Positions 1 to 42,729 of a DNA stretch of 42,729 nucleotides are shown piece after piece. This DNA is from Herbidospora cretacea (lineage in GTDB: Bacteria; Actinomycetota; Actinomycetes; Streptosporangiales; Streptosporangiaceae): NCBI RefSeq assembly GCF_001570605.1, contig NZ_BBXG01000033.1:1-42729 (forward strand), in the 5' to 3' direction. The position numbers and the translations under genes are program-made. Position 1 is the first letter of the stretch; each line of letters opens with the position of its first letter. Under the pieces are notes generated by a model. It was not told the DNA's origin and did no database searches. It saw nothing but the letters and a program-made list of their open reading frames with translations.

Positions 1-516
1 CTCCTGCACTACCGGGCCGGCTTCGTCTTGACGGGTGATTCGCCCCTTTGGCGTAGCCCCTTTTCCTGGTCGAGGGCCTCGGCCAGCGCTGCGGCCAGCT
101 CGCCGTCCAGGACCATCCCGGCGGCGTGCTGATGCGCCCGGACAGTCGTGGAGTCCACGCTGATCAGTCCCAGATCGACCTGCCCACGAGCGGCGGCCTC
201 GGCGATCATCGCCTGCATCAGGTCTTCGAAGACACCGGCCTTGGCCCAGGACCGGAACCGGTCATAGGCGGTGGACCACGGCCCGTACTCCACCGGCAGG
301 TCCCGCCACGGGCTGCCCGTCCGGAACCGCCACATCACGGCATTGAACTGATGCCGCAGGTCCGGGATCGGGCCCCGCTCACCCAAGGGCAGGTGAGGCT
401 CGATCAAGGACCACTCTGCGTCGTTGAGGTCTCCACGCGCCATGGCGATGACCTATCAGGACCTGCAGATCACCCGCACGCGAATCCCTCTGATCTCAAC
501 TCCGTACAGGCCCTAG
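1..516 (-). mobile_element. IS5-family insertion sequence, one end only
   Basis: The segment carries the first transposase reading frame and its upstream terminus; the rest of the element lies left of the window. The likely terminal repeat is at 491-513, reading inward from GGGCCTGTACGGAG on the minus strand. It abuts a CTAG (513-516), a target type used by IS427-group members of the IS5 family. Just beyond it begins a WD40 coding sequence that has no 5' end, so the element probably landed inside that gene. The exact boundary is inferred, because the other end is not visible. Confidence 0.7.
9..443 (-). CDS. IS5-family transposase, N-terminal frame (orfA)
   Basis: This 144-residue frame has the N-terminal domain of two-frame IS5/IS427 transposases: LNDAEWSLIEPHLP at the start, then WRFRTGSPWRDLP and YGPWSTAYDRFRSW near residues 38-66. 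The segment ISVDSTTVRAHQHAAG near residue 95 carries the first catalytic Asp. The frame stops after KTKPAR, before the second Asp and the Glu. On the minus strand an AAAA-GGGG run at 64-57 offers a site for the frameshift that makes the full DDE enzyme in this group. The second frame is outside the window, so activity cannot be judged. The ATG at 443 is a normal family start. Confidence 0.85.
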   Translation of the reverse strand: MARGDLNDAEWSLIEPHLPLGERGPIPDLRHQFNAVMWRFRTGSPWRDLPVEYGPWSTAYDRFRSWAKAGVFEDLMQAMIAEAAARGQVDLGLISVDSTTVRAHQHAAGMVLDGELAAALAEALDQEKGLRQRGESPVKTKPAR

Positions 517-518
517 TA

Positions 519-1196
519 CGGCCACGACACCATCCTCTGGCAGGTGGGGAGAATCCGCGTGAGCTCGCCCACATCCCGCGCGAGTACAACCGGGAGGTGA
601 CCTTCAGCCCCGACGGGACCCTGCTGGCCCTGGCCGGATACGTCTCCCAGGTGGAGCTGTGGGACGTCGGCAACCCGGCCGACCCGCGACGGAAGGACGT
701 CCTGCCGAGGCGGCACACCGGCGAGGTCTACGACGCGGCCTTCAGCCCGGACGGCACCCTGCTGGTCACGGCCTCCGACGACGCGACAGCGGGGTTGTGG
801 CGCGTGACCGACCCCGGCAACCCGGTCTGGCTCGCCTCGATGGAGCGGCACACCTCCTCGGTGTACGTGGCGGCGTTCTCCCGGACGGCCCCGTTGGTGG
901 CCACCGCCGGCTTCGACGAGACGACGATCCTGTGGGACATCACCATCCCGGAGTCACCCCGCCAGATCGGCATGCTCACCGGCCACGGCCTGCCGGTCTC
1001 ACCGATCGCCTTCCACCCGGGCGGCGACGTGCTGCTCACCCAGGACAACACCAGCCGGACCGTCCTGTGGGACATCGCGGAGCTGGTCAGGGTGGTCCGC
1101 GACCCCCTCGGGCGGGCCTGCGCGATCGACGGCGGCCCGTCCCCCGCCGAATGGCGGCGCTATGGCGGCGCGACACCCCTCGATCCCTGCGGCTGA
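519..1196 (+). pseudogene. WD40-repeat protein, 5'-truncated by the IS and frameshifted
   Basis: Four blades are visible, with FSPDGTLLALAG, FSPDGTLLVTASDD and VATAGFDETTILWDI motifs. The tail ACAIDGGPSPAEWRRY is the usual C-terminus of actinomycete WD40 regulators. The start is missing: coding similarity begins right after the IS5 end with GHDTILWQVG in one frame. It then continues as NPRELAHIPRE in another frame, so a small indel lies near 548-552. Full-length relatives carry several more blades and often a protease or NB-ARC domain at the N-terminus. The fragment has no start of its own and is probably not expressed. Confidence 0.75.
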
Positions 1197-1232
1197 CCTG
1201 CTGACGAAAAGGCGGATGGACAGGACGCCGTC

Positions 1233-3851
1233 TCAGCGCGCCACGGTGAGACCGCCGATCGCCGCGGTCAGGCGCTCGTGGTAGGTCAGGCCGCCGGTGA
1301 CGTCCAGCTCGAACACGTCGCGCGGCAGCAGGCCGTTGTCGGTCACCGTGATCCGTACCGTCGCGGGGGCTCCGTCGATCTGGCCCCTGGCCTTGATGAT
1401 CGCCCGGTTCCCGCGGACCACCGTCCAGTCGATCGAGGTGGCGGTCACGGTCTTGGTGCCGATCTGGGCGGTCAGCCAGCCGATCGGGCGGCCCAATAGG
1501 TAGGACCCCGCCGGCTGGACCGTCACCGTCGTCCCCCGGGCGTCCCGGCCGATGGCCAGGCCGCTGAGCCGGCCGCGCGGGTCGAACACGGCCAGTTCCG
1601 TCGTGGACGGCGGCGCGGTGAAACGGCCGTCGTTCACAGCAAGGGCGGCCGACCACACCTCGGCTCCCGCCGGGATCGGGATCGGCGTGCCCAGCGGGCC
1701 GGTCACGGTGACCGGGGCGGCGGCTGCCGTCGAGGACAGCGTGGGCGTCAGGGTGGGCGTCAGGGTGGCGGTGACGGTGACCCCGGTCAGGTCGGCGGGG
1801 GTGCCGTCCGCCTCCTGGGTCGCGGTGACGACGAGGGCGGCGTTCCCGGTCGGCTGGGCGCCCTGGCTGGTGACGTTCAGGGTCACCTTCTCCGGGCGGG
1901 AGGTGAAGGGCACCCGGAGTGAGGCGGCCGTGTAGGTGGCGTCGCCCGGTGTGGTGACCCGGATGACGTGGGAACCGGGTGAGGGCACCGTGAGCGGCAC
2001 GCGCGCAGCGCCGTCGGGACCGCTGGTGACCGTGACCTCCTGGGTGCCGAAGGTGAACGTGACGGGGACCCCCGCGACCGGTGCGCCGGTGATGTCGTCG
2101 CCGACCGTGACGGACGCGGTGGCCGGGTCGGAGTAGTCGGCAGCGGTGTCGCCCGTGTAGGTCAGGGCCAGCCGCCGCTTGGGCACCTCGGCCAGGAACC
2201 GGTAGTCGGTGCGCACATCGGTGTCGCTCGTGCTGCGGCCGGTGGCCGTGAGCGTGTTGCGGGTGTAGCCGACGCCGGTGGGCGCGGTCACGTTGATCGT
2301 GGCGGTGGCCCGCTGGCCGGGGGCGAGTGTCATCGTCTGCTTGGTGGCGGTCCAGCCGGTGTCGCCCAGGACGGTGAACTCGAAGGTGTCGGTGGCTTCA
2401 CCGGTGTTCATGACGGCGTACGCGATGGGGAGCGACGCCCCCTGCGAGATCGTCGGGTGCGGTGCGTTGCCGTCCGGGCCGGCCGGGTCGACCAGGACGC
2501 CGGGACCGCGGACGTCGAGGTAGACCTGTGAGTGCCACTCGGACGTGGTGTTCGCGTAGAACGGGCGTCCGATGGCGCGGACGGCGACGCCGGCGGGGCT
2601 GCCGTCCGCCCAGGGACGGTCCATCGTGCGCTGCGGGGTACGGGTGTCGGCCGGGTCCCAGGCGTCGGTGTCGTTGCCGCCGCCGCACACCGGGGGATTC
2701 TCCACGTCGTCCTCGTCGACGCGACCGTCGCCGTCGTTGTCGGCGTTGTCGCGCGGGTCCTCGTCCTGTCTGCCGTCCACGTCCTCATCGACGCAGCCGG
2801 GGGTGCGCACGCCGTCGGGGCGCAGCAGTTCCACCCCGCGCGCGGTCTCCGATCCGGCCGTGTAGTGACGTTCGTCGACTCGCCAGACGACCACGCCGCT
2901 GTCGGGGACGTCCTGGTCGTAGGTGCCGGCCCGGGGTGCCCGCGCCTGGACCAGGAAGTAGTCGTCGACGCCCTTGGCCGGGTCGTACAACAGGTAGGAG
3001 GTGTCGATGACGGAGGCCGACAGGTCGACGTAGCGGTCCTTGGTGACCACGGTGGGCGTCTGGCCGCCCAGGTGCATCCGGATCCAGGGGCCGGGACGCT
3101 GCCAGCGCTCGCCGCCGCCGCAGGTGGGACCAGCCAGATCCCAGCTGCCGACGCCCCAGCCGTAGTGGTCCTCGATGTCGTACATCTGGTGAGCGAGCTC
3201 GTGGGCGAACGTCAGGCTGTTGGTCTGGCTGCCGCCGTCGGCCGTCCGGAAGGCGACCGTCTTGCCGTCCAAGGTGCCGCCGGAGGCGACGCCGCGTGTC
3301 TGCCCGCAGGCGTCGGTGCCGGGCCTGGAGGTGAAGATCGTGATCACGGCCAGCTCGGAGTCGTCCACGTCACCGTCCCCGTCGGCGTCGTAACGGGCGA
3401 AGTCGACGTACGGGTCGGCCAGTTCGAGCATCTTCCTGCGCCGCACGCCGGGGTCCAGCGCGATCGCGGGCGCAGACTGGCCCATGTTCACCATCACCAC
3501 GCCGTTGTCGCGTTCGCCGTATGTCTCGACCGCCGGGACCAGGACACCGAGGGAGTTGGCCAGGTAGTAGTCGCTGACCGTGCCGAACTCGTTGATGGGG
3601 AAGATCTTGTCCCGCGCACCCGCCTCGCTGAGGTTCAGGAGGTCGTCGAATCGCGCGTACAGAACCAGCAGCGGGATCAGCGTGTCGCCGCGGTCATGGA
3701 ACAGGGCCGAGTGCGGCCGCCCGGGGTGGGCGAAGTCGGGCAGCGGGTAGGGATAGGCTCCCTCGGCTCTGGCGGGTGCAGCCGTCAGCAGGCTCGCCGT
3801 GAGTACGGCCGTCAGGACGCCGCACAGGGCGGCCAGGCGCGATCGGGACAT
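1233..3851 (-). CDS. Secreted M6-type zinc metalloprotease with Ig-like C-terminal domains
   Basis: This 872-residue protein begins with a signal peptide (MSRSRLAALCG, a hydrophobic core, then APARAEG). The catalytic domain contains FAHELAHQMYD near residues 215-225, the HExxH zinc motif of M6 (immune inhibitor A-like) proteases. An acidic insert at about 354-385, rich in D-x-D-x-D units (DNDGDGRVDEDD), looks like thrombospondin-3/dockerin-type calcium loops. Downstream are a NEW3-like beta domain near 470-560 (NTGEATDTFEFTV, LAPGQRATATINV), an Ig-like repeat with GAPVAGVPVTFTF, and a further beta-rich tail. A GGGAGG ribosome site stands 8 bases before the ATG. It probably degrades extracellular protein; the substrate is unknown. 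Confidence 0.85.
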   Translation of the reverse strand: MSRSRLAALCGVLTAVLTASLLTAAPARAEGAYPYPLPDFAHPGRPHSALFHDRGDTLIPLLVLYARFDDLLNLSEAGARDKIFPINEFGTVSDYYLANSLGVLVPAVETYGERDNGVVMVNMGQSAPAIALDPGVRRRKMLELADPYVDFARYDADGDGDVDDSELAVITIFTSRPGTDACGQTRGVASGGTLDGKTVAFRTADGGSQTNSLTFAHELAHQMYDIEDHYGWGVGSWDLAGPTCGGGERWQRPGPWIRMHLGGQTPTVVTKDRYVDLSASVIDTSYLLYDPAKGVDDYFLVQARAPRAGTYDQDVPDSGVVVWRVDERHYTAGSETARGVELLRPDGVRTPGCVDEDVDGRQDEDPRDNADNDGDGRVDEDDVENPPVCGGGNDTDAWDPADTRTPQRTMDRPWADGSPAGVAVRAIGRPFYANTTSEWHSQVYLDVRGPGVLVDPAGPDGNAPHPTISQGASLPIAYAVMNTGEATDTFEFTVLGDTGWTATKQTMTLAPGQRATATINVTAPTGVGYTRNTLTATGRSTSDTDVRTDYRFLAEVPKRRLALTYTGDTAADYSDPATASVTVGDDITGAPVAGVPVTFTFGTQEVTVTSGPDGAARVPLTVPSPGSHVIRVTTPGDATYTAASLRVPFTSRPEKVTLNVTSQGAQPTGNAALVVTATQEADGTPADLTGVTVTATLTPTLTPTLSSTAAAAPVTVTGPLGTPIPIPAGAEVWSAALAVNDGRFTAPPSTTELAVFDPRGRLSGLAIGRDARGTTVTVQPAGSYLLGRPIGWLTAQIGTKTVTATSIDWTVVRGNRAIIKARGQIDGAPATVRITVTDNGLLPRDVFELDVTGGLTYHERLTAAIGGLTVAR

Positions 3852-4018
3852 CGGGGTGCCTCCCGGGAAGGATCGAGGTCTCGAACGATCCCCGGTCCGG
3901 CGGGCGGCTCCCAGCGGGGTAGCCCTCCGGTCGCGGGCGTGCCAGCCCGCGAAACGCCCATCGCCGACCAGGCGGGCCGGCCCGAGACTCGAAGGACACG
4001 GGCCGGTCCGCGAGTGGA

Positions 4019-4381
4019 TCAGCTCTTGCGGATCAGCCCGTTGTTGGTCCAGCCCGTCACGACGCCGGACCCCGACGAGACCAGGTAGTCGTCACGGAGG
4101 TCGCCGTTGAAGTCGGCCAGGTAGAGCTGGTCGCGGGTCGCGCCGACACCGGCCGCGATCTGGCCTTCGGTGATCCAGGTCGCACCGCCGCCGCCACGGT
4201 TGTTGCGCCAGGCCCAGATCAGGCCGTGCTCGTTGACCAGCAGGTAGTCGTCCCGCTTGTCGCCGTCGATGTCGGCGAAGTCGATCAGCGAGGCGGCGAC
4301 GCCGAAACCTGAGGCGACCTCCTCTTGGGACACCCAGGACACCCCGCCGCTACCGCCGGGGATGTTGAGCCAGGCCTGCAC
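4019..4381 (-). pseudogene. FG-GAP/VCBS repeat fragment, probable C-terminal remnant
   Basis: The 120 residues contain two FG-GAP-like units, DFADIDGDKRDDYLLV and LADFNGDLRDDYLV, which in intact proteins form calcium-binding beta-propeller blades of secreted proteins. There is no signal peptide. The only candidate start is a GTG, preceded in frame by arginine-rich codons back to a TAG near 4467, so the piece looks like the 3' end of a larger gene. It lies on the same strand as the metalloprotease and just beside a mobile-element scar, which could explain the loss of the front part. Expression as a short protein cannot be excluded. Confidence 0.55.
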
Positions 4382-4460
4382 CCTGTGCCTGCGCGCCGAC
4401 CGGCGGGCCCGAAGATACGCCCGGGAGGCCGCTCCGGTCGACCGCGCTGCTTCAATATCC

Positions 4461-4484
4461 GCCTATTGATAGTGCCCAGGCCAG
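4461..4484 (+). repeat. Direct repeat copy A (partner at 5511-5537)
   Basis: The core ATTGATAGTGCCCAGGCCAG differs from TTTGATAGCGCCCAGGTCAG at 5518-5537 at only three positions, and both are preceded by GCCT. The two copies flank about 1 kb that contains one orphan gene. They may be ends of related insertion sequences or an attachment duplication. Confidence 0.55.
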
Positions 4485-4511
4485 CGAGGGGTTCCGCTAT
4501 CAAGTAGCGCT

Positions 4512-4536
4512 GCGCCAGACAGTTGTTGTCTGGCGC
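4512..4536. other. Perfect 10-bp hairpin with TGTCAGT repeats beside it
   Basis: GCGCCAGACA and its exact complement are separated by five bases (GTTGT). Three copies of TGTCAGT follow at 4546-4552, 4566-4572 and 4577-4583. The 4440-4892 stretch has no convincing gene and is less GC-rich than its surroundings around 4500-4620. The hairpin could be a terminator or a recombination/binding site; nothing decides between these. Confidence 0.5.
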
Positions 4537-4892
4537 GCCTCTACCTGTCAGTACGAACACGTATTTGTCAGTGAAGTGTCAGTCGAGGCCTACCTAGTTG
4601 ACAGTAGCCCGCCTTCACAGCTCTAACCAGGGGTGACTTCATACGTCACCCGCGCGGCCACGGCTAGGGCGGGGGCAGGGCGGCGGCCCGACCCGGGCCG
4701 GTACGGAGTGTCACGAAGGCCTTCACCGGCAAAGGCCCCACCCTGTCGGCCAGGCCGAGACATCACACCTGCTGGGCCGGATACGGGAGACAACCGGTCA
4801 GCCAGGAGCGGACGACTCCTCGACGAAGCACAAGTCCTCTTCTGACGGCTGGGGACGCTGCACGAACAGCGGAATCCTGGCGTCGCCGGGCG

Positions 4893-5408
4893 CTACCAGC
4901 CGCCGGAGTCGCCGCCGTAGTGAGTGCGAAGGGTCTGTGCGGTGTCCGCGGCTATACGCACTGCCCCGCGGATCTCGCAGGGCAGATCCGGGTCGGCGGC
5001 CAGGGGCGCGGTCGCGGTGTGCAGCGCCGCGCCGAGGGTGATCATCGCCGAGGCGATCGGCTCGATGTCCTCGGGTGTGGAATCCCGCAGTTCGTCCTCG
5101 ACGATGTCGGCCAGTTCTATTAAGTCGGGATCGCTGGCCCCGGCCGAGTAGCGACGCATCACTGCCGGGCCGAGCACCTCGCGGAGTATCGCCAAGGTCC
5201 GAGCGCAATGCTCGGCACAGATGGCGAAGGCGTCGCGGCGAGGTAGCGCGTACCGGTCCAGCAGGTCGCTGACCACCCCGCCGGCTGCGAACCCTCGCGC
5301 GGCCTGGGCGAGCAGTACAGGAGCGGGTAGAGACGGCTGGTCATCCCGGCCGACGGATGACGTTGCAGTGACGATATCGGTGGCCAAGCCGTTTAACCGG
5401 GTGACCAT
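4893..5408 (-). CDS. Hypothetical protein, unknown family
   Basis: I do not recognise this 171-residue protein. It is predicted mostly helical and soluble, with a conserved-looking core (LLDRYALPRRDAFAICAEHCARTLAIL), acidic helices in the second half (LADIVEDELRDSTPEDIEPI) and no membrane segment or signal peptide. The ATG at 5408 was chosen because GGGGAG lies upstream at a usable distance. A GTG at 5450 would add 14 residues, but no ribosome site precedes it. Longer extensions run into an IS end and are not believable. It sits alone between two copies of a short repeat and beside transposase debris, so it may be cargo of a mobile segment. Confidence 0.5.
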   Translation of the reverse strand: MVTRLNGLATDIVTATSSVGRDDQPSLPAPVLLAQAARGFAAGGVVSDLLDRYALPRRDAFAICAEHCARTLAILREVLGPAVMRRYSAGASDPDLIELADIVEDELRDSTPEDIEPIASAMITLGAALHTATAPLAADPDLPCEIRGAVRIAADTAQTLRTHYGGDSGGW

Positions 5409-5510
5409 GCCGCCGACTCCCCGCGGTCCACCTACGCGAATCTCGGTCACGGCTTGACGGTACGCCGGACCGGGGTCGTCTGACGGTCGAACCCGATGGC
5501 GATCATCGAG

Positions 5511-5537
5511 GCCTCTATTTGATAGCGCCCAGGTCAG
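5511..5537 (+). repeat. Direct repeat copy B (partner at 4461-4484)
   Basis: Contains TTTGATAGCGCCCAGGTCAG, matching copy A at 17 of 20 core positions. It stands about 125 bases before the IS256-type transposase start, close to a GGTGGTGTAACTCC motif of the kind seen at ends of actinobacterial IS256-family elements. It may therefore mark the left terminus of that element. Confidence 0.5.
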
Positions 5538-5660
5538 GGGGGTGACGTCCCGTCGGTGGTGTAACTCCAAGCTTGTGAAGCGAGCCCCGGACACGGGGCG
5601 AGCCATCGTGTGACGGTCAGCGAGTTCCCGACCAAAGGTTCTCGCAAAGGACACCACACG

Positions 5661-6470
5661 ATGGCTCTGGACCAGTCTGCCCTGCTCGACCTGCTGGAGT
5701 CCCTCAAAGCCGCCGACGCCGACGACGTCATCCGCCACGCCCTGCAAGCCGTCCTGCAAGCCCTCATCGACGCCGAGGCCACCGCCGTCATCGGCGCCCC
5801 CCCCTCACCAGCGCACCGAGCACCGCCTCACCCACCGCAACGGTTACCGCGACCGGCTGCTCACCACCGCGGCCGGCGACCTGGAACTGAAGATCCCCAA
5901 GCTGCGGTCCGGGTCGTTCTTCCCTTCCCTGCTGGAACGCCGCCGCCGCATCGACCAGGCCCTGTTCGCCGTCGTCATGGAGGCCTACCTGCACGGCGTG
6001 TCCACCCGCAGCGTCGACGACCTGGTCAAAGCTCTCGGCGCCGAGTCCGGCATCTCCAAAAGCGAGGTCTCCCGCATCTGCGCCGACCTGGATGGCGAGG
6101 TCTCCGCCTTCCGCGACCGGCCCCTGGGGCACACCACCTTCCCGTATGTGTTTCTGGACGCCACCTACTGCAAGGCGCGGGTCAACCACCGGGTCGTCTC
6201 CCAGGCCGTGGTCATCGCCACCGGTGTCAGCGCCGACGGCCGGCGGGAGATCCTCGGCTTCACCGTCGGCGACAGCGAGGACGGCGCGTTCTGGACCGCG
6301 TTCCTGCGCTTGCTGAAAGCCCGCGGCCTGACCGGAGTGCAACTGGCCATCTCCGACGCTCACGCTGGCCTGTTCGCAGCGCTGCGCGCCGTCTTCCTCG
6401 GCGCATCCTGGCAACGATGTCGCGTTCACTTCATGCGCAACGTGCTCTCACGCGTCACGAAGGGATCATC
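5661..6470 (+). pseudogene. IS256-family (mutator) transposase, frameshifted and 3'-truncated
   Basis: The frame opens at ATG 5661 behind AAAGGA and reads as a mutator transposase to VIGAPP. A run of eight C at 5797-5804 then shifts the frame; seven C would restore GAPPHQRTEHRLTHRNGYR. The second frame carries VFLDATYCKARV (first catalytic Asp), AISDAHAGL (second Asp) and WQRCRVHFMRNVL. Similarity fades at GSSEMV near 6470, where the sequence passes into a tyrosine recombinase. The C-terminal part with the catalytic Glu is missing, so the element cannot encode an active enzyme even if the C-run error were corrected. Confidence 0.85.
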
Positions 6471-7213
6471 AGAGATGGTCGCACCGGCCAGCCCGCCACC
6501 GAGGCCGCCCGGCTCGCCCTGCGCGCCCACAAGAGACGCCGCGCCACCAGCGGAAACGGCCGCCGTCAGGCGCCGCCGCTGACCATCCCAGACCTACGCG
6601 CCATGATCGACGCCTGCGACCTGACCACCGTGACCGGGCTCCGCGACCGGCTGCTGCTGGTACTCGGGCTGGCCCTGATGGGCCGCCGCAGCGAGCTCGT
6701 CGCCCTGCACCGCGCCGACGTCCGTGAGGTTCCCGACGGGCTGGAGGTACGGATCGCCACCTCCAAGACCGACAAGGACTCCGCCGGGCAGACCGTCGCC
6801 ATCCCGCGCGGCAGCCACCGCTCACCGACCCAGTCGCCGCCCGGCGCGACTGGCTACAGGCCCTGGACCAGGCCGAACAGCACGGCCACGGCGGCGCCCC
6901 GGACGCCGTGCCGGGAGGCGGGCGGCGGCTGCGCCGGATCGACCGGCACGGCACCATCGGCCCCTCGCTGACCGGCGAGTCGGTGAACACCATCGTCGGC
7001 GATCTGGCCGTCCGGGCCGGGGTTCCCAACGCCGGGACGGTCACCGCGCACAGCCTGCGCGCGGGGGGAGCGACCGTCGCCTACGCCGCCGGCGTCCCGG
7101 TCTCGGTCATCGCCGCGCACGGCCGCTGGGCACCTAACTCCCCGGTGGTGCTGGGCTACATCCGCGCGGTGGACCGCTGGCGCGACAACGCGATGCGCAA
7201 CGTCGGCCTCTGA
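6455..7213 (+). pseudogene. Tyrosine recombinase/integrase, N-terminally truncated and frameshifted
   Basis: The catalytic domain is recognisable: GLALMGRRSELVALHRADV holds the first Arg, ATSKTDKDSAG the Lys, TAHSLRAGG the HxxR pair, AAHGRW the second His and VLGYIRAV the nucleophile Tyr. About 100 N-terminal residues (the core-binding arm domain) are replaced by the IS256 remnant. A one-base deletion near 6815-6825 shifts the reading: TVAIPRGSH in the first frame continues as LTDPVAARRDWLQALDQAEQ in another. All catalytic residues survive but are split over two frames. Repeats directly downstream look like former recombination or binding sites. Confidence 0.8.
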
Positions 7214-7247
7214 CGGCGAGACTCACTCACGTTGGCCGTGGCTCCGT

Positions 7248-7287
7248 TGTGTCAAAAAGTCCGCGTCATGTGTCATCTAGTCCGCGT
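7248..7287 (+). repeat. Two 19-bp direct repeats with 21-bp period
   Basis: TGTGTCA-nnn-AGTCCGCGT occurs at 7248-7266 and again at 7269-7287, identical except for the three central bases. A 21-bp period places both on the same face of the helix, as expected for tandem protein sites. A partial third copy (ATCATCTAGCGCC) lies near 7372-7384. An inverted copy of TCCGTTGTGTCA (7243-7254) lies at 7387-7398. The array starts 35 bases after the recombinase stop codon. Confidence 0.7.
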
Positions 7288-7404
7288 TCTACAGCTCCGA
7301 CTCCAGTCACATGGAGCTTGGCGCTCATCTCGCGTCGACCCGCTTCCCTCATAACGAGGATTATGTTGGAAGATCATCTAGCGCCATGACACAACGGATC
7401 TCGT

Positions 7405-7436
7405 TTTTCGATTTTCTGTTTCCAGAAAATCGAAAA
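7405..7436. promoter_or_regulatory. 14-bp perfect inverted repeat, likely operator of the coiled-coil gene
   Basis: Arms TTTTCGATTTTCTG (7405-7418) and CAGAAAATCGAAAA (7423-7436) are exact complements with a four-base spacer. The AT-rich site ends 16 bases before the chosen GTG, where promoter or translation control would act. Autoregulation by the neighbouring DNA-binding protein is an inference. Confidence 0.7.
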
Positions 7437-7452
7437 TGCTAAGGTGATCTTC

Positions 7453-8610
7453 GTGACGTGCAAGCACTGCGGCCGACCCCTGGAACTACGGCAGGGACGA
7501 GGCCGCCCCAAGGAGTACTGTCCCGAGACCGACTGCCAGGCCGCCGCCAAGAAATCACGCGAACTCCGCCGAGCCACCCCCGGCCTCGACGGATCGCTGG
7601 CCCGGGCCGAGGACCTCTACGAGCGCATGGAAAAGGGGCTGGCCGCCGCCATCGCCCCGCTGGCCCAGGTGCTCGCCGATGAGCTCTCCCCGGCGGGTGT
7701 CGAGGCGCGGCTCAGTGCGGTGCAGGCCGAGGCGCACACCCGCGTCGCCGTCGCGCGTGCGGAGCGGGAGCAGGCCTTCGAGCAGGTGCGTCTCGCGCGG
7801 GCCGCCACCGAGGAGGCCCGCGCCAGTGCTCAGCAGGCGCGGCAGCGCGCCGAGGAGGCGGAGGCCGAGAGGGACAACGCCTTCACCGACGCCGAGAACG
7901 CGCGGGAGCAGGCCCTGGCCGCGCTGCGGGAGGCGGCGGCGACCGAGCGCGTCGCCAAGCAGGCCGCTGACGAGGCCCGGCGCCGGGCCGATCAGGCCGA
8001 GTCTCGCCGGGACCACGCCGAGGCCGAGACGCAGGAGGCTCGGGCGGCCGTCACGGAGGCCGAGAAGAAGGCCCGGCGGGCGGAGGTCAGGGCCGCTGCG
8101 GCGCAGAAGGACGTACAGGAGGCTCGGAAGGATCTGGCGAACGCCGAGAAGGAGACCGCGGCGGCGTCGGCGCGCGCCGACGCGGCCGAGTCCGAGCGTG
8201 ACCGCGCCATCGCCCGGGCGGAGGCGGCCGAACACGCCCGAGGCGAGGCCGCCGCCTCGGCGGCCGAGGCGAAGGCGGAGGCGGTCCGTCTCACGGCGGC
8301 GCTGGCCCGATCCGAGCAGGTCGCCGCGGAGGCCCAGGCTGAGCGGGGGTCGCTGTCGACGACTGTGGGTCTCCTTCAGGCGGAGGCGGCGGCGCTCAAG
8401 AGCGCCGCCGAGAGGAGCGGGGCCGAGCGGGACGCCGCGCAGGAGGCCGCCGCGACGCTCCGGGGCGAGCTCGCTCTGGAGCGGGCCCGGCTCGGCGATC
8501 TGCGTTCGGAGCTGGAGTCCGCCCGGATGGAAGCGGCTGTCCTGCGCGAGCGGGCCGTCACGGCTGAGCTCAGGACTCGCACTGGCGACATACCGTCGCA
8601 GGCCGACTGA
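7453..8610 (+). CDS. Zinc-ribbon, alanine-rich coiled-coil protein (KfrA-like)
   Basis: The 385-residue protein starts with a small metal-binding module, CKHC then CPETDC (four Cys within about 25 residues). From about residue 50 to the end it is an almost uninterrupted Ala/Glu/Arg-rich coiled coil. The layout resembles KfrA-type DNA-binding coiled-coil proteins of plasmids and the coiled-coil partners of some tyrosine-recombinase transposons. GTG 7453 was preferred over GTG 7444 because AAGG at 7441-7444 is then a proper ribosome site. It follows a broken recombinase and a repeat array, and a 14-bp palindrome lies just upstream. A role in recombination or element maintenance is inference. 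Confidence 0.65.
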   Translation: MTCKHCGRPLELRQGRGRPKEYCPETDCQAAAKKSRELRRATPGLDGSLARAEDLYERMEKGLAAAIAPLAQVLADELSPAGVEARLSAVQAEAHTRVAVARAEREQAFEQVRLARAATEEARASAQQARQRAEEAEAERDNAFTDAENAREQALAALREAAATERVAKQAADEARRRADQAESRRDHAEAETQEARAAVTEAEKKARRAEVRAAAAQKDVQEARKDLANAEKETAAASARADAAESERDRAIARAEAAEHARGEAAASAAEAKAEAVRLTAALARSEQVAAEAQAERGSLSTTVGLLQAEAAALKSAAERSGAERDAAQEAAATLRGELALERARLGDLRSELESARMEAAVLRERAVTAELRTRTGDIPSQAD

Positions 8611-8703
8611 TGGTCAGACCGCATTCGGCAGTCCCGCACCGATGAGGTTTCCGCGCCTCGCCCGTCTGTACGGGCGTAAACGAACTCACAGGAGGCTGAC
8701 ACG

Positions 8704-9276
8704 ATGCGGAAACTGACCTTCGCCATGAGCGTGACCCTGGACGGCTACACCGCCGCGCCCGGCGACGACCTCGGCTGGAGCGGGGGAGAGGGGCCGAGCG
8801 CCGAGCTGTTCCAGTGGTGGTCCGACCGGGTGGCGGCGACCGGCCTGGCGCTGTACGGGCGCAGGCTGTGGGAGACGATGAGCCCCCACTGGCCGACCGC
8901 CGACCAGCGGCCCGGGGCCACCCCGGCGGAGATCGAGTACGCCCGCCGCTGGCGCGACATGCCGAAGGTGGTGTTCTCCTCGACGATCGACCAGGTCGGC
9001 TGGAACACCCGGCTGGTCACCGGCGACGCGGTCGCCGAGATCGCCCGGCTCAAGACCGGGGACGGCGGCCCGATGGACATCGGCGGCGCGACGCTCGCCG
9101 GGGCGGCCATGCGGGCCGGGCTGATCGACGAGTACGTGCTGGTCACCGTGCCGGTCCTGGTGGGCGGCGGCACCCCGTTCTTCACCGCGCTGGACCACTG
9201 GGTGAAGCTGAACCTGGTCGAGACGCGGACCTTTCCCGGCGGCGTGCTGATGACCCGGTACGAGAAAGTGAGCTGA
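8704..9276 (+). CDS. Dihydrofolate reductase-fold (RibD C-terminal) protein
   Basis: 190 residues with the DHFR/RibD fold: KLTFAMSVTLDGYTA at the start, LALYGRRLWETM, then MDIGGATLAGAAMRAGLIDEYVLVTVPVLVGGGTPFF. These small proteins probably reduce a pterin or other substrate with NADPH, but individual substrates are mostly unknown. AGGAGG lies just before the ATG. The stop codon directly abuts the convergent sigma-factor stop with no bases between. Sigma factors of the neighbouring type are often found beside such small enzymes. Confidence 0.85.
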   Translation: MRKLTFAMSVTLDGYTAAPGDDLGWSGGEGPSAELFQWWSDRVAATGLALYGRRLWETMSPHWPTADQRPGATPAEIEYARRWRDMPKVVFSSTIDQVGWNTRLVTGDAVAEIARLKTGDGGPMDIGGATLAGAAMRAGLIDEYVLVTVPVLVGGGTPFFTALDHWVKLNLVETRTFPGGVLMTRYEKVS

Positions 9277-10269
9277 TCACAGCGTCGCGGGCAGGCCCAG
9301 CCAGGGCTTGTCGCGGGCGTCGAACCCGGTGAGCTCGGCGATCTGGCCGCCGACGACACGCAGGACCGCGAGGGTGAACAGCCGGTGTTCCTGGTCGCCG
9401 GGGGCGCGGAGGTACAGCGCGGCGGCCGGCATGCGGTTGACCGTGGTGGCGATGCCGCGCCAGTCGTCGTAGCCGCGCTGGAAGAGGCCGTGGGCGACCC
9501 AGCCGTCGACCGCGTCCTCGGCCGTGACGATCACGTCAGGGTTGGGCAGCATCGCGAAGCGCAGGTCGTCGCGGAGCAGGGCCGTCAGGCCTTTGAGGTC
9601 GTTGCGCTCATGGGCGTCCATGTACGACCTCACCACGCCGCGCTCGTCGTCCGACAGCTCGTGCGCGGCGGGGCTGCGCCAGTCGAGGCGGCGGCCCGGC
9701 AGCTGCGCGCGCACCGTCACCCGGGCCCGTTGCAGTGCGCTGGTCACCGACGCGACGGTCAGTCCGAGGGCGTCGGCGGCCTGGGACGCCGGCCAGCCGA
9801 GGACGTCCCGCAGGATGAACACCGCCCGCTGGCGCGGCGGCAGGTGCTGGACGGCGACGATGAACGCCAGCTCGATCGTCTCCCGCGCCACCACCGACTC
9901 CTGCGGGTCCTCCGGGAGCATCCCGTCCGGGTAGGGCTGGAGATAGCGGGCGCCCGGCAGTTCGGCGGGCACGGGGATGCGGTCCCCGCGCCTGTCCAGG
10001 AAGTCCAGGCAGGCGTTGGTGGCGATCCGGTACAGCCAGGTCCGCGGCGCGGCGTGGCCCTTGAACGACTCCCGTTTCTGCCACGCCCGCAGGAACGTCT
10101 CCTGCGTCAGGTCCTGGGCGTCCTCGTAGTGGGCGAGCATCCGGTAGCAGTGCACCTGCAGCTCACGCCGGTAGCGCTCGGTGATGAGCGCGAACCGCGC
10201 CGGGTCGCCTGAGCGGGCCGCCGCGATGAACGCGGCCTCGTCGTCACCCGGCACTCTGGCGTCGGTCAT
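9277..10269 (-). CDS. ECF sigma factor with C-terminal SnoaL-like domain
   Basis: 330 residues. Region 2 is clear (YRRELQVHCYRMLAHYEDAQ, DLTQETFLRAWQ, residues ~28-75). Region 4 follows (LPPRQRAVFILRDVLGWPASQAADALGLTVASVTSALQRAR, ~140-185). An NTF2/SnoaL-like domain closes the protein (RSYMDAHERNDLKGLTALL through GFDARDKPWLGLP). This fits the TIGR02960/SigX5-like long ECF group, which has no classical anti-sigma factor and where the extra domain is thought to control activity. ATG 10269 gives the usual MTDA-type start; a GTG at 10308 would add 13 residues. It is divergent from the monooxygenase gene, so regulation of that gene is possible but unproven. Confidence 0.85.
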   Translation of the reverse strand: MTDARVPGDDEAAFIAAARSGDPARFALITERYRRELQVHCYRMLAHYEDAQDLTQETFLRAWQKRESFKGHAAPRTWLYRIATNACLDFLDRRGDRIPVPAELPGARYLQPYPDGMLPEDPQESVVARETIELAFIVAVQHLPPRQRAVFILRDVLGWPASQAADALGLTVASVTSALQRARVTVRAQLPGRRLDWRSPAAHELSDDERGVVRSYMDAHERNDLKGLTALLRDDLRFAMLPNPDVIVTAEDAVDGWVAHGLFQRGYDDWRGIATTVNRMPAAALYLRAPGDQEHRLFTLAVLRVVGGQIAELTGFDARDKPWLGLPATL

Positions 10270-10366
10270 GGTCGTCCATCCTGCCGGAAAAGGGTTGGAC
10301 GGGGTCACGGCCGGGCCGGTACCTTTCTGGCGAACGTGACCCCGCCGCAGGAGGTGAGACCCATGA

Positions 10367-11905
<1,539 letters not shown>

Positions 11906-11912
11906 TGGAGGG

Positions 11913-12530
11913 ATGCCGAAGTTGTTCGCCCGCATGTGGCCCCGGATGCGTCAGACCCTCGACAGCCGCGGCATGACCGAGCATCGGCGCGCCCTGCTGG
12001 CGGGGCTGACCGGGCAGGTCGTCGAGGTCGGCGCGGGTGACGGCGCGAACTTCGCGCACTATCCGGCGACCGTCACCCGGGTCCTGGCGGTGGAGCCCGA
12101 ACCCCGGCTGCGCGAGCTCGCGGCCGGGGCGGCGGCCAGGGCCCCGGTCCCGGTCGAGGTCAGCGGCGCGTCGGCCGGGCGGCTCCCGGCCCCCGACGCC
12201 TCCGTGGACACCGTCGTGTTCTGCCTGGTCCTGTGCACGGTCCCGGACGTCGACGGGGCCCTCGCCGAGGCCAGGCGGGTGCTGCGGCCGGGGGGTCAGA
12301 TCAGGTTCCTGGAGCACGGAAGGGCCGATTCTCCCGGTCTCGTACGTTTTCAGCGCGTCCTGGACGCGACCGTCTGGCCCCCTCTGGCGGGCGGCTGTCA
12401 CACCTCCCGCGACATCGTCACGGCGCTGGAGCGGGCCGGGTTCACCATCGCCGACCTGCGGCGGTACAACTTCCCGCCGGTCCGCACCCCGTGGTCGTTC
12501 CACGCGCGGGGCACCGCCACCGTCGGCTAG
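11913..12530 (+). CDS. Class I SAM-dependent methyltransferase (METTL7-like)
   Basis: 205 residues with motif I VVEVGAGDGANFAHY near residue 35, the acidic ribose-binding strand VLAVEPEPRLRELA, motif IV VDTVVFCLVLCTVPDVDGAL and VLRPGGQIRFLEH. The C-terminal GCHTSRDIVTALERAGF and the overall shape resemble METTL7-type small-molecule (thiol) methyltransferases. GGAGGG sits just before the ATG and overlaps the end of the rox-like gene, so the two are likely translated from one message. Its substrate is unknown. A joint role in modifying a xenobiotic or antibiotic is possible. Confidence 0.8.
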   Translation: MPKLFARMWPRMRQTLDSRGMTEHRRALLAGLTGQVVEVGAGDGANFAHYPATVTRVLAVEPEPRLRELAAGAAARAPVPVEVSGASAGRLPAPDASVDTVVFCLVLCTVPDVDGALAEARRVLRPGGQIRFLEHGRADSPGLVRFQRVLDATVWPPLAGGCHTSRDIVTALERAGFTIADLRRYNFPPVRTPWSFHARGTATVG

Positions 12531-13253
12531 CTACTCGCAGCGCCGCGTCCGGTCGGTGCCGGGCCCGCCGTTGCAGGAGTCGGCGTCGGCCCCGCCGTCG
12601 AGGTCGTCGGCCCCGCCGCCCCCGTTGAGCTCGTCGGCGTCGGCGTCGCCGCGCAGTTCGTCGTCGCCGCTGCCGCCGTTGAGCTCGTCGGTCCCCGCGC
12701 CGCCGGACAGGTCGTCGCCGCCGGTGCCGCCGTTGAGTTCGTCGGCGCCGGGGCCGCCGCGCAGCTCGTCGTCGCCCGCGTCGCCCCGGAGGGTGTCGTC
12801 GCCGCCGTTGCCGCGCAGGGTGTCATCGCCCTTCCCGCCGCGCAGGTCGTCGTGGGTGCCGCTGCCGCGCAGCTCGTCGTCGCCGTCGCCGCCGAGGACG
12901 ACCACCTTCTGGCCCTTGGGCAGGAGGTTCACCACGACGACGTCGTCCCCGTCGCCGGCCACCACCTTGATCTTGGTGGCCGTCTTGACCACCACGGTGG
13001 TCGGGCTCTCGGCGACGCAGCCCTTGATGGTGCCGGCCTCGTCCTCCAGGCGGATGACGTCCACGTCCTGGGTGATGGTGAGGTCGTTGGCGACGCCGGG
13101 CTCGGCCGTGTAGACGAGCTGGCCCCCGGTCAGCTCGGCGCACGTCCCGGCGGTCACCGGGGCGGCCTTGGCGGCGGCGGGCGTGGCCAGGGCGGGCAGA
13201 GTCAGAAGCGCGGCGGCGAGCAGGGCGCCCGACGATCGTCCCCAGCTGTTCAT
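12531..13253 (-). CDS. Secreted RTX-like calcium-binding repeat protein
   Basis: 240 residues with a signal peptide (SSGALLAAALLTLPALATPAAA). A beta-rich middle part contains TGGQLVYTAEPGVANDLTI and VVVKTATKIKVVAGDGDD. The second half is about ten nonapeptides of the RTX type, such as GGDGDDELR, GGPGADELN and GGAGTDELN. RTX repeats bind calcium and fold into a beta-roll outside the cell. The protein has no enzymatic domain and ends in CNGGPGTDRTRRCE, so it may be a structural or surface protein. AGGAGG precedes the ATG. Its stop abuts the methyltransferase stop convergently. The 9-residue units recur at DNA level as GTCGTCGCC-like 27-bp repeats. Confidence 0.85.
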   Translation of the reverse strand: MNSWGRSSGALLAAALLTLPALATPAAAKAAPVTAGTCAELTGGQLVYTAEPGVANDLTITQDVDVIRLEDEAGTIKGCVAESPTTVVVKTATKIKVVAGDGDDVVVVNLLPKGQKVVVLGGDGDDELRGSGTHDDLRGGKGDDTLRGNGGDDTLRGDAGDDELRGGPGADELNGGTGGDDLSGGAGTDELNGGSGDDELRGDADADELNGGGGADDLDGGADADSCNGGPGTDRTRRCE

Positions 13254-13385
13254 GGTTCCTCCTGGTGGTCGGCTTCGGGCTCACGCTAGGGAACCGGGAC
13301 GGTCCTGATCATCGGTGCCGTCCCTAGAGGTTCGGGAGGGTCTGCCCCCCTGCGCGGGCCGGGCCGCTGTGAGAGCATCCCGGCC

Positions 13386-13844
13386 ATGACCTGTGTGTGC
13401 GGGGCGGGCGCGGGGCCGCTGGGGGAGTGCGCCGACTACTACCACGCCATCCTGTCCGAGGAGCAGCGCGATCCGGGCATGTGGTCCTGGCACGCGCCCG
13501 TCGTCTGCGCCTACCTGCTCCAGCACCCCGCCGACGGCCACCCGAGGTTTCTCGACACGCAGTACCGCTGGCTGCAGCTCCTGCTCGACCAGGGCATCGA
13601 CGCGCTGGTCAAGGTCGCGGCCTACCAGAAGGCGCGCAACCGCCACGGGTCGCGGCAGGGCTACGACATGGCGCCGTTCGAGAAGTACGACCCGCTCCCC
13701 GCCGACTTCCCCACCCGTTTCCGGGAGTCCTTCAGCGGGCTGCCCGTCGCCGATGGCAGTTTTGTCTTCGACGGCCACGAGGCATACGGACGCCGGATCG
13801 GGATACTCGCCGAGGCGACCGTGGAGGCCTTTCGATCCAGCTGA
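13386..13844 (+). CDS. DUF5946 family protein
   Basis: A 152-residue soluble protein starting MTCVCGAGAGPLGECADYYHAILSEEQ. WSWHAPVVCAYLLQHP and the YRWLQLLLDQGIDAL helix follow. This pattern, with N-terminal Cys pairs and conserved His/Trp residues, fits the uncharacterised DUF5946 family common in actinomycetes. The conserved Cys and His suggest metal binding, but no function is established. The VOC-family gene starts 13 bases downstream on the same strand, so they may form a small operon. Confidence 0.7.
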   Translation: MTCVCGAGAGPLGECADYYHAILSEEQRDPGMWSWHAPVVCAYLLQHPADGHPRFLDTQYRWLQLLLDQGIDALVKVAAYQKARNRHGSRQGYDMAPFEKYDPLPADFPTRFRESFSGLPVADGSFVFDGHEAYGRRIGILAEATVEAFRSS

Positions 13845-13857
13845 GAGGGAGACGCGC

Positions 13858-14253
13858 ATGCTCCGAGGACCGGGCACGATCATGTTCTGGGCCGATGACC
13901 TGTCGGCCGCCAAGAGCTGGTACGCCGAGGCGCTGGGGGTGGAGGCCTACTTCGAGGTCCCCGGCTACATCGAGTTCCGCATCGGCGACCACCAGACCGA
14001 GCTCGGCATCGCCGACCGCCGCTATGCCCCCGACGGCATGAAGCAGGGCCCGGCGGGCGCGATCGTCCACTGGGCGGTGGACGACGTGCGCAAGACCCTC
14101 GACCGGCTGCTGGAGCTGGGCGCCGAGACGCTCATGCCGGTGACCGAGCGCGGCGAGGGGTTCGTCACCGCGGCGGTCACCGACCCGTTCGGCAACGTGC
14201 TGGGCATCATGTACAACCGCCACTACCTCGAGGTCGTCAACGGTCGAACCTGA
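13858..14253 (+). CDS. VOC-family (glyoxalase-fold) protein
   Basis: 131 residues with two beta-alpha-beta-beta-beta modules: GTIMFWADDLSAAKSWYAEALGV at the start, and GAIVHWAVDDVRKTLDRLLELGAE then VTDPFGNVLGIMYN at the end. This is the vicinal oxygen chelate fold used by glyoxalases, dioxygenases and antibiotic-binding proteins. GYIEFRIGDHQTELGI supplies the central strands. The likely metal ligands are His and Glu, but the reaction is unknown. The ATG at 13858 has GAGAGGGA in front. The 3' end overlaps the convergent P-loop gene by 17 bases. Confidence 0.8.
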   Translation: MLRGPGTIMFWADDLSAAKSWYAEALGVEAYFEVPGYIEFRIGDHQTELGIADRRYAPDGMKQGPAGAIVHWAVDDVRKTLDRLLELGAETLMPVTERGEGFVTAAVTDPFGNVLGIMYNRHYLEVVNGRT

Positions 14254-14854
14254 CCTCCTTGAGCCGGTCGGCCCCGGCCCGCGTCACCACGTGGGCCGTG
14301 AGGGCGGGCGCGGGGTCTCCTGCCTGCACGCGGCCAAGAAGCCGTCCCCACCTGCGCAGATGCCGCCCGAAGGTGGCCTTCGGCACCACCCGCCCCCGGC
14401 TTTGCTGCCCGGCCGCCGCCAGGTCGGCGGGGGTGTCGAGCAGCAGCAGGTGGAGCCGGGTGCCGCGCCGGACGGCCAGCCACGCCAGCAGGTGGAGGAT
14501 GGGCGCCGCGCAGCCCCGGTTGTGGGCGATCACCGGGCCGGTGCGCATCGCCCGCGAGATGCGGGAGATGTGGGTGACCCAGACGACGGCGGTCCTGACC
14601 GGTTTGGGGGCCCAGGCCAGCTTGGCCGCCCACCGCAGCCGCGACTGGTAGCTGTCGATGACGGTCAGGCCGTCGCGGACGACCGGCCGGTCCTCGTCGC
14701 CGCGCAGCCGGTAGAGGCGGCGCAGCAGCGTGGTCTTGCCCGCGCCCGGCAGGCCGGTCAGGATCACCAGCGATCCCGGCGGATAACTCAGCGTGTCGGC
14801 CGTGCTCTCGGCGGCCGGAACCCCCAGGGTCAACCTGTCCCCTCCCGTTGTCAC
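14237..14854 (-). CDS. P-loop ATPase/kinase-like protein
   Basis: 205 residues. GSLVILTGLPGAGKTTLLRRLYRL near residue 27 is a clear Walker A motif. RDGLTVIDSYQSRLRW and RGTRLHLLLLDTPADL are candidate Walker B/DTP strands of the AAA_33 or zeta-toxin/nucleotide-kinase type. The GTG at 14854 was chosen because upstream in-frame codons enter the preceding F420-reductase gene. No good ribosome site is visible, so the start is uncertain. It lies 31 bases after that gene on the same strand and may be the last gene of the LLM/F420 operon. The substrate is unknown. Confidence 0.7.
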   Translation of the reverse strand: MTTGGDRLTLGVPAAESTADTLSYPPGSLVILTGLPGAGKTTLLRRLYRLRGDEDRPVVRDGLTVIDSYQSRLRWAAKLAWAPKPVRTAVVWVTHISRISRAMRTGPVIAHNRGCAAPILHLLAWLAVRRGTRLHLLLLDTPADLAAAGQQSRGRVVPKATFGRHLRRWGRLLGRVQAGDPAPALTAHVVTRAGADRLKEVRFDR

Positions 14855-14885
14855 CCATGATGGCGAACAATCGCGGGCGGTGGGC

Positions 14886-15509
14886 TCATACGCGGTCGCG
14901 GGCCAGCATGGCGCGCAGTTCGGCCGCCTCGACGTTGGCGCCGAACGGCTCGGTCCCCGGCTCCAGGCGCACCCCGTCGGCCAGCGACCCGGCGAGCACC
15001 GGGTCGAACCCGAGCGCGTCCACGATCGCGGCGACGGCCGCGACGTCGGCGGGGTCGTCACCGGCGACGGCGATCGCGCGGCGGCCAGGCGCTCCGGCGG
15101 GCCGGGCGCCGTCCTCCAGGTCGTGGTAGCCCATGTGGTTGAACGCCTTGACCACCCGCGCGCCCGTCAGGAACTCCTGGACGATCCGGCTGGAGTCACC
15201 CAGGTCGTCGCGCACGCCGTCGACCTCCCACCAGTAGTTCATCGCGTCGATCACGAGCTTGCCGCGCAGTTCCTCCACCGGGAGGGTGCGGTGCCGGCCC
15301 AGCGGCAGGGCCAGCACGACCACGTCGGACCGGGCCGCCGCCTCGGCGGAGGTGACCGCGACCGCGCCGGGCACCAGCACCTCGACGACCAGGGCGATCC
15401 GCGCGGGGTCGCCGGAGCCCGCGATGAGCACGTCGTATCCGGCCGCGACGGCCAGCCGGGCCAGGACGGTGCCGACCTTGCCCGCACCCAGGATGCCGAT
15501 GGTGGTCAT
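14886..15509 (-). CDS. NADPH-dependent F420 reductase-like protein (NpdG family)
   Basis: 207 residues with a Rossmann motif at the very start, [43 protein letters not shown] and [17 protein letters not shown] follow, all typical of the F420-dependent NADP reductase/oxidoreductase coenzyme-binding family. Such enzymes pass hydride between NADPH and cofactor F420. The ATG overlaps the upstream LLM gene stop as ATGA, which implies translational coupling. Supplying reduced F420 (or flavin) to the two LLM enzymes is a natural reading of the operon, although direct F420 specificity is not shown. Confidence 0.75.
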
Positions 15510-16543
15510 GACCGCCCGGCCAGGAGGTCGCGGACCATGGGGATGACCTTGGAGCCGTACAGCTCGACGGCCTTGAGGCGGGCGCTGACCGGCTGCGGGC
15601 CGACGCTGTAGATGAGGTCGAAGCGGGCGACGCCCAGACTGGTGACCGCTGCGGCGATCTTGCGGGCGACGGTCTCGGGCGAGCCGATGTAGAGCGAGCC
15701 GTGGGCGATCTCGGAGTCGTACTCCGAGCGGCGGATCGGCGGCCAGCCCCGGGTCGCGCCGATCCGGTCGCGCATGATCTTGTAGCCGGGCCAGAACCCC
15801 TCGGCGGCCTCCTCGTCGGTGTCGGCGACGAAGCCGGGCGAGTGCATGCCGACCGGGTGGGCGGTGGTGCCGAACTGGCCGGCGGCCCGCTTGTACAGGT
15901 CGATGTAGGGGGCGAACCGGTCGGGCGCGCCGCCGATGATGGCGAGCATCAGCGGCAGGTCGTAGTGGGCGGTGCGGATCACCGACTGGGGTGAGCCGCC
16001 GACGCCGACCCAGGTGGTGAGGCGGCCCGACTCGGTCTTGGGGTAGACGTCGGCGTTGTCGAGGGCGGCGCGGACGGTGCCGCTCCAGGTGACCGGCTTC
16101 TCCTCCAGGAGCCTGGCGAACAGCTCGATCTTCTCCTCGAACAGCACGTCGTAGTCGGCCAGGTCGTAGCCGAACAGCGGGAAGGACTCGGTGAAGGAGC
16201 CACGCCCGAGGATCACCTCGGCCCGGCCGTTCGACAGCGCGTCGACGGTCGCGAAGCGCTGGAAGACGCGCACCGGGTCGTCGGAGCTGAGCACCGTGAC
16301 GCCGGAGGCCAGGCGGATGCGGGAGGTGCGGGTCGCGATCCCGGCCAGCACGGTCTCCGGGGTGGAGATCGAGTATTCGGGGCGGTGGTGCTCGCCCAGG
16401 GCGATCACGTCGACGCCGAGGTCGTCGGCGAGCACCGCCTCGTCGAGGACCTGGCGGATCGCGGCGGCGTGGGAGACGGGGGTCCCGGCGTCGTCGTTCG
16501 GCACGTCGCCGAAGGTGTCGAGGCCGAAGGAGATGTCGGTCAT
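15506..16543 (-). CDS. LLM-class flavin/F420-dependent oxidoreductase (copy 2)
   Basis: A 345-residue luciferase-like TIM-barrel enzyme. It has [21 protein letters not shown] near residue 37, the [43 protein letters not shown] core, then [20 protein letters not shown] enzymes use FMNH2 or F420H2 for oxygenation or hydride transfer. It is a paralogue of the upstream gene with exactly the same length, 345 residues. Both joints, with the upstream LLM gene and the downstream reductase gene, are ATGA overlaps. The substrate is unknown. Confidence 0.85.
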
Positions 16544-17577
16544 GCGCTTCTTCTTCTCGGGGTGAGTAGTTCGCGGACGCGGGGGGCGACCTCGCGGCCG
16601 AGCAGCTCGATGGTGCGGGCTCGGGCGTCGCGGGGGAGGTGCATGATGTCGTACTTGAGGTCGAAGCGGCTGAGCCGCAGGTCACGGGCGGTTCTGGCGA
16701 TCTTCTCGGCGACCGTCCGGGGGGAGCCGACGTAGAGCGCGCCCTGGTCGAGCTCGGCCTCGAACCGCTCCCGGGTGGGGGCGTAGAAGCCGCGCTCGGC
16801 CGCCAGCGCCGCCACGACCGGCTGCCAGTGCCGCCACCAGACCTCCCGGGCCTCCTCGTCGGTGTCGGCGACCAGGCCCAGCGAGTGTTGCCCGATCGGC
16901 TGGGCGGGGCGGCCCGACCGCTCCAGCGCGGTGAGGTAGAGCTCGACGTTGCCGGCGAAGCGCTGGGGGCGTCCGCCGATCACGGCCATCATCAGCGGCA
17001 GGCCGTGGCGGGCGGCGCGCAGCACCGAGGTGGGGCTGCCGCCCACGCCAATCCAGGTGGGGATGCCGCCGGGGCGCATGCGCGGGCGCGGCAGGTGCCG
17101 CACCAGCGGGGCGCGGACCGTGCCCGACCAGGTCACCCGCTCCTCGCGTTCGAGGCGCAGGAACAGGTCGAGCTTCTCCTCGAACAGCCGCTCGTAGTCG
17201 GCCAGGTCGTAGCCGAACAGCGGGAACGACTCGGTCGCCGAGGCGCGGCCGAGCACGATGCGGGCCCGGCCGTCCGACACCGCGTCGAGGGTGGCGAACT
17301 CGTTGTAGAGCCGCACCGGGTCGTTGGTGCTGAGCACGGTCACCGACGTGCCGAGCGCGATGCGCCCGGTCGCGGTGGCGATCGCGGCCAGCAGCACCGG
17401 GGTGGCCGAGTCGGTGTGGCCCTCGCGGTAGTGCTCGCCCAGGCTGAACACGTCGAGCCCGGCCGCCTCGGCGAGCCGCGCCTCCTCGACGATCAGCCGG
17501 ACGGTCTCGGCGTCGGAGAGCACGCGGTCGCCGTCGGTGGCGACCTCCCCGAACGAGTTGAGCCCTATTTCGAACAT
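16540..17577 (-). CDS. LLM-class flavin/F420-dependent oxidoreductase (copy 1)
   Basis: 345 residues from the ATG at 17577, which has GAGG six bases ahead. It shows [58 protein letters not shown] and [29 protein letters not shown]. Longer starts would run through the MarR operator and are rejected. It is the first gene of a three- or four-gene operon read away from a divergent MarR gene. The two LLM genes are diverged duplicates, so they may act on related substrates or as a heteromer. The operon promoter probably has its TTGACA box inside the MarR palindrome. Confidence 0.85.
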
Positions 17578-17608
17578 CACTTGCCTCGACGTCATACGAT
17601 CGAAAATG

Positions 17609-17622
17609 ATTGACATGTCAAT
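17609..17622. promoter_or_regulatory. MarR operator in the divergent promoter region
   Basis: ATTGACATGTCAAT is a perfect 14-bp palindrome between the LLM operon and the marR-like gene. On the minus strand it contains TTGACA, a good -35 box, with TATGAC about 19 bases on, so binding would block the operon promoter. Confidence 0.75.
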
Positions 17623-17644
17623 TATATTCCGGGAGGAGACCGGG

Positions 17645-18139
17645 GTGACCAGGGTGACCCAGCGCAGGGGCCAGTTGCCGACGCGGGAGGAGCTGCGGAT
17701 CTGGCGCGACTTCATCGAGACCACCGACGCGCTGCGGGCCGAGCTCGCCGCCCGCCTGCACAGCGACTCGGCCCTGTCGACGGGCGACTACGCCGTCCTG
17801 CTCGCCCTGACCGAGGCCGAAAGCGGCCGGTTGCGCTCCTCCGAGCTGGCCGCGACGATCGGCTGGGAGCGCAGCCGCCTGTCCCACCATCTGGGGCGCA
17901 TGGACCGGCGCGGCCTGGTGCGGCGGGAGAACTGCACGACCGACAACCGGGGTGCGGAGGTCGTCCTCACCGAGGCGGGCGCCGCCGCCTTCGGCCGGGC
18001 CACCGTCCCGCACCTGCGCGCGATCCGCGAGCTGTTCGTCGACGCGCTGACCCCCGAGCAGGTCGCCGCCGCGGGCGACCTGGCCGCGACCCTGCGGGCC
18101 CGGCTGGACGCGGCCCCCGGCCCGTCGAAGGCGTCGTAG
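17645..18139 (+). CDS. MarR-family transcriptional regulator
   Basis: 164 residues. The winged helix is clear: LSTGDYAVLLALTEAESGRLRSSELAATIGWERSRLSHHLGRMDRRGLVRREN followed by the wing and LTEAGAAAFGRA. GTG 17645 was chosen because GGGAGGAG lies at the right distance, while upstream ATGs fall in or before the operator. The gene is divergent from the LLM/F420 operon and shares a palindromic operator with it, the standard layout for a repressor released by a small ligand. A hairpin terminator follows at 18144-18169. Confidence 0.9.
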   Translation: MTRVTQRRGQLPTREELRIWRDFIETTDALRAELAARLHSDSALSTGDYAVLLALTEAESGRLRSSELAATIGWERSRLSHHLGRMDRRGLVRRENCTTDNRGAEVVLTEAGAAAFGRATVPHLRAIRELFVDALTPEQVAAAGDLAATLRARLDAAPGPSKAS

Positions 18140-18143
18140 AAGG

Positions 18144-18169
18144 CGGAATCCTCCCCAAGGAGGATTCCG
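18144..18169 (+). terminator. Hairpin terminator after the MarR gene
   Basis: CGGAATCCTCC and GGAGGATTCCG form an 11-bp perfect stem with a CCAA loop, four bases after the stop codon. There is no T tract, which is common for actinomycete terminators. Confidence 0.75.
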
Positions 18170-18227
18170 AACAGACGTACGAAATCCATATAGTTGCCCC
18201 ATACAGGGGCGATTCACACGGGGGCGT

Positions 18228-20195
18228 GTGGTGGACTTCGAGATCCTGGGGCCGGTGCGTGCCCTGAAATCGGGGCGGCCGGTGAGGCTTCCGCCCAAAG
18301 CGCGGGCGGTGCTGGGGGCGCTGCTGCTGCATCCGGGCGCGGTCGTGTCCAAGGACCGGCTCCTGCGGTGCGTCTGGGACGAGCCGCCCGCCTCGGCGAT
18401 GGCCAATCTGCAGAACTACGTCTCGCTGCTGCGCAAGGAGGACATCGCGGTCGAGACGCACGAGCGCGGCTACCGGCTGCCGCTGGACGCCGGCCGCCTG
18501 GATCTGCTGGCCTTCGACGACGCGATCCGCCGGGCCCGCAGGAGCAGCGACGACGACCCGGCCGAGGCCATCGAGCTGTTCGGGCGGGCGCTGGGCCTGT
18601 GGCGGGGGCGGCCGGCCGAGGACGTGCCGCTGGGGGTGGCGGTAGCGCCGCGCGTCAGCGAGCTGGAGGAGCAGGCGGCCGCCGCCCGGCTCGACTGGAT
18701 CGACCTGCGATTACGCGCCGGTCACCACAACGACCTGGTCGGCGAGATCAAGGCGCTCGTGGCGGCCGCGCCGCTGAGCGAACGGCTGTGGGTGCGGCTC
18801 ATGCGGGCCCTCGACGGCGCGGGCCGCCGGGCCGAGGCCCTGGAGACCTACCGGCGGGCCCGCTCGGCGCTGGTCGGCGAGCTCGGCGTCGAGCCCGGCC
18901 CGGAGCTGCGCGAGCTGCACGCCGCGCTCCTGGACGGTACGCCCGAGGTGACGCCGCGCCGGGGGCCGTGCCTGCTGCCGCCCGACATCGCCGGGTTCGT
19001 CGGCCGGCGCGGGGAGGCCCGCCGCGTCGCCGAGGCGCTGCGCACCACCGGGGGCGCGCCGCCGATCGTGGTCGTGTCGGGGCCGCCCGGGGTCGGCAAG
19101 AGCACGCTGGCCGTGCACGTCTCCCACGAGCTGCGGGCGCGCTTCCCCGACGGCCAGCTGTTCGCCCGGCTCGACGGGGCCTCGGCCGCGCCGCGCGAAC
19201 CGGCGGCGCTGCTGGCGGAGCTGCTGCGCGCCCTCGGGGTGGACGGCGCGGCGCTGCCGCCGGCCGCCGAGGAGCGGGCCGCGCTGTACCGGGCGCTGCT
19301 GGCCGACCGGGCGGTGCTGGTGGTGTTGGACGACGCGGGCACCGAGACCCAGGTGCAGGCCCTGCTGCCCGGGACCGCGGACTCGGCGGTCGTGGTGACC
19401 TCGCAGGGGCCGCTGCCGCTGCTGGCGGGCGCGACCGCGGTCCCGCTGGACGTGCTGCCGCCCGCCGACGCGCACGCCCTGTTCGCCCAGGCCGCCGGGC
19501 CTGCCCGGGTGGCGGGCGACACGGCGGCGGCCGAGACGATCGTGCGGGCCTGCGGCCGGTTGCCGCTGGCGCTGCGCATCGCGGGGGCCCGGCTGGCGAC
19601 CCGCCCGGCGTGGCCGCCGGCGGAGCTGGCTCGGCGGCTGACCGAGGCGCGCCTCGACGAGCTGCGCTGGGGGCGGCTGTCCATCCGCAGCCCCTTCTCG
19701 ACGAGTTACGCCGCCCTGTCGCAGGAGGCGCGGCGGGCGTTCACCGCGTTCGGGCACCTGGGGGTGGACGGCCTGGCGTCGTGGTCGGTGGCGGCGCTGC
19801 TGGGCGAGCCGGAACGCGCGGCCGACTCCGCCCTGGAGGAGCTGGCCGCCGCCGGCCTGGTCACCGCCGGTGAACGGGACGCGGCCGGGCAGATCCGCCA
19901 TCGCATGCACAGCCTGCTGCTGCTCTACGCGGCGGAGGTGGCGTCGTCGTCGCGGGAGGCGCTGCGCCGCCTGCTGCGGACGGCGACCGCCCGGATCGCC
20001 GGCGCCGACCGGGCGTGGATCCTGGCCGAACGCGAGCTCCTGACCGCCGCCGTCACCGCCGCCGCCGAACGGGGCCTGACGGCCGAGGCCGCCGATCTGT
20101 CCGCCTCGTGCGCGCGAGGCACGCCCTGGGCCAGATCCAATTGCGTCAGGGCGATGCCGAAATGGCGCTGCGGCGCCGCACCGTCCGGCGGATAG
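18228..20195 (+). CDS. AfsR/SARP-type regulator (BTAD plus NB-ARC), truncated C-terminus
   Basis: 655 residues. The N-terminus is an OmpR-like winged helix (VDFEILGPVRAL through YVSLLRKEDIAVETHERGYRL, ~1-90). The BTAD helical domain ends in ALETYRRARSALVGELGVEPGPELRELHAALL (~205-240). An NB-ARC domain follows with Walker A VVSGPPGVGKSTLAVHV and Walker B VLVVLDDAG. SARP proteins activate antibiotic clusters; AfsR-like members integrate signals through ATP binding. Relatives continue with a long TPR domain. Here the frame ends in an unrelated tail (CARGTPWARSN), while a TPR-like HALGQIQLRQGDAEMAL survives in another frame at about 20117-20172. The sensor end therefore looks deleted. Start is GTG 18228 or 18231. 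Confidence 0.8.
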   Translation: MVDFEILGPVRALKSGRPVRLPPKARAVLGALLLHPGAVVSKDRLLRCVWDEPPASAMANLQNYVSLLRKEDIAVETHERGYRLPLDAGRLDLLAFDDAIRRARRSSDDDPAEAIELFGRALGLWRGRPAEDVPLGVAVAPRVSELEEQAAAARLDWIDLRLRAGHHNDLVGEIKALVAAAPLSERLWVRLMRALDGAGRRAEALETYRRARSALVGELGVEPGPELRELHAALLDGTPEVTPRRGPCLLPPDIAGFVGRRGEARRVAEALRTTGGAPPIVVVSGPPGVGKSTLAVHVSHELRARFPDGQLFARLDGASAAPREPAALLAELLRALGVDGAALPPAAEERAALYRALLADRAVLVVLDDAGTETQVQALLPGTADSAVVVTSQGPLPLLAGATAVPLDVLPPADAHALFAQAAGPARVAGDTAAAETIVRACGRLPLALRIAGARLATRPAWPPAELARRLTEARLDELRWGRLSIRSPFSTSYAALSQEARRAFTAFGHLGVDGLASWSVAALLGEPERAADSALEELAAAGLVTAGERDAAGQIRHRMHSLLLLYAAEVASSSREALRRLLRTATARIAGADRAWILAERELLTAAVTAAAERGLTAEAADLSASCARGTPWARSNCVRAMPKWRCGAAPSGG

Positions 20196-20213
20196 GGGCC
20201 GGGAAAGAGCGGT

Positions 20214-20246
20214 GGCCCCCGGGAAATGCCCTGTATCCCGGGGGCC
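20214..20246. terminator. Strong bidirectional hairpin terminator
   Basis: GGCCCCCGGG and CCCGGGGGCC form a perfect 10-bp stem with a 13-base loop. It lies between the end of the SARP gene (plus strand) and the end of the tRNA-like RNA array (minus strand), so it can terminate both. Confidence 0.75.
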
Positions 20247-20282
20247 GAAGGGCCGCCATATCGCGGCACCGGCGGCGTTTAA

Positions 20283-20387
20283 GGCCACAGATCACGATCA
20301 TGTCGCCTGCTCTTCCGTTGAGCCACGGGCGCATGAGAGCACCCGGCGGGATTCGAACCCGCAACCTGACGACCTTCGTCCGTGGCC
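20283..20387 (-). ncRNA. Permuted tRNA-like RNA, unit 2 (YrlA-type Y RNA candidate)
   Basis: Read on the minus strand, tRNA parts occur in rotated order. TCGTC (20372-20368, anticodon-stem 3' strand) is followed by the AGGTT variable loop and the T-arm GCGGG-TTCGAAT-CCCGC (20362-20346). Acceptor 3' strand CGGGTGC (20345-20339), a TCTCAT loop and acceptor 5' strand GCGCCCG (20332-20326) come next. T8 G9 and the D-arm GCTC-AACGGAA-GAGC lead to A26 and GGCGA (20307-20303). The acceptor strands pair over 7 bp (one G-U) and GGCGA pairs with TCGTC. Outside these, GGCCAC (20387-20382) pairs with GTGGCC (20288-20283), closing the RNA at about 105 nt. The internal loop strand GGACGAAGG recalls the GGUCCGAAGG of Y RNAs. 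The linker replaces the CCA end, so it is a tRNA mimic or a permuted tRNA precursor. Confidence 0.75.
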
Positions 20388-20422
20388 GGTCGATCCGGTG
20401 ACCGGCGGCGATGCTGAGTCTG

Positions 20423-20552
20423 GAGCGAGAGCCTGAGTTTGAGCGGCTGCCTCTACCGGTTGGGCCACCCCCGCGTGGGGTGCGGGGGGCAGGATTCGAA
20501 CCTGCGCTGTCACCGTGGTTCAGTCTGACTGCTTCAATTTCAGCTTGCGCTC
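20423..20552 (-). ncRNA. Permuted tRNA-like RNA, unit 1
   Basis: Same rotated order as unit 2. T-arm GCAGG-TTCGAAT-CCTGC (20505-20489) is followed by acceptor 3' strand CCCCCGC (20488-20482), an ACCCCAC loop and acceptor 5' strand GCGGGGG (20474-20468). T8 G9, the D-arm GCC-CAACCGGTAGA-GGC, A26 and GCCG (20447-20444) complete it. The acceptor pairs perfectly over 7 bp. GCCG can pair with CGGT (20515-20512, one G-U), and the loop then begins CTCAAA, an anticodon-like CAA with U33 and A37. The flanks GAGCG-CA-AGC-TGA (20552-20540) and TCA-G-GCT-CT-CGCTC (20436-20423) can pair. An alternative 10-bp pairing exists between 20566-20557 and the acceptor loop. The anticodon-side stem is weaker than in unit 2. 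Confidence 0.65.
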
Positions 20553-20591
20553 ATCACGCACCCCACCCTCTCGGGCAGGGGTCCTTGGGGG

Positions 20592-21329
20592 CTACCCCAG
20601 CAGGTAGCCGAACACCGCCTCGCCGATCTTCCTCTCGGTGATCTCGGTGCCGTTGGCCTCCTCGCGGGCGAACTTCACCGCCTCCTGGAGCTTGGTCAGG
20701 CGGCCGAGCAGCTCGTTGACGCGGCGCTGCGGCAGCGCGCCGGAGAAGGCGACGCGGGTCCAGTAGCCGACCACGACGTCCTCGTTGAAGACCTGGACCT
20801 GAGCCGGGTGCTTGTCGGTGGCCTCGGCCAGCACGTGGTTGCGCGGCACCTTCTTGGTCCGGGTCGTCTTGACCGGCTCGGTCCGCCAGGTGTCGGTGTT
20901 GGCGTCGAGCGCCCAGGTCTCCGACGGGTCGAGCGTGGGCAGCTTGGCGATCAGGGTGTGCAGGTCGGTGAGCTGCTTCTCGAGGAACAGCAGGTAGGTC
21001 ACCGGCACGTCGCGCAGCAGCGGGTTGCCGTCGACGACGACGTCGGCCCTGGCCGAGCAGTTGGCGACGTCCTTGGTGGCGGTCACGTCGAACAGCCGGG
21101 TGAGGGTGACCGCGACGTCCCGCAGCACCTGCTCGGCCTGCACCTGCACGCGGGTCGACTCCGGGGGCAGCGCTTCGCCCTCGTCGTCGATCGGCTGGTA
21201 GGTGCGGGAGATGCCGGACAGCAGCGGCGCCTTCTGGATCAGGTGGTAGGCGTCCGTCACCTTGCGCTGGACGTCGGATTTGACGCCCTTCTCCACGGCG
21301 AGGATCTGGTTGAGCTTGGTCACGATCAT
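20592..21329 (-). CDS. Conserved actinobacterial protein of unknown function beside the tRNA-like RNAs
   Basis: 245 residues, soluble, no signal peptide. I recognise the sequence type (MIVTKLNQILAVEKGVKSD, LLSGISRTYQPIDDEGE, LRDVAVTLTRLFDVTATKDVANCSARADVVVDG, VPVTYLLFLEKQLTDLHTLIAKLP) as a widely conserved actinomycete family; I think it is DUF7873, but its function is not known to me. The length and order of motifs look complete. ATG 21329 gives the usual family start, though no ribosome site precedes it; GTG 21374 is the alternative. Its stop lies about 40 bases before the first permuted tRNA-like RNA on the same strand, so one transcript could hold all three. A link to RNA repair or RNA binding is a guess from this position. 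Confidence 0.7.
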   Translation of the reverse strand: MIVTKLNQILAVEKGVKSDVQRKVTDAYHLIQKAPLLSGISRTYQPIDDEGEALPPESTRVQVQAEQVLRDVAVTLTRLFDVTATKDVANCSARADVVVDGNPLLRDVPVTYLLFLEKQLTDLHTLIAKLPTLDPSETWALDANTDTWRTEPVKTTRTKKVPRNHVLAEATDKHPAQVQVFNEDVVVGYWTRVAFSGALPQRRVNELLGRLTKLQEAVKFAREEANGTEITERKIGEAVFGYLLG

Positions 21330-21391
21330 GACGGTAGCGGGAGGAGCGCCGGTCTTCACCTGAATTGTCGGCACTGGCCCGCGCCGACCGG

Positions 21392-22216
21392 TCAGGCGTC
21401 GAGGAACGCGCCGATGGTGTCGGTCTGCCCGGTGATCAGGTGGCCGACGCCCGGCAGGAGCCGGACGTCGGCCTTAGGCACGTTGGCGCGCACCCGCCGC
21501 GCCGTCTGCGGACCGTTGATGAGCGCGTCGCGGTCGCCCGCGATGACCAGCATCGGCATCGTCAGGCTCGACAGGTCCGCGTCGGTGTAGATCGGCAGGG
21601 AGTCGCGGCGGGGCCTGGTGTCGCGGTTGATCCGGTCGTGGAACTCCCCGAACCAGCCGGTGCCGCTCAGGTCGCCGCCGAGGATGAGCCGCTGCGACCG
21701 CCGGCGCTGCCCGACGGCCAGCAGGAGCAGCGCGACCAGCAGGATGCCGTGGCGGACCTTGCCGATGCCGCCGGGGCAGATCAGCGCCAGCCGCTCGACG
21801 CGCGAGGGGTGGCGGACGGCGAACCCGGTGGAGATCCAGCCGCCCAGCGAGAGCCCGACGACGGCGGCCGACTCGTGGCCGAGGGCGGTCATGACCTCGG
21901 CCAGCCAGCCCGGGTAGTCGGCCCGGGGCGGGCGGACCTGGGCCGACAGGCCGGGCTCGCCGGGGATGTCGACGGCGTAGACGCGGTGGCGCCGCGACCA
22001 GGCGGCGATGTCGCCGAACCAGGTCAGGGAGTTGGCCATCGCGCCGTGGACCAGGATCACCGGTGGCGCGCCGGGCGGCCCGGAGGCCTGGACGAAGGTG
22101 TCGCCGAGCGAGGTCGGGACCGTCAGCCGCTCGGCCGGGACGGGCCAGGTGTCCAGCAGTTCGCGGTAGCGGTCCAGGAGCGCGCGCCCGGCGTCGGGGG
22201 AGGTGAAGATTTCCAT
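21392..22216 (-). CDS. Alpha/beta hydrolase
   Basis: 274 residues with PPVILVHGAMANSLTWFGDIAAWS (oxyanion HG motif, ~52-75), the nucleophile elbow VVGLSLGGWIS (Ser ~124), the acid in MLVIAGDRDALINGP and the His in LLPGVGHLITGQ. It is cytoplasmic with no signal peptide. The natural ester or amide substrate is unknown. It is read in the same direction as the MarR gene behind it, with an inverted repeat (22227-22243) in the 32-base gap, so the regulator may control it. Confidence 0.85.
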   Translation of the reverse strand: MEIFTSPDAGRALLDRYRELLDTWPVPAERLTVPTSLGDTFVQASGPPGAPPVILVHGAMANSLTWFGDIAAWSRRHRVYAVDIPGEPGLSAQVRPPRADYPGWLAEVMTALGHESAAVVGLSLGGWISTGFAVRHPSRVERLALICPGGIGKVRHGILLVALLLLAVGQRRRSQRLILGGDLSGTGWFGEFHDRINRDTRPRRDSLPIYTDADLSSLTMPMLVIAGDRDALINGPQTARRVRANVPKADVRLLPGVGHLITGQTDTIGAFLDA

Positions 22217-22226
22217 GAAAATACCT

Positions 22227-22243
22227 TATCACTCCTTGTGATA
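22227..22243. promoter_or_regulatory. Inverted repeat between marR-like gene and hydrolase gene
   Basis: TATCAC-TCCTT-GTGATA is a perfect 6+6 inverted repeat lying directly upstream of the hydrolase start. It has the size of a MarR half-site pair; binding is inferred. Confidence 0.55.
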
Positions 22244-22248
22244 GGGAG

Positions 22249-22686
22249 TCATAGGGAATCTTTCGCCGTCGCCGCGGCGTCGGTGACCTGAGTGAGGAAA
22301 TCCAGGATCAGCGCGCGTTCCTCGGGGGAGTAGCGGTCGAGGATGCCGTCGAGGGCGCGGGTCATGCCGGCGTACAGGGAGACGATCTCGGGGACGCGGT
22401 CGCCGAGCGGGCGGATGAGCACCGCGCGCCGGTCGCCCGGATCGCGCTCGCGCGCGATCCAGCCGCCCTTCTCCAGCCGGTCGAGGACGCCGGTCATCGT
22501 CGCCGGGTGGAGCCCGGTCAGCCTGGCCAGCGCCGAGGGGGCCATCGGGCCGTGCTGGGAGATCAGGTAGAGGCAGTCACGGTCGACCGGGCGCAGGTCG
22601 AGCCGGCCACCCACCTCCTGGTTGAGCAGCGACACCTGGGCGGTCAGCGCGCGCAGCGCATCCTGGATAGAAGATATGGAAACCAT
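22249..22686 (-). CDS. MarR-family transcriptional regulator
   Basis: 145 residues with CLYLISQHGPMAPSALARLTGLHPATMTGVLDRLEKGGWIARERDPGDRRAVLIRPLG, the MarR winged helix with its DxRxxx wing. ATG 22686 lacks a ribosome site and overlaps a palindrome (22674-22688), so the message may be leaderless and autoregulated. It is divergent from the NAD-binding protein gene 40 bases away and lies upstream of the hydrolase gene, so both are candidate targets. Confidence 0.9.
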   Translation of the reverse strand: MVSISSIQDALRALTAQVSLLNQEVGGRLDLRPVDRDCLYLISQHGPMAPSALARLTGLHPATMTGVLDRLEKGGWIARERDPGDRRAVLIRPLGDRVPEIVSLYAGMTRALDGILDRYSPEERALILDFLTQVTDAAATAKDSL

Positions 22687-22688
22687 AT
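22674..22688. promoter_or_regulatory. Palindrome overlapping the MarR start codon
   Basis: ATATGG-AAA-CCATAT is a 15-bp inverted repeat that covers the ATG of the regulator and lies in the 40-bp divergent region, a typical autoregulatory position. Confidence 0.6.
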
Positions 22689-22726
22689 AATACGACTCTC
22701 ATACTTTTCGCATCTCGGAGGAACCC

Positions 22727-23401
22727 GTGAAGATCACGATATTCGGCGCCACCGGCGGCATCGGCGCCGAATGCCTGCGGCTGGCGCTGGCGGCCGGCCA
22801 CGAGGTGACCGCCGTCGTGCGGGACGCCGGCCGCCTGTCGCTGGAGCCGCACCACGTCATGGTCGCCGACCTGCGGATCGCCCCCGACATGAAGGAGCTG
22901 ACCGTGGCCTGCGAGGGCGCCGACGGGGTGCTGTCGGGGATCGGCCCGCGCTCCCCCAAGCAGGACCGCGGCGTGGTGACCGAGGCGACCCGGGTGATCG
23001 TGGCGGCCATGCACGCCGCCCACGCCCGCCGGATCGTCATCGTCAGCGCCGCCCCCGTCTCCACCGTCCCCACTCCCGGCAATCCCGACGCCCCCCGGCG
23101 TGATCCCGGTGAGGGCGCCTTCACCCGGTATGTGCTGACCCCGATCGTCAAGAGGGCGCTGTCCTCGGTGTACGCCGACCTGGCGGCCGCCGAGGACGTG
23201 CTGCGCGAGAGCGGCCTGGACTGGACGGCGGTCCGCCCGCCCCGCCTGACCGACAAGCCCGGCACGGGCCGCTACCGCACCGCGCCCGAGCGGAACCTGA
23301 CCCGCGGCCACACGATCCCGCGCGCCGACGTGGCGGCGGCCATGCTCGCTATGGTGAACCAGCCCTCCACCATCGGACATGCCATCGGCGTGGCAACCTG
23401 A
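22727..23401 (+). CDS. NAD(P)-binding atypical SDR protein
   Basis: 224 residues. MKITIFGATGGIGAECLRLALAAGHEVTAVVRD is the glycine-rich NAD(P) site of NmrA/BVR-B-like proteins. AHARRIVIVSAAPVSTVP and SGLDWTAVRPPRLTDKPGTGRYR are the typical strand and substrate-side segments. There is no YxxxK catalytic pair, as is usual for this atypical group, which includes redox sensors and quinone or flavin reductases. The GTG start has GGAGG at good spacing. Divergent arrangement with a MarR gene suggests control by it, as in redox-responsive pairs. Confidence 0.8.
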   Translation: MKITIFGATGGIGAECLRLALAAGHEVTAVVRDAGRLSLEPHHVMVADLRIAPDMKELTVACEGADGVLSGIGPRSPKQDRGVVTEATRVIVAAMHAAHARRIVIVSAAPVSTVPTPGNPDAPRRDPGEGAFTRYVLTPIVKRALSSVYADLAAAEDVLRESGLDWTAVRPPRLTDKPGTGRYRTAPERNLTRGHTIPRADVAAAMLAMVNQPSTIGHAIGVAT

Positions 23402-23449
23402 CGCCCGTTTTGGGTAAGGGAGGATGTCCGGAGGAGCACGGGAGGTCGG

Positions 23450-24820
23450 GTGGGCCGGGATCGGGAAGAGGAGGCGCGGCTGCGCGGGGTCTCCGCCCGG
23501 GCCGAGGCCGCCCTGTCACGCGCGGAGCTGCTGCTGCGGGCCGCCGACGACCTGGCCGACACCACCAGCGTCGTCGACATCCGCCGCCGCGTCCGCGACC
23601 TGATGGTCAGCGACCTGAAGCCCGCCTACGTCGGCCTGGTGCTGGCCGAGGCCGGCGGGCTGCGCCGGATCGTCGACGACGAGATCCCCCACACGGTGGA
23701 GACCTTCGCCCGGCAGCACGACGTCGGCCCCGGCTGGCCCACGTTCGAGGCGTTCCGGCGGCAGCGGCTGATCGAGATCACCGGTGGTGACGTGCTGCGC
23801 GAGGGCTACGGCGACGCGGCGCTGACGGCCTTCAGGGCGCTGGGCCTGGCCTCGGCGGTGTGCGTGCCGCTGCCGGGGGTGAGCGGCCCGGTGGGGGTGC
23901 TGGTGCTGGGCTGGGACCAGCCCCACCCGATCGACCTGCAGGAGCGGGCCGTGCTGGTGGCGGTGGCCGGGTACACCGGCCGCGCGGTCGAGCGCGCCCG
24001 TCTCCTCGCGGAGCGGGTGACCGTGGCCCACCAGTTGCAGCGGGCGATGCTGACCGACCTGCCGGAGGCCCCGGGGCTGGAGCTGGCGGCGCTCTACCGT
24101 CCGGCCGCCACGGCCGACCTGGTCGGCGGCGACTGGTACGACGCCTACCATCTGCAGCCGCCCGGCCGGCCGGGGTGGGCGCTGGCCGTCACCGTGGGCG
24201 ACATCACCGGCCACGACATGGAGGCGGCCACCCTGATGGGCCAGCTGCGCAGCATGCTGCGCCAGGCCGACGCCGACCACCCCGGGCGGGGACCGGCCGT
24301 CTCGGTGACCGCGCTGGAGCACGCCGCGCGGCTCGTGCTCCCGCAGGCCACCGGCAGCCTCGTCCACGGCCACCTGACCCCCGGCCCGCACGGCTGGGAC
24401 CTGACCTGGACCAACGCCGGTCACCCGCCGCCGATCCTGGTCCGCCCCGACGGGGCGGCCGAACAGCTCACCGCCCACGACATGATGTTCTTCCCGGCCC
24501 TGCTGCCGGACGGCCGGCCGGCCCCGCGGACCGAGTCGCGCCTCCGGCTGACCCCCGGCACGCTGCTGGTGATGTTCACCGACGGCCTGATCGAGATCCC
24601 CGGCCCCGACATGGACTCCGCGACCGACCGCCTGGTCGAGGCGGTGACCCGACGGGCCGGGCTGCCGCTGCCGCGGCTGGTCGAGGAGGTCACCGACGAG
24701 ATCGCGGGCCGGGAGGGCAACGTCGACGACATCGTCGTGCTGGCCGTGCGGGTGCCGTCGCCGTCACTCGACCCGGCCGTCGAATCGGCCCTCGACCAGG
24801 ACGGCGATCCCGTCGAGTAG
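23450..24820 (+). CDS. GAF-SpoIIE (PPM-type) serine phosphatase
   Basis: 456 residues. After a helical start, a GAF-like domain spans roughly 25-185 (VSDLKPAYVGLVLAEAGGL, GLASAVCVPLPGVSGPVGVLVLGW). The SpoIIE/PP2C-like phosphatase domain has the linker VAHQLQRAMLTDLPE and the metal ligands in DLVGGDWYDAY, VGDITGHDMEAA, FTDGLIE and NVDDIVVLAVRV. These enzymes dephosphorylate anti-anti-sigma factors or related partner-switch proteins in response to a signal sensed by the GAF domain. No partner STAS or kinase gene is nearby. Its last 57 bases overlap the convergent TetR gene. Confidence 0.9.
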   Translation: MGRDREEEARLRGVSARAEAALSRAELLLRAADDLADTTSVVDIRRRVRDLMVSDLKPAYVGLVLAEAGGLRRIVDDEIPHTVETFARQHDVGPGWPTFEAFRRQRLIEITGGDVLREGYGDAALTAFRALGLASAVCVPLPGVSGPVGVLVLGWDQPHPIDLQERAVLVAVAGYTGRAVERARLLAERVTVAHQLQRAMLTDLPEAPGLELAALYRPAATADLVGGDWYDAYHLQPPGRPGWALAVTVGDITGHDMEAATLMGQLRSMLRQADADHPGRGPAVSVTALEHAARLVLPQATGSLVHGHLTPGPHGWDLTWTNAGHPPPILVRPDGAAEQLTAHDMMFFPALLPDGRPAPRTESRLRLTPGTLLVMFTDGLIEIPGPDMDSATDRLVEAVTRRAGLPLPRLVEEVTDEIAGREGNVDDIVVLAVRVPSPSLDPAVESALDQDGDPVE

Positions 24821-25552
24821 CCGGGCCAGGCCGAACTCGAAGGCGCCCGCCGGGTCGGTCGCGGCGTTGTAGGCCTCGCCGCTGGCGGTGCCGACCCGGC
24901 CGGCGAGCGGGTAGGCGGAGAAGTCGCCGACGGCGGCCAGGAACGGCTCGTGGGCCTTCCACCACTCCTCGTCGGTCATGCCGGTCTCCTGGGCCGCCCG
25001 TTCGGCCTCGACCACGCCCCGGGCGGCGCCGTGGACGTAGGCGCCGATGAGGGTCAGGACGTTGTCCATCTCCAGGTCGCTCAGGCCGACGCCCTCCAGG
25101 GCGGACAGTTCGTGCTCGTACTTGCCCAGCGTGCCGGGGCCCAGCGGGGGGCGGCTGACGGCCACCTGCAGGATCCACGGATGGCGGCGGTACATGGCCA
25201 GGTTGTCGCGGGCGATGCGCTCCACCCGCGCCCGCCAGCCCTGCGGCGTCGCGGCCTGGGCCCAGGCCTCCTTGTAGACCGTGTCGAGCATGACGTCGAT
25301 GAGCTCGGCCTTGCCCGGGACGTGGGTGTAGAGCGACATCGTGCCGACGCCGAGGTGCTCGGCGACCTTGCGCATCGACAGCGCGGCCAGGCCCTCGGCG
25401 TCGGCGACCTCGATCGCGGCGGTGATCACGCGGTCGGCGGTCAGGTCGGTGCGGCCCCTGCGGGGGGCGCGCTCCCGGGCGCGGGACGGGTCGCGCCACA
25501 GCAGCGCCAGCGTGCGGGCCGGGTCGCCCCGTCCGATGTATTCCGTGGTCAT
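24764..25552 (-). CDS. TetR-family regulator with tetracycline-repressor-type C-terminal domain
   Basis: 262 residues. The HTH is LTADRVITAAIEVADAEGLAALSMRKVAEHLGVGTMSLYTHVPGKAELIDVM (~35-90). The ligand domain RARVERIARDNLAMYRRHPWILQVAVSRPPLGPG belongs to the TetR_C class seen in TetR-like efflux repressors. It is divergent from an ABC drug-type transporter pair, and the 57-bp gap holds repeated GTACGG half-sites. Control of the transporter by ligand release is the natural model. Its 3' end overlaps the phosphatase gene. Confidence 0.9.
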   Translation of the reverse strand: MTTEYIGRGDPARTLALLWRDPSRARERAPRRGRTDLTADRVITAAIEVADAEGLAALSMRKVAEHLGVGTMSLYTHVPGKAELIDVMLDTVYKEAWAQAATPQGWRARVERIARDNLAMYRRHPWILQVAVSRPPLGPGTLGKYEHELSALEGVGLSDLEMDNVLTLIGAYVHGAARGVVEAERAAQETGMTDEEWWKAHEPFLAAVGDFSAYPLAGRVGTASGEAYNAATDPAGAFEFGLARLLDGIAVLVEGRFDGRVE

Positions 25553-25581
25553 GATCCCGCCAGCCTACTCAGACCACTTAT

Positions 25582-25608
25582 CCGTACGCCGTACGGTACG
25601 CTGTACGG
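25582..25608. promoter_or_regulatory. TetR operator in the divergent TetR/ABC region
   Basis: CCGTAC-GCC-GTACGG (25582-25596) is a perfect inverted repeat, followed by a further GTACGG at 25603-25608. It ends one base before the transporter ATG, and no ribosome site is present, so the ABC message may be leaderless. Confidence 0.7.
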
Positions 25609-25609
25609 T

Positions 25610-26545
25610 ATGACGTACACGATAGAGGCGCACGGGCTCGTCAAGCGCTTCGGCGCACGGGCCGCCCTCGACGGGTTCGACCTGTCGGTCCCGGAGGGGA
25701 CCGTCCACGGCCTGCTCGGCCCCAACGGGGCGGGCAAGACCACCGCGGTGCGGGTGCTGACCACCCTGCTGCGCCCCGACGCCGGCGCCGCCCGGGTGGC
25801 CGGGTTCGACGTGGTCCGCGACGGCGACCAGGTCCGCCGCCACATCGGCCTGGTGGGCCAGCACGCCGCGCTCGACGAGGTCCTGTCGGGCCGCGCCAAC
25901 CTGGAGATGTTCGGCCGGCTGTCCCACCTGCGCCCGGCCGCCGCCGCCCGCCGGGCCGGGGAGCTGCTCGACCGGTTCGGCCTGGGCGACACCGGCAAGA
26001 AGGCGGTGAAGAACTATTCGGGCGGGATGCGCCGCCGCCTGGACCTGGCGGCGGGGCTGATCCTGTCGCCGCCGGTGCTGTTCCTCGACGAGCCGACCAC
26101 GGGGCTGGACCCGCGCGGCCGGGCCGAGGTCTGGTCGGCCGTCCGCGACCTGGTCGCGCGGGGGACCACGGTGCTGCTGACCACGCAGTATCTGGAGGAG
26201 GCCGACCAGCTGGCCCACCGTGTCAGCGTCGTCCACGAGGGCCGCCAGGTCGCCGAGGGCACCCCGGAGGAGCTGAAGAAGACGGTGGGCGGCGACCGGG
26301 TGGAGATCGTCGTCCACGACCCGGCCGACCTCCCGGCGGCCGAGGCCCTGCTCGGCCCCAGCGCCCAGGGCGACCCCGACACCCGGCGGGTCAGCGCGCC
26401 CGCCTCCGACCGGATGGCGACGCTGACGAGGGTCGTGCAGGACCTGCGCGACAGCGGGATCGCGGCCGACGACGTCGCGATCCGCCGCCCCACCCTGGAC
26501 GAGGTCTTCCTCCACCTGACCAGTTCCGACAGGAGCCACGCATGA
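25610..26545 (+). CDS. ABC transporter ATP-binding protein, DrrA type
   Basis: 311 residues. Walker A GPNGAGKTTAV is near residue 38, the signature NYSGGMRRRLDLA near 137, Walker B PVLFLDEPTTGLDPRGRAEVW follows, and the switch His sits in LLTTQYLEEADQLAHRV. The C-terminal part (VSAPASDRMATLTRVVQDL, RRPTLDEVFLHLT) is the DrrA-type tail that couples to the permease. This family exports daunorubicin-like and other hydrophobic drugs. The stop overlaps the permease start as ATGA. The substrate is unknown. Confidence 0.92.
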   Translation: MTYTIEAHGLVKRFGARAALDGFDLSVPEGTVHGLLGPNGAGKTTAVRVLTTLLRPDAGAARVAGFDVVRDGDQVRRHIGLVGQHAALDEVLSGRANLEMFGRLSHLRPAAAARRAGELLDRFGLGDTGKKAVKNYSGGMRRRLDLAAGLILSPPVLFLDEPTTGLDPRGRAEVWSAVRDLVARGTTVLLTTQYLEEADQLAHRVSVVHEGRQVAEGTPEELKKTVGGDRVEIVVHDPADLPAAEALLGPSAQGDPDTRRVSAPASDRMATLTRVVQDLRDSGIAADDVAIRRPTLDEVFLHLTSSDRSHA

Positions 26546-27330
26546 ACCGTCTGACCTGGGCTTTCGCCGACGGCTGGACCGTCACCCGGCGCGAGTTCAC
26601 CCACTGGGGCGCCAACCCCGGCCAGCTCGTCGCGGGGCTGCTGTTCCCCGTCATGGTGGTGCTGCTGTTCGCCTACCTGCTGGGCGGCGGCATCGAGGTC
26701 CCCGACGGCGGCTACCGGGAGTTCCTGATGCCCGGCATGTTCGCGATGACGATGGTCTTCGGCCTGGAGGGCACCTTCACCTCGATCGGCAACGACGTCA
26801 CCAAGGGCGTCACCGACCGGTTCCGCTCCCTGCCGATGGCCTCCTCGGCCGTGGTGTCGGGCCGGGCGGCGGCCGACATGCTCACCACGGTCCTGGCCCT
26901 GGCGGTGCTGATCGCCTCCGGGCTGGCGATCGGCTGGCGCGCCCACAACGGCCTGGCCGGCGCGGCGGCGGCGGTCGGGCTGCTGCTGTGGCTGCGCTTC
27001 GCGCTGCTGTGGACGGGCATCTGGCTGGGCCTGAAGATCCGCAACCCGGAGGCCGTGATGGCCATCCAGATCCTGGTGTGGCCGATCGGCTTCCTGTCCA
27101 GCGCCATCACCTCGCCGGCGACGATGCCGGGCTGGCTGGGCGCGATCGCCGACTGGAACCCGCTGTCGTCCACGGCGGCGGCGGCCCGGGAGCTGTTCGG
27201 CAACCCGGGCTGGCCCAACGACACCTGGGCGGCGGCGCACGCGGTGGAGCTGGCCCTGGTGTGGCCGCTGGTCATCACGCTGGTCTTCGCGCCGCTGTCG
27301 GTGCGCGCCTACCGGAACCTGTCTCGCTAG
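26542..27330 (+). CDS. ABC-2 type permease, DrrB type
   Basis: 262 residues with six predicted membrane helices, e.g. LVAGLLFPVMVVLLFAYLL and TVLALAVLIASGLAIGW. DVTKGVTDRFRSLPMASSAVV is the conserved cytoplasmic loop that docks on the ATPase in ABC-2/DrrB permeases. GWLGAIADWNPLSSTAAAARELFGNP is the characteristic region before the last helix. It forms the membrane half of the exporter with the preceding ATPase, to which it is joined by an ATGA overlap. It probably pumps a lipophilic drug sensed by the TetR protein. Confidence 0.92.
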   Translation: MNRLTWAFADGWTVTRREFTHWGANPGQLVAGLLFPVMVVLLFAYLLGGGIEVPDGGYREFLMPGMFAMTMVFGLEGTFTSIGNDVTKGVTDRFRSLPMASSAVVSGRAAADMLTTVLALAVLIASGLAIGWRAHNGLAGAAAAVGLLLWLRFALLWTGIWLGLKIRNPEAVMAIQILVWPIGFLSSAITSPATMPGWLGAIADWNPLSSTAAAARELFGNPGWPNDTWAAAHAVELALVWPLVITLVFAPLSVRAYRNLSR

Positions 27331-27340
27331 GCTGACCGGC

Positions 27341-28072
27341 ATGGCACACGAGTTCGAGGTCCGTGAGGAAATCGTCCTGCCCGCCACTCCCGAGGAGGTG
27401 TGGGAGGCGATCGCGACGGGGCCGGGGGTCGACTCGTGGTTCATGGGCGCCAACGACTTCGAGCCCGGGGTCGGCGGCGCCGGCCGCCAGACGGTGGCCG
27501 GGTTCACCACCCACGCCACCGTCACCGGCTGGGATCCGGGCGAGCGGCTGGCGTTCACGACCGACACCGGCGCCGACGGGTCGTTCATGGCCTTCGAATA
27601 CCTGCTGGAGGGCCGCGGCGGCGGCAGCACGGTCCTGCGGTTCGTCCACTCCGGCCTGCTGACCGGCGACTGGGAGGACCAGTACGACGCCCTGTCCTCG
27701 GGCGACGGCCTCTACCTGCGCAAACTGCACGCCTATCTGACGCATTTCCCGGGCCGGGTGGCCGACTACGCGCTGTTCGAGATCGGCCGCCCCACCCCCG
27801 ATGCCGCGAGGGTGTGGGCGGCCTTTCTCGACGCCTTCTCCCTGGGGCAGCCACCGGAGAAGGGCCGTGTCAGCGTTCCCGGGCTGAACCCCGACGACGC
27901 TCAGGTCGTGTTCGCCGAGTCGGGGTTCCTGTGCGTGGTGACCGCGACGTCGATGGTGACGCTCGTCCACGGCTACCGCGACGCCGTCGTCGCGGAGTAC
28001 CACGCCTTCCCCGGGGAGGTCCCCGAGGCCCAGGCCGTGGCGGCCTGGCGGAACTGGCTGGAGACGGTCTAG
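27341..28072 (+). CDS. SRPBCC-domain (AHSA1-like) protein
   Basis: 243 residues. The start EFEVREEIVLPATPEEVWEAIATGPGVDSWFMGA is the SRPBCC/START-like lipid-cavity fold of the AHSA1 group, continued by GWDPGERLAFTTD and TVLRFVHSGLLTGDWEDQYDAL. A second half of about 90 residues follows (FSLGQPPEKGRVSVPGLNPDDAQVVF). It starts 11 bases after the permease stop, so it may be cotranscribed with the exporter, where it could bind a hydrophobic ligand. The ligand is unknown. The stop codon lies in a 9-bp tandem repeat. Confidence 0.8.
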   Translation: MAHEFEVREEIVLPATPEEVWEAIATGPGVDSWFMGANDFEPGVGGAGRQTVAGFTTHATVTGWDPGERLAFTTDTGADGSFMAFEYLLEGRGGGSTVLRFVHSGLLTGDWEDQYDALSSGDGLYLRKLHAYLTHFPGRVADYALFEIGRPTPDAARVWAAFLDAFSLGQPPEKGRVSVPGLNPDDAQVVFAESGFLCVVTATSMVTLVHGYRDAVVAEYHAFPGEVPEAQAVAAWRNWLETV

Positions 28073-28092
28073 CCGGTCTAGCCGGTCTAGCC
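28066..28092 (+). repeat. Three tandem copies of a 9-bp unit (GGTCTAGCC)
   Basis: GGTCTAGCC is repeated exactly three times, with a partial fourth (GGTGTAG). The repeats supply the stop of the SRPBCC gene and run into the stop of the convergent CHAP gene. CTAG is rare in such GC-rich DNA. Confidence 0.8.
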
Positions 28093-28779
28093 GGTGTAGA
28101 CGGGGTAGCCGTAGCCGACGACGTCGGCGGTCTGCCGTTCGCGGACCTCGACCACGCCGTTGCCGGTGTTGCCCTCGACGGTCTCGATGGTGCCGTCGCC
28201 GTTGTCCTTGATGACGAAGCCGACGTGCTGGATGTCGTGGATGTCCTTGCCGCCGTTCCAGTCGAAGAACACCACGGCGCCGGGCTGGGCGCTGGTGCCC
28301 CAGCGGTTGTTCTGGCGGAACCACTCGGCGTGCTGGACGGTGTAGGCGTCCTCGCCCATGACGGGGCTGATGCCGAGCTGGTTGCCGACCCAGCTGACGA
28401 ACATGTCGCACCAGGGGGCGTTGCGGTAGGCCCAGCGGTTGCCGCCGTCGCGGGCGACGGTCTCGCCGGCGCGCTCGGAGTTCATGTACCAGTCGTGGAA
28501 CTTGGTGCCGCCGCCGTAGATGTTCTCGCTGATGCCGACCTGGCTGGTGGCGAGGTGGAGCACCTGCTGCGCGCTGACCTTGGGCAGTCGCTTGGCGACC
28601 TCCAGCAGGGGGCTGTAGGCCGCCACTCCCTCGGGGGCCGTGCCCGCGGGGGCGGCGGCCTCGGCGTGGGCGACGGCCGGGGTCAGGTCGACCATGGCGA
28701 TGGTGCCGCCGGTGACCAGGGTGGACGTCATCACGCCGGAGAGCAGGACAGCGCGGATACCAGGTTTGGGGGCTCGCAT
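28087..28779 (-). CDS. Secreted CHAP-domain peptidoglycan hydrolase
   Basis: 230 residues with a signal peptide (RAVLLSGVMTSTLVTGG to VAHAEA). The CHAP domain has its nucleophile in NAPWCDMFVSWVGNQLG, the His in IQHVGFVIKDNGDG and the third residue in IETVEGNTGNGV. VLHLATSQVGISENIYGGG is the usual lead-in. CHAP enzymes cut peptide or amide bonds in peptidoglycan. AGGAG precedes the ATG by about 12 bases. A ydaO-type riboswitch fills the leader, tying expression to c-di-AMP, as is known for resuscitation and cell-wall hydrolases of actinomycetes. Confidence 0.88.
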   Translation of the reverse strand: MRAPKPGIRAVLLSGVMTSTLVTGGTIAMVDLTPAVAHAEAAAPAGTAPEGVAAYSPLLEVAKRLPKVSAQQVLHLATSQVGISENIYGGGTKFHDWYMNSERAGETVARDGGNRWAYRNAPWCDMFVSWVGNQLGISPVMGEDAYTVQHAEWFRQNNRWGTSAQPGAVVFFDWNGGKDIHDIQHVGFVIKDNGDGTIETVEGNTGNGVVEVRERQTADVVGYGYPVYTG

Positions 28780-28799
28780 GGGTGGGGTTGACTCCTTGC

Positions 28800-28983
28800 T
28801 TCCATGCCGCCTACCGGGTTAGCTGACGGATTCGGGCGTGGAAGCCGCCCTACGGCCTGTCCTGAGGGGGTAACAGGCCGATTCACCCCAGAGGACCCGG
28901 TGGTGTGCTTGGTGATCGGGAGAGGGATCACCGGGTCCTCGCTGGTTCCCCGGTTCCGCGCGGGGCGCGCGGATTCGGCGATC
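28800..28983 (-). ncRNA. ydaO-type cyclic di-AMP riboswitch
   Basis: On the minus strand the conserved blocks appear in order: CGCCGAATCC with a GCGCG hairpin and GGAACCGGGGAACC (28982-28944), GGGGTGAATCGG (28889-28878), GTAGGGCGGC (near 28853), and CCGTCAGCTAACCCGG then TAGGCGG (28830-28807). It ends about 20 bases before the CHAP gene start. This class normally turns expression off when c-di-AMP is high. The match to the class is by eye but long and ordered. Confidence 0.88.
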
Positions 28984-28999
28984 TCTAGTTGTCTGCCTT

Positions 29000-29036
29000 A
29001 GGCGGCCGACCTGCGGTAATGCAGGTCACACCGCCT
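29000..29036. other. Two-level stem-loop upstream of the riboswitch
   Basis: GACCTGC-GGTAAT-GCAGGTC (29008-29027) is a perfect hairpin nested inside AGGCGG/CCGCCT (29000-29005 and 29031-29036). It lies after the serine-hydrolase gene end, so it may be its terminator. It may instead lie in the CHAP leader, since a possible TTGACC promoter box is further up near 29080. Confidence 0.55.
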
Positions 29037-29109
29037 CGAGTTCCCCAGAAGGTAGTACAACTCCCCAAAACGGTCAAACTTGGACAATCAACTCATGGTG
29101 GGGGTAACG

Positions 29110-30450
29110 TCAGCGCCACCCGCCGGGGTCCACCCCGCCGGGCACCGGTCCGGGCGGGCCGTAGGGCTCCCGGGTGAAGACGAACGTGTTGAGATCGAGG
29201 TGAACACCCTCGCCGGTGCGGACCACGCGCAGCGTCTCGCCGGCGTAGTAGCCGTCCAGGCCCAGCCAGGTCCCGTCGGCGAGCGCGGCGAAGCGGGAGG
29301 CGCGCCCGGTCTCGCCGATCGGCGTCAGGGCCAGGCCCCGGCCCGGCAGGGCCCGCATCACATAGGCGGCCGGCCCCCAGTACCAGGGGCCGGTCAACGC
29401 CAGCAGGTCCTCGTCGATGGGCGAGGGCCGCCACTCGGCCGGCAGCGGCGGCTCGTGCTCGTCGAGGATGTCGAGCAGGTCGCCCGTCAGCGTGCCTCGC
29501 ACGCCGGTGGTGGTGTTGGCCATGAACAGCACGCCGACGCCGTCGGCGGGGTCGGCCCACACGGTGGACAGGAACCCGGGCATCGACCCGCCGTGCCCGG
29601 CCAGGCGCCGCCCGTTGTGGCGGCGCAGCTGGATGCCCAGCCCGTAGCCGGAGGTCCAGGCGGGGCCGTCTTCGACGGTGGCCGGTTCGCGCATCTCGGC
29701 CATCGTGGCCGGGCGCAGGATCCCGGCGCCGTCACCGGCCACGAAGATCGTCCAGCGGGCCAGGTCGGCCGGGGTGCACCAGAACTGCCCGGCGGGGGCC
29801 AGCGCGACCGCGTCGTGCTCGGGCTCGGGCAGCAGCACGTCGGCCCACGGGTGCACGGCGTAGCCGTCGGCGTGCGGGGCGCGCGGCCGCTCGGTCGTGT
29901 CGCGCATGCCCAGCGGGGCCAGCACCTCCTCCTGGACGACCTGGGCCCACCCCCGGCCCCGCTTGCGCGCCACCACCTCGCCGAGCAGGCCGAAGCCGAC
30001 GTTGGAGTAGTGGAAGCGCCGCCCCGGCCGGTGGCGGCTGGTCATCGGGTCGAGCATCGCCACCAGGTCGGCCATCGGCACGCCGGGCGTCCGCTCCCAC
30101 CACTCGCCGGGCGGCTCGGCCGTCAGCCCCGCGGTGTGGGACAGCAGCTGGGCGATCGTCACCTCACCGGCGGGGGTGCCCGGCAGGTGTTTGTCCAGCG
30201 GGTCGAGCAGGTCCAGGAGACCTTCGTCGCGCAGCCGCATGACCGCCACGGCGACCATGCTCTTGGTGATCGACCCGATCCGGAACTGCGTCGAGGCGGT
30301 GGGCGGGGCCTCGCCCACCCGGCCCCGGTAGCCCGACCAGATCAGCTCGCCGCCGCGCACCAGCGCGACCGCCAGGGCGGGGACGCGAGCGGTGGCCTGC
30401 TCGGTGGCCACGCGTAGCGCCAGGGCGCGCGCCGTACTCTCCAAGACCAT
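29110..30450 (-). CDS. Serine hydrolase of the class C beta-lactamase family
   Basis: 446 residues. STQFRIGSITKSMVAVAVM holds the SxxK motif (Ser ~60), RRFHYSNVGFGLLGEVV the YxN motif, and RRLAGHGGSMPGFLSTV the HGG (KTG-like) motif. After the catalytic domain a C-terminal lipocalin-like part follows (LLALTGPWYWGPAAYVMR, WLGLDGYYAGETLRVV). No signal peptide is seen, which points to a cytoplasmic esterase or peptidase rather than a secreted beta-lactamase. It is divergent from recD2, with 30 bases between starts. The substrate is unknown. Confidence 0.88.
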   Translation of the reverse strand: MVLESTARALALRVATEQATARVPALAVALVRGGELIWSGYRGRVGEAPPTASTQFRIGSITKSMVAVAVMRLRDEGLLDLLDPLDKHLPGTPAGEVTIAQLLSHTAGLTAEPPGEWWERTPGVPMADLVAMLDPMTSRHRPGRRFHYSNVGFGLLGEVVARKRGRGWAQVVQEEVLAPLGMRDTTERPRAPHADGYAVHPWADVLLPEPEHDAVALAPAGQFWCTPADLARWTIFVAGDGAGILRPATMAEMREPATVEDGPAWTSGYGLGIQLRRHNGRRLAGHGGSMPGFLSTVWADPADGVGVLFMANTTTGVRGTLTGDLLDILDEHEPPLPAEWRPSPIDEDLLALTGPWYWGPAAYVMRALPGRGLALTPIGETGRASRFAALADGTWLGLDGYYAGETLRVVRTGEGVHLDLNTFVFTREPYGPPGPVPGGVDPGGWR

Positions 30451-30480
30451 GGGGCCAGGCTATGGTCTACGCTCTGGCGC

Positions 30481-32670
30481 GTGGAATCGGGCTCCGTCAT
30501 CGAGGCCGTCCTCGAACGGATCACCTACGCCAACGAGGAGACCGGCTACACCATCGCGCGGGTGGCCACCGAACGGTCGGGCGCCGACCTGCTGACGGTG
30601 GTGGGCCCGCTGCTGGGCGCCCAGCCGGGCGAGTCGCTGCGGCTGACCGGCCGCTGGACCTCCCACCCGCGCTACGGCAGGCAGTTCGAGGTGTGGTCGT
30701 ACACCACCGTGCTCCCGGCGACGATCGCCGGCATCCAGCGCTACCTCGGCTCCGGGCTGATCAAGGGCATCGGGCCGAAGATGGCCGAGCGCATCACCGT
30801 CCACTTCGGCGTCGACACCCTGCGCGTCATCGAGCAGGAGCCTGCCCGCCTGGTCGAGGTGCCCGGCCTGGGCCCCAAACGGACCAGGATGATCGCGGCC
30901 GCGTGGGAGGAGCAGAAGGTCATCAAAGAGGTGATGATCTTCCTGCAGGGGGTGGGCGTCTCCACCTCCATCGCGGTCCGCATCTTCAAGCAGTACGGCG
31001 ACACCTCCATCGAGGTCGTGCGCGCCGAGCCCTACCGGCTGGCCGACGACGTGTGGGGCATCGGCTTCAAGACCGCCGACACCATCGCCCAGGCGGTCGG
31101 CATCGCCGCCGACAGCCCCGAGCGGGTCAAGGCCGGCCTGCGCTACACCCTGTCCCAGGCCGCCGACGACGGCCACGTCTACCTCCCGGCCCCCAACCTG
31201 GTCGCCGACGCCGTGAAGATCCTCGGCCTGGAGGCCGAGCTGGTCGCCCGCTGCCTGGAGGAACTCGTCGCCGAGGAAGGGGTGGTCCGGGAGGAGATCC
31301 CGGTCGCCGAGGGGACCGTCCCGGCGATCTACCTGGTGCCCTTCCACCGCGCCGAACGCTCCCTGGCCACCACCGTGCTGACCCTGCTGCGCTCCTCCCG
31401 CGACCGGCTGAAAGCCTTCGCCGACGTCGACTGGCCCGCCGCCCTGACGTGGCTGAAGACCCAGACCGGCGCCGACCTGGCCAAGGAGCAGGACCAGGCG
31501 GTCCGGCTGGCGCTGACCGAGAAGGTCGCGGTGCTGACCGGCGGCCCCGGCTGCGGCAAGAGCTTCACCGTCCGCTCCATCGTCACCCTGGCCCGCGCCA
31601 AACGCGCCAAGGTCATCCTGGCCGCCCCGACCGGCCGGGCGGCCAAACGCCTGGCCGAGCTGACCGGCCACGAGGCCACCACCGTCCACCGCCTGCTCCA
31701 GCTGCGGCCCGGCGGCGACCCGACCTTCGACCGCGACAACCCCCTGGACGCCGACCTGGTCGTCGTCGACGAGGCCTCGATGCTGGACCTGCTGCTGGCC
31801 AACAAGCTGGCCAAGGCGGTCGCGCCGGGCGCGCACCTGCTGTTCGTCGGCGACGTCGACCAGCTCCCCTCGGTCGGCGCGGGGGAGGTGCTGCGCGACC
31901 TGCTGGCCGCCCCGGACGTGCCGCGGGTGCGGCTGACGCAGATCTTCCGCCAGGCCCAGCAGTCGGGCGTGGTCGTCAACGCCCACCGCGTCAACGGCGG
32001 CCGGCTGCCGCTGGTGCGGGAGTTCCCCGACTTCTTCCTGTTCCCGGCCGAGGACCCCGACGAGATCGCCGCCCTGACCGTCGACGTGGTCGCCCAGCGC
32101 ATCCCGGGCCGGTTCGGGCTCAACCCGCGCCGCGACGTCCAGGTCCTGGCCCCCATGCACCGCGGCGCGGCCGGGGCGGGGGCGCTCAACGGGGCGCTGC
32201 AGGAGGCGCTCACGCCCTTCCGGGAGGGGATGCCCGAACGCCGCTACGGCGGGCGGGTCTTCCGCGTCGGCGACAAGGTCACCCAGTTGCGCAACAACTA
32301 CGACAAGGGCGTGGCCGGCGTCTTCAACGGCACCGTCGGCGTGGTGACCGCGATCATTCCCGAGGACCACAAACTGACCGTCCTGACCGACGAGGACGAG
32401 AGCGTCGACTACAGCTTCGACGAACTGGACGAACTCGCCCACGCCTATGCCGTGTCCATCCATAGGTCACAAGGGTCGGAATATCCGGCGGTGGTGATTC
32501 CGTTGGCGACTTCCGCATGGATGATGCTGCAGCGGAACCTGCTCTACACGGCGATCACCCGGGCCAAACGCCTGGTCGTCGTGGTGGGGTCACGCCGGGC
32601 GCTCGGCCAGGCCGTCCGCGTGAAAGGCGCCGGACGCCGGCACACCGGCCTCACCCACCGGCTGCTCTGA
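30481..32670 (+). CDS. recD2: RecD2-like 5'-3' DNA helicase (SF1B)
   Basis: 729 residues. The long N-terminal part has IARVATERSGADLLTVVGPLLG and helix-hairpin-helix units (GIQRYLGSGLIKGIGPKMAERI, LVEVPGLGPKRTRMIAAAWEE). The motor domain follows with Walker A VLTGGPGCGKSFTVRSI, TGRAAKRLAELTGHEATTVHRLL, DLVVVDEASMLDLLL and GDVDQLPSVGAGEVLRDLL. The C-terminal motif is AYAVSIHRSQGSEYPAVVIPL then LLYTAITRAKRLVVVVG. RecD2 proteins act outside RecBCD in repair and replication fidelity. The GTG at 30481 fits the family start. Length is typical. Confidence 0.93.
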   Translation: MESGSVIEAVLERITYANEETGYTIARVATERSGADLLTVVGPLLGAQPGESLRLTGRWTSHPRYGRQFEVWSYTTVLPATIAGIQRYLGSGLIKGIGPKMAERITVHFGVDTLRVIEQEPARLVEVPGLGPKRTRMIAAAWEEQKVIKEVMIFLQGVGVSTSIAVRIFKQYGDTSIEVVRAEPYRLADDVWGIGFKTADTIAQAVGIAADSPERVKAGLRYTLSQAADDGHVYLPAPNLVADAVKILGLEAELVARCLEELVAEEGVVREEIPVAEGTVPAIYLVPFHRAERSLATTVLTLLRSSRDRLKAFADVDWPAALTWLKTQTGADLAKEQDQAVRLALTEKVAVLTGGPGCGKSFTVRSIVTLARAKRAKVILAAPTGRAAKRLAELTGHEATTVHRLLQLRPGGDPTFDRDNPLDADLVVVDEASMLDLLLANKLAKAVAPGAHLLFVGDVDQLPSVGAGEVLRDLLAAPDVPRVRLTQIFRQAQQSGVVVNAHRVNGGRLPLVREFPDFFLFPAEDPDEIAALTVDVVAQRIPGRFGLNPRRDVQVLAPMHRGAAGAGALNGALQEALTPFREGMPERRYGGRVFRVGDKVTQLRNNYDKGVAGVFNGTVGVVTAIIPEDHKLTVLTDEDESVDYSFDELDELAHAYAVSIHRSQGSEYPAVVIPLATSAWMMLQRNLLYTAITRAKRLVVVVGSRRALGQAVRVKGAGRRHTGLTHRLL

Positions 32671-32732
32671 CCGGCCGCTCCACCCGGGGTCTTACTCCCA
32701 GGTCACGACCCGCTTGTCGCATCGCTACCGAA

Positions 32733-32765
32733 TTGTGAGTCAAGTCAGCCGAAAGTGGCTCACAA
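32733..32765. promoter_or_regulatory. Inverted repeat in the L,D-transpeptidase upstream region
   Basis: TTGTGAG (32733-32739) and CTCACAA (32759-32765) are exact complements, with GCC/GGC also able to pair inside. The site lies about 57 bases before the start codon and could be an operator or a leader hairpin. Confidence 0.45.
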
Positions 32766-32821
32766 GCCAGGTAAGCCCTAATAGGGTTTTGTACGCGCTT
32801 TGCCACTGTGGGGGAGTAGTT

Positions 32822-34033
32822 GTGAACAGCAAGACCAGTCGCTGGAAACTGCCTTTCGTCACGACCGCCGTCGTGATGACGGCAGTGCTGACGGCATGCT
32901 CGGGAGGGTCGACGCCGACGACGCCGGGGGGCGCCGGGACCGCGGAGGGCGGCGGCGACAAGCCGGCCGTGGCCGCGCCGACGCTGAAGGTGTCACCCGC
33001 GGAGGGCGCGGTGAAGGTCCGGCCCGACAAGAGCGTCGTGGTGGTGGCCGCCGGTGGCGCGCTCGACGAGGTGACCGTCCAGTCGCGGGGCGTCCAGGTC
33101 GAGGGCGAGTTCGACGCCACCCGCACCAAGTGGACCTCCAGCAAGCCGCTCAAGCCCTCCACCACCTACACGGTGTCGGCCAAGGCGACCGGCGCGGGCG
33201 GCCCGGCCGCGCTGACCAGTGAGTTCACCACCCTCAAGCCCAAGCGGGAACTGGCCGTCATCGACATCACGCCCGGCATCAAGGGCGAGACCGTCGGCGT
33301 CGGCATGCCGATCACCGTCACCTTCAACAACGACGTCACCAACAAGGCCGCCGTGGAGTCGGCGCTGGTCGTGGAGTCGCAGAAGAAGGCCGTCGGCGCC
33401 TGGCGGTGGATCTCCGACCGCGTCGTCATGTACCGCACCGCTAAGTACTGGCCGGCCCACCAGAAGGTCGTCTTCAGCGCCGACCTGGCCGGGGTGCGCG
33501 GAGCGGGCGACATGTGGGGCACCAAGTCCTACACCCAGACCATCAAGATCGGCGCCTCGCAGATCGCCAAGGTCGACACCCGCACCCACCAGATGGTCGT
33601 GCGCGTCGACGGCAAGGTGAAGCAGCGGATGCCGATCAGCGCCGGCAAGGGCGACACCCGCGAGTACACCACCACCAGCGGCATCCACCTGACGATGTCC
33701 CGGCACAACCCCGAGATCATGATCTCGCCCGGCAAGAAGGAGGGCGATCCCGGCTACTACAAGGAGATCGTCAACCACGCGGTGCGGATCTCCAACTCGG
33801 GCGAGTACGTCCACTCCGCGCCGTGGTCGGTCGGCTCGCAGGGCCGCGCCAACGTCAGCCACGGCTGCATCAACGCCGGCCCGGTGCAGGCCAAGTGGTA
33901 CTACGACAACTTCCAGCGCGGCGACATCGTCGACATCGTCGGCACCGACCGCGAGCTGGAGTGGAACAACGGCTGGGGCTTCTGGCAGATGTCGTTCGCC
34001 AAGTGGAAGAAGGGCAGCGCCCTGGAGGCGTGA
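32822..34033 (+). CDS. Lipoprotein L,D-transpeptidase with Ig-like domains
   Basis: 403 residues. The start is a lipoprotein signal (PFVTTAVVMTAVLTACSGGS, lipobox LTAC). A Ser/Gly/Thr linker and two Ig-like domains follow (TLKVSPAEGAVKVRPDKS, and GIKGETVGVGMPITVTFNNDVTNKAAVE). The YkuD catalytic domain carries KVDTRTHQMVVRVDGKVKQRMPISAGKG, GIHLTMSRHNPEIM and the active-site HGCxN in NVSHGCINAGPVQAKWYY. These enzymes make 3-3 (LDT) cross-links in actinobacterial peptidoglycan. GTG 32822 has GGGGAG at a good distance. It acts on the outer face of the membrane. Confidence 0.93.
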   Translation: MNSKTSRWKLPFVTTAVVMTAVLTACSGGSTPTTPGGAGTAEGGGDKPAVAAPTLKVSPAEGAVKVRPDKSVVVVAAGGALDEVTVQSRGVQVEGEFDATRTKWTSSKPLKPSTTYTVSAKATGAGGPAALTSEFTTLKPKRELAVIDITPGIKGETVGVGMPITVTFNNDVTNKAAVESALVVESQKKAVGAWRWISDRVVMYRTAKYWPAHQKVVFSADLAGVRGAGDMWGTKSYTQTIKIGASQIAKVDTRTHQMVVRVDGKVKQRMPISAGKGDTREYTTTSGIHLTMSRHNPEIMISPGKKEGDPGYYKEIVNHAVRISNSGEYVHSAPWSVGSQGRANVSHGCINAGPVQAKWYYDNFQRGDIVDIVGTDRELEWNNGWGFWQMSFAKWKKGSALEA

Positions 34034-34041
34034 CCGGAGGC

Positions 34042-34221
34042 CTAACGGACCCCTAGCTGCATCAGGAGAAACACCCCGGCGAACTTGATCACCACGACGC
34101 TGATCACGATGCAGAAGACGATGAAGGCGGGCCGGTGCTCGAAGTGCCTGCCCTCCTTCAGCGGCGGCCGCTTGGCGACGCGGTCGGCGATCCGCTCTTC
34201 GAGGGGCTTACGCGCGAACAT
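34042..34221 (-). CDS. Small single-helix membrane protein
   Basis: 59 residues: a charged N-terminus (MFARKPLEERIADRVAKRPPLKEG) followed by one hydrophobic helix, FIVFCIVISVVVIKFAGVFLLMQLG. ATG 34221 is preceded by a G-rich stretch. It is convergent with the L,D-transpeptidase gene (8-base gap) and divergent from the metallo-hydrolase gene. I do not recognise a family. The clean amphipathic/hydrophobic layout argues for a real gene. Confidence 0.6.
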   Translation of the reverse strand: MFARKPLEERIADRVAKRPPLKEGRHFEHRPAFIVFCIVISVVVIKFAGVFLLMQLGVR

Positions 34222-34257
34222 GACCCCAACGTTACCCGTAGCCGCCACTATGGGGCG

Positions 34258-35025
34258 GTGAAGGTCCACCACCTCAACTGCGGCACGATGCGCCCCCCGG
34301 GCGGTTTCACCCTCGTCTGCCACTGCCTGCTCCTGGAGACCCCGCGCGGCCTGTGCCTGGTCGACACCGGCTTCGGCCGGGGAGAGGCGGCCTTCGGCGC
34401 GCTCCCCGGCTACTACCGGCGGCTGGTCCGCCCGGCGCTGGCGCAGGAAGAGAGCGCCCACCACCAGGTGACCGCGCTGGGCCATGATCCGCGCGATGTC
34501 CGCGACATCGTGGTGACCCACCTGGACGTCGACCACGCGGGCGGCCTGCGTGACTTCCCCTGGGCGCGCGTCCACCTCCACGCCGCCGAGCACGCCGCCG
34601 CCACCCGGCCCGCCCGGCCCGCCGACCGGAACAGATACCGGGCCCGCCAGTGGGAGCACGGCGTCGACTGGATGACCTACGACGACCGCGGCGGCGACAC
34701 CCTGTTCGGCCTGTCGGCCATCCGCCCCCTGCACGACCTGCCCGGCCTGGCCCTCATCCCCCTGGCCGGTCATTCGCGCGGCCACTCGGGCGTGGCCGTC
34801 GACACCGGCGACGGCTGGCTCCTGCACGCCGGGGACGCCTACTGGTTCCACGGCGAGGTCGCCCCCCGCCCCCACTGCCCCCTCGCCCTGTCCCTCACCC
34901 AGCGCCTGATCGCCGACGACCACCGGGCGCGCACCGAGAACCTGTCCCGCCTGCGCGACCTGCCGGCGGAGGTACGCCTGTTCAGCGCCCACGACCCGCA
35001 CGAACTGGACCTGGCCCTCACCTAG
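34258..35025 (+). CDS. Metallo-beta-lactamase-fold hydrolase
   Basis: 255 residues. IVVTHLDVDHAGGLRDFPWARVHLHAAEH has the HxxxDH zinc motif (HLDVDH), followed by LIPLAGHSRGHSGVAVDTGDGWLLHAGDAYW, which gives the next His and the bridging Asp, and SAHDPHELDLAL, the last His. Overall similarity is to the AHL-lactonase-like branch of the MBL fold. The true substrate is unknown; quorum-signal hydrolysis is only one option. The start at GTG 34258 fits the beginning of the fold (KVHHLNCGTMRPPGGF). Confidence 0.85.
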   Translation: MKVHHLNCGTMRPPGGFTLVCHCLLLETPRGLCLVDTGFGRGEAAFGALPGYYRRLVRPALAQEESAHHQVTALGHDPRDVRDIVVTHLDVDHAGGLRDFPWARVHLHAAEHAAATRPARPADRNRYRARQWEHGVDWMTYDDRGGDTLFGLSAIRPLHDLPGLALIPLAGHSRGHSGVAVDTGDGWLLHAGDAYWFHGEVAPRPHCPLALSLTQRLIADDHRARTENLSRLRDLPAEVRLFSAHDPHELDLALT

Positions 35026-35164
35026 TTACGATGGGCAGGCGCACGCAGGGCGCCGCCGATCCGCGGGAAGGGCCGAGCCCACCTGAGATTCACCCCACAG
35101 CCCGGCCCGACCTCTTTTCCGGCCTGATCACCGCGGATGCCAGGCCCGAGGAATCGAGGTTCCG

Positions 35165-36610
35165 GTGCCCATCGACCGCCTGCCCGACAACCCCAGCCTG
35201 GAGCACCTCCGCAAGCAGGCCAAAACCCTCCTCCAGCACGTGAGAGCGGGCGCCCCCGAGGCTCTGGGACTGCTCGCCGAGTTCCACCCCCGCCCCCCGC
35301 AGACGGCCAGGCTGGCGGACGCCCAGCTGGTCACCGCCCGCAGGTACGGCTTCGCGAGCTGGCCCCGCCTGAAGGCCCACCTGGACACGGTGGCGCGCTA
35401 CTCCCGCTCCCCCCACCGGGTGGAGGCGAGCGCGGAGCTCCCGCAGGAGTTCCTGCGCCTGGCCTGCCTCACCTACGGCGCCGACCATCCCGGCCGGACC
35501 GGCGGAGCCGACCTGCTGCTGGCCCGCCACCCCGACCTGGCCACCGCGACCGTCTTCACCCTGGCCGCCACCGGCTCGGCCGACGCCCTCGCCGGCCTTT
35601 TGGCCGCGAACCCGGCGCTCGCCCGCACCCAGGGCGGCCCCTTCGGCTGGGAGCCCCTGCTCTACCTGGCCTACGCCCGCCTCGCCGCTCCGGGCCGTCC
35701 CGTGGAGGCGGCCCGGCTGCTGCTGGAGCACGGCGCCGACCCCGACGCCGGGTTCCTGTGGGACGGCCTGACCTCCCCGTTCACCGCGCTGACCGGCGCG
35801 TTCGGCGGCGGCGAAGGCGACCAGCCGCCCCACCCGGAAGGGCCGGCGCTGGCCCGGCTGCTGCTGGAGCACGGCGCCGACCCCAACGACGCCCAGACCC
35901 TCTACAACCGGGGCCTGGGCGGCACCTTCTCCGACGACGCCGCCCACCTGCGGCTGCTCCTGGAGTTCGGCCTGGGCCGCGACCGGGGCGGCCCGTGGCG
36001 GGCGCGGCTCGGCCCCACGCTGCCCTCTCCCCGGCAGCTGCTGCGCGAGGAGCTGGCCACCGCCGCCCTGCGCGGCGGCCCCGCCCGCACCCGGCTCCTG
36101 CTCGCCCACGGCGTCGAGGCCGACGGCCGGGGACAGCACCCGGCCTTCGGCGGCCGCACCCCCTACGAGCTGGCGCTGCTCAACGGCCACACCGAGGTCG
36201 CCGAGCTGCTGGCCGCCGCGGGCGCCTCAGCGCGTCTGGAGGGGATGGAGGCCTTCGTCGCCGCGTGCATGCGCGCCGACGCCGCCGCCGTGGCCGCCCT
36301 GGGTCCCGCCCTGCTGGCGCGGGCCCTGGCCGACCACCCGGAGCTGATCAACCGGGCCGCCGGGCAGCGCAAGACGGCGGCCGTGTCGCTCCTGGCGGAC
36401 CTGGGCTTCGACGTCGACCACCTGCACGCCTCGACCCCGCTTCACGACGCCGCCTGGAACGACGACGTGGAGACGGCGGCCGCGCTGCTCCGCCTCGGCG
36501 CCGACCCGACGATCAAGGACACCCGTTTCGGCGCCACGCCCCTCGGCTGGGCCGAACACGGCGGCAGGCACCGGGTGGCGGCCCTCCTGCGTGACCGCGC
36601 GACCCGCTGA
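35165..36610 (+). CDS. Ankyrin-repeat protein
   Basis: 481 residues. It starts with a helical module (LPDNPSLEHLRKQAKTLLQHVRAGAPEAL, then LADAQLVTARRYGFASWPRLKAHLDTV) found in many actinomycete ankyrin proteins. At least six ankyrin-like units follow, such as EAARLLLEHGADPDAG, ALARLLLEHGADPNDA, TPYELALLNGHTEVAELLAAAGA and TPLHDAAWNDDVETAAALLRLGADPTIKD. No signal peptide or catalytic domain is seen. Ankyrin repeats bind proteins; the partner is unknown. The GTG start has GAGG upstream. Confidence 0.88.
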   Translation: MPIDRLPDNPSLEHLRKQAKTLLQHVRAGAPEALGLLAEFHPRPPQTARLADAQLVTARRYGFASWPRLKAHLDTVARYSRSPHRVEASAELPQEFLRLACLTYGADHPGRTGGADLLLARHPDLATATVFTLAATGSADALAGLLAANPALARTQGGPFGWEPLLYLAYARLAAPGRPVEAARLLLEHGADPDAGFLWDGLTSPFTALTGAFGGGEGDQPPHPEGPALARLLLEHGADPNDAQTLYNRGLGGTFSDDAAHLRLLLEFGLGRDRGGPWRARLGPTLPSPRQLLREELATAALRGGPARTRLLLAHGVEADGRGQHPAFGGRTPYELALLNGHTEVAELLAAAGASARLEGMEAFVAACMRADAAAVAALGPALLARALADHPELINRAAGQRKTAAVSLLADLGFDVDHLHASTPLHDAAWNDDVETAAALLRLGADPTIKDTRFGATPLGWAEHGGRHRVAALLRDRATR

Positions 36611-36697
36611 CCGGTCGTCGTCGCGGCGTCGCCCTGGCGCGGCCGGTGGCCGCCGGATGCGGCGCGGTCCGGCGGCGGCGGGCGGCGCCGGGGCGGG

Positions 36698-36713
36698 CGG
36701 AGCCGTAACGGAA
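36698..36713 (-). repeat. GC-rich intergenic repeat, copy A
   Basis: The minus strand reads CTTCCGTTACGGCTCC, identical to 40745-40760 on the plus strand, and both continue into about 90 bases of C/G-rich sequence. Both copies sit between convergent genes. CCGTTACGG inside the repeat is itself palindromic. Confidence 0.6.
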
Positions 36714-36730
36714 GCGCGCCTTTCGAGGCC

Positions 36731-37459
36731 TCAGCGCAGGGCGGCGCCGAGCGGGGTGTCCTCGGCCGGGTCCAGCAGCGGGTCCAGGACGATCGGGAGC
36801 TGGGACATGAAGCGCGGCCGGGTGCCGTGGTGGGTCTGGGCGGCGTGCACGAGCAGCGGGTGGCAGATGTAGACGTCGCCCGGCTCGCCGGTGGCGTGGG
36901 CGAGGGGGCGGTGGCGGCTGACCTCCTCCAGCGCGGCGGCGCTGGCCATCAGGTCGGCTTGGTCGTCGCCCAGAAGGGCGGCGACGTCGCGCTGGGAACC
37001 GGCGCGGATGCGGGTGGGGGCGTCGTCGGGGCCGACCTCGGAGAACAGGGTGAGCAGCAGCAGGCTGCGCGACCGGACCGCGATCTTCGACCAGTCGGGG
37101 CCGGAGTTGAGGTCGATGTGCCAGCCGGTGTCCCCGGCGTCGGGCCGGTCGGGGAAGCGCACCGGGATGTTGCCCAGGGTGGTGCGCCCGCCCCAGCGGC
37201 CCGGCCCGGCGATCTGGTCCAGCGCCCCGGCCAGCCGGGGGGAGCCGATCATCTGGCCGAAGGGCCCGAACCCGGCGTGGTCGGCGGTCCAGACGACCGG
37301 CTGGGTCCAGCCTGCCGGGTCGTCGGGGGACAGGCCGATCTGCTGCCACAGGATGGCGCGGGCGGCGTCGGCGACCTCACGCGGGACGATCGCAGGCAGT
37401 TTCAGGAAGCCGTCGCGGGCGAAGGCGTCGAGGTCGGCGGGGGTGAAGGGCGGGGTCAT
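36731..37459 (-). CDS. Phytanoyl-CoA dioxygenase (PhyH) family oxygenase
   Basis: 242 residues with AFARDGFLKLPAIVPREVADAARA at the start, the iron-binding HxD in DTGWHIDLNSGPDWSK and the distal His in GDVYICHPLLVHAAQTHHGTRPRFMSQ. These are Fe(II)/2-oxoglutarate hydroxylases that act on acyl or small-molecule substrates. It begins 3 bases after the carboxylesterase stop, so the two are in one operon. The substrate is unknown; ester cleavage plus hydroxylation of one compound would fit. The 120-bp stretch beyond its stop holds the GC-rich repeat. Confidence 0.88.
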   Translation of the reverse strand: MTPPFTPADLDAFARDGFLKLPAIVPREVADAARAILWQQIGLSPDDPAGWTQPVVWTADHAGFGPFGQMIGSPRLAGALDQIAGPGRWGGRTTLGNIPVRFPDRPDAGDTGWHIDLNSGPDWSKIAVRSRSLLLLTLFSEVGPDDAPTRIRAGSQRDVAALLGDDQADLMASAAALEEVSRHRPLAHATGEPGDVYICHPLLVHAAQTHHGTRPRFMSQLPIVLDPLLDPAEDTPLGAALR

Positions 37460-37462
37460 GGG

Positions 37463-38941
37463 TCACTTTCCGGTGAGCAGCGGGAGGGCGGGGAAGGTGT
37501 GGTCGCGCCAGAGCAGGCGCGAGGCCTCCTCCGGGTAGGGCAGGAGCGCCGGGGAGGCGTCGAAGACCTGGGTGAGGCGGCGGCCGTCGTAGGCGGGCCA
37601 GCCGGGGTCGCCGGTGGCCGCGAACGCCGTCCACGCCCGGCGCATCCGCGCCGACAGCGCCTGGGCCTCCGGTGAGGGTTCGCCGATGAGCATCGCGGTC
37701 TGGCCGCTTGCCAGGTTGCCGAACACCAGCGGCACGTCCAGGCCGTGGCAGGCGCCGAGCGCGCCGCCCATCCCGGGGGCGGGCCAGGTCAACTCGAACA
37801 GGTGGGCCCGGCCGCCGCCGGCGGTCTGCGCCTCGGCCAGGTGCAGGCTCGGCATCCGGAACAGCCAGTCGCCGTTGACGAGCTCATACAGCTCCTCGTC
37901 GGTGGCGTGCGGGAACGCCGCCCGGTAGTCGCCCGGCGCCAGCACCGCCAGCGCGGTGTCGGCCTGTTCGCGGGTGACCTGGCCCAGGACGCCGTCGATG
38001 AGGCTGAACAGCCGGTGCTCCTCGCGGGTGTGCCCGGCCAGCAGCGGGATGTCGCGGGCGGCCCCGGCGGCCAGCGCCTCCCACGGCGTGCACGGCAGGA
38101 CCTCGCCGTCGACGACCGGCGCGAACGGGATCGGCCGGTAGGTGATCCGCCCCCACTCCTTCGAACGGTGGGTCATCTTGGCGAAGACGGCGTCCCCGGC
38201 GGCGGGCAGCAGGTCCGGCTCCACCGCCGCCAGGTCCGCCGCCGTGGGGGCCACGCCGAGTTCGGCGGCGAACGCGGCGGCCAGGTCGGCGGCCAGGGCG
38301 GGGGAGAAGAACGTCCCGGGGACGCTCTGGGCGATCGCCCGGTGCAGCAGCCCGGCGGCGCGGGGCATGGCCAGCAGCGCGGCGACCGACCCGCCGCCCG
38401 CCGACTGGCCGAACACCGTGACGTTGCCGGGGTCGCCGCCGAACGCGGCGACGGCGTCGCGGACCCATTCCAGCGCGGCGACCTGGTCGAGCAGCCCCCG
38501 GTTGGCGGGCGCGCCGCCGATGTGGGCGAACCCCTCGACGCCGTGGCGGTAGTTGAGGGTGACCACGACGGCGCCGGTGGCGGCCAGGTGGGCGGCGTCG
38601 TAGTCGGGCAGGCCGGAGTGGCCCATGGCGTAGCCGCCGCCGGGGATCCACACCATCACCGGCAGCCGGGCGGCCGGGTCGGGGGTCCAGACGTTGAGCG
38701 TCAGCCAGTCGTCCCCGCCGTCGCCGCCGCCTGTGGCCAGGACCCCCGACTGCGGGGGCGGCGGCCCGAAGGCCAGGGCGGGGCGCACCCCCTCCCAGGC
38801 CGGGACGGGGTGGGGCGCGGCGAACCGCAGCGCCCCCACCGGCGGCTGGGCGAACGGGACGCCGCGGAAGACCGCCAGGCCCGCCTCACGGGTGCCGCTC
38901 AGGACACCGGAGGGGGTGCGGACGTGCGCTGTGTTCGCCAT
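37463..38941 (-). CDS. Type B carboxylesterase/para-nitrobenzyl esterase
   Basis: 492 residues. AVFRGVPFAQPPVGALRF is near the start, and the oxyanion region RLPVMVWIPGGGYAMGHSG follows. VTVFGQSAGGGSVAALLAMP holds the nucleophile Ser, the Glu lies in LAGHTREEHRLF, and the His in LGACHGLDVPLVFG. Type B carboxylesterases split esters of varied size. No signal peptide is evident, so it is cytoplasmic. It is followed at once by the PhyH gene. Its start is divergent from nothing close; the upstream gene reads in the same direction with a 57-bp gap. Confidence 0.9.
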   Translation of the reverse strand: MANTAHVRTPSGVLSGTREAGLAVFRGVPFAQPPVGALRFAAPHPVPAWEGVRPALAFGPPPPQSGVLATGGGDGGDDWLTLNVWTPDPAARLPVMVWIPGGGYAMGHSGLPDYDAAHLAATGAVVVTLNYRHGVEGFAHIGGAPANRGLLDQVAALEWVRDAVAAFGGDPGNVTVFGQSAGGGSVAALLAMPRAAGLLHRAIAQSVPGTFFSPALAADLAAAFAAELGVAPTAADLAAVEPDLLPAAGDAVFAKMTHRSKEWGRITYRPIPFAPVVDGEVLPCTPWEALAAGAARDIPLLAGHTREEHRLFSLIDGVLGQVTREQADTALAVLAPGDYRAAFPHATDEELYELVNGDWLFRMPSLHLAEAQTAGGGRAHLFELTWPAPGMGGALGACHGLDVPLVFGNLASGQTAMLIGEPSPEAQALSARMRRAWTAFAATGDPGWPAYDGRRLTQVFDASPALLPYPEEASRLLWRDHTFPALPLLTGK

Positions 38942-38998
38942 GCGGCCGAGAATCCCAGCGCGCTACGCGGGCGGGCAAACCATTTAGGGCCACTTCGC

Positions 38999-40003
38999 CT
39001 ACACGAGGGTGAGCTGACGGTCGGGGGAGCGGCGGCGTCTCCACTGCTTGGAGGTCCGGCCGATCCCGTAGGCCGCCGCCAGCGCCTCGACCTGCGCGGT
39101 GATCCGCGCCCGGTAGTCGGCGGGCGTCACCGGCCCGCCGCCGTAGAGTTCCTCGTAGCGGGGCACCAGCCCCGGATGCTCCCGGCCGAGCCAGCCCAGG
39201 AACGCCTCGCGGGCCCCGGCCGGCAGCCGCAGCACGCCGGGGACCAGGGACACCGCGCCCGCCTCGGCCGCCCGCCGGACCGTCGCCTGCAGATGGTCGC
39301 CCGAGTCGGTGATCAGCGGCAGGATGGGCGCCATCAGCACTCCGCACGGCACCCCCGCCTCGTTCAGCGTCGCGCAGATCTCCAGCCGCCGCTGCGGGGA
39401 GACCCCGCCGGGTTCCAGGCCGCGCCGCAGCCGGTCGTCGACGAACCCGACCGACACCGCCACCGACACCCGGGTCACCTTGGCGGCCTCGCGTAACAGC
39501 GGCAGGTCACGCAGGACGAGCGGGCTCTTGGTCAGCACCGTGAACGGGTTGGCGGCGTCGGCCAGCGCCTTGATGACCTTCGGCATGAGCTGGTAGACCT
39601 CTTCGACGCCCTGGTAGCAGTCGCCGTTGAGCCCCAGCGCGACCGGCTCGCCCCGCCAGCGGGCCGCGCCCAGCTCCCGCCGCAGCCGGTCGGCCAGATC
39701 GGTCTTCACCACGATCTTGGTGTCGAAGTCGTCGCCGGTGTCGAGCCCGAGATAGCGGTGGCCCTTGCGCGCGGCGCAGTAGCGGCAGCCCGTGCGGCAG
39801 CCGCGGTAGGGGCTGACCGCCCACGCGTAGGGCAGTTCGGCCGCGGCCGGGACGGCCTCGATCGCGGTGCGGGCGGCCACCTCGTAGCAGGTGATGTCGC
39901 CGAACTCGCGGGTGATGGCCTGCCGTTCGACCCGGGGGCGCGCGGGCCCGGCCTCGTGCAGGGTGGGTGCGTCCCAACGCATACCGCACAGTAGAACACG
40001 CAT
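38999..40003 (-). CDS. Rv2578c-family radical SAM protein
   Basis: 334 residues. VSPYRGCRTGCRYCAARKGHRYLG near residue 82 has the CxxxCxxC cluster motif for the [4Fe-4S] centre. RGEPVALGLNGDCYQGVEEVYQLMPKVIKALADAANPFTVLTKSPLVLRDLPLL and VGFVDDRLRRGLEPGGVSPQRRLE follow the SPL/Rv2578c pattern. This actinobacterial family is uncharacterised, although distantly related to spore photoproduct lyase-like proteins. ATG 40003 has a GGGGG box ahead; ATG 39982 is the other choice. The C-terminus is strongly basic (KQWRRRRSPDRQ), which might contact nucleic acid. Confidence 0.88.
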   Translation of the reverse strand: MRVLLCGMRWDAPTLHEAGPARPRVERQAITREFGDITCYEVAARTAIEAVPAAAELPYAWAVSPYRGCRTGCRYCAARKGHRYLGLDTGDDFDTKIVVKTDLADRLRRELGAARWRGEPVALGLNGDCYQGVEEVYQLMPKVIKALADAANPFTVLTKSPLVLRDLPLLREAAKVTRVSVAVSVGFVDDRLRRGLEPGGVSPQRRLEICATLNEAGVPCGVLMAPILPLITDSGDHLQATVRRAAEAGAVSLVPGVLRLPAGAREAFLGWLGREHPGLVPRYEELYGGGPVTPADYRARITAQVEALAAAYGIGRTSKQWRRRRSPDRQLTLV

Positions 40004-40079
40004 TCGACCCCCTTCGCCAGTCGGACGCGCGCACCGATAACGTGTCACAAAAGGTGCAAAGAACGTGAAAGGAACAGCT

Positions 40080-40403
40080 GTGGCGTGGATTTTCCTGGCG
40101 GGAGCCATCGTGTCCGAGGTGCTCGCCACGACCGCGCTGAAACTCAGCAACGGCTTCTCCCACAAACTCTGGTCGGTCGTCGTGGTGGTCGGCTACGTCG
40201 CCTCCTTCGCGCTGCTGTCACGGGCGCTGAAACTCCAGATGCCCGTCGGCGTCGCCTACGCCGTCTGGGCCGGCGTCGGCACCGCCGTCATCGCGACCAT
40301 CGGCGCGCTGTTCCTGGGGGAGACCATGACCCTGGTCAAAGCGGGCGGCATCGCCCTCATCATCAGCGGGGTCGTGCTGCTGAACCTGTCGGGAGGGCAC
40401 TGA
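40080..40403 (+). CDS. Small multidrug resistance (SMR) transporter
   Basis: 107 residues, the standard length. Four helices are evident, beginning VAWIFLAGAIVSEVLATTALKLS, which carries the essential membrane Glu (residue ~13 or 14). PVGVAYAVWAGVGTAVIATIGALFLGE and ALIISGVVLLNLSG follow. SMR proteins export quaternary ammonium compounds or guanidinium in exchange for protons as dimers. GTG 40080 was chosen because AAAGGA sits at the right distance and the family starts at xAWxxL; GTG 40065 would add five residues. It is a single gene, so it is homodimeric if active. Confidence 0.92.
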   Translation: MAWIFLAGAIVSEVLATTALKLSNGFSHKLWSVVVVVGYVASFALLSRALKLQMPVGVAYAVWAGVGTAVIATIGALFLGETMTLVKAGGIALIISGVVLLNLSGGH

Positions 40404-40417
40404 CGTAGGGTCGAGGT

Positions 40418-40735
40418 GTGATCTTCCATCTCGCGCTGGCCTCCGACTGGGCCCACGCCCAGCCCGACGGGGAATACCGGATCTCCACCCGGGGACGCAC
40501 CCTGGAACAGGAGGGCTTCATCCACGCCTCCCGCGACCTGCCCCAGGCCCGCGCGGTGGCGGCCCGCTTCTACGCCGACGTCACCGAGCCGCTGCTGCTC
40601 CTGCACATCGACGAGACCCGCCTGCAGGTCCCCGTCGTCCTGGAGACCCCGCCCGGCTCGGCCGAGGAGTTCCCCCACATCTACGGCCCGCTCCCGATCC
40701 CGGCCGTGGCCGCCGTGACCCCGTTCACCATCTGA
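40418..40735 (+). CDS. DUF952 family protein
   Basis: 105 residues: IFHLALASDWAHAQPDGEYRISTRGRTLEQEGFIHASRDLPQARAVAARFY, LLLLHIDETRLQVPVVLETPPGS and FPHIYGPLPIPAVAAVTPF. This is the full DUF952 pattern (H-x-A-x-x-x-W, EGFIHAS, FPHIYGPL), an ADP-ribosyltransferase-like fold with no confirmed activity. It starts 15 bases after the SMR gene, suggesting cotranscription. Confidence 0.88.
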   Translation: MIFHLALASDWAHAQPDGEYRISTRGRTLEQEGFIHASRDLPQARAVAARFYADVTEPLLLLHIDETRLQVPVVLETPPGSAEEFPHIYGPLPIPAVAAVTPFTI

Positions 40736-40744
40736 CAAGCTCTT

Positions 40745-40840
40745 CTTCCGTTACGGCTCCCGCCTGCCGCGGCCCCGGCCGCCGCCCCGGCCCGCGCCCG
40801 CGACCGGCGCCGACCGGCCGCGGGAGCGGGCCCCGCGACG
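40745..40840 (+). repeat. GC-rich intergenic repeat, copy B
   Basis: Starts with CTTCCGTTACGGCTCC (40745-40760), the exact reverse complement of 36698-36713, and continues with a C/G-rich tract that includes GACCGGCGCCGACCGGCC. It fills the gap between the convergent DUF952 and response-regulator genes, so it may act as a terminator or extragenic repeat. Confidence 0.55.
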
Positions 40841-40844
40841 GCTC

Positions 40845-41516
40845 TCACTCCTCGAAGGCCACCGCGCCGGCCTCATAGGCCACGATCGCCGCCTGAACCC
40901 GGTTGGCCACCCCCAGCCGGGTCAGGATCGCGCTCACATACGTCTTCACGGTCCCCTCCGTCAGCCGCAGCGACCGGGCGATCGCCTGGTTCGACAGCCC
41001 CGCCCCGACCAGCTCCAGCACCTCCCGCTCCCGCGGCGTCAGCCCCGCCACCCGCCCGCGCGCCGCCGCCGCCCGCCCCGAGTCGCGGTTGTTCAGCTCG
41101 GCGATCACCCGCGCCGCCACCTTCGGCGACAGGTAGGCCGCCCCGCCCGCCACGGCGTGGATCCCCGCCAGCAGCTCCCGCGGATCACCCGACTTCAGCA
41201 GGAACCCGCCCGCCCCGACCTTCAGCGCCCGGGCGATGTACTCGTCCTCACCGAACGTCGTCAGCATCACCACCCCCGTCGCCGGAGCCAGCCGCCGGAT
41301 CTCGGCGGCGGCCGCCAGCCCGTCCAGGACCGGCATCCGGATGTCCATCAGCACCACGTCGGGCCGGTGCGCCAGCGCCCCCGCCACCGCCTGGCGCCCG
41401 TCGCCCGCCTCGGCCACCACGTCGATCCCCGCATCGGCGTCCAGGATCGCCCGCACCCCCGCCCGGATGAGCATCTCGTCATCGGCCAGCAGCACCCTGA
41501 TCGTCGCGGCGCTCAC
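40845..41516 (-). CDS. NarL/LuxR-type response regulator
   Basis: 223 residues. The receiver domain has RVLLADDEMLIRAGVRAIL, the phospho-acceptor Asp in PDVVLMDIRMPVLDG, the Thr in VVMLTTFGEDEYI and the Lys in GGFLLKSGDPRELL. The DNA-binding domain is LTPREREVLELVGAGLSNQAIARSLRLTEGTVKTYVSAILTRLGVANRVQAA. Its start overlaps the kinase stop as ATGA, so the pair is translated together. Targets are unknown; no obvious target operon adjoins it. Confidence 0.94.
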   Translation of the reverse strand: MSAATIRVLLADDEMLIRAGVRAILDADAGIDVVAEAGDGRQAVAGALAHRPDVVLMDIRMPVLDGLAAAAEIRRLAPATGVVMLTTFGEDEYIARALKVGAGGFLLKSGDPRELLAGIHAVAGGAAYLSPKVAARVIAELNNRDSGRAAAARGRVAGLTPREREVLELVGAGLSNQAIARSLRLTEGTVKTYVSAILTRLGVANRVQAAIVAYEAGAVAFEE

Positions 41517-42682
41517 GCGGGCGCCTCGTCGGGGATCCCGGCGGTGATCTCGAACATGCCGCCCTCGGCGCGGGCCTGGAAGGTCCCCCCGGCCAGCCGC
41601 ACCCGCTCCGACAGCCCGACCAGCCCCGTCCCCGGCCGCGCCCCCTCCGCCCCCGGCCCCGCGTCGTTACGCACCGTCACCATCACCTGTCCCTCCCGCC
41701 GATCCAAACGGACTGCCACCGGCGCGCCCGGCGCGTGCTTGGCCGCGTTCGTCAGCCCCTCCTGCACCACCCGGTAGGCCGCCCCCAGCGGATCACCGCC
41801 GTCGGCGTCACCGTCCAGGCTCACCGTCATCCCCGACGCCCGCGCCCGCTCCACCAGACCCGCGATCCCGCCCGCCCGCGCATGCGGCAGCAGGCTCACC
41901 GGCTCGTCCTCGGCCCGCAGCATCCCGATCACCCGCCGCAGCCGCTCCGTGGCGTCCCCCGCCGCCTCCCGCAACCCCGCCGCCGCCTGCCGGTGCCGGG
42001 CGGGCAGATCGGCCGCCATCTCCATCGCCCCCGCCCGCAACGCGATCAACGCCAGCTCATGCCCCAGCGAATCGTGCACGTCCTGCGCGATCCGCGCCCG
42101 CTCCCGCAACCGCGCCTGCTCCTCCACCATCAGCCGCTCCCGCACCCGCCCCCGGCGGCGGTGCCGGGCACTGCGCCCCACCGCCCACGGCAGCGCACTG
42201 CAGATCACCACCCCCGACAACCCCGACACCCACACGTTCGGCTCCAGCGACGGCGCCGGACCCAGCGTCGAGACCGCCGCGCACACCCCCCCGACCACCA
42301 CGATCACCCCGTACAGCAGCACCGCGGGCCGCGCCCGCTCCATCCGCGCCCCCGCCAGATAACTCAGCGTGATCACCGCCGGGGTGAAACCGTTCAACGG
42401 CCCGATCTTCGCCGAATGGTTCATCGGCCACAGCTGCACCGTGGCCAGCGCCTCACTGGAGGCCCACGGCCCCATCACCAGCGCGATCACCAACGCCACC
42501 AGCGGACGCGCCCGCGCCACCCCCACCGCGACCGCCAGAACCAGGCACCCCGCCGCCACGGCCACCACCAGCGTCCCGCCCGCCTGCGGCCGCCAGTCAT
42601 AGGGATTGACCGGCGCCAACACCACCGGCACACACAACACCAGCCACAACGGCACATCACTCAGACGCGGCACCCGGGACAC
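41513..42682 (-). CDS. Sensor histidine kinase of the NarL/DesK-like class
   Basis: 389 residues. Several membrane helices occupy the first half (WLVLCVPVVLAPVNPY, GTLVVAVAAGCLVLAVAVGVA, AVLLYGVIVVVGGVCAAV). The dimerisation domain follows with the phospho-His in RIAQDVHDSLGHELALIALRAG. The ATP-binding domain has the N box VVQEGLTNAAKHAPGAP and the G box GTGLVGLSERVRLAGGTFQ. There is no large extracytoplasmic sensor, so it probably senses a membrane or envelope signal. GTG 42682 is the start. It pairs with the response regulator just downstream. Confidence 0.93.
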   Translation of the reverse strand: MSRVPRLSDVPLWLVLCVPVVLAPVNPYDWRPQAGGTLVVAVAAGCLVLAVAVGVARARPLVALVIALVMGPWASSEALATVQLWPMNHSAKIGPLNGFTPAVITLSYLAGARMERARPAVLLYGVIVVVGGVCAAVSTLGPAPSLEPNVWVSGLSGVVICSALPWAVGRSARHRRRGRVRERLMVEEQARLRERARIAQDVHDSLGHELALIALRAGAMEMAADLPARHRQAAAGLREAAGDATERLRRVIGMLRAEDEPVSLLPHARAGGIAGLVERARASGMTVSLDGDADGGDPLGAAYRVVQEGLTNAAKHAPGAPVAVRLDRREGQVMVTVRNDAGPGAEGARPGTGLVGLSERVRLAGGTFQARAEGGMFEITAGIPDEAPA

Positions 42683-42729
42683 CCCAGCACGCTACCGCCG
42701 CCCCCACCCACCGGCCTCATCCCCAGGTC

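What the first reader, a model, noticed from the sequence alone, without database searches (positions are those of the whole stretch)
20283..20552. Two tandem circularly permuted tRNA-like RNAs, candidates for YrlA-type Y RNAs
On the minus strand two consecutive units show tRNA parts in rotated order: T-arm (TTCGAAT loops), acceptor 3' strand, 6-7 nt linker, acceptor 5' strand, T8-G9, D-arm with GG, A26, anticodon-stem 5' strand. The acceptor strands pair over 7 bp in both, unit 1 perfectly and unit 2 with one G-U. The rotated anticodon stems pair (GGCGA/TCGTC; GCCG/CGGT), and the outer ends pair again (GGCCAC/GTGGCC). Neither half-tRNA finds a partner in normal linear order. Known biology: bacterial YrlA Y RNAs mimic tRNA with this topology and bind Rsr/Ro60, and permuted tRNA genes exist in red algae and some archaea. 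A tandem pair in an actinomycete next to a conserved unknown gene would be new to me.
Basis: partly seen in the sequence, partly recalled or inferred. Interest (0 to 1): 0.92.

Follow-up and report, generated by a model that had tools for sequence, protein, structure and literature searches.

The report
Two-headed tRNA mimic with partner protein
Just after a gene of unknown function (family DUF7873), this soil bacterium carries the gene for an RNA with two tRNA look-alikes built in scrambled order; related bacteria and many phages carry the same gene-and-RNA pair, so it looks like an undescribed RNA-protein machine that imitates transfer RNA.

Summary
Two tandem circularly permuted tRNA-like units lie on the minus strand. 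They are larger than reported (unit A 20412-20563, unit B 20251-20411) and are followed by a conserved hairpin (20214-20246). They form one RNA, about 350 nt long, directly 3' of a DUF7873 gene. In a 150-genome draw of the order, full-length unit B occurs in exactly the 42 genomes with a strong DUF7873 hit and in none of the other 108. The pair also occurs in phages of actinobacteria, a cyanobacterium and Klebsiella; Rhizobium and Vibrio phages carry a one-unit form. The YrlA label is only partly right. The core resembles YrlA, but the partner is DUF7873, not Rsr/TROVE; 14 of the 42 genomes have no TROVE hit; and the stem motif of the Rsr-linked YrlAs is absent. Where the acceptor loop is at least 7 nt, 80 of 217 units encode CCA exactly at tRNA positions 74-76, against 10 of 868 at other offsets, as in two-piece tmRNA. 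Unit A carries a tRNA-Leu-type D-arm and A73. I infer a tRNA-mimic RNP with processed CCA ends; expression, processing, charging and role are untested.

The parts
20592..21374 (-). DUF7873 gene (Pfam PF25283), the partner; the likely start is the ATG at 21329 (245 aa), near where the homologues begin
   Evidence: (389 bits, E 1e-116), alignment
20412..20563 (-). RNA unit A, complete (model R2)
   Evidence: 158 bits (in training); covariation
20546..20560 (-). 5' hairpin P0 of unit A
   Evidence: helix 1 (2 of 4 pairs with a double change)
20540..20544 (-). unit A outer stem, 5' strand GCUGA (pairs with 20413-20417)
   Evidence: helix 2, nearly invariant, so hardly tested by covariation
20489..20505 (-). 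unit A T-arm
20482..20488 (-). unit A acceptor 3' strand
   Evidence: all 7 pairs have double changes, (scanner-selected helix)
20475..20481 (-). unit A linker ACCCCAC (N73 = A), predicted processing site
20468..20474 (-). unit A acceptor 5' strand
20449..20465 (-). unit A D-arm, tRNA-Leu type; the same pattern occurs elsewhere in this genome only in 3 tRNA-Leu genes
20413..20417 (-). unit A outer stem, 3' strand UCAGC
20251..20411 (-). RNA unit B, complete (model R1)
   Evidence: 162 bits (in training); MFE is the permuted cloverleaf plus outer stems
20404..20409 (-). unit B outer stem P1, 5' strand (pairs with 20252-20257)
   Evidence: helix 1
20395..20400 (-). unit B outer stem P2, 5' strand (pairs with 20267-20272)
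   Evidence: helix 2
   Evidence: helix 3
20346..20362 (-). unit B T-arm
20339..20345 (-). unit B acceptor 3' strand
   Evidence: helix 5 (scanner-selected helix)
20333..20338 (-). unit B linker TCTCAT (N73 = U)
20326..20332 (-). unit B acceptor 5' strand
   Evidence: helix 5
20309..20323 (-). unit B D-arm
20214..20246 (-). conserved 3' hairpin
   Evidence: helix 7: 6 of 8 pairs with double changes

Best explanation
The locus encodes a two-component ribonucleoprotein: DUF7873 plus an RNA of about 350 nt with two tRNA-like heads, A and B, in most loci held in a register of about 145 nt. Each head is a circularly permuted tRNA lacking an anticodon loop. The anticodon position opens into long basal stems, and the acceptor ends in a loop holding N73 and, often, CCA. 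Shown here: the conserved structure, strict co-occurrence with DUF7873 in the genomes searched, spread to phages, encoded CCA at the tRNA position, and a tRNA-Leu-type D-arm in A. Inferred: RNase P cuts 5' of G1 in each head and 3' trimming or CCA addition leaves true tRNA 3' ends, as in two-piece tmRNA, with the long stems holding three RNA pieces together. DUF7873 binds the basal stems. The heads engage tRNA-handling enzymes, A probably LeuRS. Most likely use: a decoy or sensor that competes with real tRNAs for a tRNA-acting factor, such as a nuclease or charging enzyme, useful to phages and kept by Streptosporangiales and Streptomyces. The structural part is near-certain (about 0.95), the partner about 0.9, CCA processing about 0.75 and the decoy role about 0.35; the score below is for the whole statement.
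For: Unit B covariation: 33 of 45 pairs have double changes against 22.4 shuffled, covariation score 0.513 against 0.215, 0 of 500 shuffles as high. Stems P1-P3 and the 3' hairpin, which played no part in selecting the sequences, contribute 4/6, 4/6, 7/9 and 6/8 pairs. Unit A: 16 of 36 against 7.6. Co-occurrence: 42 of 42 strong-DUF7873 genomes, on the same contig, and 0 of 108 others in the order draw; 6 of 6 and 0 of 290 in the phylum draw. An R1 match at E 1e-5 or better lies in 75 of 80 viral DUF7873 loci (3 of them in training, 2 matches to the core only). Apart from frames overlapping the DUF7873 gene, no neighbour ORF family is found in more than 14 of 80 genome or 10 of 80 viral loci. 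CCA at 74-76 in 80 of 217 units with a linker of 7 or more, against 10 of 868 at offsets 0, 2, 3 and 4. N73: A in 74 of 79 bacterial A units, U in 57 of 74 and G in 17 of 74 bacterial B units. Unit A D-arm closest to tRNA-Leu in 29 of 30 distinct viral cases, and the same pattern in this genome only in 3 tRNA-Leu genes. A-B spacing mostly 142-156 nt in bacteria and phages.
Against: No expression, processing or binding data. CCA is not encoded in this window's own units (ACCCCAC, TCTCAT) and most bacterial units lack it, so it would have to be added after transcription. Units are distinct but related, so the CCA counts are not independent events. Unit A's outer stem is nearly invariant: helices pair as well across sequences as within one (17.03 against 17.49), so covariation does not support it; unit A alone folds no better than shuffles. 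The DUF7873 model (pLDDT 93) matches no solved fold, so nothing says it binds RNA. Vibrio and Rhizobium phages have one unit, and models R1 and R2 do not find those forms above chance, so two heads are not universal. In L081 and L083 no RNA lies next to the gene (L081's contig has a match about 8 kb away), and L096's contig has none. No decoy target is known.
Confidence: 0.5

Rival explanations
1. A second pair of true YrlA Y RNAs that bind the genome's Rsr (TROVE) protein in trans and tether it to PNPase; DUF7873 is an accessory.
For: Rfam YrlA 39.6 bits on unit B, equal to the Rsr-linked YrlAs; this genome has TROVE with two YrlAs; 28 of the 42 module genomes have TROVE, a higher share than the 38 of 108 genomes without the module.
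Against: 14 of 42 module genomes have no TROVE hit, single-contig G051 and G081 among them; the paired basal-stem motifs of Rsr-linked YrlAs are found in 0 of 238 module units; the YrlA acceptor loops are mostly 3-7 nt with mixed N73 and CCA in 4 of 30, unlike the module.
Confidence: 0.1
2. The acceptor loops stay closed; the RNA is an uncut decoy that blocks tRNA-cleaving defence nucleases or tRNA-modifying enzymes, and CCA is a relic of descent from tRNA genes.
For: Found inside phage tRNA arrays; heads keep elbow, T- and D-arm but no anticodon loop; a competitive-inhibitor role was suggested for the YrlA tRNA-like domain (PMC7790460, passages).
Against: CCA sits at exactly 74-76 across diverged phages and N73 is strongly conserved by unit, which a relic would hardly keep; loops of up to 76 nt are tolerated.
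Confidence: 0.25
3. A cis element in the 3' untranslated region of the DUF7873 mRNA that controls its stability or level through tRNA-like processing.
For: In most loci just 3' of the gene and on its strand.
Against: In L108 the RNA is on the opposite strand, on the L081 contig it is about 8 kb away, and in Keelan a tRNA-Thr lies between; it has its own 3' hairpin.
Confidence: 0.08
4. Remnants of tRNA genes or a chance arrangement.
For: Only that the parts are common tRNA motifs.
Against: Covariation and co-occurrence.
Confidence: 0.01

Closest known systems
YrlA bacterial Y RNA (Rfam RF02553) with Rsr/Ro60
   Same: Permuted tRNA-like module (T-arm, acceptor, D-arm) on a long basal stem; tandem beside its protein gene in this genome too.
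   Different: Partner is DUF7873, not TROVE; different conserved basal stems; two heads in a near-fixed register; N73-CCA at many acceptor ends; unit-specific N73 and a Leu-type D-arm in A.
Two-piece (circularly permuted) tmRNA
   Same: Same permutation point: acceptor 3' strand and CCA, intervening loop, acceptor 5' strand. The pieces function unligated (PMC3978253, passages).
   Different: No Rfam tmRNA match in the window or on 11 module loci apart from a separate tmRNA in phage L039; true D-stems; two heads; unit A looks like Leu, not Ala; no tag sequence identified.
Circularly permuted tRNA genes of algae and Thermofilum
   Different: No anticodon, and the ends lie in long stems, so no ordinary tRNA can result.

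Membership tests
YrlA bacterial Y RNA (RF02553) | Permuted tRNA-like module | tested here: met
YrlA bacterial Y RNA (RF02553) | Rfam gathering score 69 bits | tested here: inconclusive
   39.6 and 19.4 bits; the Rsr-linked YrlAs of the same genome also fail, 40.5 and 39.4
YrlA bacterial Y RNA (RF02553) | Genetic link to rsr (TROVE) | tested here: not met
   Linked to DUF7873 in all 42 genomes; 14 of 42 have no TROVE hit
YrlA bacterial Y RNA (RF02553) | Basal-stem motifs shared by Rsr-linked YrlAs of this order | tested here: not met
   Motif pair written from the 30 YrlA cores (so 30 of 30 there by construction); both motifs in 0 of 122 A and 0 of 116 B units
YrlA bacterial Y RNA (RF02553) | Binds Rsr and PNPase | not testable with these tools
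   -
Two-piece tmRNA (RF00023) | CCA, then intervening loop, then acceptor 5' strand | tested here: met
   for part of the family; not encoded in the window's own units
Two-piece tmRNA (RF00023) | tmRNA covariance match | tested here: not met
   for the window; for 11 homologous loci (the one tmRNA hit, in L039, lies outside the module)
Two-piece tmRNA (RF00023) | G3-U70 alanine identity pair | tested here: not met
   Pair 3 is C-G in 72 of 82 bacterial A; G-U in 3 of 82 A and 14 of 90 B; that G3-U70 marks tmRNA is recalled
Permuted tRNA gene | Anticodon and splice junction giving a normal tRNA | tested here: not met
   No anticodon loop between the halves; ARAGORN 0 in the window; acceptor in linear order (A 5' half with B 3' half) pairs 7/7 in 3 of 93 sets
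DUF7873 (PF25283) | Pfam cut-off 27 bits | tested here: met
   389 bits
TROVE/Rsr | Homology of the adjacent gene to TROVE | tested here: not met
   No TROVE in Pfam scan; hhalign with the own-genome TROVE protein prob 0.1

The most novel reading that the evidence does not exclude
A new class of translation-related RNP: one transcript is cut by RNase P at two sites into three paired pieces that present two aminoacylatable CCA ends, one leucine-type and one possibly glycine-type, on a DUF7873 scaffold without any anticodon. It would act on ribosomes or tRNA enzymes in a way no known RNA does, and be shared by phages and their hosts.
Probability: 0.3. Interest if true: 0.97.

Novelty: new variant of a known kind. 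Interest (0 to 1): 0.87.

Why it matters
The tRNA-mimicking RNPs known to me are few (tmRNA-SmpB, Y RNA-Ro, viral tRNA-like ends). This would be another one, with its own protein of apparently new fold, two heads and a wide phage distribution. It turns a family of unknown function (DUF7873) into a testable RNA-binding hypothesis, gives phage tRNA arrays a new component, and suggests that permuted tRNA folds have been used more than once as RNP parts.

Tried and rejected
Ordinary tRNA: ARAGORN 0 in the window; linear pairing of the halves is 7/7 in 3 and at least 6/7 in 15 of 93 sets. Rfam: only the c-di-AMP riboswitch passes gathering in the window; weak matches to Scr6925, tRNA-Sec and others taken as chance. 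DUF7873 by sequence: NCBIfam, PHROGs, PADLOC and PDB sequences gave nothing meaningful; a YicC-like C-terminal hit in one phage protein, 19.8 bits under a cut-off of 27, was set aside. By fold: AlphaFold2 pLDDT 93.4, Foldseek no match at E 0.001 in PDB or BFVD; the only row listed with probability near 1 is an uncharacterised crAss-like phage protein (TM 0.43/0.57). Conserved neighbours: my first test was faulty, because its filter hid every cluster after the first; the corrected one shows, besides frames overlapping the DUF7873 gene, no ORF family in more than 14 of 80 genome or 10 of 80 viral loci. Unit B isotype: no clear answer in phages; in this genome its D-arm pattern is shared by 2 tRNA-Lys and 2 tRNA-Gly, with 1 match of the reversed control pattern. 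My first downstream scan misplaced some gene ends; one search corrected most, and (model search) shows that some viral 'none' cases (such as L052) were still scanner or placement failures.

Literature: searches for YrlA, DUF7873, permuted plus tRNA-like plus phage plus noncoding RNA, bacterial Y RNA, Y RNA plus mycobacteriophage plus Rsr, permuted tRNA, jumbo phage RNAs, tRNA mimic plus phage, and two-piece plus tRNA-like plus actinobacteria listed no paper whose title or abstract start describes this module in the held open-access library; DUF7873 had 0 papers. Subscription papers and preprints were not searched; three main YrlA papers are not held.

Full report
What is there. On the minus strand, directly after a DUF7873 gene (20592-21374; Pfam PF25283, 389 bits), lie two tRNA-like units in rotated order. 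In each, the T-arm and acceptor 3' strand come first, then a 6-7 nt loop, then the acceptor 5' strand, U8-G9 and a D-arm. Both acceptors pair 7 of 7. A purpose-built scanner scores the two at 42.3 and 43.4; the next best in the whole window is 34.3. ARAGORN sees no tRNA.

Homologues. By record title the closest relatives are Herbidospora, about 90% identical. Scanning 620 nt downstream of the gene gave: genome loci 67 of 80 with two or more units, 12 with one, 1 with none; order loci 23 of 30 with two, 7 with one; phage and plasmid records 9 of 12 with two, 3 with one; viral contigs 42 of 79 with two, 25 with one, 12 with none. Three loci could not be placed by the script (L048, L049, L131); by eye L048 and L049 (Vibrio phages) hold one unit each (sequences), and R1 matches L131. 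Some viral 'none' cases were scanner or placement failures: the covariance model R1 matches 75 of 80 viral loci at E 1e-5 or better, three of which were in its training set and two of which (L102, L105) match only in the tRNA-like core. The five without a match are L072 (contig ends), L081, L083, L096 and L126 (where the scanner finds both units, with long loops). The order set and the genome contigs set share genomes, so these groups are not independent.

Controls. At the scanner cut-off of 38, the opposite strand of the downstream region gave 0 of 160, upstream 0 of 80 (genome) and 2 of 80 (viral), and shuffles 0 of 800. The scanner demands acceptor, T- and D-arm pairing, so covariation in those three helices is partly circular. 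The outer helices were not used for selection. In unit B (37 sequences) P1 has 4 of 6 pairs with double changes, P2 4 of 6, P3 7 of 9 and the 3' hairpin 6 of 8; overall 96.5% of cells pair, 33 of 45 pairs have double changes (shuffled mean 22.4), and no shuffle of 500 reaches any observed value. Sliding the partner by 1 to 3 columns drops pairing to 49% or less. In unit A (49 sequences) 16 of 36 pairs have double changes (shuffled 7.6), but its outer stem hardly varies; in a cross-pairing test its outer helix scores 17.49 within and 17.03 across sequences, against 19.05 and 16.61 for unit B, so it is not supported by covariation. The single-sequence fold of unit B is the permuted cloverleaf with its outer stems (z -1.94); that of unit A forms the T- and acceptor helices but not the outer stems (z -0.72).

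Co-occurrence. Model R1 (unit B; 14 of its 37 training rows come directly from this order draw, and other training rows may be the same genomes) finds full-length matches of 59 bits or more in 42 of 150 genomes: exactly the 42 with a strong DUF7873 hit, each on the same contig, and none of the other 108 (lists compared). In the 12 of these for which I computed it, the gap from the Pfam match to the RNA match is 134-252 nt. In the phylum draw the six strong matches (75 bits or more) are the six DUF7873 genomes, and none of the other 290 exceeds 50 bits. Both searches used Infernal's stricter filters, which lose weak matches. Weaker R1 matches (29-53 bits) are unit A of the module or, in many cases, cores beside TROVE genes, that is YrlAs; of the 33 genomes with only such matches 26 have TROVE. 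TROVE occurs in 66 of the 150 genomes; of the 42 module genomes 28 have it and 14 do not. A divergent TROVE could have been missed. Apart from frames overlapping the DUF7873 gene, no neighbour ORF family is found in more than 14 of 80 genome or 10 of 80 viral loci, so the module appears to have two parts.

Not simply YrlA. This genome also has a TROVE gene preceded by two YrlAs. Comparing 30 permuted cores from 20 fetched TROVE-side stretches plus the own locus: their acceptor loops are 2-11 nt, mostly 3-7; N73 is mixed (G 11, U 8, C 7, A 4); CCA follows in 4 of 30, all in the window's genus. A motif pair written from their basal stems fits 30 of 30 of them, by construction, and 0 of 122 A and 0 of 116 B units of the module. 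Rfam YrlA cannot separate them.

CCA and tRNA identity. In the module, among 217 distinct units with a loop of at least 7 nt, CCA stands exactly where tRNA positions 74-76 would be in 80, and at offsets 0, 2, 3 and 4 in 10 of 868 (sums over the six rows). By group: viral A 21 of 39, viral B 15 of 41, viral single 11 of 19, bacterial A 19 of 53, bacterial B 11 of 55, bacterial single 3 of 10. The window's own units do not encode it. N73 is A in 74 of 79 bacterial A units, and U (57) or G (17) in 74 bacterial B units. The base before the acceptor 5' strand is U in 23 of 43 viral A, 27 of 42 viral B and 47 of 74 bacterial B units but only 11 of 75 bacterial A units, so that hint of RNase P sites is weak. 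Unit A's D-arm is closest to tRNA-Leu in 29 of 30 distinct viral cases, among 326 tRNAs in the same loci of which 46 are Leu. In this genome the D-arm pattern occurs four times, in unit A and in three tRNA-Leu genes, with no match of the reversed control. Unit B gives no clear isotype in phages; here its pattern is shared with two tRNA-Lys and two tRNA-Gly genes, with one match of the reversed control. That LeuRS does not read the anticodon in E. coli, and that bacterial tRNA-Gly has U73, is recalled knowledge.

Phages. The pair lies in or beside tRNA arrays of phages of Arthrobacter, Gordonia and Rhodococcus, near single tRNAs in Gordonia phage Keelan, and in a Pseudanabaena phage and Klebsiella jumbo phages. 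Rhizobium and Vibrio phages have one unit with a long loop; R1 and R2 do not find those forms above chance. Models built from bacteria plus three viral contigs do find the Racecar, NiceHouse and Keelan units, which are outside training (R1 87, 80 and 45 bits; R2 93, 81 and 72.5 bits); the Klebsiella units score low (27 and 40).

Protein. DUF7873 folds confidently in prediction (pLDDT 93.4, pTM 0.78) with long helices and sheets. It has no solved relative by sequence or fold (best E 0.008 with TM 0.14, which is noise) and no TROVE similarity.

Mechanism. [quoted passage not shown] By analogy I infer that each head is opened there, that the long basal stems hold the pieces, and that DUF7873 binds them. 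YrlA and Rsr are described as altering PNPase substrate choice (PMC8394870, passages), and the YrlA tRNA-like domain was suggested as a competitive inhibitor of an anticodon nuclease (PMC7790460, passages). A Listeria phage may carry its own Rsr and Y RNAs (PMC12282133, passages). So a phage-borne tRNA mimic is not without parallel, but this module is separate from Rsr.

Verdict. I file it as a new variant among tRNA-mimicking RNPs. The step to a categorically new system depends on showing processed, perhaps charged, ends.

Noticed in passing
window 28793-28990 (-): c-di-AMP riboswitch (ydaO/yuaA leader), 80.7 bits.
   Followed up: no
window 18228-20195 (+): Regulator with BTAD, NB-ARC and Trans_reg_C domains (SARP-like), transcribed towards the RNA; its 3' end lies about 20 bp from the 3' hairpin.
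   Followed up: no
own genome G000:C9 281342-282597 (L002): Two tandem YrlAs just upstream of a TROVE gene: a second tandem permuted-tRNA locus in the same genome.
   Followed up: yes
L243, L248: Three permuted cores in tandem beside TROVE in two relatives.
   Followed up: no
L116 3429-5103; L097 contig (G157): Several further unit-B-like matches in one phage contig; the 392-kb contig of L097 has 10 matches at E 0.01; weak ones may be ordinary tRNAs.
   Followed up: no
L039 575-1103: Gordonia phage Phendrix has a tmRNA match (RF00023, 89 bits) in a stretch with no annotated RNA, upstream of its DUF7873 gene.
   Followed up: no
L050 3518-3597: Klebsiella phage FBKp24 is annotated with a suppressor tRNA here, overlapping unit B of the module; probably a misread module part.
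   Followed up: partly
module 3' hairpins, e.g. L038, L041, L043, L048: The 3' hairpin loop keeps a GGAUAUG or GGAUGGUA-like sequence across distant phages (seen by eye in the sequences), more than a terminator would need.
   Followed up: no
L048, L046: A CUGA-rich strand and a UUAUCxCxCCAA-like strand flank unit A in actinobacteria and seem to persist in Vibrio and Rhizobium phages that lack unit A; possibly the core protein-binding site (by eye).
   Followed up: no
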